This document shows positions 1 to 64,000 of a stretch of 64,000 nt of DNA, piece by piece (within the stretch, counting starts at the first letter, position 1; each line of letters opens with the position of its first letter). The translations under genes were made by a program, and so were the position numbers. The notes under the pieces were generated by a model. That model had not been told where the DNA came from and ran no database searches. It worked only from the letters and a program-made list of their open reading frames with translations. The stretch comes from Pseudomonadales bacterium (lineage in GTDB: Bacteria > Pseudomonadota > Gammaproteobacteria > Pseudomonadales > DC-out160): positions 372,001-436,000 of the forward strand of contig JAHRWA010000039.1 in assembly GCA_019090455.1 (NCBI GenBank). The letters run 5' to 3'.

Positions 1-3000
1 ATCAAATCTACTGGCGCTTTCATTAAAGTCGATATCAAATCGGCAGGAGTCATGGTTGTGTTCGTCATCATTGAACTATTGATATCGAAGCGTAATTGCA
101 TCTCAGGTGAAATTCGAATGGACTTCGCCGATTTCAAGAATATACCACCGCCCTTGGAGATCAGTTTTTTATTGAAATCGGCCCAACTGGAACGTGGTAA
201 TGTAAACAATCGTTGACGCTCTTCAAAGGAGGTTGCAGCATCGGGATTCGGATCGATAAATATATGCTTGTGATTAAAGGCTGCAACTAAGCGAATATGC
301 TCCGACAACAACATACCATTGCCAAACACATCTCCCGCCATATCACCGATACCCACCACAGTAAATTCAGTGGTTTGCACATCAACACCGATCTCACGAA
401 AATGGCGCTGCACTGAAACCCATGCACCTCTTGCCGTAATACCCATTTTTTTGTGGTCGTAACCTACGCTTCCACCGGACGCAAAGGCATCGCCGAGCCA
501 GAATTTATATTCTTCTGCAATATCATTCGCTATATCTGAAAACGTCGCCGTTCCTTTATCCGCAGCGACTACCAGATAAGGATCATCCCCATCCATACGA
601 CGTACATTTTCGGGTGGCACCACTGAGGTTTTCTTATCACCCTCACTGCAAATATTGTCTGTAATATCTAAAAGCCCACGGATAAAGGTCTGATAACAGG
701 AAACTACCTCCGTCATAATATCTTCTCGACTCCCGTGTTCCGGCAGTGTTTTACACACAAACCCACCCTTTGCTCCTACAGGGACAATAACGGCATTCTT
801 AACCTGCTGCGCTTTCACCAATCCCAACACCTCAGTCCTAAAATCTTCTGGACGATCAGACCAACGTAATCCACCGCGCGCAACCTTACCTCCTCGAAGA
901 TGTACCCCCTCAACTTGTGGTGAATAAACGAAGATTTCAAACATAGGTAGAGGTTTGGGAAGATCTGGAATTTTATCGGGTGTGAACTTAAAGGACATAT
1001 AAGGCTTATGTAATCCGCCTTCCTCTTTCTGAAAATAATTAGTTCGCACTGTTCCCAGCATCACATCCAAATATCGCCGCAGAATCCGATCTTCATCTAG
1101 GTTTTCAACAGCATCCAACTGTTGATAAATTTCTTTCAATAATAATTTTTCTTTGTGATCACTACCAATATTACGAGCCGGATCAAACCGTAAGAAAAAC
1201 AAGGCGCACAAGCAATGCGTCACGTGTACATTTTTAGCCAGTACCGTTTCAATGTATTGCTGACTAAATCCGAAACAAACTTGCTTTAAATATTTAGCAT
1301 AGGCTCGCAACATCGCAACGGTTCGCCAATCCAGCCCCACGCCTAAGACTAAGCGATTAAACCCGTCATTTTCAGCTCTACCGTGCCACACGTTATCAAA
1401 TGCATCTTGAAATATATCTTGTACATCATCGATTTTAATTTCAGCAGACTCTCCATAGTGAACGCTGAAATTATTAATATAGAAACGACGCCCATCCTTT
1501 AATACAATGTCATAGGGACGTGCTGCCATGACGCTCAGCCCTAAATGCTCAAGAATCGGCAAGACCTGCGATAAAGGCAAGACATCATTCGCACGAAATA
1601 ACTTAAACCGAAACTGTTTCGCATCATCCCCCAAGGATCGATAAAACGTCATCCCCAAATCTTGGTCAGAATCTAATTCCAACATTTTCTGGACATCATA
1701 AACTGCCGTACGCGTCTCTACATCTTCTCGGTAGCTCGCAGGAAACGCACCTTTGAATTGAGATGCATAAGCAAACCCACTCTCTTCTCCACAAGTTTCC
1801 ACTAACGCATCGACCAAATCATCATCCCAATTGCGCGCCATATTCTTTAAGCAGTTTTCAATATCTACCACATTGTAGTGAACGCTTTTTTGCGTATCCA
1901 CTCGTAAAGTAATCTGTGCTCGCGCTAAAATAGATTCAGAAAAAACTGTCGAATACTCTAAATCCAACACCGGCAAATTGGACTGCAATACTTGCTGAAA
2001 TTTATTTCGCAATTCCGTATTATAGGTTTCTTTCGGTGTATATATGATCGCCGAAACAAATCGACCAAAAATATCCTGCCGCATAAAAAGCTTTAATATA
2101 GGTCTTTCTTGCATATGCAGAATACCAACAACCGTTTCAAATAACGCAACTTGGCTAATTTGAAACAACTCTTCTCTCGGAAATGTTTCGATTATCTGCT
2201 GTAAGAATTTACCGTCATGACCATTTGATCCGAAACCACTGAGTTTTATTACCTCATTCACTTTTTGTCGAATCACTGGGATCGATTGGGTGCGATCACT
2301 ATAAACTTGAGACGTATACAAGCCAATAAAACGATATTCACCTATATAGTTACCCTCTTCATTATATTGACGCACCACGACAATATCGGGATAAGCAGGG
2401 CGATGTACCTTTGATTTAGTCGCTGACTTCGCAAAAACCAAAATATTCTGACCTGTGTCATCATTCTCTTTCAGGGAAAACCCAGGACCATTCTTAACGG
2501 GAGCTTGCATGACGTCATTGAGTAAATCTATATCCGTACTCGATCGAAGAATACCGAGTTCACTCCCTACCACCGGCTTCAGCACACTGCCTGCACCTTC
2601 ATTCTCAAGTTGGTATTCGCACCCCCCCAAAAATGTAAAATGGTTTTCGATCATCCAATTAATAAATTCAAATGCTTCATTCACTGCGTCTTGTGCACTA
2701 TTTTTTATGGTCTGGTTCTCTATGCTCTGATTCTGACTCGAGGCGTTATCCCATAATGTCATTCCTTTTTTCAATTGCGTCGCTAAACCACCCGCCACTT
2801 TCAGCATTTTGGTAAAATCACAGACCACCAATTCAAGCTCTTTTACCGTCTCAATAATCGCTTCTTCTACTTTCTTGAGAGTTTGTCTATTACTTTCTCG
2901 CGCGACTTCAACATGTAAAAATGCTTCTGCTTGCATCCCTTCTTCTGCCGATGGCATTTGCCTTGCGCTTTCTACCTCAATTATTTGATTCTTAATTTCC

Positions 3001-3443
3001 AAAAGACCGTGCTTTTCATCTCTCGATGCGCGATAGACCGAATTACAAATGCTGTGTACGACAATACCGGAGCGATTTAATACCATCCTCACCGAATCCA
3101 CCAAAAAAGGGATGTCTTTACACAACACTTCGACGACAGAATGATTTGATTGCCATCCATGCTGCTCAAACTCAGGGTTATAGACGCGTAATTTAGGTTT
3201 TACGGCATTAAAGGTTTGCAAAAACTCCCAAGCAGATACCGTTGCACCGTACAAATCGTCCTTACGAGTGGTGAGCAGTTCAGTGATGGGAGATGCTGCA
3301 TAATAAATTTTGGCAAATTGCGTAATTGTCGCCGCTTTTTCTGAAGGAAACCGGGATTCAAGAACGCTCTGTAACTGAGATAAAAACTCACTATGATTTT
3401 CACCTAGAACGCTTTGACTTGAATTGGTTATTTCATGGTTCAT
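1..3443 (-). CDS. gdhB: NAD-specific glutamate dehydrogenase, large type (3' end outside window)
   Basis: This is the large NAD-dependent glutamate dehydrogenase, which deaminates L-glutamate to 2-oxoglutarate and ammonia in the cytoplasm. The ATG at 3443 has AGGAAGGA eight bases upstream, and the frame stays open to base 1, giving about 1,147 residues of the roughly 1,600 usual for the family. The N-terminus carries the family signature around HGWQSNHSVVEV and DIPFLVDSVRMVL. Nearer the left edge the catalytic core is visible (MDGDDPYLVVAADKGTATF, near 550-600) together with a glycine-rich NAD-binding stretch (VVGIGDMAGDVFGNGML, near 310-360). The C-terminal part is missing only because the window ends. 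It is transcribed divergently from the MoxR/Bat operon. I am confident of the family; the symbol follows Pseudomonas usage. Confidence 0.93.
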   Translation of the reverse strand, partial: MNHEITNSSQSVLGENHSEFLSQLQSVLESRFPSEKAATITQFAKIYYAASPITELLTTRKDDLYGATVSAWEFLQTFNAVKPKLRVYNPEFEQHGWQSNHSVVEVLCKDIPFLVDSVRMVLNRSGIVVHSICNSVYRASRDEKHGLLEIKNQIIEVESARQMPSAEEGMQAEAFLHVEVARESNRQTLKKVEEAIIETVKELELVVCDFTKMLKVAGGLATQLKKGMTLWDNASSQNQSIENQTIKNSAQDAVNEAFEFINWMIENHFTFLGGCEYQLENEGAGSVLKPVVGSELGILRSSTDIDLLNDVMQAPVKNGPGFSLKENDDTGQNILVFAKSATKSKVHRPAYPDIVVVRQYNEEGNYIGEYRFIGLYTSQVYSDRTQSIPVIRQKVNEVIKLSGFGSNGHDGKFLQQIIETFPREELFQISQVALFETVVGILHMQERPILKLFMRQDIFGRFVSAIIYTPKETYNTELRNKFQQVLQSNLPVLDLEYSTVFSESILARAQITLRVDTQKSVHYNVVDIENCLKNMARNWDDDLVDALVETCGEESGFAYASQFKGAFPASYREDVETRTAVYDVQKMLELDSDQDLGMTFYRSLGDDAKQFRFKLFRANDVLPLSQVLPILEHLGLSVMAARPYDIVLKDGRRFYINNFSVHYGESAEIKIDDVQDIFQDAFDNVWHGRAENDGFNRLVLGVGLDWRTVAMLRAYAKYLKQVCFGFSQQYIETVLAKNVHVTHCLCALFFLRFDPARNIGSDHKEKLLLKEIYQQLDAVENLDEDRILRRYLDVMLGTVRTNYFQKEEGGLHKPYMSFKFTPDKIPDLPKPLPMFEIFVYSPQVEGVHLRGGKVARGGLRWSDRPEDFRTEVLGLVKAQQVKNAVIVPVGAKGGFVCKTLPEHGSREDIMTEVVSCYQTFIRGLLDITDNICSEGDKKTSVVPPENVRRMDGDDPYLVVAADKGTATFSDIANDIAEEYKFWLGDAFASGGSVGYDHKKMGITARGAWVSVQRHFREIGVDVQTTEFTVVGIGDMAGDVFGNGMLLSEHIRLVAAFNHKHIFIDPNPDAATSFEERQRLFTLPRSSWADFNKKLISKGGGIFLKSAKSIRISPEMQLRFDINSSMMTNTTMTPADLISTLMKAPVDL

Positions 3444-3754
3444 AAACAGGGTCCTTCCTAACTTTCATGGCCTTACGAAAATTCATCGTTTTACTGACAT
3501 CCCTTTCCTGAGCTCATCTAACAGTCTCGAATGACGTAACGATATTCAGTGCTTCTCAATTAATCCTAGCTTATATCCATCATTTGTGTTCTTTATGATC
3601 AATATAGCAATTTGATATATTGCACTCTCTTTCGTTACTGAGGAATCAGGGTTGCCGTACTGGCCATTTATTTCATTAAAACGCTTCTTACGGACTCCCA
3701 CTTTTGAGCTAGCGTGTATAATATTTGCAAACAAAATCAGGAATTTAGATAGTT
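3444..3754. other. Divergent intergenic region, glutamate dehydrogenase / moxR
   Basis: This 311-base stretch should hold the promoters of both divergent genes. A TATAAT hexamer lies at 3717-3722 upstream of moxR, but I see no good -35 box at 16-18 bases. The MoxR start at 3755 is preceded by CAGGAA about nine bases upstream. A 62-codon TTG-started frame on the minus strand (3546-3734) has no recognisable features and I do not call it. Confidence 0.5.
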
Positions 3755-4780
3755 ATGTCACAATGGGCTGCGTTTAATGCGCTAAAGCAGGTTTTATCCA
3801 CACAAATAATCGGTCAGAAACACCTGGTTGATCGGCTCTTAATCACCCTACTGGCTGATGGCCACTTATTGGTAGAAGGTGCCCCAGGCTTGGCAAAGAC
3901 CAAAGCTATCAAAGAGCTTTGTAATGCCATCGAAGGTGACTTTCATCGCATTCAGTTCACCCCCGATCTATTACCTTCAGACGTGACCGGCACCGAAATT
4001 TATCGGCCTCAGGATTCGAGTTTTGTTTTCCAAAAAGGTCCGATATTTCACAACCTAGTCCTAGCCGATGAGATCAATCGTGCTCCTGCTAAAGTGCAAT
4101 CTGCGCTGTTAGAAGCCATGGGGGAAAAGCAAGTCAGTGTTGGCCCTACAACTCATGCCCTACCCCCCCTCTTTTTAGTAATGGCAACGCTCAACCCTAT
4201 CGAGCAAGAAGGCACCTTCCCGTTGCCAGAAGCTCAGTTGGACCGCTTTCTTATGCACGTACATATTGACTATCCCGGCATAGAAGCTGAGAGAGAAATT
4301 TTGAAACTGGTCCGGTCAGAAAATCACACCCTGATAGATTCCACGTTGCACTCCTCCTCAAAGGCAAATCAGTCACAATCAAAGTCGCCAATACCCGAAA
4401 GCAAGACAGGCGCAGGAAAAGTCACTCAGCAAGATATATTTCTGGCACGCAAACAAGTACTCGATATTTATATGCTACCCGCATTAGAGGAATACATTAT
4501 TCAACTCGTGATGGCGACTCGTTCACCAAGTGATTACGGAGAGCGGTTAGGCACCAGTATCGAATACGGCGTCAGTCCCAGAGGCACGATAGCGCTTGAT
4601 CGTTGCGCGCGCGCGCACGCCTGGTTAAACCACCGAGACTACGTAACCCCTGAAGATGTACAGTCCGTCGCACCCGATACTCTGCGCCACCGAATTGGCC
4701 TCAGTTTCGAAGCAGAAGCAAAAGGCATAACCAATGATCAAATCATCAGTGAAATTTTAGACTTAGTCGCTGCCCCGTGA
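3755..4780 (+). CDS. MoxR-family AAA+ ATPase
   Basis: This is a MoxR-type AAA+ ATPase, a family thought to act as a chaperone with von Willebrand factor A (VWA) proteins during protein or metal-centre maturation. The 341-residue protein has a Walker A (GAPGLAKT, residues 42-49), a Walker B (LVLADEINRAP, D105/E106) and a sensor-1 region (MATLNPIEQEG, N147), followed by the C-terminal lid. A Ser/Lys/Gln-rich insertion at about residues 190-218 is not typical and looks like a disordered linker. It is the first gene of a six-gene operon with DUF58, DUF4381, BatA, BatB and BatD, the classic MoxR/Bat arrangement. The biological client is not known from the sequence. Confidence 0.95.
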   Translation: MSQWAAFNALKQVLSTQIIGQKHLVDRLLITLLADGHLLVEGAPGLAKTKAIKELCNAIEGDFHRIQFTPDLLPSDVTGTEIYRPQDSSFVFQKGPIFHNLVLADEINRAPAKVQSALLEAMGEKQVSVGPTTHALPPLFLVMATLNPIEQEGTFPLPEAQLDRFLMHVHIDYPGIEAEREILKLVRSENHTLIDSTLHSSSKANQSQSKSPIPESKTGAGKVTQQDIFLARKQVLDIYMLPALEEYIIQLVMATRSPSDYGERLGTSIEYGVSPRGTIALDRCARAHAWLNHRDYVTPEDVQSVAPDTLRHRIGLSFEAEAKGITNDQIISEILDLVAAP

Positions 4781-4831
4781 TTGCACATTAGATAATAGTA
4801 CACAAGGTATTACAAAAATGGGTTCAAGAAG

Positions 4832-5776
4832 ATGAAAGAGTCCGGCGCCTACACCAGTATCGAAGAGCTTGTAAGCATGCGCCACAATAGCAGTCGCGTA
4901 AATCTGCTTGCGCATAAGAAGGCACTCACTTCTTTGGCTGGCGGGCATGCCTCCTCTTTTCGAGGCAAAGGTATTGATTTTAGCGAAGTCCGTATTTATC
5001 AACCCGGTGATGATATTCGCAATATTGACTGGCGTGTCACCGCACGAACCAATAAGCCACACACGAAATTGTACCGAGAAGAACGCGAGAGACCGGTCTA
5101 TTTGGTAGTCGACCAAAGTCAGTCCATGTTTTTTGGCAGTAAAAGTGTTTTTAAATCCGTCACAGCAGCGAAAGCGGCAGCGAGTCTCGCGTGGGGCACC
5201 ATTGGAAATGGCGACCGCATTGGAGGTTTCGTTTTTTCCGACAATGAGCACCAAGAAATACGCCCAAAAGAAGGCAAAAAGGGCATACAACGATTATTCC
5301 ACTCGTTGGTTAACTTCAACCAATCTTTAAGTATGGCGCAGAAGACAGACACAGTGGATAAGCGCAGTTTTACGAAAGCGCTTGCCGGGCTAAATCAAGT
5401 CGTTCGCCCGAGTAGTTTAATTTTTATTATCAGTGATTTTCGCTCCTTTGATGACATCTCCTTACAGCACCTATCCTTACTAAAACGCCACAACGATATA
5501 GTGAGTATTTTCATATTTGATGCCATGGAGTTGGAGCTGCCAAAAGCGGGGCAATATAGCTTTAGTGACGGCAAGCACCGCGTCAGCGTAAACACCAGCG
5601 GTCAGGCTATGAGACAGAATTACACTCGCCGTTTTACGCAGCATCACAAGCGAATAAGAAGTCAACTTATCACTCTGGGAATCCCCTTAATTGATCTTTC
5701 CACCAATGCTGACGTCGCTGAATCCCTGAGAAATTCCCTGGGGCAAACCAGTAGAATGAAGCGGAAAAATCGCTAA
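4832..5776 (+). CDS. DUF58 domain protein of the MoxR/Bat operon
   Basis: The 314-residue protein belongs to the DUF58 family, which has a VWA-like fold and nearly always sits next to MoxR. The signature appears at about residues 40-95: GKGIDFSEVR.YQPGDD, then IRNIDWRVTART and the ensuing YLVVDQSQSMFFG, where D-x-S-x-S resembles a MIDAS metal site. There is no signal peptide or membrane helix, so it is probably cytoplasmic or peripheral. The start is the ATG at 4832, 51 bases after the moxR stop. Its stop codon overlaps the next start (TAATG), which implies translational coupling. Function is inferred only from the operon. Confidence 0.92.
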   Translation: MKESGAYTSIEELVSMRHNSSRVNLLAHKKALTSLAGGHASSFRGKGIDFSEVRIYQPGDDIRNIDWRVTARTNKPHTKLYREERERPVYLVVDQSQSMFFGSKSVFKSVTAAKAAASLAWGTIGNGDRIGGFVFSDNEHQEIRPKEGKKGIQRLFHSLVNFNQSLSMAQKTDTVDKRSFTKALAGLNQVVRPSSLIFIISDFRSFDDISLQHLSLLKRHNDIVSIFIFDAMELELPKAGQYSFSDGKHRVSVNTSGQAMRQNYTRRFTQHHKRIRSQLITLGIPLIDLSTNADVAESLRNSLGQTSRMKRKNR

Positions 5777-6360
5777 TGAAAATCGTCCTAGAAGCCATAG
5801 TACCACTCAATCCCCCCAGCCCTTTGGCTCAATTGAATCCACTGGCAAAGCTGAGGGACATACACTTACCCGAACCCATTTCACTATGGCCATCCACTAT
5901 TGCTTGGTGGATACTAGCCGGCTTGTTTCTGGTGATTGTTGGCTACAGTATTTTTTGGTATGCCCAGCGAATAAACAAGTACACTTATCGAAATGAGGCA
6001 CTGCAACATTTGAAGGCCATTGAAACCCAATACGTCAGTAACGCGGACTACCATCAGCTGGTCAATGACTTATCGGAATTAATGCGCAGAGTATGTCTTT
6101 CCCTTTTCCCCAGAAAAGAAGTGGCAGGACTCACAGGATTAAAGTGGCTAAAATTTCTCGATGACAAAGGCCATACCAATCAATTTTTTTCCGGAAACGG
6201 TGCCGATCTCATCGAATATCGCTATTGCCCGCTCAACAAACCATTCAATAACCCTATTAACAAACCATTCAATAACAAACAGGGCAGCGAACACAAAGAA
6301 TCACCCGACGCCGCCAATCTTATTGATATTTGCCGTAAATGGATCGCCACACAAAAATGA
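5776..6360 (+). CDS. DUF4381 membrane protein
   Basis: A 194-residue protein placed where DUF4381 proteins sit in MoxR/Bat operons. It has a short N-terminal segment with a PLAQL..LRDIHLPEPI-like motif, one membrane helix (about residues 42-64, IAWWILAGLFLVIVGYSIFWYA) and a cytoplasmic helical part. It starts by overlapping the DUF58 stop by one base and ends by overlapping the batA start (ATGA at 6357-6360). The C-terminal third contains a 24-base in-frame duplication that doubles the NKPFNN motif. It probably anchors or organises the complex with BatA and BatB; this is inference from context. Confidence 0.85.
   Translation: MKIVLEAIVPLNPPSPLAQLNPLAKLRDIHLPEPISLWPSTIAWWILAGLFLVIVGYSIFWYAQRINKYTYRNEALQHLKAIETQYVSNADYHQLVNDLSELMRRVCLSLFPRKEVAGLTGLKWLKFLDDKGHTNQFFSGNGADLIEYRYCPLNKPFNNPINKPFNNKQGSEHKESPDAANLIDICRKWIATQK
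6235..6276 (+). repeat. 24-bp-period tandem duplication inside the DUF4381 gene
   Basis: The 18-base unit AACAAACCATTCAATAAC occurs at 6235-6252 and again, identical, at 6259-6276. The period is 24 bases, or eight codons, so the frame is kept and the protein reads NKPFNN twice. It looks like a recent slippage duplication in a tolerant, likely disordered, part of the protein. Confidence 0.9.
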
Positions 6361-7421
6361 TTTCTGCTGAGTGGTGGACCGCATTCTTCTTTTTCCCGTT
6401 ACCTTGGATTGTAAAATGGATAATTCCCCCTGCCCGCTCTGCCGATCAAACTGCTTTAAGAGTGCCATTCTACGATGATCTAAAAGAACTAGGTGGCACA
6501 AAAGCAATAGGAAGACGCAAAGCCCTATTGAGCAACCTACTCCCCTATCTTATCTGGTTCAGTCTGCTCGTAGCCGCCTCGGGCCTGCACGTTGTTGGGC
6601 CCGCCATAAAATTACCCAGCGAAAGTCGTGACCTTATGATTGCCGTGGACCTTTCCAGCAGCATGAACAGAACTGATTTCCGTCGAGGGAATAGAGATAT
6701 AGACCGGTTAGAGGCTATTAAAGTGGTTATGTCTGACTTTATTGAAAGGCGGGAGGATGATCGATTAGGCTTAATTCTATTTGGTAGTCAGGCCTACTTG
6801 CAATCACCGTTGACCTACGACAACACGATTATTGCCACTTTACTAGGTGAATCACGTATAGGCATCGCCGGCAGTAAAACAGCCCTAGGAGATGCTATTG
6901 GTCTTGCCATCAAACGACTAAAGGATCGCCCCGCCAAAAGCCGCGTGTTAATACTGTTGACTGACGGTACCAATACATCAGGGGAGTTATCTCCCATCAA
7001 AGCGGCTCAACTGGCATTATCAGTGAGACTAAAAATCTACACTATTGGCATCGGTGCAGAAAAACAAATTATCAGAGGGGTACTAGGATCAACTAAAGTT
7101 GATCCATCAAAAGACCTTGATGAAAAAACCCTAAAGAAAATTGCAGAAATTACGGATGGCCGTTATTTTCGCGGCCAAGACATAGAGTCATTAGAGGAAA
7201 TATATGTTCTTCTCGATCAGCTTGAACCCGCAAAATCGGACGCGGCTACATTACGCCCGAAAAGGGCCCTCTTCCACTGGCCCCTTGGAATAGCCTTATT
7301 CTTGAGTACGATCATGGCTTTTCTATATCTAAAAAAACACGGCATTCATTTCCCCTATGTTAATAACAACTCATCGCTGCCGATCACTCCACCCAAATTA
7401 TCAGAAAAAAAGGCCGCCTAA
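6357..7421 (+). CDS. batA: BatA, VWA domain membrane protein
   Basis: BatA is an inner-membrane protein with a periplasm- or cytoplasm-facing von Willebrand A domain. It has two N-terminal hydrophobic segments, a VWA domain with a MIDAS motif (AVDLSSSMNRTD, about residues 94-105) and LLTDGTNTSG, and a last membrane helix (WPLGIALFLSTIMAFLYL) close to the C-terminus. I choose the ATG at 6357, which overlaps the previous stop as ATGA and gives the usual BatA start (MISAEWW...FPLPW). An in-frame ATG at 6339 would add six residues. The end overlaps batB by one base. The Bat system is linked to aerotolerance or stress in other bacteria, but its substrate is unknown. Confidence 0.93.
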   Translation: MISAEWWTAFFFFPLPWIVKWIIPPARSADQTALRVPFYDDLKELGGTKAIGRRKALLSNLLPYLIWFSLLVAASGLHVVGPAIKLPSESRDLMIAVDLSSSMNRTDFRRGNRDIDRLEAIKVVMSDFIERREDDRLGLILFGSQAYLQSPLTYDNTIIATLLGESRIGIAGSKTALGDAIGLAIKRLKDRPAKSRVLILLTDGTNTSGELSPIKAAQLALSVRLKIYTIGIGAEKQIIRGVLGSTKVDPSKDLDEKTLKKIAEITDGRYFRGQDIESLEEIYVLLDQLEPAKSDAATLRPKRALFHWPLGIALFLSTIMAFLYLKKHGIHFPYVNNNSSLPITPPKLSEKKAA

Positions 7422-9259
7422 TGAGCCGTTCCTTATCTGAAATAGTCAGCCTTAACCTTTCACTTATTGAAACTCCAACACACGAGTTAACTCAGGCAAT
7501 CATTCATTTTCATTTTATTCGGCCTCTTTGGCTGCTTGCATTATTGCCTTACGCTCTGTTGATATTTTTACTTTGGAATAGCAAAGAAAGTCAGGGAAAT
7601 TGGCATAAAGTCATTCCTCATCATCTTCTTCCTCATCTCTTAGCTGAAAAGGATTATCAACCCAACAAGTTACCTCTCTTTATCATTAGTGGAGCCTGGT
7701 TACTAGCCATCGTTGCAATGTCGGGTCCCACGTGGCGCCAGCTTCCCCAGGCTTTGGAGCAATCAAATGACGCTCAGATACTCGTATTAGATCTTTCACA
7801 ATCAATGAATGCGCTGGATTTACCCCCTAACCGAATAACACGAGCAAAACACAAATTATCCGACATTCTATCTCACCGAAATGGAGGTAGCACCAGCCTG
7901 ATCGTCTATGCGGGTGATGCTCATGTGGTTATCCCTCTGACCGATGATATCAAAACTATTGATGCCATTATCCCTACGCTAGATCCAGCAATTATGCCGA
8001 TACACGGTAGCAACCCTAGGGCAGCCATCACAAAAGCGGTCGCGATGCTAGAAAGAGGCAAACACCAAAAAGCAACTATCATCATGCTCACAGACGGTAT
8101 TGATGAAACCGATGCCAATATCATTCCCGATATGATTAATAAAAATAAAATAACGCTGTCAATATTGGGTATTGGTACGGAGCAGGGAGCCCCTATACCA
8201 CTTGCCGGCGGCTATTACCTCAAAGACAATTTAGGCGCTATTGTTATCCCTAAACTCAATCGTGATTCGCTCAAAAAATTGGCTCGTGATTTAGGTGGGC
8301 GGTATTCGGAAGTCAGTGCTGATGATTCAGACATCAATCATTTATTGCGTCCAACAGCACAACTCGATACCACGAAAACAACCACTCGCCAATTCGACAT
8401 TTGGCAAGAAGATGGGTTTTGGCTAATCGTTTTTATTTTACCTTTGGCAAGCTTAGCTTTTAGACGCGGATGGCTAAGCTGCCTTTTGCTCACCGTTCTA
8501 ATATCCAATCCTAAACTGTCTCAAGCTGGAGTGTGGGAAGATCTGTGGAAAACGAAAGACCAGCAAGGCTTCATAGCAATGGAAGACAATCGATCAGTCC
8601 TGGCCTCTGAATTATTCCTCTCACAATCCTGGAAAGCTAGCGCACTCTATAAAGCCGGAAAATTTAATAACTCAGAAAAACTTTACAAAGCGCTTCTCGA
8701 TAATCAAGACTCCGCCGAGAAAGTGGGACTCAGTCTCTCCGACATTCATTACAACATCGGAAACTCACTGGCTCAAACAGGCCAATACAGAAAAGCAATT
8801 GATGCCTATGAACAGGCATTAAATCTAGCCCCCTCAAATACTGACATTCTATTTAATAAGACGTTAGTGGAAAAAGCGCTTCAGTTAAAGTCGCCCTCAT
8901 CCGAGAACAATCGCAAAAGCGATTCAAATAAGGACAAAAATAACGATCCAATGCAAAGCCCTCCTGCCAACAACGAAAAAACAGCCTCGAATAAAAAGGA
9001 AAAAAGTAAGCCTAAGGACTCGCCAAATAGTCAGCACAAAAAACGAGATGCACCGCCCCCAATATTGCAAGCTCCATCGAGCTCGCAGCAGAACTCTCAG
9101 CTCCAAAGAGCTAATCCTTTAACACCCCAAGAACGAAAATCCTTAAACCAGTGGCTTAAACAAATAAATGAAGACCCTGGTGGTCTATTGCGCCGTAAGT
9201 TTGCGCTTCAATCGCAAGATAGCGGCTTGGATAATGAGTCGGTTGGAGATCCTTGGTAA
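7421..9259 (+). CDS. batB: BatB-BatC fusion: VWA domain plus TPR repeats
   Basis: A 612-residue protein that joins the two functions often split between BatB and BatC. Two N-terminal membrane helices (about residues 33-50 and 76-95) are followed by a VWA domain with a MIDAS DLSQSMNALD near residue 123 and MLTDGIDETD. A hydrophobic stretch at about 330-365 comes next, then a TPR region (about 415-487, including YNIGNSLAQTGQYRKAIDAY). The C-terminal 120 residues are a Lys/Ser/Asn/Pro-rich disordered tail. It starts by overlapping batA (TAATG). TPR motifs probably mediate contacts with BatA, BatD or clients. Confidence 0.92.
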   Translation: MSRSLSEIVSLNLSLIETPTHELTQAIIHFHFIRPLWLLALLPYALLIFLLWNSKESQGNWHKVIPHHLLPHLLAEKDYQPNKLPLFIISGAWLLAIVAMSGPTWRQLPQALEQSNDAQILVLDLSQSMNALDLPPNRITRAKHKLSDILSHRNGGSTSLIVYAGDAHVVIPLTDDIKTIDAIIPTLDPAIMPIHGSNPRAAITKAVAMLERGKHQKATIIMLTDGIDETDANIIPDMINKNKITLSILGIGTEQGAPIPLAGGYYLKDNLGAIVIPKLNRDSLKKLARDLGGRYSEVSADDSDINHLLRPTAQLDTTKTTTRQFDIWQEDGFWLIVFILPLASLAFRRGWLSCLLLTVLISNPKLSQAGVWEDLWKTKDQQGFIAMEDNRSVLASELFLSQSWKASALYKAGKFNNSEKLYKALLDNQDSAEKVGLSLSDIHYNIGNSLAQTGQYRKAIDAYEQALNLAPSNTDILFNKTLVEKALQLKSPSSENNRKSDSNKDKNNDPMQSPPANNEKTASNKKEKSKPKDSPNSQHKKRDAPPPILQAPSSSQQNSQLQRANPLTPQERKSLNQWLKQINEDPGGLLRRKFALQSQDSGLDNESVGDPW

Positions 9260-9280
9260 TAAACCCTCGGTAACAATATT

Positions 9281-11047
9281 ATGAAGATTTACACTCTATT
9301 ATTTTCACCATTCATCGCTGCGTCTCATTTGGTATTGCTGTGCGCCATCAGTATGTCAACTTATGGGGCAACACTATTCTCCTTCGTGGACAGAGATGAA
9401 GTCCGCATCGGAGACATCATTAAACTCACTATTGAATCTGGAAAGAAGACCTCGGACATCCCCAATATTAAGCCGCTGGAAGTGCATTTTAAAATCATAC
9501 AAAAACCGAAACTAACGAATTACACATCGACCCAAAATGGTCACAAGACCACGAAGACTCGCTGGATCATTAAAATTTCACCTCGGCATTCAGGTAGCCT
9601 ACATATTCCGTCGCTCATTGTTAACAATCAAAAAACCTCTCCCATAGCAATAAAGGTAATTCGGACCTCATTTGAAGACAACCGCGTTCGTGCGGACAAA
9701 CCCGTTTTCATTCACAGTGAAGTCAACAAACGTGACGTTTATTTTCAAGAACAAGTTATTCTTATGGTGAGAGTTTTCCACAGCACGGAAATAGAAGGAA
9801 AAATAATTGACCCCCTATTCGAGACCTCTATTCAGGAACCCTTAGGTGAAAAGAGAGAATACCGAACCAACATTGAAGGCGTTCGCTACCGTGTCAAAGA
9901 ATGGAAATATGCCATATTTCCACAGCAAACTGGCGAGCTTGTAATAGATCCATTCAAACTAGAAGGATCTAGAATTTCGGGGCAAAATGGTTTTTTTCTT
10001 AATAAAAATACGATACGTATTAATGAGAGTTCCTTGCCCATATCAATCGATGTAAAAGAAATACCGGCACACTTTCCTAAAGATCGATGGCTCCCAGCCG
10101 AGCAGGTCGTCATTGAGGAATCCTGGAGCTTAGAACCCCCTCAATTTAAGGTAGGAGAGCCCATAACACGTACGATTAAATTACAGGTACTCAAACAATT
10201 GAGCACTCATTTACCGAGCCAGAGTACGATTGTATCCAAATTTTTTAAAATTTACCCTGATCAAGCGCAATCTGAAAACAAAACTGACAAAGCCCGAGGC
10301 ATACTAACCACAAGAGCGGAATCAATCGCTATAGTACCAACAAAACCCGGTGAATTTAGGCTACCCGAAATTAAAACCTACTGGTGGAATACAACAACAA
10401 ATAAAATGGAAATTTCGTCCATACCTGAACGTACCATCGTTGTTGCCCCATCCCCTGAATACGCTAAATTATCAGATCTCGACACTCCGTCGCCCAATCA
10501 TCTCTCAACATCAGAAAACAGGTTTAGCGAAGGCATATCGCCACTATGGAAGGTACTCTCAGGCATATTCCTAACTTTATGGCTGAGCACCACCGGATTA
10601 TTAATATTTCTTTGGAAAAAGTTATCAACCCAGTCAAAACACAACAAAGTCGCTATTAAAAAGCAACCTGCTAAAATTTCAGCCCTCTATGAAAACGTAA
10701 TGAACGCCTGTAACAATAATGATCCAGAAGATGCAAAATATACATTGATCAATTGGGGAAACATTTATTTCAATGCGAAAATAATTTCACTTGGCGATTT
10801 GTCCCACCGAATTGAAAATCATCTGCATGAAAAACACTTAGTGCAAACTCACCCAAACCCAAAACGTTCGGATCAATATAGCGAACTAATAATGGCTATC
10901 GATAACCTACAGCATATTCTGTATCGTGACCCAAAACTTCAATGGCAAGGAAATGTGCTAGCAGCTGCGATAGTTAAATTACGCGAGAAGCCCGCTAAGA
11001 AAGCAGATCGACCGTCGGCCTTAGTCGATCTATATCCAGTGAATTAG
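9281..11047 (+). CDS. batD: BatD, large periplasmic protein with C-terminal membrane anchor
   Basis: BatD is the last gene of the operon. The 588-residue product has an N-terminal signal peptide (cleavage probably near STYG-A), a long beta-rich periplasmic part starting FSFVDRDEVRIGDIIKLTIE, which is the typical BatD/oxygen-tolerance N-terminal pattern, a membrane helix around residues 425-447 (LWKVLSGIFLTLWLSTTGLLIFLW) and a cytoplasmic helical tail. The gap after batB is 21 bases, and it runs convergently into the MORN-repeat gene. Assignment is strong from family pattern and operon position; molecular role is unknown. Confidence 0.9.
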   Translation: MKIYTLLFSPFIAASHLVLLCAISMSTYGATLFSFVDRDEVRIGDIIKLTIESGKKTSDIPNIKPLEVHFKIIQKPKLTNYTSTQNGHKTTKTRWIIKISPRHSGSLHIPSLIVNNQKTSPIAIKVIRTSFEDNRVRADKPVFIHSEVNKRDVYFQEQVILMVRVFHSTEIEGKIIDPLFETSIQEPLGEKREYRTNIEGVRYRVKEWKYAIFPQQTGELVIDPFKLEGSRISGQNGFFLNKNTIRINESSLPISIDVKEIPAHFPKDRWLPAEQVVIEESWSLEPPQFKVGEPITRTIKLQVLKQLSTHLPSQSTIVSKFFKIYPDQAQSENKTDKARGILTTRAESIAIVPTKPGEFRLPEIKTYWWNTTTNKMEISSIPERTIVVAPSPEYAKLSDLDTPSPNHLSTSENRFSEGISPLWKVLSGIFLTLWLSTTGLLIFLWKKLSTQSKHNKVAIKKQPAKISALYENVMNACNNNDPEDAKYTLINWGNIYFNAKIISLGDLSHRIENHLHEKHLVQTHPNPKRSDQYSELIMAIDNLQHILYRDPKLQWQGNVLAAAIVKLREKPAKKADRPSALVDLYPVN

Positions 11048-11072
11048 AGATTTGAAAGAAGAGGGATGGAGC

Positions 11073-12302
11073 TTAGGGAGTTTCCAATACACTAAAGCTA
11101 CCTTTATTGACAATTCTAGCTTCGCCGCCACTCGCATTACCATTCCGGAAAAGAGTCATTTGAAATATTCCAGAAACAGTTTTTCCGTCATCTCTTGTGA
11201 TTTTCACCTTTCCTACCTTATCGGATGAGGTGGCATAGGAAGCAACGCCCTTTTCAGACACTACACCGGCAAAGTAGCGCAAGGGGTATTCTCCCGGTCC
11301 TTTATATTCATCAATGGTTATAGTCAGTAAGAATTTTTCGTTTTCAGTTCGAATACGCATATCACCATCGTGACGCGCATCCTTGGTGTATCCACTTTTC
11401 ACCGGTACTCTATATTTGCCTCCAGAGTACCAATTATGATCAAACTGAAAATGCGGTTTACTGGAAACAGCAGGAGTCCTCGGCTTGGGCTTCGGCTTTG
11501 GAGCCACTACGACAGGCTTAGAAACTGGTTTAGGGACCACCTTAGCTGGCTTTGGCTTTGGTTTTGGCTTTGGAGCAACAGCAACTACCACCGGTACAAC
11601 TCGGTTACCGTTTTTAAATTCGCAAGATGATTTTTTTCCTCCTTGAACACAACTTCCGACACCATGAGGTTTTCCGTTTCTGATAACGCCGGTATATTTA
11701 TATTTCTTTGTCGCAAATGTCCCTCTACCGGCAAACTTCCCTTCCTTCCATTGACCCTCCAGTACGGAACCATTTTTATAAATTATTAGCCCCTTCCCTG
11801 CCCGAAGGTCCTTATCCCAAGATCCACGGTAACGGCTACCGTTTTTATAAACTATCTCTCCTTGACCTTTTTTGATATTGGCGCGAAAAGAACCGGTATA
11901 CACATCTCCGTTTACGAATGTATAAACCCCTTTACCGTTACGTTTACCGCCTACCCATTCCCCATCGTATTTTCCACCATCAGCCCATGTCTGAACACCC
12001 AACCCATTACGCTTATTCTCCAGCCAATCCCCATTATATATATCCCCATTTGACCAAGTCTGTACTCCTTTGCCACTTTTTCTGCCATCAATCCAGTTAC
12101 CCTCGTATTTAAGGCCACGACCAGAAACATAAGTCCCCTGGCCATGAAAACGATTGAAGGTGTTTCTTTCCCCTATATATTCACCAGACCAAGAAAATGA
12201 AGAAAGGGATGCATACAAACCTAGCTGCATAACAAAAAGTAGGGTCTTACGAAAAGAAAGTTGGGTCGCCAAGAGGATCATTCCGGCAAAATATCGAATC
12301 AT
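11073..12302 (-). CDS. Secreted MORN-repeat protein
   Basis: The protein has a hydrophobic N-terminus that looks like a signal peptide (ending near LYASLSSFSWS), then about eight MORN repeats of about 23 residues (units such as YNGDWLENKRNGLGVQTW and YDGEWVGGKRNGKGVYTF). Next is a Pro/Lys/Val-rich linker with repeated PKPKPKP, and a C-terminal domain of about 120 residues that I do not recognise. MORN repeats in bacteria are often surface or membrane-associated structural modules. I choose ATG 12302; a TTG at 12347 is the longest frame but has no better support. It is convergent with batD. Function unknown; the PKP linker may span the envelope, TonB-like, which is inference. Confidence 0.85.
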   Translation of the reverse strand: MIRYFAGMILLATQLSFRKTLLFVMQLGLYASLSSFSWSGEYIGERNTFNRFHGQGTYVSGRGLKYEGNWIDGRKSGKGVQTWSNGDIYNGDWLENKRNGLGVQTWADGGKYDGEWVGGKRNGKGVYTFVNGDVYTGSFRANIKKGQGEIVYKNGSRYRGSWDKDLRAGKGLIIYKNGSVLEGQWKEGKFAGRGTFATKKYKYTGVIRNGKPHGVGSCVQGGKKSSCEFKNGNRVVPVVVAVAPKPKPKPKPAKVVPKPVSKPVVVAPKPKPKPRTPAVSSKPHFQFDHNWYSGGKYRVPVKSGYTKDARHDGDMRIRTENEKFLLTITIDEYKGPGEYPLRYFAGVVSEKGVASYATSSDKVGKVKITRDDGKTVSGIFQMTLFRNGNASGGEARIVNKGSFSVLETP

Positions 12303-12634
12303 TTGTAGGTTCTCATTCCCATTTCTAAAGCAGGAAATTATGGACAATTTATCAGTTCACCATCGTTGAATGAATTGACCACCACGCAATAAAATCCTAT
12401 TTAGATCGTGCTGGCCAAAATTATTTTCAAAGGTGCTAATTCAATAGTGGAGTTCAGAAACCATTCCGTCAAGTTAAGATATTCATCAATTAGCTAAGCT
12501 AACGTTATGATTTCACAATCGACCATCGTTGCATACAATAGGCCATCATATGCATTAGGAATATTAGCTATTGCCACTAAATTCCCCCCACCAAAGAGAT
12601 GAACTACGTACGGCAATTTAACGCTTTTGTACCG
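12303..12634. other. Intergenic region upstream of the MORN gene
   Basis: This stretch lies between the serA stop and the MORN gene start and should contain the MORN promoter on the minus strand. I see no convincing terminator hairpin, RNA gene or conserved-looking short frame. The motif GACCATCGTTG occurs at about 12522 and a similar ACCATCGTTG at about 12359; this may be chance. Confidence 0.4.
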
Positions 12635-13804
12635 CTATATGGATCGCACATTAATAACGCCATCGATGTTTTCAAGTTTCGCTATTAAGCCACGTTCAGG
12701 CTTTACATCAACATCCAACAAAGTGTACGCCACGTCATTACGGCTTTTGTTGAGCATATCGATAACATTGATATTATCCTCGGCTAATATAGACAAAATC
12801 TGATTCAACATTTTAGGTTTATTACTATTGGCTAACGCAATCCGGTACCCTTCAGTTCTTTCCAAGCTTATTTGAGGAAAATTGACGGAGTTTGTTATGT
12901 TTCCGTTCTCCAAAAAATCGATCAACTGATTGGCAACCATAATCGCACAATTTTCTTCTGCTTCAGCAGTACTGGCTCCGATATGTGGCATCAACAACAC
13001 ATCATTACGGCCGATCAAAACAGGCTCAGGAAAATCTGCAGCATACCCACCCAACTGACCACTATCTAAACCTTCCAAAATAGCATTGGTATCGACAATT
13101 TCAGAACGCGCAAAATTAAGTAAGTGCGCGCCTTTCTTGAAACTGGAAATCACCTCGTGATTAATTAAGTTACGTGTCGCGTCGATTGCTGGCAGATGCA
13201 AAGTGATATAGTCAGATCGTCCTAGCAAACTCTGTAGGTTCTCCATTTTTTTGACTTCTGATGGCAATCTCCACGCGGCATCCACTGAAAGTGCTGGATC
13301 GTAGCCAACTACGTCCATGCCCAGTTGCAATGCCATAGTCGCGACTTTCGACCCAATTGCACCAAGGCCGATCACACCTAAAGTTTTACCGGCTACCTCT
13401 GAGCCTTTGAATTGTTTTTTCTCTTTCTCGAGTAACTGGTGCATCTCTTTAGAATCATCTATATGACCCAAGGTATTCACATACTGAATACCTTGGACTA
13501 TGCCACGGCTCGATAAAATAAGTGCAGTTGCAACTAACTCCTTAACTGCATTTGCATTAGCTCCGGGGGCATTAAACACCGGAATCCCTTTTGCGGTGCA
13601 GGCTAGAACAGGCACATTATTCACCCCCGCTCCCGCTCTGGCTATCGCCTGAATTGAATCACCCAGATCATCCTCTTTGATTTTTTGGCTACGAACCATA
13701 ATCGCATCAGGGTGACCGATTTCACTGGCTAGCTCATAATTCTCACGACTAAACCTTTCCAACCCTTTTATCGAAATTTGATTTAAAGTCAATATCTTAT
13801 ACAT
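12635..13804 (-). CDS. serA: D-3-phosphoglycerate dehydrogenase with ACT domain
   Basis: SerA makes 3-phosphohydroxypyruvate from 3-phosphoglycerate with NAD, the first step of serine synthesis. The 389-residue protein has the N-terminal catalytic half, a Rossmann motif (TLGVIGLGAIGSKVA, about residues 142-156) and the catalytic triad seen as LNFARSEIVD (Arg), DFPEP (Glu) and LMPHIGAST (His). A short C-terminal ACT domain (NINVIDMLNKSRNDVAYTLLDVD) suggests serine control. The ATG at 13804 has GGTGA about four bases upstream. It is a stand-alone gene divergent from rapA; the length fits the short type without an extra intervening domain. Confidence 0.93.
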   Translation of the reverse strand: MYKILTLNQISIKGLERFSRENYELASEIGHPDAIMVRSQKIKEDDLGDSIQAIARAGAGVNNVPVLACTAKGIPVFNAPGANANAVKELVATALILSSRGIVQGIQYVNTLGHIDDSKEMHQLLEKEKKQFKGSEVAGKTLGVIGLGAIGSKVATMALQLGMDVVGYDPALSVDAAWRLPSEVKKMENLQSLLGRSDYITLHLPAIDATRNLINHEVISSFKKGAHLLNFARSEIVDTNAILEGLDSGQLGGYAADFPEPVLIGRNDVLLMPHIGASTAEAEENCAIMVANQLIDFLENGNITNSVNFPQISLERTEGYRIALANSNKPKMLNQILSILAEDNINVIDMLNKSRNDVAYTLLDVDVKPERGLIAKLENIDGVINVRSI

Positions 13805-14063
13805 TTTATCACCGTTCTTTTCTAAGCTAAAAACATTATAGGAAACTAGGTAGAGAGTCGACGCACATAAAAATATCTACCCATTGAGCTGGAGTTGCAG
13901 TTAGAGCAATGGCATGAGGCCCAAAACTAGAAGCGCTTTTTACCACATCCACTGCTGGATCTGAAATTTAATGGCGTTCGACTGCAAAGACAGATCAATA
14001 AACAATCCACAACATCAATCTAGCTCTATAATTAGTAACACAAGAATGACAAGGATTTGTGAA

Positions 14064-14132
14064 ATGTCCGTCCAAATCAGGTACCATGGCCGCCGTTTTT
14101 TGGGCCACCTTCGGGCAGGTTCAATCAGATAA
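14064..14132 (+). CDS. Possible 22-residue leader peptide of rapA
   Basis: A short frame starts with ATG at 14064, preceded by AAGGA at 14051-14055 with eight bases of spacing, which is a good ribosome binding site. It runs 22 codons and stops with TAA at 14130-14132, directly abutting the rapA ATG at 14133. The peptide begins MSVQIRYHGRR and contains five arginines written with five different codons. The rapA start has no good site of its own, so coupled re-initiation is plausible. Whether the peptide sequence matters is unknown; this is my inference from layout. Confidence 0.4.
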   Translation: MSVQIRYHGRRFLGHLRAGSIR

Positions 14133-17100
14133 ATGCTACTTGTAGAGTCCTCGCTAATGCAAAACCTTCAAGAACTATTTTACCCTGGTCAACGCTGGTT
14201 AAGCGCTACTGAAAGCGAACTTGGCTTAGGTATTATTGCAGGCACTGAACATCGGCGAGTTGAGGTTTTTTTCCCCGGCGTTGGTGAATCCCGATTGTAC
14301 GCGCAAAAAGATGCCCCTTTGAATCGAGTTATATTTAGAGAAGGCGACAGCATACAACATCAAGACGGATGGACCTTACACATTGAGAGTACAGTGGATG
14401 ACAGTGGGTTAATGTTCTATTTAGGCACCAAAGATGACGGTTCCGATGCCTCCTTCAATGAAACTCAGCTACATTACCAAATTCGACTAGACCAACCGTC
14501 GCAGCGTCTTCTTTCTGGTCAGGCGGATAAACTCAAATGGTTCCGACTGCGCTACCAAAGTTTTCACTACGCCAACAATCTCGCCCGTCAACCGCAGCAA
14601 GGCCTCGCAGGCCCAAGAGTCAACCTACTTCCTCATCAAATGCACATTGCCCATGAGGTCGGAAATAGACATGCTCCCCGGGTATTATTAGCCGACGAAG
14701 TGGGCCTCGGTAAAACAATTGAAGCCGGACTCATCATGCACCAACAACTTATCACTGGCCGAGCCCAGCGAGTGCTATGCGTCGTTCCCGAGTCATTGAT
14801 TCACCAATGGCTGGTTGAAATGCTACGTCGGTTTAATTGTAAATTCAGTATTTTTACTGAAGAGCGCTGCAACGCGATTCTTGAACACACTCCTGATTCG
14901 AATCCCTTTCAAACAGAACAGCTAGTACTGTGCAGCCTACAATGGCTAGTTAATAACGAACAACGCGGTCAACAGGCGATAGCAGCAGATTGGGATATAC
15001 TCACTGTGGATGAAGCCCACCATCTCGCATGGTCTCCCGACACCGCCAGTAAAGAATATGAGATTGTTGAATCACTCGCCACTGCAACGAAGGGAGTATT
15101 ACTGTTAACCGCGACTCCGGAACAGCTCGGTCATGCCAGTCATTTTGCTCGACTCCGAATCTTAGACCCGCAACGATTCCATGACTTTGAATCATTTGTA
15201 AATGAAGAGAAAGAATACGAGAGCATTGCTGAGGCTGCCAACAAACTGATTGGCCAAGAACAACTCGATTCGGCAACACTCACTCTGTTGAACACGCAAT
15301 TAGCAACAATAGAAAATCCCAACCTCAATTCCTTATTAGAACAAGCAATCGCCGTCCCCATAACCTCCCTTGATAATAATACAGAGCCAGATGAGAATGA
15401 AAAAACAGAACTAGAAGACCACGACCTTCAGGAAAACCCCAATGAGGGGGCCACTGACAGCGAAGATGTCGCCCGTACCGCTCGACGAAAACTACTTTCA
15501 ATACTCCTAGATCAACACGGCACTAGCCGTGTTTTGTTTCGCAATACTCGTGCGGCAATGAAGGATTTCCCACTACGATTGCTAAACCCCGCTCCTTTGC
15601 CTCTTCCCGATAGCTACCGGGAACACATGACAACGCCCAGCATTGAGGACCTCATTCACCCTGAATCAAACAATCCACTTGAATCAAACAAGCAAAAGGC
15701 AGACACCTGGATTCAAGAGGACCCTAGAGTTGAGTTTGTCATCAACCTCATAAAGAAAACACGCGGAAAGCTTCTTATTATATGCGCGCGCGCCAATACG
15801 GCGATGCAGCTCGAGGACTATCTTCGTTTGCGACAAGGATTGAGAACGACGGTCTTTCACGAAGGATTGAGTATTATCGAGCGAGACAGAGGCGCTGCCT
15901 ACTTTGCTGATTCTGACCAAGGGGCGAAAGCACTCATCTGCTCTGAGATTGGTAGCGAAGGCCGAAATTTTCAATTCGCACACCACATGGTGTTGTTTGA
16001 TTTACCCCTCAACCCTGATTTATTAGAGCAACGAATCGGGCGCTTAGATCGCATTGGCCAGAACAAAGACATTCAAATCCACGTCCCCTATTTACAAGAT
16101 AGTAGCCAGGAGGTTTTATTTCGCTGGTACCATGAGGGACTCAATGCATTTGAAAAATCTTGTGCCTGTGGCTCCATCGTTTTTGAAAAAATGCAGCCAT
16201 TGTTACTCAAAGCTCTGCAAGCGGGAACAGAAGATAAAAACACTCTCATCGACGAGCTCATTTCTCAAACCCAGAACTTACGCGAACAACTCAATTCGAC
16301 GTTAGAGAAAGGTCGTGATCGCCTTTTGGAAATCAATTCATCAGGAAAATTATCAAACCTGCAGTTCATCGACAATATTCAGGAGCAAGAAAGCACCGTT
16401 GCGCTAAAGCGGTATTTAGATCTGGTTTTCGATTGCTACGGTATCGACTGCGATGATCATTCAGAGGACTGCTGGATCATCAAGCCCGGCAACCACATGC
16501 TAATAGACGGCTTCCCCTCCCTGCCGGAAGACGGCTGCACTATCACCTCAAATAGAGAAATTGCGCTGAGTAGAGAGGATATGGAGTTTATCACGTGGGA
16601 ACATCCTCTGGTTCGGGGTACATTCGACCTAGTACAAAGCCAAGAATTAGGAAATACCTGCGTCGCCGTTCTTCGAAACAAATCAGTTAAACCGGGAACC
16701 GTATTAGTTGAAACGTTTTATCGTATCAATTGTACTGCGCCGAAAGCGCTACAATCCTCACGATATCTACCCACCACCTTTGTACGCATATTAATTGATG
16801 AGGCGGGTCAAAACCTCGCTGAGAAAGTTAATTTTGACGTCATTGATCAACAGCTAAAAGACCTACCTAAAGGCACGGTTAAACAGCTGCTTCAAAATCA
16901 ACGTAACCCCTTAGAAAAAACAATTCGGTTGTCCGAAAAATTAGCGCATGAATCACTATCCAGCGTCATAACACAGGCAACACATGCAATGAATACCGAA
17001 TTAAATGAGGAAGTACGCCGTTTAGTTTCACTTCAAAAACATAATTCAAATATTCGAAACGAAGAAATTCAATTTATTAGAGATAAAAATAGTGAGCTTC

Positions 17101-17162
17101 AAACCTGCTTACAGGAATCTACTATTTACTTAGATTCAGTCCGGGTCATATTCACTGCATAA
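14133..17162 (+). CDS. rapA: RNA polymerase-associated SWI2/SNF2 ATPase RapA
   Basis: RapA is a Swi2/Snf2-type ATPase that binds RNA polymerase and helps it recycle after termination. The 1009-residue protein opens with the family N-terminus (GQRWLSATESELGLG). It has Walker A ADEVGLGKT (about residues 187-195), a DEAH box (VDEAHHLAW, about 290) and motif VI (EQRIGRLDRIGQ, about 632-643). E. coli RapA is 968 residues; the extra length is mainly an acidic insertion around 410-445 (EPDENEKTELED...). An ATG at 14157 would also fit, but the ATG at 14133 directly follows a short upstream frame's stop. The gene appears alone. Confidence 0.96.
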   Translation: MLLVESSLMQNLQELFYPGQRWLSATESELGLGIIAGTEHRRVEVFFPGVGESRLYAQKDAPLNRVIFREGDSIQHQDGWTLHIESTVDDSGLMFYLGTKDDGSDASFNETQLHYQIRLDQPSQRLLSGQADKLKWFRLRYQSFHYANNLARQPQQGLAGPRVNLLPHQMHIAHEVGNRHAPRVLLADEVGLGKTIEAGLIMHQQLITGRAQRVLCVVPESLIHQWLVEMLRRFNCKFSIFTEERCNAILEHTPDSNPFQTEQLVLCSLQWLVNNEQRGQQAIAADWDILTVDEAHHLAWSPDTASKEYEIVESLATATKGVLLLTATPEQLGHASHFARLRILDPQRFHDFESFVNEEKEYESIAEAANKLIGQEQLDSATLTLLNTQLATIENPNLNSLLEQAIAVPITSLDNNTEPDENEKTELEDHDLQENPNEGATDSEDVARTARRKLLSILLDQHGTSRVLFRNTRAAMKDFPLRLLNPAPLPLPDSYREHMTTPSIEDLIHPESNNPLESNKQKADTWIQEDPRVEFVINLIKKTRGKLLIICARANTAMQLEDYLRLRQGLRTTVFHEGLSIIERDRGAAYFADSDQGAKALICSEIGSEGRNFQFAHHMVLFDLPLNPDLLEQRIGRLDRIGQNKDIQIHVPYLQDSSQEVLFRWYHEGLNAFEKSCACGSIVFEKMQPLLLKALQAGTEDKNTLIDELISQTQNLREQLNSTLEKGRDRLLEINSSGKLSNLQFIDNIQEQESTVALKRYLDLVFDCYGIDCDDHSEDCWIIKPGNHMLIDGFPSLPEDGCTITSNREIALSREDMEFITWEHPLVRGTFDLVQSQELGNTCVAVLRNKSVKPGTVLVETFYRINCTAPKALQSSRYLPTTFVRILIDEAGQNLAEKVNFDVIDQQLKDLPKGTVKQLLQNQRNPLEKTIRLSEKLAHESLSSVITQATHAMNTELNEEVRRLVSLQKHNSNIRNEEIQFIRDKNSELQTCLQESTIYLDSVRVIFTA

Positions 17163-17314
17163 GAGACTAGACCCTAGCGGAAAAACATTTTACTATCCGA
17201 ATTCGTTGTCTCGCGAAAAAAATCTACGATAAGTTAAGAAATACTACTTTAATTTAAGTAACACGACACCGATAAATTCATCATAACGAAACTGCCAACG
17301 GAGAATCCCGCTAG

Positions 17315-17539
17315 GTGACAAAAGAACAATATGCACAACAAATACAAACTGCATTGGGTCGGGACTTACAGCTCCCACAAGCAACCATTTTAAGATTCTG
17401 CCGGACTGAAGCCGAAACGGCAATTCAACTTTTTGAAGATGGATTCGATATCGACTTCGCCATTCAACATCTAAGAGTGGCAGCCGAAGTTTTTTTCCAG
17501 AATAGTAATGAAACTTTAATCAAAACTGCCTCTTTCTAA
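17315..17539 (+). CDS. Small conserved-looking protein, 74 residues, unknown
   Basis: I do not recognise this 74-residue protein. It starts with GTG at 17315, with GGAGA at 17300-17304 ten bases upstream. It is predicted to be helical and soluble, with a pattern of alternating charged and hydrophobic residues (AETAIQLFEDGFDIDFAIQHLRVAAEVFF) and no signal peptide. Codon use and the ribosome binding site make it look real, and a terminator-like hairpin follows at 17642. It lies 152 bases after rapA in the same direction and may be transcribed separately. Confidence 0.6.
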   Translation: MTKEQYAQQIQTALGRDLQLPQATILRFCRTEAETAIQLFEDGFDIDFAIQHLRVAAEVFFQNSNETLIKTASF

Positions 17540-17641
17540 AGCACACTTGCAAAGATAGATCAGCAACCTCATCTTGATATCAAAACTCAATACATTTATA
17601 TCAAAGCGCAATGGTATCACTACGCGCATCTCGTTATAGAG

Positions 17642-17662
17642 GCTCCTTCAACGGAGCTTTTA
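17642..17662 (+). terminator. Rho-independent terminator
   Basis: GCTCC at 17642-17646 pairs with GGAGC at 17653-17657 around a six-base loop (TTCAAC), followed by TTTTAT. Outer A-U and G-U pairs can extend the stem. It lies about 100 bases after the 74-codon gene and before the CaiB-like gene, on the plus strand. Confidence 0.6.
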
Positions 17663-17805
17663 TAAACTTACCCCAAGCCTTCCAAATCCCAAAAAACAGC
17701 GTCGTTTTTTGACTGTACTCAATCATAAATAACGCTATCATTGAATTCCGCTTTAAACACATTCCTAAATTAGTTGTAATGACGACCAATGAATAGTGAC
17801 AGCTT

Positions 17806-19029
17806 ATGATTGATGACAGTGGTAGCAGACCGTTAGATGGTATAAAAGTTTTGGAACTTGGACAATTACTGGCAGGCCCCTTCACTGGCACGCTGCTGGG
17901 TTATTTTGGTGCCGACGTCATTAAAGTCGAACCTCCAAAAACGGGTGATCCTATTCGCCAATGGCGCATTCTTAAAGACGACACTTCACTCTGGTGGAGA
18001 AGCCTAGCGAGAAACAAAAAATGCGTCACACTGGACCTAAAAAGCCAAGAGGGTCGAGAAATAGTAAAACAATTGGTTGATCAGTCTGATGTCCTTATCG
18101 AAAATTTTCGCCCTGGAACCATGGAGAAATGGGGGTTGGGTCCTGATGAAATAAAAAAGACCAATCCCAATTTGATATACACCCGTATATCTGGTTATGG
18201 ACAAACAGGCCCCAACTCTCACAAGCCTGGGTACGCTTCAGTAACAGAAGCGTACAGTGGCTTTCGTTATGTAAATGGTTTCCCAGGAGATGCGCCCGTA
18301 CGCCCCAACCTTAGCATGGGAGACTCATTAGCTGGCCTACATGCCGCCATGGGCATTTTGTTAGCGCTATTGGAACGACAAAAAAGTAAATATAAAAGTG
18401 GTGAAAAACCTGGCGGACAGGTAGTCGATATAGCGCTCTACGAATCAATTTTCAATTTAATGGAAGGGGTAGTACCCGAATACGATGGCGCTCAAGTTAT
18501 TCGCGAACCATCCGGCACCACATTGACTGGTATCGTCCCCACGAATACCTATAGTTGCAAAGACAAAAAGTTTGTTGTGATTGGTGGCAACGGCGACTCT
18601 ATTTTTAAACGTTTAATGAAGGTTGCCGGATATACCGACATGGCGAATGATACAAGAATGGCCACCAATGTAGGCAGGGTTGAGCACGAACAGGAAATAG
18701 ATGCCGCTCTGGCACAGTGGACTTCGACACTCACTTCTCAAGAAGTGTTAGACAAACTGGAAGAAGCCAAGGTACCTGGTGGCCCTATCTATAACGTCGC
18801 CGACATGTTCAATGATCCCCACTATAAAGCAAGAGGACTGTTTGAATCCGTCGATGTGGAGGGTGAACCTTTAACGATCCCAGCCATTCTACCCAAGCTA
18901 AACCGAACTCCAGGGCGAACCGAATGGGCAGGGCCAGCGATTGGTAGTCATAACAAATCCGTGTACATGGACGAGTTGAGATTATCCGAAGAAGAATACA
19001 ACTCACTGATTAAGCGAGGCGTGATTTAA
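17806..19029 (+). CDS. CaiB/BaiF-family CoA transferase
   Basis: Class III CoA transferases move CoA between acyl-CoA and a free acid through an aspartyl-CoA intermediate. This 407-residue protein has the family N-terminus (VLELGQLLAGPFTGTLLGYFGADVIKVEPP), then LIENFRPGTMEKWGLG and RISGYGQTGP. The presumed catalytic Asp is in NLSMGDSLAGLHAAMG (about residue 170). Length is normal. The gene stands alone on the plus strand, so the acyl substrate cannot be named. The nearby propionyl-CoA operon makes a short-chain acyl-CoA tempting, but that is inference. Confidence 0.93.
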   Translation: MIDDSGSRPLDGIKVLELGQLLAGPFTGTLLGYFGADVIKVEPPKTGDPIRQWRILKDDTSLWWRSLARNKKCVTLDLKSQEGREIVKQLVDQSDVLIENFRPGTMEKWGLGPDEIKKTNPNLIYTRISGYGQTGPNSHKPGYASVTEAYSGFRYVNGFPGDAPVRPNLSMGDSLAGLHAAMGILLALLERQKSKYKSGEKPGGQVVDIALYESIFNLMEGVVPEYDGAQVIREPSGTTLTGIVPTNTYSCKDKKFVVIGGNGDSIFKRLMKVAGYTDMANDTRMATNVGRVEHEQEIDAALAQWTSTLTSQEVLDKLEEAKVPGGPIYNVADMFNDPHYKARGLFESVDVEGEPLTIPAILPKLNRTPGRTEWAGPAIGSHNKSVYMDELRLSEEEYNSLIKRGVI

Positions 19030-19065
19030 ATAAAAACAACAGTGGCGCTATATCGCGGAAATTGT

Positions 19066-19812
19066 TTATTTTCCGGTATATTGCTGAATATACTTTTTAG
19101 CCCTTTTTTCTGCCAAACTGACTTCCGTTGCTTCAAGTCTCTGGGATACCCCCCACATCAACGCATTCCCACCAGGCGTTAGCTGCGATGATGCAACCGC
19201 ATACCAAGAATAGGAGTCCACATAGCTGATAGGGACGCCGACGCCATATTCATAGACTCGACCTAGACAAAACTGCGCGACTTTATGCCCCTTTTGCGCA
19301 GCCATAAAAAACAAAGTCCTAATTTCATCGTCAAAAACGTCACCTTCCAATTCAACAATTTTATTCTTAATCTGGCGCACGGCACTCTCACGATCAGCTG
19401 CCAATGTATCTAACTTGCTCTCTAAATAGTGTTTATAAACCAAATCTGACTGCGTCACTCTTCCTTCATGTAAGTTTTCAAAATAACGTTTAACGGCGAT
19501 GTCGTAATACTCTTGCGCCGTTTTAGGACTACTCTTCGTTTTAATTTTTGGCATTGAATCAAAACTAGCCCACTGATTCGCCGACATAAATTCACATAAC
19601 TGCTCCGCCCTAACGGATACACTACACATCATAAGTACTAAGCTGATAAAACCCGCAATAACCTGCAAAGAACAGAACCTCTTAGAAAATGACTTCATTG
19701 AACTTGACGACATTGAACTTAATAACCCAGCACTTAAGATCAGAGAATAAAAACGCCTCCGCCGAAACGGATTCACCATCAAACAAACGACATTGGGTGA
19801 AGAGAATAGCAT
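19066..19812 (-). CDS. Exported Sel1-like repeat protein
   Basis: The product has an N-terminal export signal and a C-terminal part with Sel1-like (TPR-related) repeats: IRTLFFMAAQKGHKVAQFCLGRVYEYGVGVPISYVDSYSWYAVASSQ. The ATG at 19812 has TGAGGT about nine bases upstream. However, an ATG at 19698 begins a much more typical signal peptide (MKSFSKRFCSL...SVSVRA-EQ), so the true start may be there. The upstream part contains a repeat of AAGTTCAATG. It is convergent with the CoA transferase. Sel1 proteins usually mediate protein contacts; no partner is evident here. Confidence 0.75.
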   Translation of the reverse strand: MLFSSPNVVCLMVNPFRRRRFYSLILSAGLLSSMSSSSMKSFSKRFCSLQVIAGFISLVLMMCSVSVRAEQLCEFMSANQWASFDSMPKIKTKSSPKTAQEYYDIAVKRYFENLHEGRVTQSDLVYKHYLESKLDTLAADRESAVRQIKNKIVELEGDVFDDEIRTLFFMAAQKGHKVAQFCLGRVYEYGVGVPISYVDSYSWYAVASSQLTPGGNALMWGVSQRLEATEVSLAEKRAKKYIQQYTGK

Positions 19813-20276
19813 TTTCAAAAGACCTCATATGACAAACAATATTTATATTAGTATTTAATCCAACAAATCAACGACTCTTAACAACACATTACTGAATACC
19901 AAAACGTTACATATGTGTACTTGTTGAACAGGCCAAGAAGATATCACAAGCAATTAGAAATAACAGCATTGCTCCTAGACACACCTAATTACTCCGAGTT
20001 ACGGTCTGTTACAGCACCTACACTCTCGTCTCTGGACTAATTAATGAATGCCCCAGATATAGGGTTGGGCAAGAGGTGTCGAAGCTAAAAACGTGAAAAG
20101 AGTAACCAAGCTGTTAACGGCTGAAACACTTCGTGTAGTAATACCTCTACCGCCATCTCTGCCAAGCCACTAATGGTTACAATTTTATTTAAGTATACGG
20201 TTAGCTTTTATCGAGAAACTCACATTGGTGATAGGGAGCAACCGGTTATAGTAATCTAGTCGTAACAGTCGAGAAT
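19813..20276. other. Intergenic region with no recognised feature
   Basis: About 460 bases lie between the cyclic-nucleotide-binding gene (its minus-strand 3' end at 20277) and the Sel1-like gene start. I see no tRNA, no convincing terminator and no short frame with a good ribosome binding site. It must hold the promoter of the Sel1-like gene on the minus strand. Confidence 0.4.
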
Positions 20277-20786
20277 TTAAGAGGAATAGAATGTTACGCC
20301 ACCATCGCTAATGGCGGCTTCAATTCGATCTTTGAAAAGCCGCTCGTCTGCATCTCGCAGCCGTCTAGTGACCTCTCGACCCAAGTTCATTTGGATCAAG
20401 GTAAATTGCTCCAAGTCCCTATCGTATATATCTAACAAGTTGGCAGACGTTATTTCCACAAGTCGTGAATTCTGTACTGCTACAATAGAGGCACTACGCG
20501 GAAAAAAATCAAACAATGCCATTTCACCAATACAATCACCGGCATATAAGTGCTTAAGGAGGTATTCTTTATTATTCCACGCCTTCAATACCGCGACTTG
20601 GCCCGTTTCAATAACATACATCGAGGTGGTTGAGTCCCCTTCTCGAAACAAATAATCGCCTTGTTTCACCTGAATGATCGGTGCATCAGACACTAGCTGC
20701 TCGATCACATCCTCTCGAATCGCGCCGAACACAGGAATGCTCTTTAACAGGCCAAACCGATTGCCTTCCTTGACATTAAAATCCAT
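20277..20786 (-). CDS. Single-domain cyclic nucleotide-binding (CRP-fold) protein
   Basis: The 169-residue protein is a cNMP-binding domain without a DNA-binding or enzymatic partner domain. It shows the beta-roll pattern (FREGDSTTSMYVIETGQVAVL) and a phosphate-binding cassette-like segment (IGEMALFDFFPRSASIVAV, about residues 93-111), where the Gly-Glu and Arg-Ser positions match cAMP-type sites. The last 40 residues are helical and charged. Such proteins may regulate a partner in trans. It lies 71 bases after the biotin carboxylase gene on the same strand, but a hairpin separates them, so membership of the propionate operon is unsure. Confidence 0.88.
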   Translation of the reverse strand: MDFNVKEGNRFGLLKSIPVFGAIREDVIEQLVSDAPIIQVKQGDYLFREGDSTTSMYVIETGQVAVLKAWNNKEYLLKHLYAGDCIGEMALFDFFPRSASIVAVQNSRLVEITSANLLDIYDRDLEQFTLIQMNLGREVTRRLRDADERLFKDRIEAAISDGGVTFYSS

Positions 20787-20809
20787 TTAAAACCTATATT
20801 AACTGAAAG

Positions 20810-20851
20810 TGCACCCCTAAGAAATAACCTCTATTTTCTGAAAGGGGTGCA
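20810..20851. repeat. Intergenic inverted repeat downstream of the carboxylase gene
   Basis: TGCACCCCT at 20810-20818 is the exact reverse complement of AGGGGTGCA at 20843-20851. The intervening 24 bases can extend pairing with one mismatch (AAGAAATA against TATTTTCT). It lies between the carboxylase stop and the next minus-strand start. No U-tract follows on the minus strand, so it may be a processing or partial-termination structure rather than a classic terminator. Confidence 0.6.
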
Positions 20852-20857
20852 TTGCCA

Positions 20858-23791
20858 TTAGAGCACTTCCGCTAAAGCCATTTCCGTACTCTTGCGAACT
20901 CGCGCTTTCACTTCTTCGGGATCCACTTCCACTAGCTTTTCATCAGGCGTCACTTTAAAGAGCGATTGCCCCTCTTTTACAATTTCACCTTCGGTATTTT
21001 CCAAGACGATTTTATCAATAGTGCCGGAAAACGGTGCATAGACCTTGTTAAACATTTTCATCACTTCAACAATATAAAGGGGATCACCCTCGTTAAAATG
21101 ATCACCTTCGTTTACAAAGGCCGGCAAACCCGGTGCTTCTTGCGCGTAGAACATTCCACCACACACAGCAGAAATCTCATCCGCTTTTGTCGCTGGCGGT
21201 GGCACCAACACTTTCGACATGGCATCTTGCAACTCTTCATCTTGCAACTTTTCAGGAATAGAGATGGTTAGATTGTCATTCACCTTAAGCTCATAGAAAC
21301 CTTGTTTCTTGGCATTCTTCAGCAGCATTTCAAAAATTTCCATACCTGCCTGAAAGCCAGCATGAGAAGACTGCACTTTGTCCCAAGCAGCTTGATCCAA
21401 ACCGCCTTGTGGGTTTTTTGAAAGTAGGGCGGTATTCAACTCTGGGTAATCACTAATATTCAAACGTGCTTTAATATCAGTATAGAACCGCAAAGCCGCT
21501 TGTAGAATATCATTATCATGCTTCCAAACGCCGTAAGCAGCAGGCAAGTTTTCTTTATAATCCATATTCAGATAATGATAAGTCTGATCCAATACCTCAT
21601 ACGGATTCACCCGCCACACAACGTCATCGCCATCAAATTGCATATTAAACTTATTAAAGCTCAACCAACCTGCATAGTAATGAGGCTCATCCAATAACAT
21701 CTGAGTTGGCCGCAATACCAATGTCCGTTTACGGTCAAATGCCGCCTTCTGCGCAATTAACGCTTCACTAAGCTGGTCGTCTCCTTCAAAATTCTCTTTG
21801 GTCTTAATTAGATAATGTTTTTTAAGAGCATCATAGGCGAAATTAATATCAAGATCGTCAGCTTGCTGCTTCAATAAGCCCACCATAGTTAGGTAAGGTA
21901 CAATAAATTGTGTTGTCGATTTAGCCCTTACATTTTCTGCTAGGAACCACTGCACTAAGCCATAATGAAATTCAAGATTTGTTGCTAATCGCTCTCCGTT
22001 TAAGACAGTTCGACGCAATACGCTAGCCATTTTCTTGTAGCTTTCACGACGATCTCCTCCGGTCGTTAACAACAAAGCGATATTGCTATCGTAAGCACCC
22101 GCCAAGGTATAATGCATAAATCGACCCGTATCCGGATTTCTTAAGCTAATACCTTGGTCATCTCGTATTTCACCTTCAATCGGATTCGACCAATACTGAA
22201 CCTGCCCACCCGCATGGGGTTTCAATGCACGGTTGGTCGCATTCAAACGCGCTTCAACAGCGACACTTTTTCGTTGTATTCGACTCGGCTTAGGTAGTGC
22301 GGTGCCGTGAGATGCGATTAACACCATGGCTTCCACTAAGGAATCAACGACAAAAAAGTCATTGGCATCATCTGGATTGGCAAACTTTAAGGAATAACAC
22401 AGCTCTGATACTCGGTGCTCAACCTGAATTCGTGTATTCATTTCCATAAAGAAGTGCATTTCTTTATCCACGATACACTCAAATGTTGAAACTGAATCCA
22501 GCCCCACAGCCAAACCAAACTTTTCGGATTCAATTTCCATTTTTTGTAGGATAATCAAATCACCTTCAAGCGCTAGCGCTTCGGCTTCTTTATTTTGGCC
22601 CCTTGCGTCTTCAATTGCCTTTTTTAAATCTTCCTGAGTTTGCGAAACTTCTAATAGTTTTTGCTCATGCATTTGCAAGGAGCAGTCACGAGCTCCTAGC
22701 GTCGTGCACCATTCACCATTACCAATCACCTGAATTTCTTGGTGACGAGTCGTTTCAATATTCAGTTCGATGAGTATATTTTTATTGTCACCGACACCGT
22801 TAGTTTTAACCTCATTGATAATTTCTAGAATCAGCTCAGGGGTCTCGCCTGCCGCCTGTTCAATCCGAGAATCTAAATCACCTTTAAACGATGAAGGGGC
22901 CTTGAGGATACGCTGCCCTTTTCCGCCGCCGCCGCCAATCGCTTTTAGTCGAATTCGGTTTTCAGAAAACTTTTTGAATGTTGCTACAACCTGCTTGATG
23001 GCCTCAGCTGACATTTCGTCAACCGAAATAAGATCAATGCCCTTGTCATACGCCGAAGACAATACATCATCCGCAATATCAGTGACGGCATTACCGGAAT
23101 CAAAAACAGCATCAGAAACTTCTAGTCCCTTTTCAGCAACCAGTTTTTTCAAACCCGCAATGTCTTTATATTTTTCTAATAGCGTTAGCGCCGTTAGATT
23201 ATCGACCCCTGGAGTAACACTCACATCACATTCAAGCGCGGTGCGTTTAGCCTCATCCTTCAATCCAGCCGCGCGCTGTGTACCGGAATTTGGCCCAATA
23301 AAATTAAGCCCGGCCCGTTCCATTGCACGTACCATTTGCTCATCTTCAGCCATAAAACCATAGCCCGCAAAAATGGCGTTGTATCCATTTTCATGAGCAA
23401 TAGCAATAATCTGATTAATACGCTGAGTCCGCTCTTCTTTATCTGCGCCACTATAATCAGGGACACGATGAATACGATTGGTATCCGTCAGTTGGCGCAA
23501 TTCCGGCGCCAGCGCTTGGTTGTAGACGATAGAATCTTTTTCTGACAAAAGAATGCCATAACTATCGATACCCATTTCGTCAAAAACATCCATCGCTTCT
23601 TTACGAATAGGACCACGGCAAATAATTAACGGCTTCAGTGCCGTACAATCAAATTGCTTTACCCAAACCGAATCGGTGCTTTGACGGCGCCGATCCTGAT
23701 GAATCAAAGGGTTATTAATATACAAGTTATCTTTATTGTCGCTGCTAACATTATTCACTGTAAGAACCTCATCACTCTCAAATCTTGTCAC
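20858..23791 (-). CDS. Large biotin carboxylase / biotin carrier subunit of an acyl-CoA (propionyl-CoA) carboxylase
   Basis: This 977-residue subunit carboxylates its own biotin with ATP and bicarbonate for the carboxyltransferase encoded just upstream. The ATP-grasp part has a Gly-rich loop (KAIGGGGGKGQRI, about residue 285), RHQEIQVIG, ARDCSLQMHEQK and FFMEMNTRIQVEH, so key His, Cys, Lys, Glu and Arg residues remain. The biotinyl domain has VEVMKM, with the biotin Lys at 912, 65 residues from the end. It is far longer than usual alpha subunits (about 660). There are about 60 extra residues between VTPG and the Gly loop and a long middle region. It starts with GTG, two bases after the upstream stop. 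Substrate is inferred as propionyl-CoA from the operon. Confidence 0.9.
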   Translation of the reverse strand: MTRFESDEVLTVNNVSSDNKDNLYINNPLIHQDRRRQSTDSVWVKQFDCTALKPLIICRGPIRKEAMDVFDEMGIDSYGILLSEKDSIVYNQALAPELRQLTDTNRIHRVPDYSGADKEERTQRINQIIAIAHENGYNAIFAGYGFMAEDEQMVRAMERAGLNFIGPNSGTQRAAGLKDEAKRTALECDVSVTPGVDNLTALTLLEKYKDIAGLKKLVAEKGLEVSDAVFDSGNAVTDIADDVLSSAYDKGIDLISVDEMSAEAIKQVVATFKKFSENRIRLKAIGGGGGKGQRILKAPSSFKGDLDSRIEQAAGETPELILEIINEVKTNGVGDNKNILIELNIETTRHQEIQVIGNGEWCTTLGARDCSLQMHEQKLLEVSQTQEDLKKAIEDARGQNKEAEALALEGDLIILQKMEIESEKFGLAVGLDSVSTFECIVDKEMHFFMEMNTRIQVEHRVSELCYSLKFANPDDANDFFVVDSLVEAMVLIASHGTALPKPSRIQRKSVAVEARLNATNRALKPHAGGQVQYWSNPIEGEIRDDQGISLRNPDTGRFMHYTLAGAYDSNIALLLTTGGDRRESYKKMASVLRRTVLNGERLATNLEFHYGLVQWFLAENVRAKSTTQFIVPYLTMVGLLKQQADDLDINFAYDALKKHYLIKTKENFEGDDQLSEALIAQKAAFDRKRTLVLRPTQMLLDEPHYYAGWLSFNKFNMQFDGDDVVWRVNPYEVLDQTYHYLNMDYKENLPAAYGVWKHDNDILQAALRFYTDIKARLNISDYPELNTALLSKNPQGGLDQAAWDKVQSSHAGFQAGMEIFEMLLKNAKKQGFYELKVNDNLTISIPEKLQDEELQDAMSKVLVPPPATKADEISAVCGGMFYAQEAPGLPAFVNEGDHFNEGDPLYIVEVMKMFNKVYAPFSGTIDKIVLENTEGEIVKEGQSLFKVTPDEKLVEVDPEEVKARVRKSTEMALAEVL

Positions 23792-23793
23792 TA

Positions 23794-25509
23794 TTAATGG
23801 AATTCACGTTGTATGGATTGCATGGGTTCCGGTGTGTAATGTCTTAATAAGAATTCAAGATTCTCACCCAGGACTTGACGCAAATCATAAGGCATAACCA
23901 ATTGAGAGATAGATCCAAGACTCAGAGCCTCTCGTGGATTCATTAATTCTTCTTCGTATCGTTGACCCAGCATTTTTTCTTGCTCTACGAACCAAGCATT
24001 CGTTTGCTGTTCAGCATCGGCTTTACTGACACCATCCTTCGTCAGCGTAGCGATTCTGCTCGCCACTTGTCCGCGCAGCGCTCTCATCTCATCCTTAAAA
24101 ACAAACTCTTTTCCGGCTGGCCCCATTACCGCTAAACGAGTCGTGGGCAATGCCAATACCAAATCTGCTCCAGTCGCATAAGCGTTAAAAGCCGCATAGG
24201 CTCCACCAAAAGCATTTCGAACTATCAATAGTATTCGAGGAGTTCGCAAATCGATAATGGCATCTAGCATCGCCCGGCCTGCTTGCACAATCCCCCGTTT
24301 TTCCTGATCCGTACCCGGTAAGAATCCGGTAGTATCTTCCACAAAGATAACGGGAATATTATAGAGGTTACAAAAACGCACAAAGCGAGCAATTTTAAGC
24401 GCCGCGTCCACGTCTATCTGACCCGATGAAACCGCACTGTTATTCGCACAAAAGCCCACTACGTTTCCACCCAAACGGCCTAATGCACAAACTGTATTTT
24501 GTGCTCGATCAGGTTGTATCTCAAAAAAATCGCCATGATCACATATCTGTTGTATTAAAATTCGAATATCAACAGGTGTGTTATAGCCGGTAGGCGAATT
24601 GAAAGCCTTTTTCAATAGAATATCCGCATCCCAAGTCTTTCGATCAATGGGATCAGAGGTCGCCTGAAAAGGTGCCATACTGGCATTATTATCGGGAATA
24701 TAGCTCAATAATTTCTTCACGGTTTCTAAAGCGCTAACTTCATCGGGAACAACAAAATCTGTCACTCCTGATTTACTATGCACTCCCGGCCCACCTAATT
24801 CATCAGCGGTAACATCTTCACCTAATACTGATTTAACAACTCCCGGCCCAGTTAAGCCGAAAAAAGTTTCGTTAGGCTGGATAACAAAACTACCTTGTCG
24901 AGGAAGATAAGCTCCGCCCCCGGCATTGAATCCGAACATGCACATGATAGAAGGTACAACGCCGCTGATTTTTCTTAGCGCGGTAAATGCGGCAGAATAG
25001 CCGTCCAGCCCACCAACACCAGCTGGTACGAAAGCACCTGCGCTATCATTCATTCCAATTACCGGTATTTTACGTTTTCCAGCCAATCGAAAAAGTTCAG
25101 CGAGTTTACGTCCATTAGTAGCATCCATGGATCCTGCTCTAACCGTAAAATCATGACCATAGATAGCGACATCACGACCATCAACATCAATAATGCCAGT
25201 CACAAGGGATGCCCCATCCAAATTCTTACCCCAGTTTTGATATAGAATTTTAGGCTCTTTGTCAGTTAACACTTTAATCCGTTCCCAAACAGTCATCCGC
25301 TTTTTTTGATGCTGTCGCTCAATCGCAACCACACCCGCAGACTGAGTAGGGCGCTGCATTAAGTCCCAACCCTCTTTCAAAGCTTGTTCGTAAATTCCTG
25401 GCTCACTTGCAATTTCACCGGGAATTTCAAACTTCACTTCTTGAGGTTTATCAAATGGATTTTCTAGGGAGGGAACGCTTTTTAAAGCGCTCGGCTTTTC
25501 CTTTGACAT
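23794..25509 (-). CDS. Acyl-CoA (propionyl-CoA) carboxylase, carboxyltransferase subunit
   Basis: The 571-residue crotonase-fold carboxyltransferase transfers CO2 from biotin to an acyl-CoA. Visible features are the N-terminal half with [20 protein letters not shown] and [27 protein letters not shown], and the C-terminal half with [29 protein letters not shown] and [19 protein letters not shown]. These match the two oxyanion-hole regions of PccB-like enzymes, although the N-terminal extension and the sequence are somewhat divergent. It sits between meaB and the biotin carboxylase gene, with only two bases to the latter. In context it should make (S)-methylmalonyl-CoA from propionyl-CoA. Confidence 0.92.
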
Positions 25510-25648
25510 GGTTTCTATCTCTTTAACTATTAATGTTTACGAATACTATTGTTCATGAATAAGAGGCTTTGATGTGCCAACCTATAGAATGAACAGCAAC
25601 CTCGAAAGGTTAAAATTTTTAAATCAAATGGCAGTTTGTTTAGGATGC

Positions 25649-26743
25649 TTAGGAGAATACATCCATTATTTGCTTGGCTGCTGCATAGGGCGCAATTTCT
25701 CCCTTCACTACACGCGATTCAAGCAAAGGCCAGGCCTGTCGTACTTGGGTATTTTGTTTTAAACGAATATCCAGCATTTCTCGAATCAGTTTCCACATCC
25801 AGGCTTTATTTTGACTTGCACGTTTCTCATCAAAACTCGACAGCTGAGTCTCATTTTCCGGTTCAGAAACGACGTTAGCAGAGTTTGTATTCTCAGAGCT
25901 TTCATTCTCAGAGCTTTTGTTCACAGGTCCTGGGCCAACAGAACTCTCCACTAACTGCTTTTTCGCTAATTCAAAATACTCCACCAACATGTCCCAGACA
26001 TCCGCGATGTTTTCATTTTCCAAAGCAGAGCAGGTTACAACTTTAGGTTGCCAAAACGCCCCATGTTGTACCAATTGAAATGCATTAAGGTAATGACGTT
26101 TTGTCTGTTGCGCCATATTCAAACTTTCACCGTCAGCTTTGTTTATCACGATGGAATCAGCCAACTCCAAAATGCCTTTCTTAATGCCTTGTAGCTCGTC
26201 CCCCGCATTGGGCAACATCAGCACTAGAAAAAAATCCACCATGCCCGCAACTTCATATTCAGATTGCCCAACACCCACGGTTTCAACCAAAATTACATCG
26301 TATCCGGCAGCTTCGCACAGCAACATGGTTTCGCGAGTTTTATGAGCCACTCCACCCAATGCTCCACCGGAAGGCGAGGGTCGAATATAGGCATTACTCT
26401 CTCGAGACAAATATTCCATACGTGTTTTGTCGCCCAGTATGCTGCCGCCTGCAATAGGGGAGCTTGGGTCAACGGCCAATACGGCTACTTTTTTTCCTAA
26501 TCCCAGCAGAAACAATCCAAAGGTTTCGATAAAAGTCGACTTACCAACACCAGGAATTCCCGTAATACCGATACGCATACTATTACCGGAATAGGGCAGT
26601 ATTCTTTCTAAAAGCTGTTGGGACTTTTCTCTATCATTTGAAAGAGTACTCTCAACTAAGGTGATTGCCTTCGCTAATGAACGGCGATCACCTTGAATCA
26701 GCTTATCTATACTGATCTTCGAAATCACATCAACCTGTGACAC
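25649..26743 (-). CDS. meaB: Methylmalonyl-CoA mutase-associated GTPase MeaB
   Basis: MeaB is a G3E-family GTPase that protects and reloads the B12 cofactor of methylmalonyl-CoA mutase. The 364-residue protein has Walker [10 protein letters not shown] (about residues 60-68), [36 protein letters not shown] and the base-specificity motif NKAD. A Ser/Glu/Asn-rich insertion (about 270-305, with SSENESSEN duplicated) is not part of the core and is probably disordered. It follows the mutase gene by 18 bases on the same strand, the usual partner arrangement. Confidence 0.95.
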
Positions 26744-26761
26744 GCAATGCTCCCACCTTCT

Positions 26762-28939
26762 TTATGAATTCACTGCCTTGTTTACTTCAATCAATACACC
26801 TCTAGCAGCAAGGGGGATTTTTGTACCTGGTCCAAAGATACCTTTCACACCTTCATCATATAAAGCTTGATAGTCTTGCTTTGGTATAACCCCACCGGCG
26901 ATAACAATAATGTCATCAGCACCCTGCTTCTTCAGTTCTGCTATCAATGCGGGTATCAATGTTTTGTGTCCTGCTGCTTGCGATGAAACACCGACTATAT
27001 GGACATCATTTTCAACCGCCTGCTTAGCCACCTCTTCCGGTGTAGAGAACATAGGGGATAGATCAATATCAAAACCGACATCTGCAAAGGCAGTTGCAAT
27101 GACCTTTGCACCGCGATCATGTCCATCCTGCCCCATCTTCGCCACCAACATTCGCGGCCGACGGCCATGCGTGGAAACAAAATCATTGATATCAGATTTG
27201 ATTCCATTCCAATCTTCATCATCATTGTAAGCACTACCGTAGACGCCCGAAATTGTCTGCGATTGAGCTTTATATCGACCCCACTTTTCCTCAAGAGCAA
27301 AAGAGATTTCACCGACAGTGGCACGAGCACGAGCAGCATCGACAGAAAGAGCCAGCAAGTTTCCTTCACCTGTCTCGGCACATTGCGATAGCGCAGCCAA
27401 TGCCGCTTGTGTCGCCTTTTCATCGCGATTAGCCCGCAGCTTTTTCAGCCCCGCAATTTGTTGCTCTCGAACAACGTCATTATCAATCTCAAGAATCTCT
27501 AACTCCTCTTCCTCCTCGAGAAGATATTTGTTCACACCAACAATAACGTCTTCACCCCGATCGATGCGAGCCTGCTTCTTCGCTGCGGATTCTTCAATTC
27601 TTAACTTCGGCAACCCTGTTTCTAGCGCAGTCGCCATGCCGCCTCGCTCATCAATTTCAGAAATCAATTCACGAGCCCGATCCGCGATGTCCTGTGTGAG
27701 ACTCTCCATCATGTAAGAGCCGCCCCAGGGATCAATAACCTTGGTGATACCTGTCTCTTCCTGCAATACGATTTGAGTATTTCTCGCAATACGCGCTGAA
27801 AACTCGGTAGGCAATGCAACGGCTTCATCCAGCGCATTGGTATGCAACGATTGCGTACCGCCAAAAATAGCGGCCATCGCCTCTACGGTAGTACGAACCA
27901 CGTTGTTGTAAGGATCTTGCTCCGTCAAAGACCAGCCCGAGGTTTGGCAATGGGTACGCAACATTTTTGACTTCACATTTTTTGGATCAAATTCGCTTAC
28001 AATTTCCGACCACAGTAAGCGGGCTGCTCGCAGCTTCGCAATCTCCATGTAGAAATTCATGCCTATACCAAAAAAGAAGGACAATCGAGATGCAAATTTA
28101 TCGATCGCTAGCCCGGCATCGATAGCAGTACGGATATATTCCTTGCCATCCGATAGGGTATAAGCCAACTCAATCGCTGCATCCCCCCCAGCCTCTTGAA
28201 TATGGTAACCGGATATTGAAATGGTATTGAACTTAGGCATATTCTCGGAGCAGTAAGCGATGATATCGCCGATGGCTTTCATCGATTGCTTTGGTGGGTA
28301 TATGTAGGTATTACGCACCATAAATTCTTTCAGAATGTCGTTTTGAATCGTCCCTGCCAGCTGGTCAGGTGATACACCCTGCTCTTCTGCCGCCACGATA
28401 TAGTTGGCCAACGTTGGCAACACAGCCCCATTCATGGTCATTGAGGTTGAGACTTTACCCAGAGGAATCCCGTCGAATAACACTTTCATATCTTCTACAG
28501 AATCAATCGCAACTCCAGCCTTCCCCACATCACCTGCCACACGTGGGTGGTCAGAGTCGTATCCCCGATGTGTCGCGAGATCAAATGCGACGGATACCCC
28601 TTGTTGGCCCGCCGCAAGGTTTTTGCGATAGAAAGCGTTAGATTCTTCTGCTGTTGAAAACCCGGCATATTGACGAATAGTCCAAGGCCGACCGGCATAC
28701 ATTGTGGCTTGTGGTCCGCGCACGAAGGGTTCGAGACCCGGCATAGTATCGGTATAAGGTAGAGCCTGCGTATCAGCTTGAGAATAAAGAGGTTTAATAT
28801 CAACGCCCTCGGGTGTATTCCAAATCAAACTATCTAATGATTTGCCCCTAAGTTGCTTAGTAGCCAACTCTTCCCACTCCTCTAGAGTGTGTTTTACGGG
28901 TCGATATTCGTTGTTATCAGTCTTGTTCTCATCAGACAT
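26762..28939 (-). CDS. scpA: Methylmalonyl-CoA mutase, single-chain B12-dependent enzyme
   Basis: This adenosylcobalamin enzyme converts (R)-methylmalonyl-CoA to succinyl-CoA. It is a single-chain type with an N-terminal TIM barrel ([23 protein letters not shown]) and a C-terminal cobalamin domain bearing DGHDRG (base-off B12 His), the GVSSQAAGH segment and VIAGGVIP. I choose the ATG at 28939, which has AGAGG seven bases upstream and gives 725 residues starting MSDENKTD. An in-frame start at 28993 would add 18 residues without a better site. It is first in the operon with meaB and both carboxylase subunits, divergent from the epimerase gene. Confidence 0.96.
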
Positions 28940-29176
28940 TTGTAAACCTCTTTGATCCCTGCGGCTTGCGGGCGCATATAATAAATCAATCACCTTCAGA
29001 AAGCCCGTATTCGTGAAGTCGCCAGGGCTAAAAATGCTTATCTTATGGTAAGAAAACCACTAGAATGGCCGGCATCTGAACATATCGGGCAAAAACGATC
29101 AATTTACAACCTGCTTTGACCTCCAGCCCTGACTTCAACAGCAAGATTAAAACATGACTATTACTAAGGAATTAAC

Positions 29177-29593
29177 ATGATTATTGGCTTAGATCACATC
29201 GCCGTTGCTGTACCTGACTTCCAAGCAGCCATAGAACGTTTTTCTGAAGACTTCGGCTTAACCTTAAAGGGTACGGAAGATGTTGCCGACGCAAAAACGT
29301 CTACTGCATTCCTACCTGTGGCAAAAACCCAAATTGAATTAGTTCATCCCCTTAATGGAGAAGGTCCAATCCAGAAATACTTAGACAATAAAGGTGGCGG
29401 ACTACACCATCTTTGTTTTCGTAGTGATGACTTGGAAGCAGATATGAAACGATTGACTGCAAAAGGTTATCAATTTATTTCTGACAAACCTAAGCCTGGC
29501 GCACACGGAACTAGCGTTGCTTGGATTCACCCTAAAAGCACCAATGGCATCCTCATTGAAATCGCTCAATACGGTGAAGACCACCACGACTAA
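29177..29593 (+). CDS. mce: Methylmalonyl-CoA epimerase
   Basis: The 138-residue vicinal-oxygen-chelate fold enzyme interconverts (S)- and (R)-methylmalonyl-CoA, linking the carboxylase product to the mutase. Metal ligands are visible as His in GLDHIAVAV, His in GGGLHHLCF and Glu in GILIEIAQYG. The ATG at 29177 follows AAGGA by seven bases. It is divergent from the mutase operon, so the intergenic region of 237 bases may coordinate both. The RluA-family gene follows four bases later and may be cotranscribed. Confidence 0.96.
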   Translation: MIIGLDHIAVAVPDFQAAIERFSEDFGLTLKGTEDVADAKTSTAFLPVAKTQIELVHPLNGEGPIQKYLDNKGGGLHHLCFRSDDLEADMKRLTAKGYQFISDKPKPGAHGTSVAWIHPKSTNGILIEIAQYGEDHHD

Positions 29594-29596
29594 TTC

Positions 29597-30244
29597 ATGC
29601 CTAACCTAGCTATCGACATTCTATATATTGACGAATGTATCGTTATATTAAATAAGCCCGCCTGGTTACTCTCAGTTCCAGGTAAAGGCCCCGATAAGCA
29701 AGACAGCTTAGCCAGTCGTGTTCAAGCACAATATCCGCGAGCTCAGAACGTTCACCGATTGGATTGCGCTACATCCGGGGTCATTGTCATGGCTTTAACT
29801 CGAAGTGCTCACCGAGAGCTTAGCCGCCAGTTTCACGACCGCGAAATCAGCAAGACCTACACCGCTGTCGGAATTGGCAAACCAAAGGAAAAGGCCGGCA
29901 CCATCAACTTCCCACTTATTGCTGACTGGCCAAACCGCCCCAAACAAAAAGTCGACATCGAATCGGGAAAACAAGCGACGACCCACTGGCAAGCAAGCGA
30001 CACAATAACGACATCCTCTGGTGAACCCGCAACACGCTTCACACTAAACCCCATCACCGGACGCTCTCATCAACTGCGAGTTCATTTGCTAGAGCTTGGC
30101 CACCCTATTCTAGGGGACAGACTTTATGCACCACCTTCGGTAATTGAACTGTCAAAACGGCTGCTGCTGCATGCGACACAACTCACTTTATCTCACCCCA
30201 CCAGTGGAGAATCCATGCAATTTGACAGCCCATGCCCTTTCTGA
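29597..30244 (+). CDS. RluA-family RNA pseudouridine synthase
   Basis: A 215-residue pseudouridine synthase that isomerises uridine in rRNA or tRNA. The catalytic Asp is in VHRLDCATSGVIVMA (about residue 55). Other motifs are PAWLLSVPGKG near the start, SKTYTAVGIG and the C-terminal TGRSHQLRVHL. It is a short form with only the catalytic domain, without an S4 domain. RluA, RsuA-like tRNA and 23S enzymes are similar, so the target base cannot be given. It begins four bases after the epimerase stop. Confidence 0.92.
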   Translation: MPNLAIDILYIDECIVILNKPAWLLSVPGKGPDKQDSLASRVQAQYPRAQNVHRLDCATSGVIVMALTRSAHRELSRQFHDREISKTYTAVGIGKPKEKAGTINFPLIADWPNRPKQKVDIESGKQATTHWQASDTITTSSGEPATRFTLNPITGRSHQLRVHLLELGHPILGDRLYAPPSVIELSKRLLLHATQLTLSHPTSGESMQFDSPCPF

Positions 30245-30368
30245 TGATCACTATCCTTTTTAATGATAAAGAGAGAGTCACCCTTGCATATCAAACCAAT
30301 TTGCTTATATTTATAAATTCGTAATTCCAGTCTTAAAGACACTACACACAATCGGTAATGGATATCTC

Positions 30369-31022
30369 ATGACCAGCGCAACATTGATCAGCCACACAAC
30401 GAATAAAATAGTTCAAATGCTTACTCTCCAAGATGAGATGAACACTAAAATCAACAGTCAATGGCGTGAAGCGGGCTATGAGTGGCACCGAGCCATCTGG
30501 ACTGAATGTGCAGAACTCATGGATCACTATGGCTGGAAGTGGTGGAAGAAACAAACTCCAGATGTGGAACAAATCAAATTAGAAATCGTCGATATTTTCC
30601 ATTTTGGCTTAAGCATTCTGCTTATCGAATCCAACAACAATGAAGACATTGCTCTGGATATTGCGACCGAATTAGAACAAAGCACAAATGAAACAGATTT
30701 CAAAATTGCAATTGAGAAACTAGCGCATAAAACCCTAGAGACAAAATCATTCGCTATTAAGGAATTTAACACTCTACTAACACTCGCTGACATGAGTCCC
30801 GATGAACTGTTCCAACAATATGTAGGCAAGAATGTACTCAACTTTTTCCGACAAGATCATGGCTACAAGGACGGAAGCTACATTAAAGTATGGGATGGCA
30901 AAGAAGACAATGAGCAACTTGCCGACGTTCTGAATAAGCTAGATGCTAACTCAGTAGATTTTCGCAACGACGTGTATAAAGCACTAGAAGAAAGGTACCC
31001 TGCGACCGAATCGACCTACTAA
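30369..31022 (+). CDS. Dimeric-type dUTP diphosphatase (dUTPase_2 family)
   Basis: The 217-residue all-helical protein matches the dimeric dUTPase/MazG-like family, which hydrolyses dUTP (and dUDP) to dUMP. The signature is LQDEMNTKINSQWREAGYEWHRAIWTECAELMDHYGWKWWKK followed by LEIVDIFHFGLS, where the E..E and E..D residues bind magnesium. The start at ATG 30369 agrees with the family N-terminus. It would lower uracil misincorporation. The gene stands between the pseudouridine synthase and the aminopeptidase on the same strand, with sizeable gaps. Confidence 0.85.
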   Translation: MTSATLISHTTNKIVQMLTLQDEMNTKINSQWREAGYEWHRAIWTECAELMDHYGWKWWKKQTPDVEQIKLEIVDIFHFGLSILLIESNNNEDIALDIATELEQSTNETDFKIAIEKLAHKTLETKSFAIKEFNTLLTLADMSPDELFQQYVGKNVLNFFRQDHGYKDGSYIKVWDGKEDNEQLADVLNKLDANSVDFRNDVYKALEERYPATESTY

Positions 31023-31249
31023 GGCTTCTGCTCAATACTTTTGTTTATTGCTTTCCTTTATTACTACAGTTTACTACATCAGCCAAAACAAGGATTCCAG
31101 CATCACGTGCTTATTCCTCATATCAAGCATACTGCTCGGCTCCTTTTCTGGCGATCGCTTAGCAACATTACAAATGTACGTCTCAACTCATGCTAGAATA
31201 ATCAAAAGAAAAATAGGCATGAGCCCACACGCAGCGGAATCAATCAAAC

Positions 31250-32545
31250 ATGAAAATCGACCAATTCAATGAAGGTCTACTGAGTTTTTTACAATCGTCA
31301 CCCACCCCATTCCACGCAGTGCAAACAATTTCCAGCGCACTCAAGCATGCTGGCTTTACTAAACTCAATGAATCGGATTCCTGGGATCAAATCAAGAATG
31401 GTCGCTATTTCGTCACTCGCAACGATTCCTCAGTTATCGTATTTACCACGGGAAATCGAGATTTTAGAGAATCAGGTTTTCGCATGGTCGGCGCGCACAC
31501 TGACAGCCCCTGCTTGAAAATAAAACCCAATCCAGAGATGCTCAACAATCACTATCTCCAACTAGGAGTGGAAGTATACGGAGGTGTGTTACTAAACCCC
31601 TGGTTTGATAGAGACCTATCCATAGCAGGGCGAGTACATTGCCTTGGAAAAGAGGGAAACATTGAATCTCGCCTGGTGGATTTTCAAAAACCCGTCGCCA
31701 CCATCCCCAGTCTCGCCATTCACCTTGATCGAGAAGCCAATGAAAAACGCACTATTAACAAACAAAAGCATCTGCCTCCTATCTTGATGCAAGTTCCAGG
31801 TAAACGGGAACCGGACTTCAAATCACTTTTGCTCAAAGAAATGAATCGAGATGGCGAAACTGAAATCAAAGAAATATTGGACTATGAATTGTCATTTTAT
31901 GACACACAAGCTCCCAACCGAGTCGGTCTAAAGGACGAGTTTATTGCCGGTGCCCGAATGGATAATTTGTTGAGCTGCTATATTGGGTTAATGGCTATTA
32001 TGGAAGCCGACGAAAACACACCCGCGCTGCTGGTCTGCACCGATCATGAAGAAGTGGGCAGCATGAGTGCCAGCGGTGCTCAAGGCCCATTCCTGAAATC
32101 CGTACTCGAACGCTTGGGCTCACACCCAGAAGATCTAACACGCATGCTGTGCAAGTCAATGATGATATCCGTGGACAATGCACACGGGATACACCCCAAT
32201 TACGCAGACAAACACGACAGCAAACATGGCCCTATTCTTAATAGAGGCCCTGTCATCAAAATCAACGCAAACCAACGCTACGCTTCCAATAGCGAAACCA
32301 TCGCTATTTTCAAACAGATTAGTCAAATGCAAAACGTAACAACGCAGAATTTTGTAGTGCGTAGCGACATGGCTTGCGGCAGTACTATCGGCCCCATCAC
32401 TGCCAGTGAAATCGGCGTGAGAACCATCGATGTGGGAGTCCCCCAGTTTGCCATGCACTCTATTCGTGAATTGGTGGGATCTAAAGACTCTTACGCACTT
32501 TACCAAGTACTCAAAGCCTTCAATACCTTGGTTGATTTACCCTAA
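31250..32545 (+). CDS. apeB: M18-family aspartyl aminopeptidase
   Basis: This 431-residue cytoplasmic zinc metallopeptidase removes N-terminal acidic residues from peptides. Zinc ligands are visible in MVGAHTDSP (His), LNPWFDRDL (Asp nearby), TDHEEVGS (Glu pair) and a C-terminal His in FAMHSIRELV. RSDMACGSTIGP and VDNAHGIHPNY are strongly family-specific. Length is normal for M18. It ends convergently with the GGDEF gene, with a 49-base gap. Confidence 0.94.
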   Translation: MKIDQFNEGLLSFLQSSPTPFHAVQTISSALKHAGFTKLNESDSWDQIKNGRYFVTRNDSSVIVFTTGNRDFRESGFRMVGAHTDSPCLKIKPNPEMLNNHYLQLGVEVYGGVLLNPWFDRDLSIAGRVHCLGKEGNIESRLVDFQKPVATIPSLAIHLDREANEKRTINKQKHLPPILMQVPGKREPDFKSLLLKEMNRDGETEIKEILDYELSFYDTQAPNRVGLKDEFIAGARMDNLLSCYIGLMAIMEADENTPALLVCTDHEEVGSMSASGAQGPFLKSVLERLGSHPEDLTRMLCKSMMISVDNAHGIHPNYADKHDSKHGPILNRGPVIKINANQRYASNSETIAIFKQISQMQNVTTQNFVVRSDMACGSTIGPITASEIGVRTIDVGVPQFAMHSIRELVGSKDSYALYQVLKAFNTLVDLP

Positions 32546-32594
32546 AGTCGGATTTACTTTCAACGGCAATTTACCGTTAAAAAAGCGGCTTAGG

Positions 32595-33896
32595 CTAGTG
32601 AGAAAAACTCACCACACGATTACGGCCTTGCTTTTCAGATAGCTTATTCGCCTTCTTCGCTTTATCCGTTAAATCTGCGGTAAACATACTGGGCAAGGGT
32701 ATTAAACTAGCCACGCCAATACTGACAGTGACCTGGGGTTCAACTTTCGAAAAATCATTCGGTATATCCAAGCTTCGAATATTATCCAACATATTTTGGG
32801 CTACCAGAGTCGCATTCTCTACACCCGTATCGGCCAACACCACATAAAAAAGATCATCACCGTAACGAGCAGCAATATCGCCTGGCCGCCTCGCAAACCG
32901 TTTAAGTTCTGCTGCCACTTTTTTAAGGCACTTATCCGCTTCAATCATCCCGTAGCACTGCCGATAACCATCAAACTCATCAACCGTCACAACCAATAAA
33001 GACAAATAACTCTTACGGCGCGCAGCACGCTCCCACTCTAATTTGTAGCCACGATCCAGACTACTTTTATTAGCAACGCCCGTCACCGAATCAAGAGACA
33101 CTAAAAACCGAAAGCGATCACTGGAATCTTCAAGCTCTTCACGCTCAAACCGAGCCAAACGTATTTTCTGCACATAAAGATAGTGATTTCGATTTCCCTT
33201 TTCATAAAGATAATTCGCAATAAGGCACATAGCCAAACAACTTATCAATATCACATTGTACGCCACCAACAACTCGAGTTCGATAGACTGATATAAGATC
33301 CAATGGACATTTGCCAACACCAATAAAGTCACGTCACAAAGGACACTCCACCGAAACAAACTCCGCGACATGATCAACAAAAAGCAGGACCCCACTCCAA
33401 ACAGCGTCGAATACATAAGCGCGTAGGCACTAGAACCTAGACCAGTGCCAAGACCAGAACTAAATTCATAACTAAGGTGTGACATATTCAAATACGCAAA
33501 CGCACTGACACTAAGGTAAGTCAATACCACCCAATGAGAATAAGCCGCGAAGCCCGGCGTATACGACAACAAAATTGAGGCCAAGGATATTCCAACAAGG
33601 GGAGTTCGCACCTTCCACAAGGCATCTGCAATCTCAGGCATCACCAAAAAATCTACCAGTCCGGTCCCCAACAGCAACAGCAACAGCACTATCGAGGCCG
33701 CTCTCGTTGCAGGTAAGGCTAGGCCCGAATTATAGGTACGAAATGATTGCTCTAAAGGTTGAGGGAATTGAATGGGAAACCCTCGACCTCGCCCCTCTAA
33801 GCCATCATTCAAACGTTCCACTAAGGCCGCTTCAGACCTTTCTAGGACTTCTTCATTCTTATCGCTACTGCTTGATGCCAAACCTGTTATATACAT
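32595..33896 (-). CDS. Membrane GGDEF protein with degenerate active site and intact I-site
   Basis: The 433-residue protein has about six membrane helices (residues 65-245) and a C-terminal GGDEF domain starting VSLDSVTGVANKSSLDRGYKLEWERAARR. The active-site loop reads ARYGDDLF rather than ARYGGDEF, so the second Gly and a catalytic Glu are replaced. The inhibitory site RxxD is preserved five residues upstream (RRPGDIAARYGDD). This suggests it may bind c-di-GMP as a receptor rather than make it, as in other degenerate GGDEF proteins. The input to the membrane module is not known. Convergent with the aminopeptidase. Confidence 0.9.
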   Translation of the reverse strand: MYITGLASSSSDKNEEVLERSEAALVERLNDGLEGRGRGFPIQFPQPLEQSFRTYNSGLALPATRAASIVLLLLLLGTGLVDFLVMPEIADALWKVRTPLVGISLASILLSYTPGFAAYSHWVVLTYLSVSAFAYLNMSHLSYEFSSGLGTGLGSSAYALMYSTLFGVGSCFLLIMSRSLFRWSVLCDVTLLVLANVHWILYQSIELELLVAYNVILISCLAMCLIANYLYEKGNRNHYLYVQKIRLARFEREELEDSSDRFRFLVSLDSVTGVANKSSLDRGYKLEWERAARRKSYLSLLVVTVDEFDGYRQCYGMIEADKCLKKVAAELKRFARRPGDIAARYGDDLFYVVLADTGVENATLVAQNMLDNIRSLDIPNDFSKVEPQVTVSIGVASLIPLPSMFTADLTDKAKKANKLSEKQGRNRVVSFSH

Positions 33897-34015
33897 GTCT
33901 CTATCCTCTCTAAGAGTATAGATACCCCATTCAGATGAGACATAAATTAGTCAACTTATTAAGTCTCAATTAGCTTGAACAGCTCATCTAGCTAATGAAA
34001 CAAGAGGAACGCACC

Positions 34016-34525
34016 CTACGAAGCATTCGTATCGGCGTTCACATCATCTATCACAAGAAAATAAAGCGATGCTATGGACACTAGACAATAACCAAGAAAA
34101 AAGTAAAACCCGCTATGCAGTGTGGAAGACATATTAGCCATTGCTTTCGCAGACAGAAACGCAACTAGAATCCCCACCACAAAAACATCCGCCATCGACC
34201 ATTTACTTATGGCTCTCACCAAGCTATCGATACGACGCCGAGCGACCGGTGATTTAAGAAATAGCGCCGCAATAAGAGACAAACCTTTAGCTAGCGGAAC
34301 CACAACACTGAACAACAGTATCAATCCGGCAACTAGCGCGTTGCCCTCTCGATATAAGGTCTCTATGGTTTGCAAAATACTTCGAGTCTCGTCGAGTATT
34401 TCCATTTCCATACCCATCATCGAGAAAGTGACATTAATATTAAGAAGAGGTAGATACAATCCGGGAATCAACAATCCAAAAGACACTAGAATCAGTGCCA
34501 AACCAATTTTATTACGTGTGGGCAT
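34016..34525 (-). CDS. PqiA-like inner-membrane protein
   Basis: The 169-residue protein has four membrane helices and the core PqiA motif KWSMADVFVVGILVAFLSAKA (about residues 105-125), preceded by PLAKGLSLIAALF. PqiA proteins sit with MCE proteins in envelope lipid transport, but no MCE gene is next to it here. It appears to have only one PqiA domain, so it is about half the size of E. coli PqiA. It lies between the GGDEF and DUF2806-like genes on the same strand. Confidence 0.85.
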   Translation of the reverse strand: MPTRNKIGLALILVSFGLLIPGLYLPLLNINVTFSMMGMEMEILDETRSILQTIETLYREGNALVAGLILLFSVVVPLAKGLSLIAALFLKSPVARRRIDSLVRAISKWSMADVFVVGILVAFLSAKAMANMSSTLHSGFYFFLGYCLVSIASLYFLVIDDVNADTNAS

Positions 34526-34564
34526 ACTGACTTAAACCTTTTTATAAAACTTCGAATCAAGCTC

Positions 34565-35620
34565 TTAGCTTTCTACACGCGCGCTATATAAACCCGCATC
34601 ATCATCACCCACCCAATCGCCAAGACTGACTTGATAGCCGCGCGCCTTCAAGTCACTACTCACAGCCCACAAATACCCCATATCGGCATCGCCTTTACCT
34701 AAACTCATAATCGCCTTTCCATGGGAGGTAATACCATAAATAGGAACTTCGAATTCTGAATCAGATAGATCATGTTGAATATAGATTGCCTTGTTTTGAC
34801 AGCGCAAGACAGCTTTGAAGCTAGAATTGGATTGGCTTTTTATTTGGGTCGAACAATTGCCATATCGTACACCAAATATCACTCCCAATTCTTCCAGTTT
34901 CTCGAACAATTCTCCGTGTATCTCCTCCTTAAAATAGCCAGTGGCCTCTCGACAAATAACCCCCCCCATACTGAGGCGAGAAATTATATGCAACATTTCC
35001 ACCTCACGCTCCGACATTTGGCTCAGACAATCTATCGCACGAAGTGAAAAAGTCCCCGGCGTTACCACTTCTGCGCCTAGTACTTTTGCCCACATTAGCT
35101 GAAGCGTTTCAGACCGAACATCTTGAGCAGCCTGCTGCCAGCGTAAAACCCACTGACGATCTACCGTGGTATCCATGACAGCTTGATTGTTAACAATAGC
35201 GGCCTTTGCCTCAGCGAAAATATAGATTCGCCGTATCGTCAATGCCCGCAATAAATCAAGCAAAGAAGTGTTCCGTTTAACTGCGCTATACATACTGGAA
35301 AAGGTTAAGCCTAATGAAGTCACTGTCGGCCCGTGTCCTTCGGTAACGATAATCGGTGACAACTTAATATCCTCTGTACCCATATACGTTTCTGTGGTTA
35401 CCACACGCCCAACTTCGTTGATCTCTTTCTTCCCTTCCCGAATATCGTAAGCATCTCGCTCAATGCGACGAATCAATACCAATTCATCGGAGCGACAGTG
35501 TAAACGTGTTCGACTTTCTCTAGTAATTTGCTCCGGGCTTAGTAGTCCAGCAGTATGCTCATCAAAAAGAGTCTTCCATAGTTTCCCCAAATACTTATTT
35601 GGCACGTTCGCTTCAGACAT
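34565..35620 (-). CDS. DUF2806-like protein, unknown function
   Basis: A 351-residue soluble protein. The central part (RWQQAAQDVRSETLQLMWAKVLGAEVVTPGTFSLRAIDCLSQMSEREVEMLH, about residues 160-215) fits DUF2806 and the related TIGR03899 family, in which one conserved block couples a Trp-rich helix with a PGTFSLR turn. The C-terminus contains a small beta-rich domain (YGITSHGKAIMSLGKGD). The ATG at 35620 has AAGGTGA seven bases upstream. It precedes the PqiA-like gene with a 39-base gap, so the two may be cotranscribed. No enzymatic motif is evident. Confidence 0.65.
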   Translation of the reverse strand: MSEANVPNKYLGKLWKTLFDEHTAGLLSPEQITRESRTRLHCRSDELVLIRRIERDAYDIREGKKEINEVGRVVTTETYMGTEDIKLSPIIVTEGHGPTVTSLGLTFSSMYSAVKRNTSLLDLLRALTIRRIYIFAEAKAAIVNNQAVMDTTVDRQWVLRWQQAAQDVRSETLQLMWAKVLGAEVVTPGTFSLRAIDCLSQMSEREVEMLHIISRLSMGGVICREATGYFKEEIHGELFEKLEELGVIFGVRYGNCSTQIKSQSNSSFKAVLRCQNKAIYIQHDLSDSEFEVPIYGITSHGKAIMSLGKGDADMGYLWAVSSDLKARGYQVSLGDWVGDDDAGLYSARVES

Positions 35621-36035
35621 TCAAAATCACCTTAGTAACGACTGCGAATTCACCGCAGCACTCACGATCAACACCAACCCAACTTGAGATATTTTAACAA
35701 TAGACGACTATATGTATGTTTTTTACACGCAGTTCAATATTGCAATAATCAACAACGCTCTCGACATTGCGCGGCAATCCGCAATTAACATTTAGATGTG
35801 CCATCGCATCTCTCCAACAACACCTACCTAATTGATAAGATTCATAATTTATGGAGTTTCTTTAGTCGCAAAGAAGCTCATATCAAAGGCTATAGATCCC
35901 TTGGTTGTACTGAAAGAACTCACGCTCGTGTTGCGCTGCCAAGACACCAAGGCACATTTAATGTGACACAGTTCACACTTATGGACTAAACTATGATCAT
36001 ACCTTCACCATATTCTCCAAATCTATACTACCGGG
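35621..36035. other. Divergent intergenic region, DUF2806-like / PilZ
   Basis: The 415-base region separates divergent genes and should contain both promoters. A 63-codon GTG-started plus-strand frame (35798-35989) has no recognisable feature and no clear ribosome binding site, so I leave it out. I see no RNA gene or strong repeat. Confidence 0.4.
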
Positions 36036-36380
36036 ATGAACATTATGGAAGACCAACGCCGTGATCGCCGCAAACCGTTAATTTATCAGCTAAAAGTATT
36101 GGACCCCAAGACCAAGCATCAAATTGGTCATCTATCTGATTTATCGAAGAATGGATGCCACCTAGTTATTGACCACCCCATAAAACGAAATGACAATTTA
36201 TTCATAGCAATTGAAAATGTACTGGATATAGAAGGAGGTAAAACTCTGGCCTTTTCGGCACGCTGCAAATGGTCTCGTAGCGATGATCAAAACGACCCGA
36301 TGCACACCCATTACGATGCCGGCTTGGAATTTCAAAACCTTCCCACCGATGTAAAAGAGATTGTGCAAAGCTTCGGATAA
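36036..36380 (+). CDS. PilZ domain protein
   Basis: A single PilZ domain of 114 residues, a c-di-GMP receptor. The c-di-GMP site RxxxR is seen as RRDRRKPLIY near the N-terminus, and the second motif as LSDLSKNGCHL (D/NxSxxG). It has no output domain, so it probably acts through a partner. A second in-frame ATG at 36045 (MEDQRRDRR) is equally possible as the start. It is one of several c-di-GMP-linked genes in the window, but the nearest GGDEF gene is not in the same operon. Confidence 0.9.
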   Translation: MNIMEDQRRDRRKPLIYQLKVLDPKTKHQIGHLSDLSKNGCHLVIDHPIKRNDNLFIAIENVLDIEGGKTLAFSARCKWSRSDDQNDPMHTHYDAGLEFQNLPTDVKEIVQSFG

Positions 36381-36771
36381 AAGAAGGCTCTATCGTCAGT
36401 CGCAAACAAAAAGGGGCATTTCAAATTGCCCCCAAATCTTCCTACTTACATTATTCTTCACTGCGGTTTATCTTTACTTAAGATCTAGGCACAATAGATA
36501 CATCGACCTTATAAAAAACAGCTATTTCAAGAAGGCCAAATTCCCTGTGTACGGCTATGCTATAGGATAGGTTCGAGTCAGATTGTGAATAAGCAAAATG
36601 AAGTGGGTCAAGGTAAAACCTCAAGCCAAGTTATAGATATTAGCTACACAGAAAGTAGCCACCTCAATTTTACCCTGCAGTTCAGCCTTCTTCAAAACTT
36701 CACCTTCCTCTAGTCAAAATTCGTGAACAAATGAACTTTTAAAGTAAAGAAGTCAATATAGGAATTCATCA
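36381..36771. other. Intergenic region between the PilZ gene and prc
   Basis: This 391-base stretch contains a hairpin at 36413-36432 and otherwise AT-rich sequence. A GTG-started 42-codon frame at about 36585-36713 has no good ribosome binding site. The prc promoter should lie near its right end, and TAGGAA precedes the prc ATG by nine bases. Confidence 0.4.
36413..36432. terminator. Weak hairpin after the PilZ gene, possible terminator
   Basis: GGGGCA at 36413-36418 pairs with TGCCCC at 36427-36432 around an eight-base loop, 33 bases after the PilZ stop. Its left side is A-rich, so the U-tract is on the minus strand (TTTTTG), while the plus-strand tail is CAAATCTT. It may work weakly for plus-strand transcripts. 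Confidence 0.3.
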
Positions 36772-38949
36772 ATGCTACAGAAGTTTTCTCTGCCTAACAC
36801 GACCTATTGCACGACAAACCTCGGCATCAACAGAATGGCTACATACACACCCTCTATGAAAATTATATTCGCCTTTTTTGCTTTGCTCCTCTGGTCGACA
36901 ATCAGCCTAGCGAAATCTAGCCTACCCGATGATCTATCGCTAATTCAACTCAAACCACTCTCCCCCCTGAGCGACCACTCGCGCACTAGCGTTAATATAC
37001 TAGATCAATTGAATTACGCGCATTACAACGAACTCGCCATCGATGACAATTTATCAAGTCGGGTATTTGACCGCTATTTATCTGATCTCGACTCAACTAA
37101 GAGTTACTTTCTCGCTTCTGATATTGCTGCCTTTGAGAAGTACCGTTTTATCATCGATGACTCCTTAAAATCAGGGAATTTAAGGCTAGGCTTTGAGATT
37201 TACAATCGCTACCAAGATCGATTTGTAGAACGACTTCAATACGTCATTAATTTTCTGGAAACTGACATCGTCAGCATCAAGTTTGATGTTGACGAATACT
37301 TGGACTCAAACAGAGAAAAAGCAGCTTGGGCGAAAAGCAAGGCAGACTTGGATGAGCTTTGGCGAAAGCGAATAAAAGGAGCCATCCTTAGTCTAAAACT
37401 AACTGACAAGCCCGTTGATGAAATCAAAGGCATATTAGTTAAACGTTATCGCAGCCAACTAAACCGATCTCTGCAAGTGAATGCTGAAGATGCCTTCCAA
37501 ATTTATATGAATGCACTCGCACAAACCTACGATCCCCACACACAATATTTTTCTCCCCGCTCTTCTGAGAATTTCAATATCAATATGAGTTTACAGCTAG
37601 AGGGAATAGGTGCTGTTCTACAAAATGAAAATGAATACACAAAAGTAGTGCGACTTGTTCCTGGTGGTCCTGCAGACAAAAGTAAACTACTCAAACCTGC
37701 CGACAAGATTGTGGGAGTAGCACAAGGCGACGGCCAAGTGGTGGACGTTATAGGCTGGCGTATCGATGAAGTGGTACAACTGATACGAGGACCCAAAGAG
37801 AGTATTGTTCGACTGCAAATTAAAAGTGCCGATGCTGAGAACGAGCATGGAACTAAAGTTATTCGAATCAAACGAAATACGGTTAAATTGGAAGATCAAG
37901 CAGCTCGAAAAGATATTTGGGAAATTGATGAGGGAAACAAGCATTATAAAATGGGCATTATCAATGTGCCGACCTTCTATATTGATTTTAAAGGACTACA
38001 AAACGGTGATCCCAATTATCGAAGCACCACTCGAGACGTTTCTCGGTTGCTCGCAGAACTACAAAAAGACCAAGTGGATGGCCTAGTAATTGATTTACGT
38101 AATAATGGCGGTGGCTCATTGCAGGAAGCCAAAACAATGCTGGGTTTATTTATACGTTCAGGGCCGGCTGTTCAGATAAAAGATGATCGTGGACGAATTG
38201 ATCTGCTCCGCGATACCGACCCCAGTATTATCTACAACGGCCCTTTGGTGGTATTGGTCAACCGACTGAGTGCCTCTGCCTCTGAAATTTTTGCAGGTGC
38301 CATACAAGACTATGAACGCGGGTTGATTGTCGGCAGCCAAACTTTTGGCAAAGGTACAGTACAAGCTCTGAAATCGCTAAATCGCGGACAATTAAAAATA
38401 ACGCAAGCCAAATTCTATCGTATATCAGGTGGAAGCAATCAACATCAGGGAATAGTGCCCGACATCGCCTTTCCCAGCCAATACGATCATAAAGTCATTG
38501 GCGAAAGCGCTTTAGAAAACGCCTTAACCTGGGACACGATTAAATCGACACAATTCCGTGCTTTTCAAAAGTTAAAACCCGTAATTCCCCTATTGCGAAC
38601 ACGTCACGAAAAACGCATTAAAAATGACCCTGACTTTAACTATCTCATTGCACAAATCGGGATTTTGGAAGGCATTCGCAGTGATACTAAAATCATGCTC
38701 AATGAACAGACTCGTCGCACCGAACAGAAAGATGCGGAACAGCGCCGGTTAAATCTTGAAAATAAAAGGCGCAAAGCGAAGAACGAACCTTTGATTGAAA
38801 AAATGTCCGATTTAGAAAAAGAGCGTGAAGAAAAAGACAATAGTATTCCATTGCGCCTCGTCAATGATAACGACCCACTCCTCAAAGAAACCGCTCGCAT
38901 ACTTGCAGACTTGATTAAAGAACCAAAGCAGCGTTATGCAAAGCAATAA
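36772..38949 (+). CDS. prc: Tail-specific (carboxy-terminal processing) protease Prc
   Basis: Prc is a periplasmic serine protease that trims C-termini and degrades tagged proteins, including cell-wall enzymes and their regulators. The 725-residue protein has a signal peptide (a typical one begins at the in-frame ATG 36856), an N-terminal DUF3340-type helical lid, a PDZ domain (about residues 270-345), and the S41 core with catalytic Ser in LSASASEIFAGA and catalytic Lys in TFGKGTVQ. The C-terminal helical tail is Lys/Glu/Arg-rich. I keep ATG 36772 because TAGGAA is nine bases upstream. A PrcB-like lipoprotein gene lies about 1.3 kb downstream on the other strand. Confidence 0.95.
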   Translation: MLQKFSLPNTTYCTTNLGINRMATYTPSMKIIFAFFALLLWSTISLAKSSLPDDLSLIQLKPLSPLSDHSRTSVNILDQLNYAHYNELAIDDNLSSRVFDRYLSDLDSTKSYFLASDIAAFEKYRFIIDDSLKSGNLRLGFEIYNRYQDRFVERLQYVINFLETDIVSIKFDVDEYLDSNREKAAWAKSKADLDELWRKRIKGAILSLKLTDKPVDEIKGILVKRYRSQLNRSLQVNAEDAFQIYMNALAQTYDPHTQYFSPRSSENFNINMSLQLEGIGAVLQNENEYTKVVRLVPGGPADKSKLLKPADKIVGVAQGDGQVVDVIGWRIDEVVQLIRGPKESIVRLQIKSADAENEHGTKVIRIKRNTVKLEDQAARKDIWEIDEGNKHYKMGIINVPTFYIDFKGLQNGDPNYRSTTRDVSRLLAELQKDQVDGLVIDLRNNGGGSLQEAKTMLGLFIRSGPAVQIKDDRGRIDLLRDTDPSIIYNGPLVVLVNRLSASASEIFAGAIQDYERGLIVGSQTFGKGTVQALKSLNRGQLKITQAKFYRISGGSNQHQGIVPDIAFPSQYDHKVIGESALENALTWDTIKSTQFRAFQKLKPVIPLLRTRHEKRIKNDPDFNYLIAQIGILEGIRSDTKIMLNEQTRRTEQKDAEQRRLNLENKRRKAKNEPLIEKMSDLEKEREEKDNSIPLRLVNDNDPLLKETARILADLIKEPKQRYAKQ

Positions 38950-39261
38950 AAATAAAAGACCTCCTTTAAAACAACTAAATCAATAGCCTCACACAAGAGA
39001 CTTAGGCATAATTGCGCCTCTTCAAAATGTGTGCCCAGAGCCTACGCCGTTTCCTATTCGCCACCTAGTTACAATAGGTAAAGGACTCAAATATGATAGA
39101 TACTCAATCAATAGAGTCTTAAACGATATTGTCTTAAACGATATTATTTAAAACGTTAAAGTCTTAAGCGGCACATTCACCCACCACCTATTCAAAATCT
39201 TTATTTTGTCCGATTTTCGAACCCTTAAATTAATATAAAAGTACAAACTGAGACTTATAGC
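38950..39261. other. Intergenic region upstream of rdgC
   Basis: The 312-base region between prc and rdgC carries a 15-base tandem repeat (39116-39145, with a third partial copy). A nine-codon frame starting ATG at 39093 with TAAAGGA seven bases upstream overlaps the first repeat, but it is short enough to be chance. No terminator hairpin is obvious. Confidence 0.4.
39116..39170. repeat. 15-bp tandem repeat upstream of rdgC
   Basis: GTCTTAAACGATATT occurs twice back to back at 39116-39130 and 39131-39145. A related GTCTTAAGCG follows at 39161-39170 after an AAACGTTAAA segment. The array ends about 90 bases upstream of the rdgC start, so it could be an operator or a slippage tract. Confidence 0.8.
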
Positions 39262-40170
39262 ATGTGGTTTAAAAACATCAGATTTTATCGTTTTTCCAAA
39301 CCTTTTCGTCTAAACACCAAAACATTGCAGGATAAGTTGGCAACTAAAGCCTTTAAGCCCTGCGGTAAACAAGATGAATTCAGTATTGGTTGGGTCTCCC
39401 CCTTTGGTCCTGAAAGTACCGAGTTATTTCACGAGATTAATGGCAACATTATGGTCTGCGCAAAGAAGCAAGAGAGAGTGTTACCTAGCGCCGTCATCAA
39501 TGAAGCACTGCTAGAAAAAGTAGAAACTATCAAAATCGAACAAGACAGGGGGGTCTCAAGAAAAGAACGATCTGATATACGCGATGAGGTTATTTTCGAT
39601 TTACGCCCGAGAGCATTCACTCGCTCTCATTTAACCTACGCCTATCTATCAAGTGAAGCACAAATTCTATGTGTCGATAGCAGCAGCGCCAACAAAGCAG
39701 ATGACTTCACCTCGTTATTAAGAGAATCACTAGGTAAGTTACCCGCTATTATACCCAATTTAAAACATGCCCCCTCAAGAGCAATGACACGATGGATACG
39801 TAATCAAAAAACACCCGCGGATTTCGAATTACAGGACGAATGTGAACTAAGAGATACGCGAGATGAATCTTCTGTGGTTCGCTGTAAAGGCCAAGACCTT
39901 TTGGGCGATGAAGTCCAGCTGCATTTAGAGTCGGGTAAAGAAGTTGTCAAACTAGCATTAGAATGGAAAGAACAGATTAGCTTTGTGCTACAAGATGATA
40001 TCAGTATAAAACGCCTAAAATTCTCAGACTTAATCATGGAACAAGCAGATGATCAAGGTGGAGATGACGCCGCGAGCAAGCTGGATGCCGATTTCGCATT
40101 AATGTCCATGGAAATTGATCGATTTATTCCCCGCTTATTACAAGTGCTTGGGGGGGAAGAAGAGACTTAA
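39262..40170 (+). CDS. rdgC: Recombination-associated protein RdgC
   Basis: RdgC is a ring-shaped, DNA-binding protein that restrains RecA activity and supports replication-fork recovery. The 302-residue protein begins with the family start MWFKNIRFYRFSKPF and has KPCG...GWVSPFG and the RAFTRSHLTYAYLS segment. Length matches E. coli RdgC (303). The start ATG at 39262 is the first in frame. The gene stands alone and runs convergently into the PrcB-like lipoprotein gene with a 33-base gap. Confidence 0.96.
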   Translation: MWFKNIRFYRFSKPFRLNTKTLQDKLATKAFKPCGKQDEFSIGWVSPFGPESTELFHEINGNIMVCAKKQERVLPSAVINEALLEKVETIKIEQDRGVSRKERSDIRDEVIFDLRPRAFTRSHLTYAYLSSEAQILCVDSSSANKADDFTSLLRESLGKLPAIIPNLKHAPSRAMTRWIRNQKTPADFELQDECELRDTRDESSVVRCKGQDLLGDEVQLHLESGKEVVKLALEWKEQISFVLQDDISIKRLKFSDLIMEQADDQGGDDAASKLDADFALMSMEIDRFIPRLLQVLGGEEET

Positions 40171-40203
40171 CAATACAACCCCGAACTCTATAGCCATAGG
40201 TCT

Positions 40204-40695
40204 CTATAGCTGTAGGTTGCCAGCGAGCACTTTGCTATAACGGGCTTTAGGCAATGATATTACGAGACAGGGCGAGGTCATCAACTGAGCCTGCATGGTT
40301 CCCCGACGAGGCTGTTTTATTTCAATAGGCAAAATGAGGGTATCGTTTTCGATTGTTGCAACCTCACTTGCCAGCTTTATAGAATAGCCTGCTGAGGATT
40401 TTGAACCCTGGGAAATGAGATAGACATCGTGCTTTTCGAAATCAACATTCACAGAATCAACTGGGGGCACAGCCTCCGGTTTAGCACCAACGCGTAACCG
40501 TCGTTGTATCGGCGCTAAACCCTTGTCCATCAGAACAGTCAATTCTTGCTGTGTCTTTATTTTTGATATTTGTTGTTGGTTCACAAAACACTGTGATGAG
40601 CCATATACCGCAGTCACAACCAGCGGTTCATTGGTGGTATTACACGCCACTAGTAGCAAAAAGGTTACGTAAACACCAACCGATACTATTTTCAA
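40204..40695 (-). CDS. PrcB-like C-terminal domain lipoprotein
   Basis: The product is a small lipoprotein with a signal ending at LLLVAC-N and a C-terminal region that fits the PrcB_C domain (FEKHDVYLISQGSKSSAGYSIKLA...LPIEIKQPRRGTMQAQLMTSPCLVISLP). This domain occurs in regulators of proteases. I place the start at a TTG at 40695, with AAAGGA ten bases upstream and just after the dsbA stop; the TTG at 40728 would also work. The gene follows dsbA closely. A role in regulating Prc is a guess from the domain and from prc being nearby. Confidence 0.75.
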   Translation of the reverse strand: MKIVSVGVYVTFLLLVACNTTNEPLVVTAVYGSSQCFVNQQQISKIKTQQELTVLMDKGLAPIQRRLRVGAKPEAVPPVDSVNVDFEKHDVYLISQGSKSSAGYSIKLASEVATIENDTLILPIEIKQPRRGTMQAQLMTSPCLVISLPKARYSKVLAGNLQL

Positions 40696-40696
40696 T

Positions 40697-41362
40697 TTAA
40701 GATTGTTCCTTTTTCGACTTTCTAACAAGAAAATCGATGACTTCAGTTATCGCTTCGCGACTGCCTGCCATTTTCACATCCGTGAAATATTTGCCCCCGA
40801 CAACCACACCAGGCACACCTTTCAAATCAAACTGTTTGAAGCGTGTGTTAGCGAGTTTCACCTTTTGTTTCACGGAAAATGAATTAAAGGTCTTATCAAA
40901 ATCAGCTTTCGCAACCCCATGTTCAACGAAAAAATCCGCTAGTGCACCTTCTGATTTTAATTGCCGACCTTGTAGATGCAGTGCCTCAAAAAGATTAGTG
41001 ACGACCTTATCCTTAACCTTCAATACATCCGCTGTGTAATACGCATGCGCCAATAACTGAAAGTACGGATTCCAAAAAGCAGGCATCATAGAAAAATCCA
41101 CATGACTCGCTGCCGTTTCTTTCCATTTATTCATTACCGGTTCCAAGCTATAACAATGGGGGCAAGCAAAAGAGAAAAATTCAACAACCGATACCTTACC
41201 CCCAGCATTTTTCTTCGCCTGCCTTGAAACTACAGTATAGTGAACCCCCTCTTGAAACCGCTGTACACCACTCTCTGCACTGCATCCCTGAGCAATAAAG
41301 CTCCCTTGAACAACAATACAAAACAACATGATATAACGTCTGAACTGATGACACTTTTTCAT
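40697..41362 (-). CDS. dsbA: Thiol:disulfide oxidoreductase DsbA
   Basis: DsbA introduces disulfide bonds into periplasmic proteins. The 221-residue protein has a signal peptide and the active site CPHC in FFSFACPHCYSLEP (about residues 63-76). The cis-Pro loop is visible as FDLKGVPGVVVGGKYF. Length fits the family. The N-terminus also contains GSFIAQGC, a poor lipobox, so it is more likely a soluble periplasmic protein. It precedes the PrcB-like lipoprotein gene, which needs no disulfide but is coupled by position. Confidence 0.93.
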   Translation of the reverse strand: MKKCHQFRRYIMLFCIVVQGSFIAQGCSAESGVQRFQEGVHYTVVSRQAKKNAGGKVSVVEFFSFACPHCYSLEPVMNKWKETAASHVDFSMMPAFWNPYFQLLAHAYYTADVLKVKDKVVTNLFEALHLQGRQLKSEGALADFFVEHGVAKADFDKTFNSFSVKQKVKLANTRFKQFDLKGVPGVVVGGKYFTDVKMAGSREAITEVIDFLVRKSKKEQS

Positions 41363-41449
41363 TATATTTCCTTAATTAGTGATTTTCATATTAAACAATT
41401 TAGATATTAAATAGTTCGGGATTAAACCTGTACTGAATTAACTTCTATA

Positions 41450-42319
41450 TCAAGGCGATACGGTAATAACAACTTCATCTGTTCCCTCTTCACCGTCATC
41501 GTCAATTAACTTCAAAATAATAGCCAACTCTATTGAAGACTCCACTTCAGGTGCAGTGAAACTGGCAGAATACTCCCCTTCCTCCGAGATACTATTTATC
41601 ACTTCCACTGTCACTGCGTTGTCACTGTCTGGAGTCCAGATATATCTCTCGATAGAGCCATCCTCATCGCTGCCGGTACCTGAAAGCTCCACCGTATCAC
41701 CAGAATTCACACTTTGATTATCTCCAGCATCCGCAACCGGGGCACTATTGTTACTTGAATTAAGTGCAACGATGGTTTCACTCAAGTGCACTTGAGCATC
41801 TTCTGCAGTCCTTAAAGCGTTTATATTGACTCTCTCTAGAAAATCAACGACTGCAGTGTCGCCTGTGAAGTCTTCTGGGTCTTGATCAAAATCAAGATCC
41901 TCGGTCGCTTGCAGCGAAACGAATTCAGTAATGGTGATACCATTTTCTAGGTCACCATCATCATCTAAAGTTTGCAACAATCGAGCGATATTAGTCACTG
42001 AATTATTCTTAACTCCTGACGCTCCCTCTACTAAATCGACTATGGTTAAATCTCGTTCTGCGGTCGTACTTCCCAGCTGAATGGAGCCTAGCGTAAAACT
42101 GACCGTTTTCTCTTTGCCATCGCTATCGTCATAAGGAAAATCGCCTGTAGCTCCCGTCAATCCAGTTTCGTCATCAATAGTCCAAGATAAACCACCCACT
42201 GCCGAATCGTGTATATGGCCCGTATTAATTTTTCTATCACCACAGGAACTCAAAACGGGAATCAGGCCAGCAATGCTGATAAGAACAACCAGCATTCGAT
42301 ATCGATCAGACTTAGTCAT
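41450..42319 (-). CDS. Lipoprotein with N-terminal surface domain and PKD-like repeat
   Basis: The protein is an exported lipoprotein (VLSSC-G lipobox). The N-terminal part (VGGLSWTIDDETGLTGATGDFPYDD, then VSFTLGSIQLGS and NIARLLQTLDDDGDLENGI) is a domain common in surface proteins of marine gammaproteobacteria. A C-terminal PKD-like domain follows (APVADAGDNQSVNSGDTVELSGTGSDEDGSIERYIW). I choose the ATG at 42319, because the longer TTG frame at 42376 adds no signal. It is acidic overall, consistent with calcium-stabilised surface exposure. Adhesion or substrate binding is plausible, but no partner is evident. Confidence 0.75.
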   Translation of the reverse strand: MTKSDRYRMLVVLISIAGLIPVLSSCGDRKINTGHIHDSAVGGLSWTIDDETGLTGATGDFPYDDSDGKEKTVSFTLGSIQLGSTTAERDLTIVDLVEGASGVKNNSVTNIARLLQTLDDDGDLENGITITEFVSLQATEDLDFDQDPEDFTGDTAVVDFLERVNINALRTAEDAQVHLSETIVALNSSNNSAPVADAGDNQSVNSGDTVELSGTGSDEDGSIERYIWTPDSDNAVTVEVINSISEEGEYSASFTAPEVESSIELAIILKLIDDDGEEGTDEVVITVSP

Positions 42320-42560
42320 AGTTAAAGCAACTCTTTGAGATGAAGGTTTGATGCGTAGAAACACTCTTTTCAACAAGACATTACAACAGCTCTTATTATA
42401 CGGAGCGAAATACGATAGACCAATTAATATCGTATTTTAGATATAGAAACCAAAGCTGTGCCTTAATAATGCAGCTGTACTTTAAAAACCGAAATTGCAC
42501 TCACAATCATTATAGATCAATCGGAAGAAGAAAAGTTCAGCCATTATTCCCCCTAAATGC

Positions 42561-45500
42561 CTACTCATCAAATATCCAACGCGGCTTTTCTATGCCATAG
42601 CCTTGTGCGTAGTCCACCCCAATTTCCCTTAGTTTTTCTAATATCGCCTCATTTTCTACGAATTCTGCTACGACCTTTTTCCCCATTAAATGCCCCATCT
42701 CCGTAATCGATTTTACCATAGAAAAATCGTTGGCATCCGTCGCAATGCCTTTTACAAAAGCACCGTCAATCTTTATATAGTCCACCGGTAAATTCTTAAG
42801 ATAGGTATAGGACGACATACCAGAACCAAAATCATCGAGTGAAAATTCACAACCTATGTTTTTCATTTCTTCGATAAAGTCGGCAGCATCAGCGATATTG
42901 GTGATGGCGACTGTTTCCGTCACCTCAAAGCAGATCTTATTCCTTGGAATTTCAAAATTACGAAATTCCTCAAAGATAAACTTCATCAAGCGTTCATCAT
43001 TTAAAGAATCTCCAGACAGATTAATAGAAAACCCGCCAAAGCTCTCCAATTTAGCGGGATTTTTTTGCATCCAACGAAACACCGTATTTATCACCCACCG
43101 ATCCACGATTTGCATTCTGTTGTACTTTTCAGCTGCATTGATAAATTCCACCGGCGGAATTTGATTGCCATCTTCATCCTCAACACACAACAACACTTCA
43201 TAGTGCAATCGCAATGTCGACTCCGTCTCTCCCAGCGGAACGATAGGTTCAATTCTTTGTGCTCGCAATCGAAGCCGATTTTCATCCAATGCTCGATGAA
43301 CTTTAGCCACCCATTCCATCACATTTTGGCGAGATACCAACTCTTCATCATCAGGCTTATAAATGTGTACCCGGTCTCGCCCTGCGCTCTTGGCAGCCAC
43401 ACAAGCAGACTCACTATGTTTAAATAAATTGGAAACCAAATCACACTCATTCGTAATTTCCATCAAACCCATACTGACCCCTAAAGTGAAGGGCGTTCCT
43501 TTCCACTTAAACCGAAACGACTGGATTGCTGTAATCATATTGTCGGCTATTCGATACCCCTTCTCCTCTTTACAGTTTTCAACCAAGATAGCGAAAGTAT
43601 TACCTCCCAATCTTGCAACACAACCCTCACTAGCTTCGTCAGCAAACAGCCCTGTCAGCAACTCCCCTATTTGTCGCAATAAACTATCACCCGCTTCATA
43701 GCCACAGGTACTATTGATCACCTTAAATTGATCCAAATCCATATATATCAGACAATGTATAATGCCATCCCGCTTTGCCCTAACAATAGCTCGCCCTAAT
43801 ATTCGTTCAAATTCCTTACGACTCACCAGCCCAGTTAACTGATCGTGAGTCGTTTCATAGGCCAATTGATCATAAATTTTTTGAACCATTGAATCTAAAC
43901 CTTGATCCACGATAGGCAAATCCTTATGTGCAATCGACCACGCCGCCTCTCTAGACAAATTCACTGCAAACTCATCTAATGTTTGCTCTATTACCTTTAG
44001 CCCTTGGTGATTAACAAATACGAATTTATCACGGGACTTTGAAATCCAAGCCAACCGCGCTCTCTCGATCCCTTTTCCAGGAAATTTAAAGGCGACCCAC
44101 TCCCCCATCTCAAGACTCAGCGCTCTGTCACTCCATTTCTGAAAATCTGCCTCACTCGCAACTTCAGACTCCATTCTGCCCTTGCGCTTTAATTTCTCAA
44201 TGATGGATCGCGGCGTCGCTGATACCAGCGGTTTAAAATCGACTAATTGAGGTTTTATCCGCCCTCCTAAGAGATTTTCTTTAAGCTCTGCCAAGACCTC
44301 TGCATGCAGCGATTCCGTATCGGCAACTTTCAATAATCCATTATTAATGAGTTTCAAGAGTGCTTCCGGTATGATCGCCGGTGCAGAGTCAGCACCATAC
44401 GGCTTATCCACCGACTGATTCGTCAATTGCAAGAACAGCTGTTCAACAATTTGCAACCCCATTACCCAGGGCTTACTCTTATCGCCTTGCCGCAAATAAG
44501 AGAGCAACAACAACTCTCTCCAGCCCGCATCCAATAATTTCAACAACAGTGTCGGTACTTGTTTGCTATCAAGTCGCTGGCTGATTTCTGCGTCAATTCT
44601 AATACGCGCTTTTTCAATTCGATCCTGGCCTTCACAAGCTTCGGTAACACGACTTACGTTTCGCTGATAAACCTGCTCCTGCTTAGACAACATCTCTTCT
44701 AGCTTTTCAATGACTCCTTCAAACACGACTAACTTTGTTTCGAAATTCTCCGCTATTTCACTCACGGCCCACTCTGCGTATAGAATCGACTCATCAAAAC
44801 AGGCGCCATTCTTCAAACCTAATCTCGCGACGTAATTCAATACTTGTCGTACAGGATGGTTAGGATAGGTTAATAACGATGCATCCAATATCAGCACTTT
44901 GACCGCAGGCACCAACAGACGACTAAAAAGGGGCTTTATCTCATCAGAAAGAATCGGGTTTGAAACGATAGATTCAAACAACCGCTCCAGCACTTCAACA
45001 GCTTCCGCTTCCTCGGACCCGATTTCCTTTTCTGAAGGTTTTTTTTCAGCCAAGACAGTTTCTAGCTTACTCAACAATGCGTGCCCATCTACCCACTTAC
45101 CCCTTTCCTTCGCCTCTTGTATCGCTTCCGCCGATGCCTGCTTGCCATAGGTAGACTGCATTTTGTTTAAGGCGTCAATAATTTCTTTCGGACTGTAGGC
45201 AGGCCGCATTGTCTTGGGGGAATTGACATAGCGACGAAAGGATGGGATTTGCTCGCCTTCCACCTGATTTGAAATAGCAGATTCACGATATTTTTTTATT
45301 TGCAATAGTTCATGTGCCGCGCCGTACGCTTTTGGTGTGGTCGACGATTGCTGAACAAATTGAGTAGAGAGCTGAACAGGCTGGCTCCTATCTAAGTCGG
45401 CGCCTTTTCTGTCAGTTCTATTGGAAAGCGTTTTTCCGTTGCCTTGATTCGTGGATTGACTAGATTGATTCGTTACGGATTGGCCCACCGCCGCAGTCGA

Positions 45501-46655
45501 ACTTTTCTTTCGCCGTTCCTTATGCTTATCTTCCCTTTTGTTGACTACTTCTTTTTTTGCTCTTTGTTTTTTTACTTCCGGTTTCTCGGCCTGCTGGTAT
45601 TGACTGAGATCTAATTTTGGAAGAACGCCCTCCTCCGCCAACGTACTATTCAATTCTCGGTATAGTGGGTCCAATTGACTCAGGACTTTCTCCTTAAATC
45701 CAGAGTAAATGAGTTTTGTCACCTTTTTATGTAATTGCAAAGGTTCAATGGCTCCTCGAAAACAATCACATAATACTGAGGGACCAAAGGGGTTGTTAGT
45801 TTGCCCGATTTTCGTTTTCGTTAAATCATCAAGACGCAATTGCAATTCTAATAGAGGTTCCCGATAAGCACTCTCTGCTTTGGTCACCATCACCTTTAAG
45901 GTCAACCAATCTTCGAATTCTTCTTTCTCAACAATTGACAGCTGAGGGGCTTTGATAAGATGGGGATGTAGCTCGTTTCTTTGACTCAGTAAAATTATGT
46001 TCGCGTTGTGCTGCTCAAAGGATTCCTGAAACTCGACTTGGATGGCTTCTTTTTCACGCTCAATGGTAGGAATACAATGGTAATAAATATTCTGCTGCTC
46101 CCGTCTATCCAGCTTATTCGCCGCTGCTACCAGGCTATATTCTATTTCAGCAAATACCATATCGAACAAGGGCATGATGAAATCATCAGTCGCAATACAG
46201 AGACGTTTCACCACTTTTTTTAGTTTGACGACATCCAGCTTACTCGGGGTTTTTCTTGAATCTTCTACTCCCCCTCGATAACTTGAGAGCTGCGCAGGTT
46301 CGTCTGATTTTTTTTCTTCTGAATTGGCTTGAGTACTCTCAGCGATGCTTTGCAAGGCCGCCAATGCAACGGGATCCGGCTCCGAGAATTCTAACCCCAA
46401 AGCACCCGCCGTCTGATGGGCTAATTTCGCCTGCATTTTAATAAAACGGCCCGAAATCATCATCAGCAATTCGACACAAACTCCCCGCCGAATTTGGGCA
46501 GGACTCATCAATCTGGCATCGGGATCACTAACGTAGGTCAAATACACCCCGCCAGAACAAAAATCTCGGATGACACAGCTGACTAGTGGACCATCTCCAA
46601 TCTTATATTGTGCTGTTAAAAAAAGACTCTGGCGCGGATACGCCCTATTATTCAC
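42561..46655 (-). CDS. PilZ-DUF1631-GGDEF-EAL multidomain c-di-GMP protein
   Basis: A 1364-residue cytoplasmic protein that combines c-di-GMP binding and turnover modules. The N-terminus is PilZ-like (PRQSLFLTAQYKIG, DFCSGGVYL). A long DUF1631 region (about residues 130-860) contains a disordered Lys/Ser/Gln tract around 365-420. Then comes a GGDEF domain (about 930-1090) with a degenerate motif, GGNTF. The C-terminal EAL domain keeps its key residues: YEVLL (E of EAL), FSINLSG, CFEVTET, SLDDFGSG, YIKIDG and VVAEFVEN, so phosphodiesterase activity is likely. Start is GTG 46655. It is alone on the minus strand, downstream of the DUF3106 gene. Confidence 0.93.
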   Translation of the reverse strand: MNNRAYPRQSLFLTAQYKIGDGPLVSCVIRDFCSGGVYLTYVSDPDARLMSPAQIRRGVCVELLMMISGRFIKMQAKLAHQTAGALGLEFSEPDPVALAALQSIAESTQANSEEKKSDEPAQLSSYRGGVEDSRKTPSKLDVVKLKKVVKRLCIATDDFIMPLFDMVFAEIEYSLVAAANKLDRREQQNIYYHCIPTIEREKEAIQVEFQESFEQHNANIILLSQRNELHPHLIKAPQLSIVEKEEFEDWLTLKVMVTKAESAYREPLLELQLRLDDLTKTKIGQTNNPFGPSVLCDCFRGAIEPLQLHKKVTKLIYSGFKEKVLSQLDPLYRELNSTLAEEGVLPKLDLSQYQQAEKPEVKKQRAKKEVVNKREDKHKERRKKSSTAAVGQSVTNQSSQSTNQGNGKTLSNRTDRKGADLDRSQPVQLSTQFVQQSSTTPKAYGAAHELLQIKKYRESAISNQVEGEQIPSFRRYVNSPKTMRPAYSPKEIIDALNKMQSTYGKQASAEAIQEAKERGKWVDGHALLSKLETVLAEKKPSEKEIGSEEAEAVEVLERLFESIVSNPILSDEIKPLFSRLLVPAVKVLILDASLLTYPNHPVRQVLNYVARLGLKNGACFDESILYAEWAVSEIAENFETKLVVFEGVIEKLEEMLSKQEQVYQRNVSRVTEACEGQDRIEKARIRIDAEISQRLDSKQVPTLLLKLLDAGWRELLLLSYLRQGDKSKPWVMGLQIVEQLFLQLTNQSVDKPYGADSAPAIIPEALLKLINNGLLKVADTESLHAEVLAELKENLLGGRIKPQLVDFKPLVSATPRSIIEKLKRKGRMESEVASEADFQKWSDRALSLEMGEWVAFKFPGKGIERARLAWISKSRDKFVFVNHQGLKVIEQTLDEFAVNLSREAAWSIAHKDLPIVDQGLDSMVQKIYDQLAYETTHDQLTGLVSRKEFERILGRAIVRAKRDGIIHCLIYMDLDQFKVINSTCGYEAGDSLLRQIGELLTGLFADEASEGCVARLGGNTFAILVENCKEEKGYRIADNMITAIQSFRFKWKGTPFTLGVSMGLMEITNECDLVSNLFKHSESACVAAKSAGRDRVHIYKPDDEELVSRQNVMEWVAKVHRALDENRLRLRAQRIEPIVPLGETESTLRLHYEVLLCVEDEDGNQIPPVEFINAAEKYNRMQIVDRWVINTVFRWMQKNPAKLESFGGFSINLSGDSLNDERLMKFIFEEFRNFEIPRNKICFEVTETVAITNIADAADFIEEMKNIGCEFSLDDFGSGMSSYTYLKNLPVDYIKIDGAFVKGIATDANDFSMVKSITEMGHLMGKKVVAEFVENEAILEKLREIGVDYAQGYGIEKPRWIFDE

Positions 46656-46789
46656 CGCTTTCCAACCCCCAGTACTAGCAAAACAACTACAAAATAGTAG
46701 CCATTCAATGGCAGTGTCTTGCGTATATCTTTATGTAAACACTGTCTTTTTAGAATAGACTGTCGTTTCCAATTGGGGACGAAATTTGG

Positions 46790-47401
46790 TCAGTTTTGCT
46801 GTATCACCTCTCTATTTCTGCGATTTTTTTGCAACATTTCACGAATCACCGGCCTTCTCTCCGCAGGCGTTAAGTTCTGACCTTTTCGCCTAGGTACCTT
46901 ACGGCTTTCTGGCCTTTTACCCATTCGTTCTTTAGCTAACTTTTTCTGTGCAGGTGTCAGCTTTTTCCACCTTTTCTTTAAGTGCTGCCTTTTTTCCGGA
47001 GGCAAATTCATAAACCATTTATACTTACGTTTTATCTCCTGTCGTCGCTCTATTGGTAACCCCCTATATTTTTCAAATCTCGTTTTTAATTTCTGACGTT
47101 TTTCTGGCGTCAATTTCTTCCAACGTTGAAAGCGTTTTTTGGCTGTCAATTTTTCGTCTGGAGTCATCACCTGCCAACGGTCTGCCCCTCTCGATAGATA
47201 CGCTTGTTTGTCAGGAGCAAAGCCATCCCAGCTATCAGAAAATCGAGAAAGCACCTGTCGTTGGTCAGCTGTCAATTGTTCCCAATTTCGGCCAGAAACG
47301 GGCTCTGCATCTGCTAAACTGGTCATTGTCCACAACACACAAAGACTCAACAACACAACACGGGCAATCAATACTTCACTTATTATCATCATACGTTTCA
47401 T
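46790..47401 (-). CDS. DUF3106 secreted protein with 18-residue repeats
   Basis: A 203-residue exported protein with a signal peptide (cleavage near LADA-EP). The rest is a run of 18-residue units beginning with Trp, Tyr or Phe and containing a LTP(E/D)KR core: WEQLTADQRQVLSRFSDS, WDGFAPDKQAYLSRGADR, WQVMTPDEKLTAKKRFQR, WKKLTPEKRQKLKTRFEK and YRGLPIERRQEIKRKYKW, followed by a shorter sixth and a partial seventh. This is the DUF3106 pattern. It is very basic and likely helical. It is the last gene of the ECF sigma operon, with its ATG directly after the preceding stop. Confidence 0.85.
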   Translation of the reverse strand: MKRMMIISEVLIARVVLLSLCVLWTMTSLADAEPVSGRNWEQLTADQRQVLSRFSDSWDGFAPDKQAYLSRGADRWQVMTPDEKLTAKKRFQRWKKLTPEKRQKLKTRFEKYRGLPIERRQEIKRKYKWFMNLPPEKRQHLKKRWKKLTPAQKKLAKERMGKRPESRKVPRRKGQNLTPAERRPVIREMLQKNRRNREVIQQN

Positions 47402-47683
47402 TTAATTGCTCCCCCTTTCTGTTTCAGTATTTGCTCCATGACGAACACTATTTTCTCGCTTCTCTGACAGGGTGACAGCATCGTCAGATATCGATTTAGA
47501 TGTCGCATTGGCCATTGCATCAACTTCAAAAGGATCTAACCATTGACCGTCGTCCTCCTGAAATTGACCTAAATACTCCAAAAACTCCACACTAGGTGCT
47601 TCTACTTCACTCGCCATCACGTTAACCATTCCACAAAAAAAAACGGTTACACCCAGCTTGATCCTGCTGATCTCAGCCGGCAT
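47402..47683 (-). CDS. Small secreted acidic protein of the ECF operon
   Basis: A 93-residue protein with an N-terminal hydrophobic signal (GVTVFFCGMVNVMAS) and an acidic stretch (EFLEYLGQFQEDDGQWLDPFEV). I recognise no named family. Its start overlaps the previous stop by eleven bases, and the DUF3106 start follows its stop immediately. The acidic character contrasts with the basic DUF3106 partner, which could suggest interaction. Confidence 0.7.
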   Translation of the reverse strand: MPAEISRIKLGVTVFFCGMVNVMASEVEAPSVEFLEYLGQFQEDDGQWLDPFEVDAMANATSKSISDDAVTLSEKRENSVRHGANTETERGSN

Positions 47684-48176
47684 GCACTTCTCCTAGCGCC
47701 GTGTTCTCTGGAAGCGGCTCTCCCATCATCGCTTCGTCATCAACCAACCACGCCACAAACTCTAGCTCGTCAATAAAGTCTGGGTCTTCCTGCCAATACT
47801 CTTCAAACAAACCTTCGACTACCTCTCCTGTCATTTCAACATCGATCAATTCAACATCGATCAATTCAACAAGCGACTGCGATACATCTATCTTTTCCGG
47901 AGTATCGGGAATCACTATCCACATAACCGCCACTGCAGCTGTGGCGGCTAGGGAAGTCAGAGCGAACCCAGGCATTTGAAAAATGCGGCCTTGATCCGAG
48001 TTTATCGCAATCGCTTTCTCTCGCGCCTGATTCAACTTCGAGCGCGTAACGGCATCCAGACTGTGAACACTTTCATCCAACGACTGATTGATATGTTCTT
48101 GCATTTGGTGCTGACCCTGACCTTGACCCTGATTTTGACCAGAGTCAGAACCTAAACCTAAGTCATCCTCTTTCAT
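47673..48176 (-). CDS. DUF3619-like single-pass membrane protein, probable anti-sigma factor
   Basis: The 167-residue protein has a Gln/Gly-rich N-terminus, a helical stretch (INQSLDESVHSLDAVTRSKLNQAREKAIA) that fits DUF3619, one membrane helix (FALTSLAATAAVAVMWIVI, about residues 70-88) and an acidic periplasmic tail. The tail contains an in-frame duplication (VELID-VELID, 47836-47870). It lies directly after an ECF sigma gene, as anti-sigma factors usually do, so that role is inferred from context. It overlaps the next gene by eleven bases. Confidence 0.7.
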   Translation of the reverse strand: MKEDDLGLGSDSGQNQGQGQGQHQMQEHINQSLDESVHSLDAVTRSKLNQAREKAIAINSDQGRIFQMPGFALTSLAATAAVAVMWIVIPDTPEKIDVSQSLVELIDVELIDVEMTGEVVEGLFEEYWQEDPDFIDELEFVAWLVDDEAMMGEPLPENTALGEVHAG

Positions 48177-48206
48177 AACACACCTCCGATCTACGGTTTC
48201 TCAACC

Positions 48207-48752
48207 TCATTGCCAATCTATCCCTTGAGCTAGCAATTTCTTTTTCAAACTCCCAATGGCCCTGGAGTAATGCGTTTTAACACTACCACCAGAGCATCCC
48301 ATCGCCGCCGCCGTTTCTTTTACATTTAACCCTTCCCAGCTTCTCAACAAAAAAGTCTGTTGCTGGCGTAGCGGCAACTCCATCACTGCCGCTACCATCT
48401 TTTCCGTTGCCAGTCCTTTTTCAAGCTCTCGATAAGGCTCTTGTGCATTATTATCTTTTGCAGTTTGAATCGGATCTTCAACCTGTTCTTCATACTCGCC
48501 AGCCGTCATCCCTACCCAAGACATAACGCGATTTTTCACTGACCGTTTACGATGAAAGTCCACTATCGTATTTTGTAAAATACGCCTAAATAAAGCAGGC
48601 CATTCCGCTTCCGGTCGTTCACTGTATCGGCGCACCAGTTTAATCATCGAATCTTGTACGATGTCCAACGCATCCTCTCTGTTTCGGGTTGATAGCTCTG
48701 CCATTCTAAAAGACCTTGCTTCAACGCTGGCTAAGAACCGATCTAACGCCAA
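48207..48752 (-). CDS. ECF-type RNA polymerase sigma factor
   Basis: The 181-residue product is a sigma-70 family ECF protein with region 2 (RNREDALDIVQDSMIKLVRRY, then ALFRRILQNTIVDFHRKR) and region 4 (LPLRQQQTFLLRSWEGLNVKETAAAMGCSGGSVKTHYSRAIGSLKKKL). The only reasonable starts are non-ATG: TTG 48752, or CTG 48764, which has GAGG nine bases upstream. An ATG at about 48704 would cut region 2. It begins an operon of DUF3619-like, small acidic and DUF3106 genes, a layout known in other proteobacteria. Its target regulon is not visible. Confidence 0.9.
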   Translation of the reverse strand: MALDRFLASVEARSFRMAELSTRNREDALDIVQDSMIKLVRRYSERPEAEWPALFRRILQNTIVDFHRKRSVKNRVMSWVGMTAGEYEEQVEDPIQTAKDNNAQEPYRELEKGLATEKMVAAVMELPLRQQQTFLLRSWEGLNVKETAAAMGCSGGSVKTHYSRAIGSLKKKLLAQGIDWQ

Positions 48753-48836
48753 TTGCTTGTCCAGATTTAATAACCTCGTTTAAAAAAATGCTCCAATATC
48801 TTAACGGGTTTCCCATTCTTTGCCATAAGCCAACCT

Positions 48837-50384
48837 TCACTGCTCGATATTGGTTTCTATCATGGTGTGTGCCTCATAATCTTCAGGAGCGCTGCCAAAC
48901 GGTGTTATGAATCCTCGGGTTTTGACTACATCACGAAAGTCTATGTTCTCAAGCGTCAGACTGCCCGAATCGATTTCATAATAATCACGCTCTGCATCGC
49001 TAGTTTCTTCTGCGCCAGTCCCCGAAAAATCAAACAAATCAGGCCGACGTCCATTGATCCAAAGCAGATCCACCGCTAGCGGCTCGACAGATACCACAAC
49101 TCCTTTAATGACATTCATCATCATCCTCACGTGACCATTGCGAGTATTCAGCGAGATCTCTCTCAATCTTTCTCCGCTGACATCACCTCTCTGCTCTCTA
49201 TTGAGTTCACCAAATGCCACAAGACGCTGTCCCACTGAGATGGAATCGATGTCCACTCCCTCATTATCTAATCCTTGGCGAGTGACTCTTGTGGATTCAG
49301 TCAGAGTGACCAGTACATTGTCATTGAACGAAACGGATCGATCCGCTCTGTCCCAATGACGTCCACGCACCGTTACAATATTCTCATCTCTAGCGATCAC
49401 AACACCTCGAATCGCATCATGACCAAACCAAGGTACACTGGTACCAGCGTGCACTCGATCAGCCACGAATCCGATATTGGTTCTCAGATTATCATCAACT
49501 TCATCGCTCACTACAGCCATATGGCCAAAGGTAAGAATGGGGGTATCCACATCCAGTCTTGCCATCAAAAGCAAGCCGGCCTCACCTGTTGCCAGCTCAC
49601 CATTAATCTCATAATGGGTTGTTCCATGAGTCGTGACTGTTACCTCGCCAAATTCACCGTGCCTGCGATAAAAGGGGCGGAGCTTCGCACTAAATTGACT
49701 AGACTCCACATCAACGGATTTCAAGAGACCTCTGGCTCGATGCCCTCGATCTCGATTGAACTCCGCATCGGCTAAAATAAAAGGCTCCACCGTCACAATA
49801 GCCGGATCAAAAGACTCAATGGTATTTGACGCTTCCAAGTCAAAGTCCAGGGTCAAGGACGCCGGTACGCCATGTTTAATCACAATAGGTAAATCATCAT
49901 CAAGTTGAACTGACACTTGCATTGATGTGATTGTCTCACCACTGGAATCAAAGGCAGTAGCGGAATAGGCCATTCCATTATCATCTTGGATAACGATTTC
50001 CGCATCTTGATAATTTAAATTGAGTGCTGCTGAAACATAGACTCCTGTGGGTAAAGTCACCACATTAAAAAACTCAGTCATCTCCGTGTATTCTGCAAAA
50101 TCAATGCGAGTCGTCAGCGGTATGGTTTCCACCTCCGCGCCATTGGCTTTCTTTAACGTAATCGATTCCACATCAACGGTATAAGAAAGAAAGTCACCCT
50201 CCGCATCGGTAATGGCCACTTGCAGTTGCCCCGTATTCTGTACTGATGCACTCAGCTCCTTTGTCTCTTCAGCAGTCGTGCCACTGCCTCCGCATCCTGA
50301 AAAACCTAAACAAGCCGTCAATAAACCCAGGACTATTAAGCCCGTGCTCCCCTTACTCGTTATTTTCAATCGATGATTTAACAT
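48837..50384 (-). CDS. DUF4382/DUF5666 lipoprotein
   Basis: An exported lipoprotein (GFSGC-GGSG) with an N-terminal DUF4382 domain (GQLQVAITDAEGDFLSYTVDVESITLKKANGA, LPTGVYVSAALNLNYQDA) and C-terminal DUF5666-like beta repeats (GVVIARDENIVTVRG...VSFNDNVLVTL, GQRLVAFGEL). I choose ATG 50384; a frame start at 50429 adds 15 residues before the signal. It lies between the barrel gene upstream and the ECF sigma gene downstream, all on the minus strand. Function unknown. DUF4382 proteins are usually outer-membrane or periplasmic. Confidence 0.8.
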   Translation of the reverse strand: MLNHRLKITSKGSTGLIVLGLLTACLGFSGCGGSGTTAEETKELSASVQNTGQLQVAITDAEGDFLSYTVDVESITLKKANGAEVETIPLTTRIDFAEYTEMTEFFNVVTLPTGVYVSAALNLNYQDAEIVIQDDNGMAYSATAFDSSGETITSMQVSVQLDDDLPIVIKHGVPASLTLDFDLEASNTIESFDPAIVTVEPFILADAEFNRDRGHRARGLLKSVDVESSQFSAKLRPFYRRHGEFGEVTVTTHGTTHYEINGELATGEAGLLLMARLDVDTPILTFGHMAVVSDEVDDNLRTNIGFVADRVHAGTSVPWFGHDAIRGVVIARDENIVTVRGRHWDRADRSVSFNDNVLVTLTESTRVTRQGLDNEGVDIDSISVGQRLVAFGELNREQRGDVSGERLREISLNTRNGHVRMMMNVIKGVVVSVEPLAVDLLWINGRRPDLFDFSGTGAEETSDAERDYYEIDSGSLTLENIDFRDVVKTRGFITPFGSAPEDYEAHTMIETNIEQ

Positions 50385-50527
50385 CTCCGTCACTCCCGAA
50401 TTAGTATTATAAAAATAGTAAGCAACCAAATAGCAAAGAATTTAAATGCCCCTTAAATTCGGGTTATCTCTTAAATTAACGCTATCTATAGTTAAACGAG
50501 AAAGGGAAAAATAGGTTGACAGGGATT

Positions 50528-52132
50528 TCAGAAAATCCAACTAAAATTGAGATGAGCCGTCACATCACCGGCTTCAATCGTATTTTCAGGTCCATAAAGA
50601 GTGAAGTCTTGAACCGTCGCTATCGTATCCAAGCGGTTGATTTCCTTAAGCGGATAACCCACCGTCGCATCGACAGCAAGACTATCACCCAAAGCAAGGA
50701 CCAGCCCCAAACCTAAGCTGGCGAGAGTACCCGAAGCATCCGTTAGTCCATAGGAGCTAGATAAAAACGGTAATCTTCCCTCTCGCTCAATACGGAAGTA
50801 CGCGGCATCGACGAATAAAAACACCTCTTCTAGACCCATGCCTTTTTCATTCCGAGGAAGTAACCAATGATATTCCATCGTCGCACTCACAACGGTATCA
50901 GCGCTAACCTGTGACTCCGGATACCCTCGTACCGTCGCGCCACCTCCCAATGGAGCTAACATTTGGGGGGGTAAAATAGACCCCAAACTGCTTTGACCTT
51001 GAGTCGTCATTTGTAGATGACGATCCATCCCACTATTCACTCTACTGACCTCACTAGCCTTTGAATCTGCATCTTTACAATTGAGACACCAATCCCACGA
51101 CAACAGCCAATCAATGATAACGAAGTCATTGTCGGCATTAGGCCTTCCCAATACACCCAACTCATCATCAGTGCCCATAATGTTTGCAGCACTGTGTGTC
51201 ATCGAAGCTCGCCCATAAAATTCTTGCCCATCAATATCAGTGGCACCGACAATCGAAACAAAAGGTAATAGAAAATCAAAATGATCATCACCCGGTAACG
51301 TCGTGGAATTCAACAAACAATAATCTCGAGAAACCGTGACATCATCAGGATCACTGTCTGAGGGGTTGGGGTCATCAATACACACTTCCGTCGATCCACA
51401 AGCATTGGGAAACCGACTGCAAAGTGTATCCGTGATATCAACCTTGAATTTTGAAGTTAAGGTATAAGACAGATTAATTCTCTGCCATTTGAGACCTAAA
51501 TCAATTTGAAAAAAGCGGTCTTGATTTTCCAACAGCACACCTTCCAAACTCATCACCATCCCAAATTGTGACTCCTCGAATTGATCAAAGAGAGTGGCAA
51601 CATAAAAATCACCGACATCGGTATTCGATAGAAAACCAAATTGACTACGATTTGCCAGCCTTTCACGTTGTTCAGCTGATAACGGAACAACCCAATCAAA
51701 AGCCGAGCGATGCACTTCGCCTAAATCAAAACCCAAATTCCAGCGCCAAGGAGAACTATTCGACCTTCCATTAAAAGGTTGGCTATAGCGCCCTATCAAG
51801 CTGTATACAGAATTTAGCGAATCAGTATAAAACCCTAATGATAATTGATCTGATGGTTTGAAGAGGTTTTCCTTATCCATCGAAAGAGATTGCCCCCAAT
51901 ATTCGCCATGCCTATCGGCATTGGATAGCTCAAACCTAAAGGGTCGATTTTCATTTATCCTGGAGATTTCTTTTATCGCGAGGCCTTCATTCACGACATC
52001 ATCAAGACCTAAGAGAAATTCGAAATCACCCGCTTCTTCATTGCTTTCGGACTGACAAAATCCCTGACCACTCACAGCCACAAGAAATGACAGGAAAAAA
52101 TAGAAGAGGGCCCGCTGTATGCCTTGATGCAT
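50528..52132 (-). CDS. TpsB/Omp85-like outer-membrane barrel without POTRA domains
   Basis: The protein has a signal peptide (from ATG 52132, four bases after the phosphoesterase stop) and a barrel that resembles ShlB/FhaC transporters: the N-terminal NADRHGEYWGQSLSMDKENLF pattern, then GDQ-like strands, the loop-6 motif GGGATVRGYPESQVSAD and a terminal Phe (LNFSWIF). POTRA domains, which normally precede the barrel, are absent. A loop near residues 255-305 holds several Cys residues (CSRFPNACGSTEVC) that may form disulfides. No exoprotein (TpsA) gene is near. The longer start at 52171 overlaps the upstream gene. Confidence 0.75.
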   Translation of the reverse strand: MHQGIQRALFYFFLSFLVAVSGQGFCQSESNEEAGDFEFLLGLDDVVNEGLAIKEISRINENRPFRFELSNADRHGEYWGQSLSMDKENLFKPSDQLSLGFYTDSLNSVYSLIGRYSQPFNGRSNSSPWRWNLGFDLGEVHRSAFDWVVPLSAEQRERLANRSQFGFLSNTDVGDFYVATLFDQFEESQFGMVMSLEGVLLENQDRFFQIDLGLKWQRINLSYTLTSKFKVDITDTLCSRFPNACGSTEVCIDDPNPSDSDPDDVTVSRDYCLLNSTTLPGDDHFDFLLPFVSIVGATDIDGQEFYGRASMTHSAANIMGTDDELGVLGRPNADNDFVIIDWLLSWDWCLNCKDADSKASEVSRVNSGMDRHLQMTTQGQSSLGSILPPQMLAPLGGGATVRGYPESQVSADTVVSATMEYHWLLPRNEKGMGLEEVFLFVDAAYFRIEREGRLPFLSSSYGLTDASGTLASLGLGLVLALGDSLAVDATVGYPLKEINRLDTIATVQDFTLYGPENTIEAGDVTAHLNFSWIF

Positions 52133-52136
52133 TCCC

Positions 52137-53030
52137 CTAAAACTCACTCTCAACCTCAATCTCGCCATCATCCCAAATTAGCTTCGGCAAATTGTCTCCT
52201 CTCCAATAAGCTTGGCTTCGTTCCTTAGGGTAGCCGAAGCAGTGTGATATATAGGTGATTCCTTCCTCTTTACGATGACGGTTTCGATGCTGATGTCCAT
52301 AGATATGTAATAGCGAGCCGAGTTGTCGTACCTGGCTATCCAAGTCGACAGTGCCTGCAACACCAGTGAAATTAAACTGCGGTAACGGATCTTTAAATTG
52401 ACTCAGGTTCTGCCGCCAATTACCCAAAGGAAAAATCAAATCTTGGCGTGGTAAAAAATGACTAAACGAAATCACAGGCGCATCGTAATCCCGCTGACAA
52501 GTCGCCACATTGAGATCAAGAAAAAAATCCACCACACGTTGGTTGGTTTTCAATTGCGTCCAACGACAAAAAAAGTTATCGCTCCATATTGCCTCAGTCT
52601 CATCCTTAACCGGATTAGTCGCTGAGGATTTATCATAATAAAGAGAATCCTCGCCTTCTTCCGGTTTGGTGTACCAGGAAAACAGCGGCACCACCCAAGC
52701 GGCCTTATCTCCCACCCCCAATTTTTTCGGCTGAGTCTGAACTCCAATTCGCTCACACATTTTCACAATCGCCCAAAACTTAGACACTGAGTCCTCAAAT
52801 CCACCACGTCTTACCCACAGTTCGTGATTACCGGGCACAAAAAAGACTTCGGCATAAATCGTTTTAAAATGGGATAACAATTGTTCTAATTTTCCTAAAT
52901 CATCCGTCGCGTCACCAGCAACAATTAAGGTTGCTTCCGCATAAGCAGGATCATTCAGGTTAAGTAAGTGATCAAAATTACCCTTATAGTCCACGTGCAT
53001 ATCAGACATTGTGTATATTTTATTTGTCAT
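52137..53030 (-). CDS. Calcineurin-like metallophosphoesterase
   Basis: A 297-residue cytoplasmic phosphoesterase with the metal motifs YTMSDMHVD, IVAGDATDD, VPGNHELW and YGHQHRNRH in order, as in calcineurin-like enzymes. The substrate is not clear; related proteins act on nucleotides or phospholipids. It has no signal peptide. It begins the minus-strand run that leads into the barrel, DUF4382 and ECF genes, with four bases to the barrel start. Confidence 0.92.
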   Translation of the reverse strand: MTNKIYTMSDMHVDYKGNFDHLLNLNDPAYAEATLIVAGDATDDLGKLEQLLSHFKTIYAEVFFVPGNHELWVRRGGFEDSVSKFWAIVKMCERIGVQTQPKKLGVGDKAAWVVPLFSWYTKPEEGEDSLYYDKSSATNPVKDETEAIWSDNFFCRWTQLKTNQRVVDFFLDLNVATCQRDYDAPVISFSHFLPRQDLIFPLGNWRQNLSQFKDPLPQFNFTGVAGTVDLDSQVRQLGSLLHIYGHQHRNRHRKEEGITYISHCFGYPKERSQAYWRGDNLPKLIWDDGEIEVESEF

Positions 53031-53129
53031 TATTTTTCTCGAACTGTCCGCTGATATTCATTTCTCTGGAGGGGGTACAGACACTAGCAAATTGGGCTAG
53101 AATACCAAAGGACAATTACAGGAATCCTT

Positions 53130-56078
53130 ATGACTATTGCACACCATACCGCCTTCGATCTGATACGAACTCAATCTATTAGCGCACTCAATGTTGAAGT
53201 ACAAGAATATCGCCATCTCACTACAGGGGCTCAGCATATTCATGTAGCTGCTGACAATAATGAGAATGTTTTTCTCGTTGCTCTGCGCACTGTTCCCACA
53301 GATTCTAAAGGCGTGGCACACATTTTAGAGCATACTGCGCTGTGTGGTAGTGAACGTTATCCTGTGAGAGATCCGTTCTTTATGATGATTCGACGTTCCT
53401 TGAATACCTTTATGAACGCCTTTACTAGCAGCGATTGGACCGCGTATCCCTTTGCTAGCCAGAACAAAAAAGATTTTAATAATTTGTTGGGGGTCTACTT
53501 GGACGCTGTATTCTTCTCTCGCCTCGATCCACTGGATTTCGCTCAAGAGGGACATCGTATGGAATTCGCTGAGGCTAAAGACAGCACCAGCGATTTGGTA
53601 TTTAAAGGCGTAGTCTTCAATGAAATGAAAGGTGCCATGAGTTCCGCTGCGAGCACCCTTTATGATGTGCTTTACAAATACGTCTATCCCACTAGCACCT
53701 ACCACTACAATAGTGGTGGTGATCCGGAACATATCACTGACCTGAGTTATGAAGAATTAAAAGGTTTTTATAAAAACCATTACCACCCCAGCAATGCCGT
53801 TTTTATGACATACGGCGACATACCGGTGATAGAACACCAGACACAATTTGAAGAACTCGCGTTAAAACGGTTTGAACAATCACCGGAGACCATTAGCGTA
53901 GATGACGAAAAACGCTATTATGCACCTATTACCGTAGAAGAATGCTATCCCATCCCTGCATCAGAGTCCGTCGAAAATAAAACACATACGGTATTGGCAT
54001 GGCTACTAAACCGAGCCGATGATCTCGACACGCGACTGCAAGCGCATTTACTGTCAAACGTGTTATTGGAAAACAGCGCCTCCCCTCTACGCAAAGTACT
54101 TGAAACCACAAAATTGGGCAGCGCCCCATCACCACTCTGTGGCTTAGATGATTCCCAATTAGAAATGTGCTTTATGTGCGGCATAGAAGGCAGTAATCCA
54201 GAAGATGCCGATGCGGTAGAACAGCTAGTGATTGATACACTGCAAGATGTCGCTGCCAATGGGGTCCCACTTGAAGAGGTCGAGGCCGTCCTACATCAAT
54301 TGGAGTTAAGCCAAAGAGAAGTCGGAGGTGACGGCTATCCCTACGGTCTGCAAATCATATTAAGCGGATTATCGGCAGCGATGCATCGCGGCGACACGAT
54401 AGCCGCTATGGATTTGGAAACTGCACTGGATCGACTACGAGTCTCGATCAAAGACCCACAGTTCATACCCAACTTAGCCAAACAACTCCTACTTGAAAAC
54501 CCCCATCGCGTTCGTCTTTCTCTCAAGCCAGACCCTCTTATTAGTGAACGCAAGGAGCAGGCCGAAAAAGATTTATTAGCGCGTATTAAATCGAAATTAA
54601 GCACGTCGGAAAAACAAGATATCATTGACCAAACTCAAGCCTTAGAGAATCGCCAAGCTCAAGAAGACGATGCTTCTGTATTACCAAAAGTCGGTTTGCA
54701 AGATGTACCCGCCGGTATCAATATTCCGGAAAGTATTGAAAGCAGCGGGCAATGCAAATCGAGTTATTATGCTCAAGGTACCAATGGATTAGTGTATCAA
54801 CAGGTCATCTACGATTTACCTCAACTTGATAACACACTCTTACAAAGCCTACCCCTTTTCACTAGTTGTTTGACCGAACTGGGATGTGCCGATAAAGATT
54901 ATCTCGCGGTACAATCTTGGCAATCGCGCATCAGCGGAGGAGTCTCCGCTTTTACTACATTACGCGGTAGTACTAGCGATGTTCAATCTGTTGCCGGGCA
55001 CTTTACGCTTTCCAGCAAGGCCTTGGCCAATAATCACTTACCATTATGCGAACTCATTCAAGCCACATTAGAAGATCCACGGTTTGACGAATTACAACGT
55101 ATTCGAGAAATCGTCGCACAAGACAGAGCCCAATTAGAACAAAGCGTGACGGGCCAAGGCCACAGCTTAGCCATGAATGCAGCCACCAGCGGAATGAGTC
55201 CAGCCAGCGCACTAAGCCACCGGCTCAGTGGACTTAAAGGCATTCAGTCTCTCAAAAAGTTGGATGACAGCTTGAATCAACAGGAAAACTTAGAGGCGCT
55301 CGCAAATCAATTCCAAACCATCCACAGTCTCATCAAGACCTCTCCTAAACAGTTTTTGCTCGTGGGAGAAAAAGAGAAGCAAGAACAACTCCATCAAGAT
55401 CTCCAGGCTACCTGGTGTAATAACGGTGGTCACAATATCGCTCACAATAACAAGGATACTAGCAAGCACTTCCAAGCTATCACGCTACCCGCAGTTCAAG
55501 AACAAGTTAAAGAAGCCTGGATCGCTAACTCGCAAGTTAATTTTTGCGCCAAGGCCTACCCCACAGTACCCCCTAATCACCCGGATGCTCCCGTATTAAA
55601 TGTACTGGGAGCTTATCTTCGAAATGGTTTTCTCCATCGCGTCATCAGAGAACAAGGCGGTGCTTATGGCGGGGGTGCAGCGCATAATGCGAATATCGCC
55701 GCTTTTCAGTTCTTCTCCTATCGAGACCCTCGTCTAGCAGAAACACTCAGTGACTTTGATAAATCCATAGAGTGGTTAATGGACGGCAAAAAAGAATCCC
55801 GTTTTCTGGAAGAAGCCATACTCGGTATCGTCGGTGACATTGATAAACCTAGCTCACCCGCAGGAGAAGCGAAGCAGGCATTTCACAGCAAGCTATATGG
55901 AAGAACCAGCGAATACCGTAATCAGTATCGACAACAGGTTCTTCAAGTGAGCGTGGACGATCTTCGCAGAGTCGCTGAATCTTATCTGCAACCGGAAAAA
56001 GCGAGCACCGCAGTCGTCACCCACCAAGCCCAGTGGGATCAAACACCACTTTTAGATTTTACGGTGGAAAAGTTATAG
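53130..56078 (+). CDS. M16C insulinase-type zinc peptidase (presequence protease-like)
   Basis: A 982-residue peptidase of the M16C/PreP type, which degrades short unfolded peptides. The inverted zinc motif HxxEH is seen as HILEHTALCGS (H64, E67, H68), with the later Glu in the KGVVFNEMKGAMSS segment. It has the typical four-domain length; the C-terminal half contains GGAYGGGA and FFSYRDPR, which are conserved in PreP. There is no signal peptide, so it is probably cytoplasmic. It is divergent from the metallophosphoesterase gene with a 99-base gap. Confidence 0.93.
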   Translation: MTIAHHTAFDLIRTQSISALNVEVQEYRHLTTGAQHIHVAADNNENVFLVALRTVPTDSKGVAHILEHTALCGSERYPVRDPFFMMIRRSLNTFMNAFTSSDWTAYPFASQNKKDFNNLLGVYLDAVFFSRLDPLDFAQEGHRMEFAEAKDSTSDLVFKGVVFNEMKGAMSSAASTLYDVLYKYVYPTSTYHYNSGGDPEHITDLSYEELKGFYKNHYHPSNAVFMTYGDIPVIEHQTQFEELALKRFEQSPETISVDDEKRYYAPITVEECYPIPASESVENKTHTVLAWLLNRADDLDTRLQAHLLSNVLLENSASPLRKVLETTKLGSAPSPLCGLDDSQLEMCFMCGIEGSNPEDADAVEQLVIDTLQDVAANGVPLEEVEAVLHQLELSQREVGGDGYPYGLQIILSGLSAAMHRGDTIAAMDLETALDRLRVSIKDPQFIPNLAKQLLLENPHRVRLSLKPDPLISERKEQAEKDLLARIKSKLSTSEKQDIIDQTQALENRQAQEDDASVLPKVGLQDVPAGINIPESIESSGQCKSSYYAQGTNGLVYQQVIYDLPQLDNTLLQSLPLFTSCLTELGCADKDYLAVQSWQSRISGGVSAFTTLRGSTSDVQSVAGHFTLSSKALANNHLPLCELIQATLEDPRFDELQRIREIVAQDRAQLEQSVTGQGHSLAMNAATSGMSPASALSHRLSGLKGIQSLKKLDDSLNQQENLEALANQFQTIHSLIKTSPKQFLLVGEKEKQEQLHQDLQATWCNNGGHNIAHNNKDTSKHFQAITLPAVQEQVKEAWIANSQVNFCAKAYPTVPPNHPDAPVLNVLGAYLRNGFLHRVIREQGGAYGGGAAHNANIAAFQFFSYRDPRLAETLSDFDKSIEWLMDGKKESRFLEEAILGIVGDIDKPSSPAGEAKQAFHSKLYGRTSEYRNQYRQQVLQVSVDDLRRVAESYLQPEKASTAVVTHQAQWDQTPLLDFTVEKL

Positions 56079-56096
56079 CGATCAGGAAGGCTCTCT

Positions 56097-56981
56097 ATTT
56101 TCAGCCATAGGCTAACGCACCTCAATGACATATCACGTAAGCTGATACTCTTGTTTTTGTGTCTAATAGCGGCGAGCTGTAGCAGCATGCCGCAGCATCT
56201 CCGCTTAGCAAAAAAGCATAATCTGCAGAGTCAGATAATTCACATCAATGGGTTTCAATTACAAACCTTTGCTAATCAGGCCTATATTCAAAATCGAACC
56301 CAACCATCTACAGAGGAACTGCACATTTATATAGAGGGAGATGGTCACGCCTGGACAAGCCTGCACGTTCCCTCCAAGGACCCCACCCCCAAAGTCCCTA
56401 TCATGTTGGATCTCATGACTTTAGACACGGTGCCTTCGATCTACGTTGGCCGTCCTTGTTACTATTCACTTAAAAACGATCATCAGAAAAATGACAGCTG
56501 TAATGTACTGCTATGGACTTTTGCTCGCTATGGTGAGGAAGTGTTACGCACGTTAACGCAGGCTTATACGCAACTAGGAGAGCAGTATCAATCGCTCGCT
56601 TTGATTGGACATTCTGGTGGTGGCACTTTAGCAATGCTCATTGCCCCAAGATTGAGCAAGACCCAAACAGTGATTACTTTAGCAGGCAACCTTGATACAG
56701 ACAGCTGGACTCAACACCACCAATACTCCCCACTACACCTTTCCCTTAATCCAGCAAAACAACCACGGCTACCGCAGCATATTCAGCAAATCCACTACTC
56801 TGGGGATGCAGACAAGAACGTATTACCGGTATTTATTAAAAAGGTGGCCAATAGAGAAAAAGCGCAATACAAAACCTTAGATGGTTACGACCACTCTTGC
56901 TGTTGGGAACAGGTCTGGCCTGCAATATTAGATTCGATTATGCCGAATACGGTTCAACGCAATCAGGAGGCTGTAAAATAA
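56097..56981 (+). CDS. Alpha/beta hydrolase lipoprotein with likely ATT start
   Basis: A lipoprotein with an alpha/beta-hydrolase fold. The lipobox is IAAS-C, and the catalytic triad is suggested by the nucleophile elbow GHSGGG, Asp in HYSGDADKNVLP and His in DGYDHSCCW. The first usual start, TTG 56151, would leave a signal peptide of only nine residues with no positive charge. Opening the frame upstream gives NDISRKLILLFLCLIAASC, a good lipoprotein signal, and the only start with a strong ribosome binding site (AGGAAGG, six bases upstream) is ATT at 56097. Substrate unknown. Confidence 0.75.
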   Translation: MFSHRLTHLNDISRKLILLFLCLIAASCSSMPQHLRLAKKHNLQSQIIHINGFQLQTFANQAYIQNRTQPSTEELHIYIEGDGHAWTSLHVPSKDPTPKVPIMLDLMTLDTVPSIYVGRPCYYSLKNDHQKNDSCNVLLWTFARYGEEVLRTLTQAYTQLGEQYQSLALIGHSGGGTLAMLIAPRLSKTQTVITLAGNLDTDSWTQHHQYSPLHLSLNPAKQPRLPQHIQQIHYSGDADKNVLPVFIKKVANREKAQYKTLDGYDHSCCWEQVWPAILDSIMPNTVQRNQEAVK

Positions 56982-56990
56982 GAATGGGGA

Positions 56991-57407
56991 TTAGAAATTG
57001 AGAGACCATTTTAAACGAACAGTCGTAAGGTCAGTTTGAAAATTGACTCGCGCTCCGGATTCGACATCAGATTCAGCGCTACTAGCCCTATTGGGTGTGA
57101 GGTTATCATATACCAACCCCCATAACGTTCGCATTAAAACTCCCATAGCCACATTGGAAAAATCATCATTATTTCCACCGGTCACGATATGATTGGAGCT
57201 ATTAATTTGACTGATACAGCTAACGGAACCCACATCCACCAGCCCCTTATCTAAGAAATCACAATCGCGACCTGCAACAATGACGGAGCTGCCCTCGTAA
57301 GCGACTAAGGAAAGATCACTACCACTAAAGACTTCAACATGAGCAAACGCCCAACAAGGAAAAAGAAATAGATACAATCCGATTAGTCGTTTTACCTTCA
57401 CAAACAC
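56991..57407 (-). CDS. Small exported protein, unknown
   Basis: A 138-residue protein with a clear signal peptide (cleavage near CWAFA-HVEV) and a short beta-rich mature part. I recognise no family. The C-terminus ends in FQTDLTTVRLKWSLNF, and an aromatic final residue is typical of outer-membrane strands, so it might be a small membrane-inserted or amyloid-like protein; this is speculative. It is convergent with the lipoprotein hydrolase gene, with a nine-base gap. Confidence 0.6.
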   Translation of the reverse strand: MFVKVKRLIGLYLFLFPCWAFAHVEVFSGSDLSLVAYEGSSVIVAGRDCDFLDKGLVDVGSVSCISQINSSNHIVTGGNNDDFSNVAMGVLMRTLWGLVYDNLTPNRASSAESDVESGARVNFQTDLTTVRLKWSLNF

Positions 57408-57722
57408 CTCTCAACCAGTCGAATCGACTAGAACAGCAGCTCGATAGCATCCGTACTCAGAAGTCTCATTCAGCGGCTCTTGGCCAACTGACACTATGAT
57501 TACATATTAACCAGCTCTGTGAAGTTTGTCACGCGATTTGACGATGTATTTAGTGCTAGTTACACTTCTAATACAATGTAATAGTAAGAGTTTTTGTCAC
57601 ATCCATACCTGTTCATGCTAGTTCGTTCCATAGCGTCAATAATATGTCGGCAGAAAAACAATTATTATTTGACGCACTCTCTTCGTTACCCACTAACGCC
57701 TTTTTCGCTATCAAATTCGAAC

Positions 57723-57744
57723 AAAAAAAGGGGCCGTAAGCCCC
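57723..57744 (-). terminator. Rho-independent terminator of the 57822 lipoprotein gene
   Basis: GGGGC at 57730-57734 pairs with GCCCC at 57740-57744 around a five-base loop. Read on the minus strand the stem is followed by a run of seven U (57729-57723). It is about 80 bases after the stop at 57822. The opposite strand has a weaker TTTTTT run further on, so it may work both ways. Confidence 0.75.
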
Positions 57745-57780
57745 TTCAATCTTTTTTGATCTCAAACAGATAGAGAAATA

Positions 57781-57810
57781 CCGGATATACCGGATATACC
57801 GGATATACCG
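57781..57810. repeat. 9-bp tandem repeat CCGGATATA
   Basis: CCGGATATA occurs three times in a row, followed by CCG, at 57781-57810. It sits between the stop codon at 57822 and the terminator at 57744, so it is in the 3' untranslated part of that transcript. Confidence 0.95.
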
Positions 57811-57821
57811 TTACACCAATC

Positions 57822-58610
57822 CTAATTAGGTGGCTCTTCTCCTTTTTTACAATTTCCCCAGTCACAGCGCACTACTACTTGGCTGCCATTTTTACAATAA
57901 ACGCCGTAATACTCTAATGGCCAGTCACTGAGGATATTAACGACTGAATTTTCTAAGCAAATTCGCTTACGGGCAATTTTTTCAACCAGCATTAACGATC
58001 GCCCCTCTTTACGTTGCGCTTTCAAATTAGAATCAATACGGGGAACGAGATGAGGCTTGGTCGTCGCTTCTTCTATATAGTCGGCTTTAATATTTTCAAG
58101 AACAGGAAACATGGCTTTATTTTTTTCCATATCTTTAAGCCCACTACGGTAAGGCTCAAGATATCTCCCGCAAGCCTTTTCACGGTAATTTGTTCGTACA
58201 ATACGCGATACCAAATCTTGATTCCCTTCTGAAGTGGCTTCCAATACAAAACGAATCGCATCCAATTGGCCTGCAACCTTGCCAATTTGGCCCTGCCTCA
58301 GTTGTATATTGGCCTTTAATTCCGCATCACTCACAGCAACGTAAGGCCAATTTTTCTCCCACCATTTGTGTTGAACCAATCTGCCGAAGCCTTCAAGGTG
58401 CATTCCACCTTGAGCACAAGCATCAGCAATGGCCTGCAAACGTATATTCTCCTTGATAGCATATTGAGCTGCCGCATAGCGTTGTTCAATAGAATAATGA
58501 ATTACCTTCTTGCCGCTACATCCCGTCATGGCGAAGGTCAACACCAACAGAAAAATGGTAGATCGAAATAGTTTGTTCCAAAGTACTTTGTCACAATTGA
58601 AAAAATCCAT
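57822..58610 (-). CDS. Lipoprotein of unknown function
   Basis: A 262-residue exported lipoprotein with lipobox TFAMTGC-SGKK. The mature part is helical (IEQRYAAAQYAIKENIRLQAIADACAQ) with Cys residues that may pair and a Lys/Arg-rich middle. The C-terminus contains CxxCxx-like spacing (YCKNGSQVVVRCDWGNCKKG). I recognise no family. It starts at ATG 58610 and is divergent from the DUF1461 gene; a terminator and repeats follow it. Confidence 0.65.
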   Translation of the reverse strand: MDFFNCDKVLWNKLFRSTIFLLVLTFAMTGCSGKKVIHYSIEQRYAAAQYAIKENIRLQAIADACAQGGMHLEGFGRLVQHKWWEKNWPYVAVSDAELKANIQLRQGQIGKVAGQLDAIRFVLEATSEGNQDLVSRIVRTNYREKACGRYLEPYRSGLKDMEKNKAMFPVLENIKADYIEEATTKPHLVPRIDSNLKAQRKEGRSLMLVEKIARKRICLENSVVNILSDWPLEYYGVYCKNGSQVVVRCDWGNCKKGEEPPN

Positions 58611-58765
58611 TACGTACCCCGCCCCCGATTTATGAAACCAAATTAATATATTGAATCTAGGATTTATTGATAAGCTATAATACTAGCAAATAAAAACACG
58701 ACTTTTAATATTATCCCTCTCAACCCTTCGCATTTGCAGGCACCCTCTGCCTAAGGTCCACTAAG

Positions 58766-59587
58766 ATGAAACAACCATCCCCTATTAAAAACCCAATGAA
58801 AAGCGCATTTGCATCGCTTACCCTTTGGTTTGGGCCCTTTTTATTGATTATACTTTCTAGCTTTTATCTCAGCTGGAAAGTGCTTGCGACCGCCGATTTT
58901 CTATACCCATTTTGGTATCAACACATTCACATCGAACAAGCGATCGATCGATATGCTCCCGAAAACAAATATAAACACAATTTTACAGATACAAATGAGG
59001 CTGAACGCTTTCGATTATTTAGTGCTATTTTGAAGGCCGTTCAGAATCAAGGGGAAGGTCTAAGCGAGATCAAATACCATCACCCTAATGGCAATCCCAT
59101 TGATAATTTACTGACGACGGCGGAAATCATTCACTTACAAGATGTCGCAAAGATCATTACGATATTTTTTTGGACTGGAGTGGCATCAACCTTAGCGCTT
59201 TTCCCGGCGCTCCTCCTCCTGCGGAAAAAGCAAATACCTATGCCAAAAAAAACCACTCTCATTGGCACGATGATCGTCATATTTACCGCTGCGGGACTCG
59301 CTGTTTTAGCCATTGGCCCAGTAGATTTCTTTTACGATTTACATGTCCGTATCTTTCCAGACAATCACCAATGGTTTTTTTATTATCAAGAATCGTTGAT
59401 GACAACATTGATGCTGGCACCCACCTTATTTGGCTACATTGCCCTGACATGGGCAATTACCAGTTTTTTATTAACAACACTTATCTTGCAAGGCTGCCAT
59501 TACTGCAGTCTCTGTTCCAAACCCAGCACAGTAAAGTCCGCAGGACTGGCGGCTCCAACTAAAAGAACGAAAAAAGGCATTAAATAA
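58766..59587 (+). CDS. DUF1461 integral membrane protein
   Basis: A 273-residue membrane protein of the DUF1461 type. Hydrophobic segments lie at about residues 15-40, 126-150, 165-188 and 210-240. The soluble loop contains FRLFSAILKAVQNQGEGLSEIKYHHPNG, close to the motif of the family. It has a short Cys-containing C-terminus (GCHYCSLC). Function is unknown in the family. It is convergent with parA, with a hairpin between them. Confidence 0.85.
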   Translation: MKQPSPIKNPMKSAFASLTLWFGPFLLIILSSFYLSWKVLATADFLYPFWYQHIHIEQAIDRYAPENKYKHNFTDTNEAERFRLFSAILKAVQNQGEGLSEIKYHHPNGNPIDNLLTTAEIIHLQDVAKIITIFFWTGVASTLALFPALLLLRKKQIPMPKKTTLIGTMIVIFTAAGLAVLAIGPVDFFYDLHVRIFPDNHQWFFYYQESLMTTLMLAPTLFGYIALTWAITSFLLTTLILQGCHYCSLCSKPSTVKSAGLAAPTKRTKKGIK

Positions 59588-59597
59588 GAATTTCGGG

Positions 59598-59619
59598 TAG
59601 GCAAGGAGATCCTCGCCTA
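59598..59619. terminator. Imperfect hairpin between DUF1461 and parA
   Basis: TAGGC-A-AGGA (59598-59607) faces TCCT-C-GCCTA (59610-59619), nine pairs with one A-C mismatch and a two-base gap. It lies between convergent stops and could help end both transcripts, but no U-tract follows on either strand. Confidence 0.3.
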
Positions 59620-59660
59620 GACACAAGGAACTCAACATCAAGGACAATAGAAATTTAGTC

Positions 59661-60485
59661 TTAAACTGATTCTTTGTCAGCGCTTTGTTTGCTTCGCTGG
59701 TTGGTGACGGCTGAACTCATCTGAGGATGAAGTTCATCAAATAAGGCTAAGAATTCAGACGTTAATTTATGCTTTGGCGCACTTTGAATTAACGGAAGAC
59801 TCTGATCGTGTGATTCCCGCATTTTTACTGAAGATGAGATATAACTATTGAGAATAGGCAATCCCTCTTCCTTCAATTCATTCACCACCCGCACAGGCAA
59901 GCTCGCTCTAGGCTGAAATTGATTAACCACAATGCCTTCTATTTTGAGCTTACTATTATGGTCCTGACAGATTTCTTCTACATTATCCATCAAGCTATAC
60001 AGCGCTTGTCGAGAAAATTCATCACAGTCAAAAGGAATAAGACAGGAATGAGCCGAAATGAGCGCCGACATGGTGTAAAAGTTATAGGCTGGCGGTGTAT
60101 CAATATAGACGGCGTCATAGCGATCAAGTGATGCTAAGGCATCACGCAATTTATATATTTTGTGTTTGGCTTCTAGCTGACCCTGTATCTCACCCAACAC
60201 GGGACTAGAAGGAATAATATCCAAATTAGGGAACGGAGTCCTATGAATAAATGACTGTAACTTTTGAGGCCTCAATTTAAACGACAGCAACTGCGAAAAA
60301 AATACTCCTACATCATTCTGAATTCGTCCGGCATTTTTCCCCAACAGATATTGAGTAGAATTACATTGCGAATCCAAATCAATTAACAATGTTTTTAGCC
60401 CTTTGTGGGCACTAATAGCAGCAAGATTTGAAGCAATGCTGGATTTGCCTACTCCCCCTTTTTGATTAAAAACCACACGACGCAT
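59661..60485 (-). CDS. Orphan ParA/Soj-family ATPase
   Basis: A 274-residue ParA-type ATPase with deviant Walker A KGGVGKSS (residues 9-16), switch I DLDSQCNSTQYL and the VYIDTPPAYNF switch II region. Such ATPases position DNA or protein cargo on the nucleoid. No parB or parS-like gene is next to it, so the cargo may be a chromosomally encoded complex rather than a plasmid. The gene begins at ATG 60485. A TCAAA repeat occurs about 50 bases upstream. Confidence 0.9.
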   Translation of the reverse strand: MRRVVFNQKGGVGKSSIASNLAAISAHKGLKTLLIDLDSQCNSTQYLLGKNAGRIQNDVGVFFSQLLSFKLRPQKLQSFIHRTPFPNLDIIPSSPVLGEIQGQLEAKHKIYKLRDALASLDRYDAVYIDTPPAYNFYTMSALISAHSCLIPFDCDEFSRQALYSLMDNVEEICQDHNSKLKIEGIVVNQFQPRASLPVRVVNELKEEGLPILNSYISSSVKMRESHDQSLPLIQSAPKHKLTSEFLALFDELHPQMSSAVTNQRSKQSADKESV

Positions 60486-60535
60486 ACATTCCCCTTTTTA
60501 TGGTTACAGTGACAAGCTATTAAACAATCAAACTA

Positions 60536-60565
60536 TCAAATCAAATCAAATCAAATCAAATCAAA
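60536..60565. repeat. Six tandem copies of TCAAA upstream of parA
   Basis: TCAAA occurs six times in a row at 60536-60565, starting 51 bases upstream of the parA start codon and on its promoter side. Pentanucleotide tracts of this type can change length by slippage. Confidence 0.95.
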
Positions 60566-60666
60566 TTTTATATTATGCCATTGCTTGTCGTCGATAACAT
60601 TTATAGCTAATTGCCATAATAAGTACGAGCACCTGTATATATAGATACGAGCACCAATTCCCTTAC

Positions 60667-61065
60667 TTATTCATCCTGACTTTCATCGTCTTTATCGCCA
60701 GATCCAAACCATTGCTCCAACTTCTCATCCGCCTTTCGTTGACTTTCCGGATTGATAAATGCGGCAACCGTTGCGATTGCTGCGACCAACACACCCAAAT
60801 CATCCGCAAAACCCACCATCGGTGTTAGATCGGGAATGGCATCCATCGAATTGATAAAGTATCCGAGCGCAGCATAAATGACCGTTTTAGCCCACAAAGG
60901 CGTCTTTTCGGATTTTGCTGCGTAAAAGAGTAGAGTGGCTTTGCTGATCACCTCTATGCCTGCTGTGAATGCGAAGTTTTTCGTTTTAGACCAAAAGCCT
61001 TTATCGGAAAAATCTTTCTCGAAGCCTTCAGCATTGACTGGCTGACTTTCTTTATCTGTACTCAT
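60667..61065 (-). CDS. DUF1232 (YkvA-like) membrane protein
   Basis: A DUF1232 protein with the signature LWAKTVIYAALGYFINSMDAIPDLTPMVGFADDLGVLVAAIATVAAF (about residues 56-102), which forms one or two membrane segments. I place the start at ATG 61065 (MSTDKES), preceded by GAGGTCAGAG. The frame extends to 61137, but the extra residues show no signal and contain Cys and Tyr of random type. The C-terminus is acidic (GDKDDESQDE). Function unknown. It sits on the minus strand behind parA's upstream region. Confidence 0.85.
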   Translation of the reverse strand: MSTDKESQPVNAEGFEKDFSDKGFWSKTKNFAFTAGIEVISKATLLFYAAKSEKTPLWAKTVIYAALGYFINSMDAIPDLTPMVGFADDLGVLVAAIATVAAFINPESQRKADEKLEQWFGSGDKDDESQDE

Positions 61066-61396
61066 TTCACTCTGACCTCGCATCAAATCTATTCTATATA
61101 CTTGAGAACCTACACTATGATCCGAGCAATATATCAAATTCTAAAGTTACCCACACCAAGCCAGCAATTGCTTTCTGCAAGTTAGCTGTTAATGCATACC
61201 AATACAAATTCACAACAGAGTGTTACTATTGAATCCCCCTCAATCTTGATAATATTTCTAGCTTTCATCGATATATACCAGCGATCGGTCTATACAGACA
61301 ATCGACCTGTACAGACGATGAATTCATAGTTAAGTCACCAAAATACGCTGCTTCTCCCTTAATGAGATTGAATAGATCACGACAAGTGCCATTGAT
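61066..61396. other. Divergent intergenic region with an imperfect direct repeat
   Basis: The region separates the DUF1232 and 109-residue genes. ATCGGTCTATACAGAC at 61284-61299 and ATCGACCTGTACAGAC at 61301-61316 form a 17-base-period direct repeat, which may be an operator for the plus-strand gene. No hairpin terminator or RNA gene is visible. Confidence 0.5.
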
Positions 61397-61726
61397 ATGT
61401 TAGTAAATACCATCATCATAATCATTGCAACAGCCTTACTCACTAGCATAACTACGCTAGCCGCTGGTTATTATATTTTCGAAAAGAGGATTAAAATTAA
61501 GCTGGAACAAAAAATTGATGAGAGCATAACGTCTCTGGGTGACACTGTAGAAGAGAAAGTACGTCAGGGCGTTCTAAACGGTATCTCATCTATCCCCTCA
61601 CGCGAAGTATTAAGAGGTACCACCCGAACCATGGCAAAAACGGGAGCAGAAATTGTCGAGGATGGGCTCAAAACAATACTAGGAAAAAAGCCTGTAAAAA
61701 AAGTTCATCCTTCCTCACCAAAATAG
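61397..61726 (+). CDS. Single-pass membrane protein, unknown
   Basis: A 109-residue protein with one N-terminal membrane helix (TIIIIIATALLTSITTLAAGYYIF, about residues 5-28) followed by a charged helical stretch (KLEQKIDESITSLGDTVEEKVRQGVL) and a Lys-rich tail. I recognise no family. Its stop abuts the stop of the convergent SCP2-like gene. The ribosome binding site is weak. It may belong functionally with its envelope-type neighbours, but nothing proves it. Confidence 0.6.
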   Translation: MLVNTIIIIIATALLTSITTLAAGYYIFEKRIKIKLEQKIDESITSLGDTVEEKVRQGVLNGISSIPSREVLRGTTRTMAKTGAEIVEDGLKTILGKKPVKKVHPSSPK

Positions 61727-62524
61727 CTAGCTCCTCACAATATCAGAGCTCTGAATACTCCCTCTTTTTTGAGAAACTACCATACCAAAGAGTCCCACCG
61801 TCCCATAAAATGCAGCTTGAATCGGTTCTTCCTGCAACCAAGGAAAATGCATGTATTTAACGGCGGATATTGCAACAACGATGAGCACCACCAAACCACC
61901 AACGACAACTCTAGTCGTCAATCGCTGTCGTCTTTCAAATTTCAAAAGAAGCGTTTTCATTTCATCTAACCTCTCTTTCTGCATGTCACTATGACGACGA
62001 AGATGTATCACAGCATCATTTACAACTTGAGGTAAGTATTGCATACGCTCGACCCAAATCGGATCTTGGCTTTTCAGGGACTGCCAGATTTCCTCCACAG
62101 AATCGTAATGAGGCATCCACTCCTTAAGAATACCCTGAACGGATAACCAGATATTAAGATCTTTCGCTAAGTCAGACAAACTCTCGATCAACTCACGATC
62201 GCCCACAATCATTATTCGGTCATCGCCTGGAGAGGCTTCAGATTCAGGCAACCCGAAGAGATACCAAGCCAATGTCGCAGCAGGGGCTCGTACTCGCGCA
62301 TCCACGGACCCATAATGCTGATGAAGAACCTGCACTCCGTCTTCACATATCACGATATAAAAGGACGCATACGGTGCAATCGTTTTAATACGAATCACCT
62401 TACCTTTGAACTCTCGCAAAGATGCAAGTAACGCGGGGTCCAAGGACAACGCCTTATTAATCGCGCCCTCAACAACACTTATCAGCATAAGCTGTATCAT
62501 CGACTCACTGTCATCTACAATCAT
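61727..62524 (-). CDS. SCP2/UbiJ-like protein with C-terminal membrane anchor
   Basis: The N-terminal half looks like an SCP2/UbiJ-type lipid-binding domain (INKALSLDPALLASLREFKGKVIRIKTI...YIVICEDGVQVL), followed by a helical segment and a membrane helix near the C-terminus (VVVGGLVVLIVVAISAV). I choose ATG 62524, which has AAAGG seven bases upstream; the longer TTG frame at 62551 adds nine residues. UbiJ proteins help coenzyme Q synthesis, but here the membrane anchor and context differ, so it may be a paralogue with another role. Confidence 0.65.
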   Translation of the reverse strand: MIVDDSESMIQLMLISVVEGAINKALSLDPALLASLREFKGKVIRIKTIAPYASFYIVICEDGVQVLHQHYGSVDARVRAPAATLAWYLFGLPESEASPGDDRIMIVGDRELIESLSDLAKDLNIWLSVQGILKEWMPHYDSVEEIWQSLKSQDPIWVERMQYLPQVVNDAVIHLRRHSDMQKERLDEMKTLLLKFERRQRLTTRVVVGGLVVLIVVAISAVKYMHFPWLQEEPIQAAFYGTVGLFGMVVSQKRGSIQSSDIVRS

Positions 62525-62958
62525 TGCCCAACCTTTGAAGTCTGAACTCAACTATTGACTAAATCACGATGTAATTTGCTCACCACTCAAATAAGCCACC
62601 TTTATTTACCTAAGGATCAACTTAGATCTTTAGGTGCCGAGGATTATCGGCAAAAAAAGATTATATGCTCACAAAAGGTATTAACGAGTATTGGCTCGCA
62701 CGTTATAATAGCCCCAATTCTAAAAATAATCGTTAGTGAGCGCCCCTAATTTTTTATTTCATTTCGGTCATTTAGGGGCAATAACATTATTGTTGTTAAT
62801 CCCCTCAAAACAATAACTTTATGATGGAAAATCAGCCTCGATTTTCCATCATAAAGTTATTGCATTTTTATAGGTCGCCACTTACTGACAGCTCGGCTTC
62901 TATTAATTTTATTTAACACTCAAGTATATTTTGTCTATCGAAAGGAAGGCGTAGCTAA
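62525..62958. other. Divergent intergenic region rich in inverted repeats
   Basis: The 434-base region lies between divergent genes. It contains a GCCCCTAA/TTAGGGGC inverted repeat (62742-62749 and 62772-62779), a short CAATAA/TTATTG repeat (62779-62784 and 62787-62792), and a perfect 23-bp inverted repeat (62811-62862). The plus-strand frame at 62555-62749 shows no protein-like features. Promoters for both neighbours must overlap these elements. Confidence 0.6.
62811..62862. repeat. Perfect 23-bp inverted repeat with 6-base loop
   Basis: The arm at 62811-62833 (starts CAATAACTTTATGATGG) is the exact reverse complement of 62840-62862, separated by AGCCTC. It is flanked by AAAA on the left and CATTTTTA on the right, so it resembles a long bidirectional terminator, although it lies in a divergent promoter region. 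Confidence 0.95.
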
Positions 62959-64000
62959 ATGTTGGAATCTTTACTTCAAGCATGTAACCAAATTTTCTCA
63001 GTGTTGTTCGGACCAGACGCCTTAGCCTATTGGGCTATTCCGCTCATTGCTGGCGGTGTCGGCTGGACTACAAATTGGCTGGCCATACAACTTACTTTTT
63101 ACCCGACTGAATTTATTGGAATACCTCCCTACCTTGGATGGCAAGGCATTATTCCCCGTAACGTGGAAAAAATGGCAAACATTGTCGTGGATAAAGTCAT
63201 AAGCAAACTCGGGTCACTGACTGAAGTGTTTGAACAGATGGAACCCGATAAAATTGCACACCATATTGCAGAGGCCAGCATATCTCGTATAGAGGAATAT
63301 ACGGATGAAATAATGACAGATAGAAATGCCATTTTATGGGAAAACTTACCAAACGTACTAAAACAAAGAGTTTACAGCCGTGCACGAAAACAATTGCCTG
63401 TCGTGTTAAATAACATGATCCAAGATATAGGTGAGAATATTGAAGACTTGATAGATCTAAAACACATGATTGTTACACAGCTATCCTCTGATACAACCCT
63501 ACTGAACCGCGTGTTTAAGCAAGTAGGCGAAAAGGAATTCAAATTCGTCATCAATTCTGGCTTGGTATTTGGAGTAATTTTTGGCGTGATTCAAATGATC
63601 GTATGGATACTATACCCCAAAGCTTGGGTTCTCCCGGCATTTGGTTGTTTCGTAGGGTATGCAACAAACTGGCTTGCACTGAATCTTATTTTTCGCCCCT
63701 TAAACCCTATTAAAATTTCGCGTTGGACGCTGCAAGGTGTATTCATAAAAAGGCAAAAAGAAGTTGCCGAGGTCTTCTGCCACATTGTCACTAGAGAAGT
63801 AATGACAATTAAACATCTCATGGCGGCCATGCTGAATGGGCCCAAAAAAGACCGAGCCAAAACGCTGATTAAGAAACACATTAAACCAGTAGTGGAAGGC
63901 GGGACCGTTAAATTTGCGGCTCAACTGGCTATCGGCCCCAGTGGATATGTTCGCTTGAAAAAATCAATCGAAGAAAAAGCAATAGAGATCTCCACCGATC
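62959..64000 (+). CDS. DUF445 membrane protein (3' end outside window)
   Basis: The product begins at ATG 62959 with AAGGAAGG nine bases upstream, and the frame stays open to the window edge (about 347 residues seen). It has the DUF445 pattern of GVGWTTNWLAIQLTFYP near the N-terminus and again CFVGYATNWLALNLIFRPL in the second half, each forming a hydrophobic hairpin, with helical stretches between. The family is predicted inner-membrane, function unknown. It is the right-most gene, divergent from the SCP2-like gene. Confidence 0.93.
   Translation, partial: MLESLLQACNQIFSVLFGPDALAYWAIPLIAGGVGWTTNWLAIQLTFYPTEFIGIPPYLGWQGIIPRNVEKMANIVVDKVISKLGSLTEVFEQMEPDKIAHHIAEASISRIEEYTDEIMTDRNAILWENLPNVLKQRVYSRARKQLPVVLNNMIQDIGENIEDLIDLKHMIVTQLSSDTTLLNRVFKQVGEKEFKFVINSGLVFGVIFGVIQMIVWILYPKAWVLPAFGCFVGYATNWLALNLIFRPLNPIKISRWTLQGVFIKRQKEVAEVFCHIVTREVMTIKHLMAAMLNGPKKDRAKTLIKKHIKPVVEGGTVKFAAQLAIGPSGYVRLKKSIEEKAIEISTD

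Follow-up and report, generated by a model that had tools for sequence, protein, structure and literature searches.

A TpsB-type outer-membrane barrel lacking POTRA domains lies beside a SigAb-type sigma factor operon

Gene content of the locus

The DNA analysed here (the window) is a 64,000-nucleotide stretch of a Pseudomonadales genome (GCA_019090455.1, contig JAHRWA010000039.1), and the genes described below all lie on its minus strand. The most upstream encodes a metallophosphoesterase (52137..53030; Metallophos 37.3 bits, cut-off 21.5) in which no signal peptide was seen. Between its stop codon and the ATG at 52132 of an outer-membrane barrel gene (50528..52132; 534 aa) there are four bases (52133-52136), just as a first-pass annotation of this DNA had noted; the barrel reading frame has a further in-frame ATG upstream, at 52171. 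Next comes a DUF4382 lipoprotein gene (48837..50384; 36.5 bits, cut-off 25). The same annotation had described this protein as DUF4382/DUF5666, of which only the first half holds: a search at E<=1 finds no DUF5666 in the window protein, and in one homologue it reaches 14.7 bits, under the cut-off of 27. A structure model of the lipoprotein was of no use (pLDDT 28).

The ECF sigma factor (48207..48752; NF006550 (PRK09047), 225.7 bits, cut-off 173) follows on the same strand, as had been stated, just outside the interval which that annotation covered. Downstream of it are genes for a DUF3619-like single-pass membrane protein and predicted anti-sigma factor (47673..48176; PF12279 20.5 bits, just below the cut-off of 22.2), with a hydrophobic stretch at residue 71 and the tail motif EFVAWL; a small predicted periplasmic protein (47402..47683) with an EFLEYL motif and GQWLDP; and a DUF3106 periplasmic protein (46790..47401; PF11304 99.8 bits, cut-off 24.3). 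A motif of the form [DE][FL]xx[FYW]L is common to the anti-sigma tail (48/69) and the small protein (16/29), and is absent from the barrel N-terminus (0/5). Our literature search returned nothing on DUF3106 or DUF3619.

A predicted TpsB-type barrel without POTRA domains

The barrel protein starts with a signal peptide and a short acidic tail, with DFEFL at residue 36, and the barrel itself runs from about residue 57. Full-length members number six in 390 genomes of the order, the window protein having five homologues across three families. The L6 (V)RGY and FxD signatures of TpsB proteins (RGY.E and F.D) are present in all six, and the VRGYPE(S) motif and terminal Phe previously assigned to the window protein are indeed there, the motif at residue 401 and Phe as the last residue. 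Among Pfam models, ShlB matches five of the six members and gives the best score; the window protein scores 14.7 bits, below the cut-off of 22.7.

No POTRA domain was found by Pfam search in any of the six members, and POTRA_2 was found in 25 of 25 ordinary TpsB comparators. These came from 36 loci after leaving out seven without a motif-bearing ORF, L172, which was read in the wrong frame, the truncated L174, and two members of the barrel family (L011 and L012). A stand-alone POTRA protein acting in trans was considered and rejected: in the six carrier genomes, all seven matches to Pfam POTRA_2 lie in frames of 561-727 aa, and no short frame carries this domain. Structure prediction, which had been proposed as a check on the barrel, gave a 16-stranded FhaC-type fold, again with no POTRA domain, and with residues 1-62 mostly without confident structure. 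Confidence in the model is middling (pLDDT 64.7, pTM 0.63). Its best Foldseek match is FhaC (E 3.8e-12), and VIA-align superposes residues 57-534 onto FhaC 181-554 with Z 28.2 and an rmsd of 2.1 over 281 residues. Homology and the structure model together show what is probably a TpsB/FhaC-type barrel of the Omp85 superfamily from which the POTRA domains have been lost, so that only a short, predicted periplasmic acidic tail is left.

The gene is under purifying selection (dN 0.125, dS 0.896 and dN/dS 0.14 for the pair G273/G292), and pN is 0.24 and pS 0.76 between the window barrel and that of G001. The Cys-rich loops of the first-pass annotation are real but local. The mature window protein has six cysteines, and the sister species retains every one. 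In three other homologues the mature protein has two, and G012 lacks any beyond residue 28, which makes the cysteines a lineage-specific trait. In a tree built without L040 (truncated) and the TpsB comparators L036, L168, L173 and L176, the six barrels group with three Phycisphaerales/Spartobacteria TpsBs (support 99/98). A single origin of the POTRA-less group was set aside because the best tree splits it, although one clade is still compatible (p-AU 0.136).

What might such a barrel do? First, it could belong to the noNterm kind and serve as a general insertase for outer-membrane proteins. The noNterm proteins are a published POTRA-less Omp85 subfamily, for which a part in the biogenesis of membrane proteins has been suggested (Heinz and Lithgow 2014, PMC4104836), and the window protein is likewise an Omp85-superfamily barrel without N-terminal domains. 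However, noNterm proteins are described as Omp85 proteins similar to metallo-Omp85 barrels, and the study found no other subfamily whose barrel is of the TpsB type (PMC4104836). By that description they would stand apart from the window barrel, which by its highest-ranking matches is of TpsB type and which keeps its place at one ECF operon. VIA-align ranks FhaC and CdiB above BamA and TamA, and ShlB is the best-scoring family in 5/6 members, which leaves the insertase reading very unlikely.

Second, the barrel could be a secretion pore from a reduced two-partner system, exporting or displaying a specific partner such as the DUF4382 lipoprotein, which it adjoins in family f1. With TpsB transporters (FhaC, CdiB, ShlB) it shares 16 strands, L6 VRGY, FxD and the C-terminal Phe, and in one POTRA-bearing Phycisphaerales relative (L039) the ORF after the gene is very large, comparable in size to a TpsA. 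Unlike these transporters, the window barrel has a ShlB score under the cut-off and neither POTRA domains nor a TpsA neighbour. In known systems POTRA domains bind the TPS substrate, and they are held to let TpsB pores recognise cargo. No TpsA-type gene adjoins the barrel in five single-contig loci or in G001:C105, which bears out the earlier remark that a TpsA partner is not seen. A second Phycisphaerales relative (L041) has no large same-strand TpsA-like gene after it, and in families f12 and f28 the barrel has no DUF4382 neighbour. We therefore regard a reduced two-partner system as unlikely. A search of titles and abstract openings returned no POTRA-less TpsB in the literature.

A SigAb-type operon with its own predicted promoter

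The first-pass annotation had proposed an unrecognised envelope system. Its ECF part is in fact of a known type, that of SigAb-AabA-AabB from Acinetobacter baumannii, published as Acinetobacter-specific and comprising a sigma factor, a 107-aa membrane anti-sigma factor and a periplasmic protein (PMC12153292). The two systems share the NCBIfam sigma family, the -35 and -10 elements and the order sigma factor, membrane anti-sigma factor (predicted in the window), DUF3106 protein. In the A. baumannii record we read the same three overlapping genes with the promoter present; the sigma factor, which we take to be SigAb, scores 236.7 bits against NF006550 and is 35.8% identical to the window sigma factor, and the periplasmic protein scores 38.1 bits against DUF3106 (cut-off 24.3), so that the window DUF3106 protein occupies the AabB position. 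The DUF3619 model does not match the A. baumannii membrane protein at E<=10, and homology between the two anti-sigma candidates thus rests on position, size and topology; the window protein sits where AabA does and, like it, has one hydrophobic stretch. There are also differences. The window operon starts with the DUF4382 lipoprotein and has the additional small periplasmic gene, and no barrel adjoins the A. baumannii locus that we read. Copper-responsive activity is among the defining features of a SigAb-type ECF system.

The SigAb promoter was mapped experimentally, with a -35 GTCAAC, a -10 CGTT and a spacer of 16-17 bp (PMC12153292). Comparative sequence analysis predicts a promoter of this type (GTCAACC-N15-CGTT, that is GTCAAC-16-CGTT) at 50495..50520 on the minus strand of the window, between the barrel and DUF4382 genes. 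The motif with exact 16-nt spacing occurs at 52 of 70 ECF loci, against 0.9 in shuffles, and at 26 of another 29 loci sampled in the class, where the comparison value is 0.15; the T after the motif is invariant, though it was not imposed in the search. It is absent from the searched stretch at 16/70 loci, among them G001, whose promoter region is on another contig. From its position, the promoter heads DUF4382, ECF, DUF3619, small protein and DUF3106 genes and leaves the barrel outside.

These data also bear on the earlier proposal that phosphoesterase, barrel, lipoprotein and sigma factor form one envelope operon under the ECF sigma factor. All four genes share a strand and have short gaps in the window. 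Yet the phosphoesterase is found at 1/70 ECF loci, plus a separate contig of the sister genome, and both the barrel gene and the phosphoesterase gene lie upstream of the ECF promoter, which thus gives no indication that the sigma factor controls these two directly. No SigAb-type site was found in the printed upstream regions of the barrels. A single four-gene operon is accordingly highly improbable.

A large sigma regulon was likewise rejected. A looser promoter motif gave 29 sites against 45 in a reversed control (six genomes). With the strict motif there were 43 sites against 10 (69 genomes). About half of the 43 belong to the ECF locus, and those of the others that could be read mostly precede genes for secreted proteins, lipoproteins or pilins.

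The barrel keeps its place beside the operon

In five of the six cases barrel and ECF gene share a contig, with the barrel on the 5' side at a distance of 103-221 bp, except in the window, where the DUF4382 gene intervenes. The sixth case has its DUF4382 gene divided between two contigs, and the barrel's place 5' of the ECF operon is inferred across the break. This adjacency persists at 18-23% protein identity. The outer neighbours differ among the three families, being a phosphoesterase, an ABC transporter or an alcohol dehydrogenase-like gene. Of the four-gene order whose conservation in relatives had been proposed as a check, it is thus the adjacency of barrel and ECF operon that is conserved; the phosphoesterase adjoins the barrel in this genus alone, for which reason we rejected it as a partner. 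DUF4382 adjoins the ECF gene at 8/70 loci, together with the barrel only in f1. The core of the operon is far more constant, with DUF3619 at 69/70 loci and DUF3106 at 61/70.

A barrel is present at 5/70 ECF loci, which indicates that the sigma system can do without one. Could the adjacency then be chance inheritance, with a barrel unrelated to the sigma system? The separate transcription units, the 65/70 ECF loci without a barrel and the restriction of the carriers found to one order are all compatible with this. Against it, the barrel stays put at such low identity while its outer neighbours change, and all six full-length members from the 390 genomes occupy this place, counting the one across a contig break; other outer-membrane-like barrels also occur in the same ECF clusters in f14, f47, f28 and f29. 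We consider chance adjacency fairly unlikely.

Discussion

We think it probable, at roughly 60%, that the locus consists of two adjoining minus-strand units: a SigAb-type envelope-stress operon headed by DUF4382, and the POTRA-less TpsB barrel, transcribed on its own and linked to that operon as an outer-membrane partner. The barrel unit would comprise the phosphoesterase and barrel, and the SigAb-type unit the DUF4382 lipoprotein, sigma factor, DUF3619 anti-sigma factor, small periplasmic protein and DUF3106 protein, under their own autoregulatory promoter, whose use we infer from the experiments on SigAb. If this unit works as SigAb does, the cytoplasmic part of the membrane anti-sigma factor would hold the sigma factor, and DUF3106 would bind the anti-sigma factor's periplasmic tail. 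An envelope or metal signal would then free the sigma factor, yielding the lipoprotein and more of the sigma factor's own regulators. The barrel would most likely be expressed separately and be a partner of this response in the outer membrane, as its conserved adjacency suggests, and it could act in one of two ways. Its N-terminal tail may report the state of the outer membrane to the periplasmic regulators, or the barrel may be an export or assembly gate for envelope proteins.

A bolder version of the first option is that the TpsB-type barrel, shorn of POTRA domains, replaces the TonB-dependent receptor of cell-surface signalling. Through its short tail the barrel would signal the condition of the outer membrane, or of metals, to the widespread SigAb-type sigma/DUF3619/DUF3106 switch, and the small protein and anti-sigma tail, which share a motif, may compete for DUF3106. 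As in FecA-type and VreA-VreI-VreR systems, where VreI controls a TPS locus (PMC2729926), an envelope protein, a membrane anti-sigma factor and an ECF sigma factor are encoded together. The receptor in those systems, however, is a TonB-dependent or STN-domain protein; none was seen at the window locus, and the window barrel has no STN signalling domain at E<=1. We hold this version to be decidedly unlikely.

The position of the barrel next to a SigAb-type operon in several families points to a possible link between an outer-membrane pore and a stress response, unexplored so far. Since POTRA domains are held to give cargo recognition, a TpsB barrel under selection without them raises the question of its role, and its fixed place by the sigma operon offers a direct way into that function. 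The SigAb-type sigma system itself is present in 71/274 genomes and 59/222 genera sampled across the class, and with a nearly invariant promoter its regulon can be read off the sequence of many non-pathogenic bacteria.

The barrel is of FhaC type and lacks POTRA domains

The barrel gene (window 50528-52132, minus strand, 534 aa) encodes a TpsB/FhaC-type outer-membrane protein. In Pfam, its own ShlB match is weak (14.7 bits against a cut-off of 22.7); that cut-off is passed by the orthologues in two other genomes of the order, G012 (53.2 bits) and G292 (30.1 bits), and the Omp85 cut-off by a third, G150. An AlphaFold2 model built from ten input sequences (pLDDT 64.7, pTM 0.63) has 16 strands, with nearly all of residues 1-62 below pLDDT 50, and FhaC is its top-ranked Foldseek match. 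In VIA-align, residues 57-534 superpose on FhaC 181-554 (Z 28.2, rmsd 2.1, 281 residues), and the best four chains are FhaC and CdiB (Z 27.2-28.2), with BamA and TamA lower (≤25.5). All six members of the barrel family carry the RGY.E motif, the F.D motif and the terminal Phe. A CxxC pair at residues 349-352, in a modelled turn ahead of L6, is kept only in the sister species.

The first-pass annotation had described this barrel as devoid of POTRA domains, and this holds throughout the family: POTRA models matched none of the six members, whereas all 25 TpsB comparators, likewise drawn from this order, matched both ShlB and POTRA_2. Nor was a separate POTRA_2 protein found in the six carrier genomes, because all seven POTRA_2 matches there sit in frames of 561-727 aa. 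In place of POTRA, all six barrels carry a short N-terminal tail, in which a [DEG][FY]x[FH]L motif lies 30-57 residues after the start. When 33 barrels were placed in one tree, these six clustered with TpsBs of two Phycisphaerales genomes and one Spartobacteria genome (support 99/98); the best tree does not unite them in a single clade, though such a clade is not rejected (p-AU 0.136). By codon comparison, the barrel coding sequence is under constraint, with dN 0.125 and dS 0.896 for the G273/G292 pair and pN 0.24 against pS 0.76 for the window and its sister species, G001.

The barrel stays beside the ECF operon, with changing outer neighbours

Seven genes follow one another on the minus strand of the window, in transcription order: a calcineurin-like phosphoesterase (52137-53030), the barrel, a DUF4382 lipoprotein (48837-50384), the ECF sigma (48207-48752), a DUF3619-like membrane protein (47673-48176), a 93-aa periplasmic-type protein (47402-47683) and a DUF3106 protein (46790-47401). 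Judging from their sequences, we take the divergent gene past the phosphoesterase to encode an M16-type peptidase, and the 1364-aa protein just 3' of the DUF3106 gene (42561-46655) is presumably a PilZ plus GGDEF/EAL protein.

A profile of the six was run against 390 genomes of the order; six genomes, belonging to families f1, f12 and f28, have full-length barrels, and another 28 have matches at E<=1e-6 to the C-terminal part only. We read the neighbourhoods of all 70 ECF-family matches, spread over 69 of the 390 genomes. The barrel lies directly 5' of the ECF operon at five loci (window, G012, G292, G273 and G150), and in G001, where a contig end cuts the DUF4382 gene on both sides, the arrangement fits the window order. 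On its outer side the barrel has the phosphoesterase as neighbour in f1; in f12 this place is taken by a divergent ABC transporter (identified by reading) and in f28 by what we take to be an iron-type alcohol dehydrogenase. Thus, of the four-gene order that the first-pass annotation wanted checked in relatives, the adjacency of barrel and ECF is conserved, but that of the phosphoesterase is not.

Across the 70 ECF loci, which span 22 families, the DUF3619-like gene is present in 69 and the DUF3106 gene in 61, and a DUF4382 lipoprotein lies upstream of the sigma in eight (5 families). Barrels of other kinds occur in nine loci, with barrelB upstream of the ECF gene in f14 and f47 and barrelC 3' of DUF3106 in f28 and f29. 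Both are outer-membrane-like proteins of about 275-305 aa (loci L132, L135, L138 and L088, L092, L103, L110, L119, L128), and one barrelB has a Gram-negative porin score. A secreted protein with RLDxKGDRIxx repeats is often first in the sigma operon (L243, L248, L105, L117, L098 and others).

A shared promoter-like element heads the ECF operon

Of the 70 loci, 52 have a promoter-like GTCAAC-16-CGT element on the same strand as the ECF gene, where shuffles would give 0.9. Spacers other than 16 nt gave 0-3 occurrences each, and the base after CGT is T in every site, though it was not part of the query. The same element occurs in 26 of 29 further loci of the class (0.15 expected), these being the best-scoring 29 of 74 matches in 71 of 274 genomes. 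It precedes whichever gene heads the operon. In the window and f38 this is the DUF4382 gene, and many other operons start with a gene for a small secreted protein. In the window the element lies at 50495-50520, past the barrel stop codon, and therefore cannot transcribe the barrel or the phosphoesterase; it gives no sign of the direct ECF control once envisaged for these two genes. By eye, a sigma70-like TTGACG...TAATAC lies upstream of the f28 barrel. We consider it rather unlikely that there is no functional link at all between the barrel and the sigma system.

The sigma system resembles SigAb

The operon for SigAb-AabA-AabB of Acinetobacter baumannii encodes a sigma factor followed by a membrane protein of 107 aa and a periplasmic one; these last two both have anti-sigma activity, and AabB is predicted to fold around the periplasmic end of AabA (PMC12153292). 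The paper describes a promoter mapped by mutagenesis (-35 GTCAAC, -10 CGTT) with a 17-bp spacer, 16 being tolerated, and an A/T-rich element upstream; it terms SigAb Acinetobacter-specific and reports copper responsiveness (PMC12153292).

Our A. baumannii sigma match shares 81.5% identity with the sigma of f35 and 35.8% with that of the window; its NF006550 score is 236.7 bits (cut-off 173). Its locus comprises three overlapping genes (204, 106 and 129 aa), the third encoding a DUF3106 protein, and 86 bp upstream lies a promoter whose spacer is 17 nt. Given the gene sizes, the overlap and the promoter, we take this locus to be sigAb. With the shared sigma family, promoter elements and DUF3106 protein, we class the sigma system of the window as SigAb-type, although the DUF3619 model built here does not detect the A. 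baumannii middle protein. Members of this sigma family occur in 71 of the 274 genomes, and in 59 of the 222 genera, sampled from the class. Three A. baumannii records listed as plasmids in PLSDB (NZ_CP077849.1, NZ_CP064203.1 and NZ_CP104448.1; 3.7-4.1 Mb) look like chromosomes.

Over 69 genomes, a strict form of the motif gave 43 sites in all, those at the ECF locus included, compared with 10 for a reversed control. Among the sites elsewhere, three related f41 genomes (L224, L225, L226) have one 74 bp ahead of the gene for a glycine-zipper lipoprotein, and in G273 and G292 (L193, L188) a site precedes a GspH/FimT-type pseudopilin gene by about 100 bp, so that minor pilins may possibly be under sigma control there. 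In the six barrel genomes, a looser motif was no commoner than its control (29 versus 45), and thus the regulon looks small, as reported for SigAb (PMC12153292).

A possible outer-membrane partner for the sigma system

A motif of the [DE][FL]xx[FYW]L type is found in 48 of 69 DUF3619 tails (2.2 expected), and a similar one in 16 of 29 small periplasmic proteins (1.0 expected). The conserved DUF3619 tail could be the contact around which an AabB-like protein folds. The motif common to the small protein and the anti-sigma tail suggests competition for one partner, in which the small periplasmic protein would vie with the DUF3619 tail for that contact. The barrel would be expressed on its own as an outer-membrane partner of this system, and may serve it as a sensor or an export gate.
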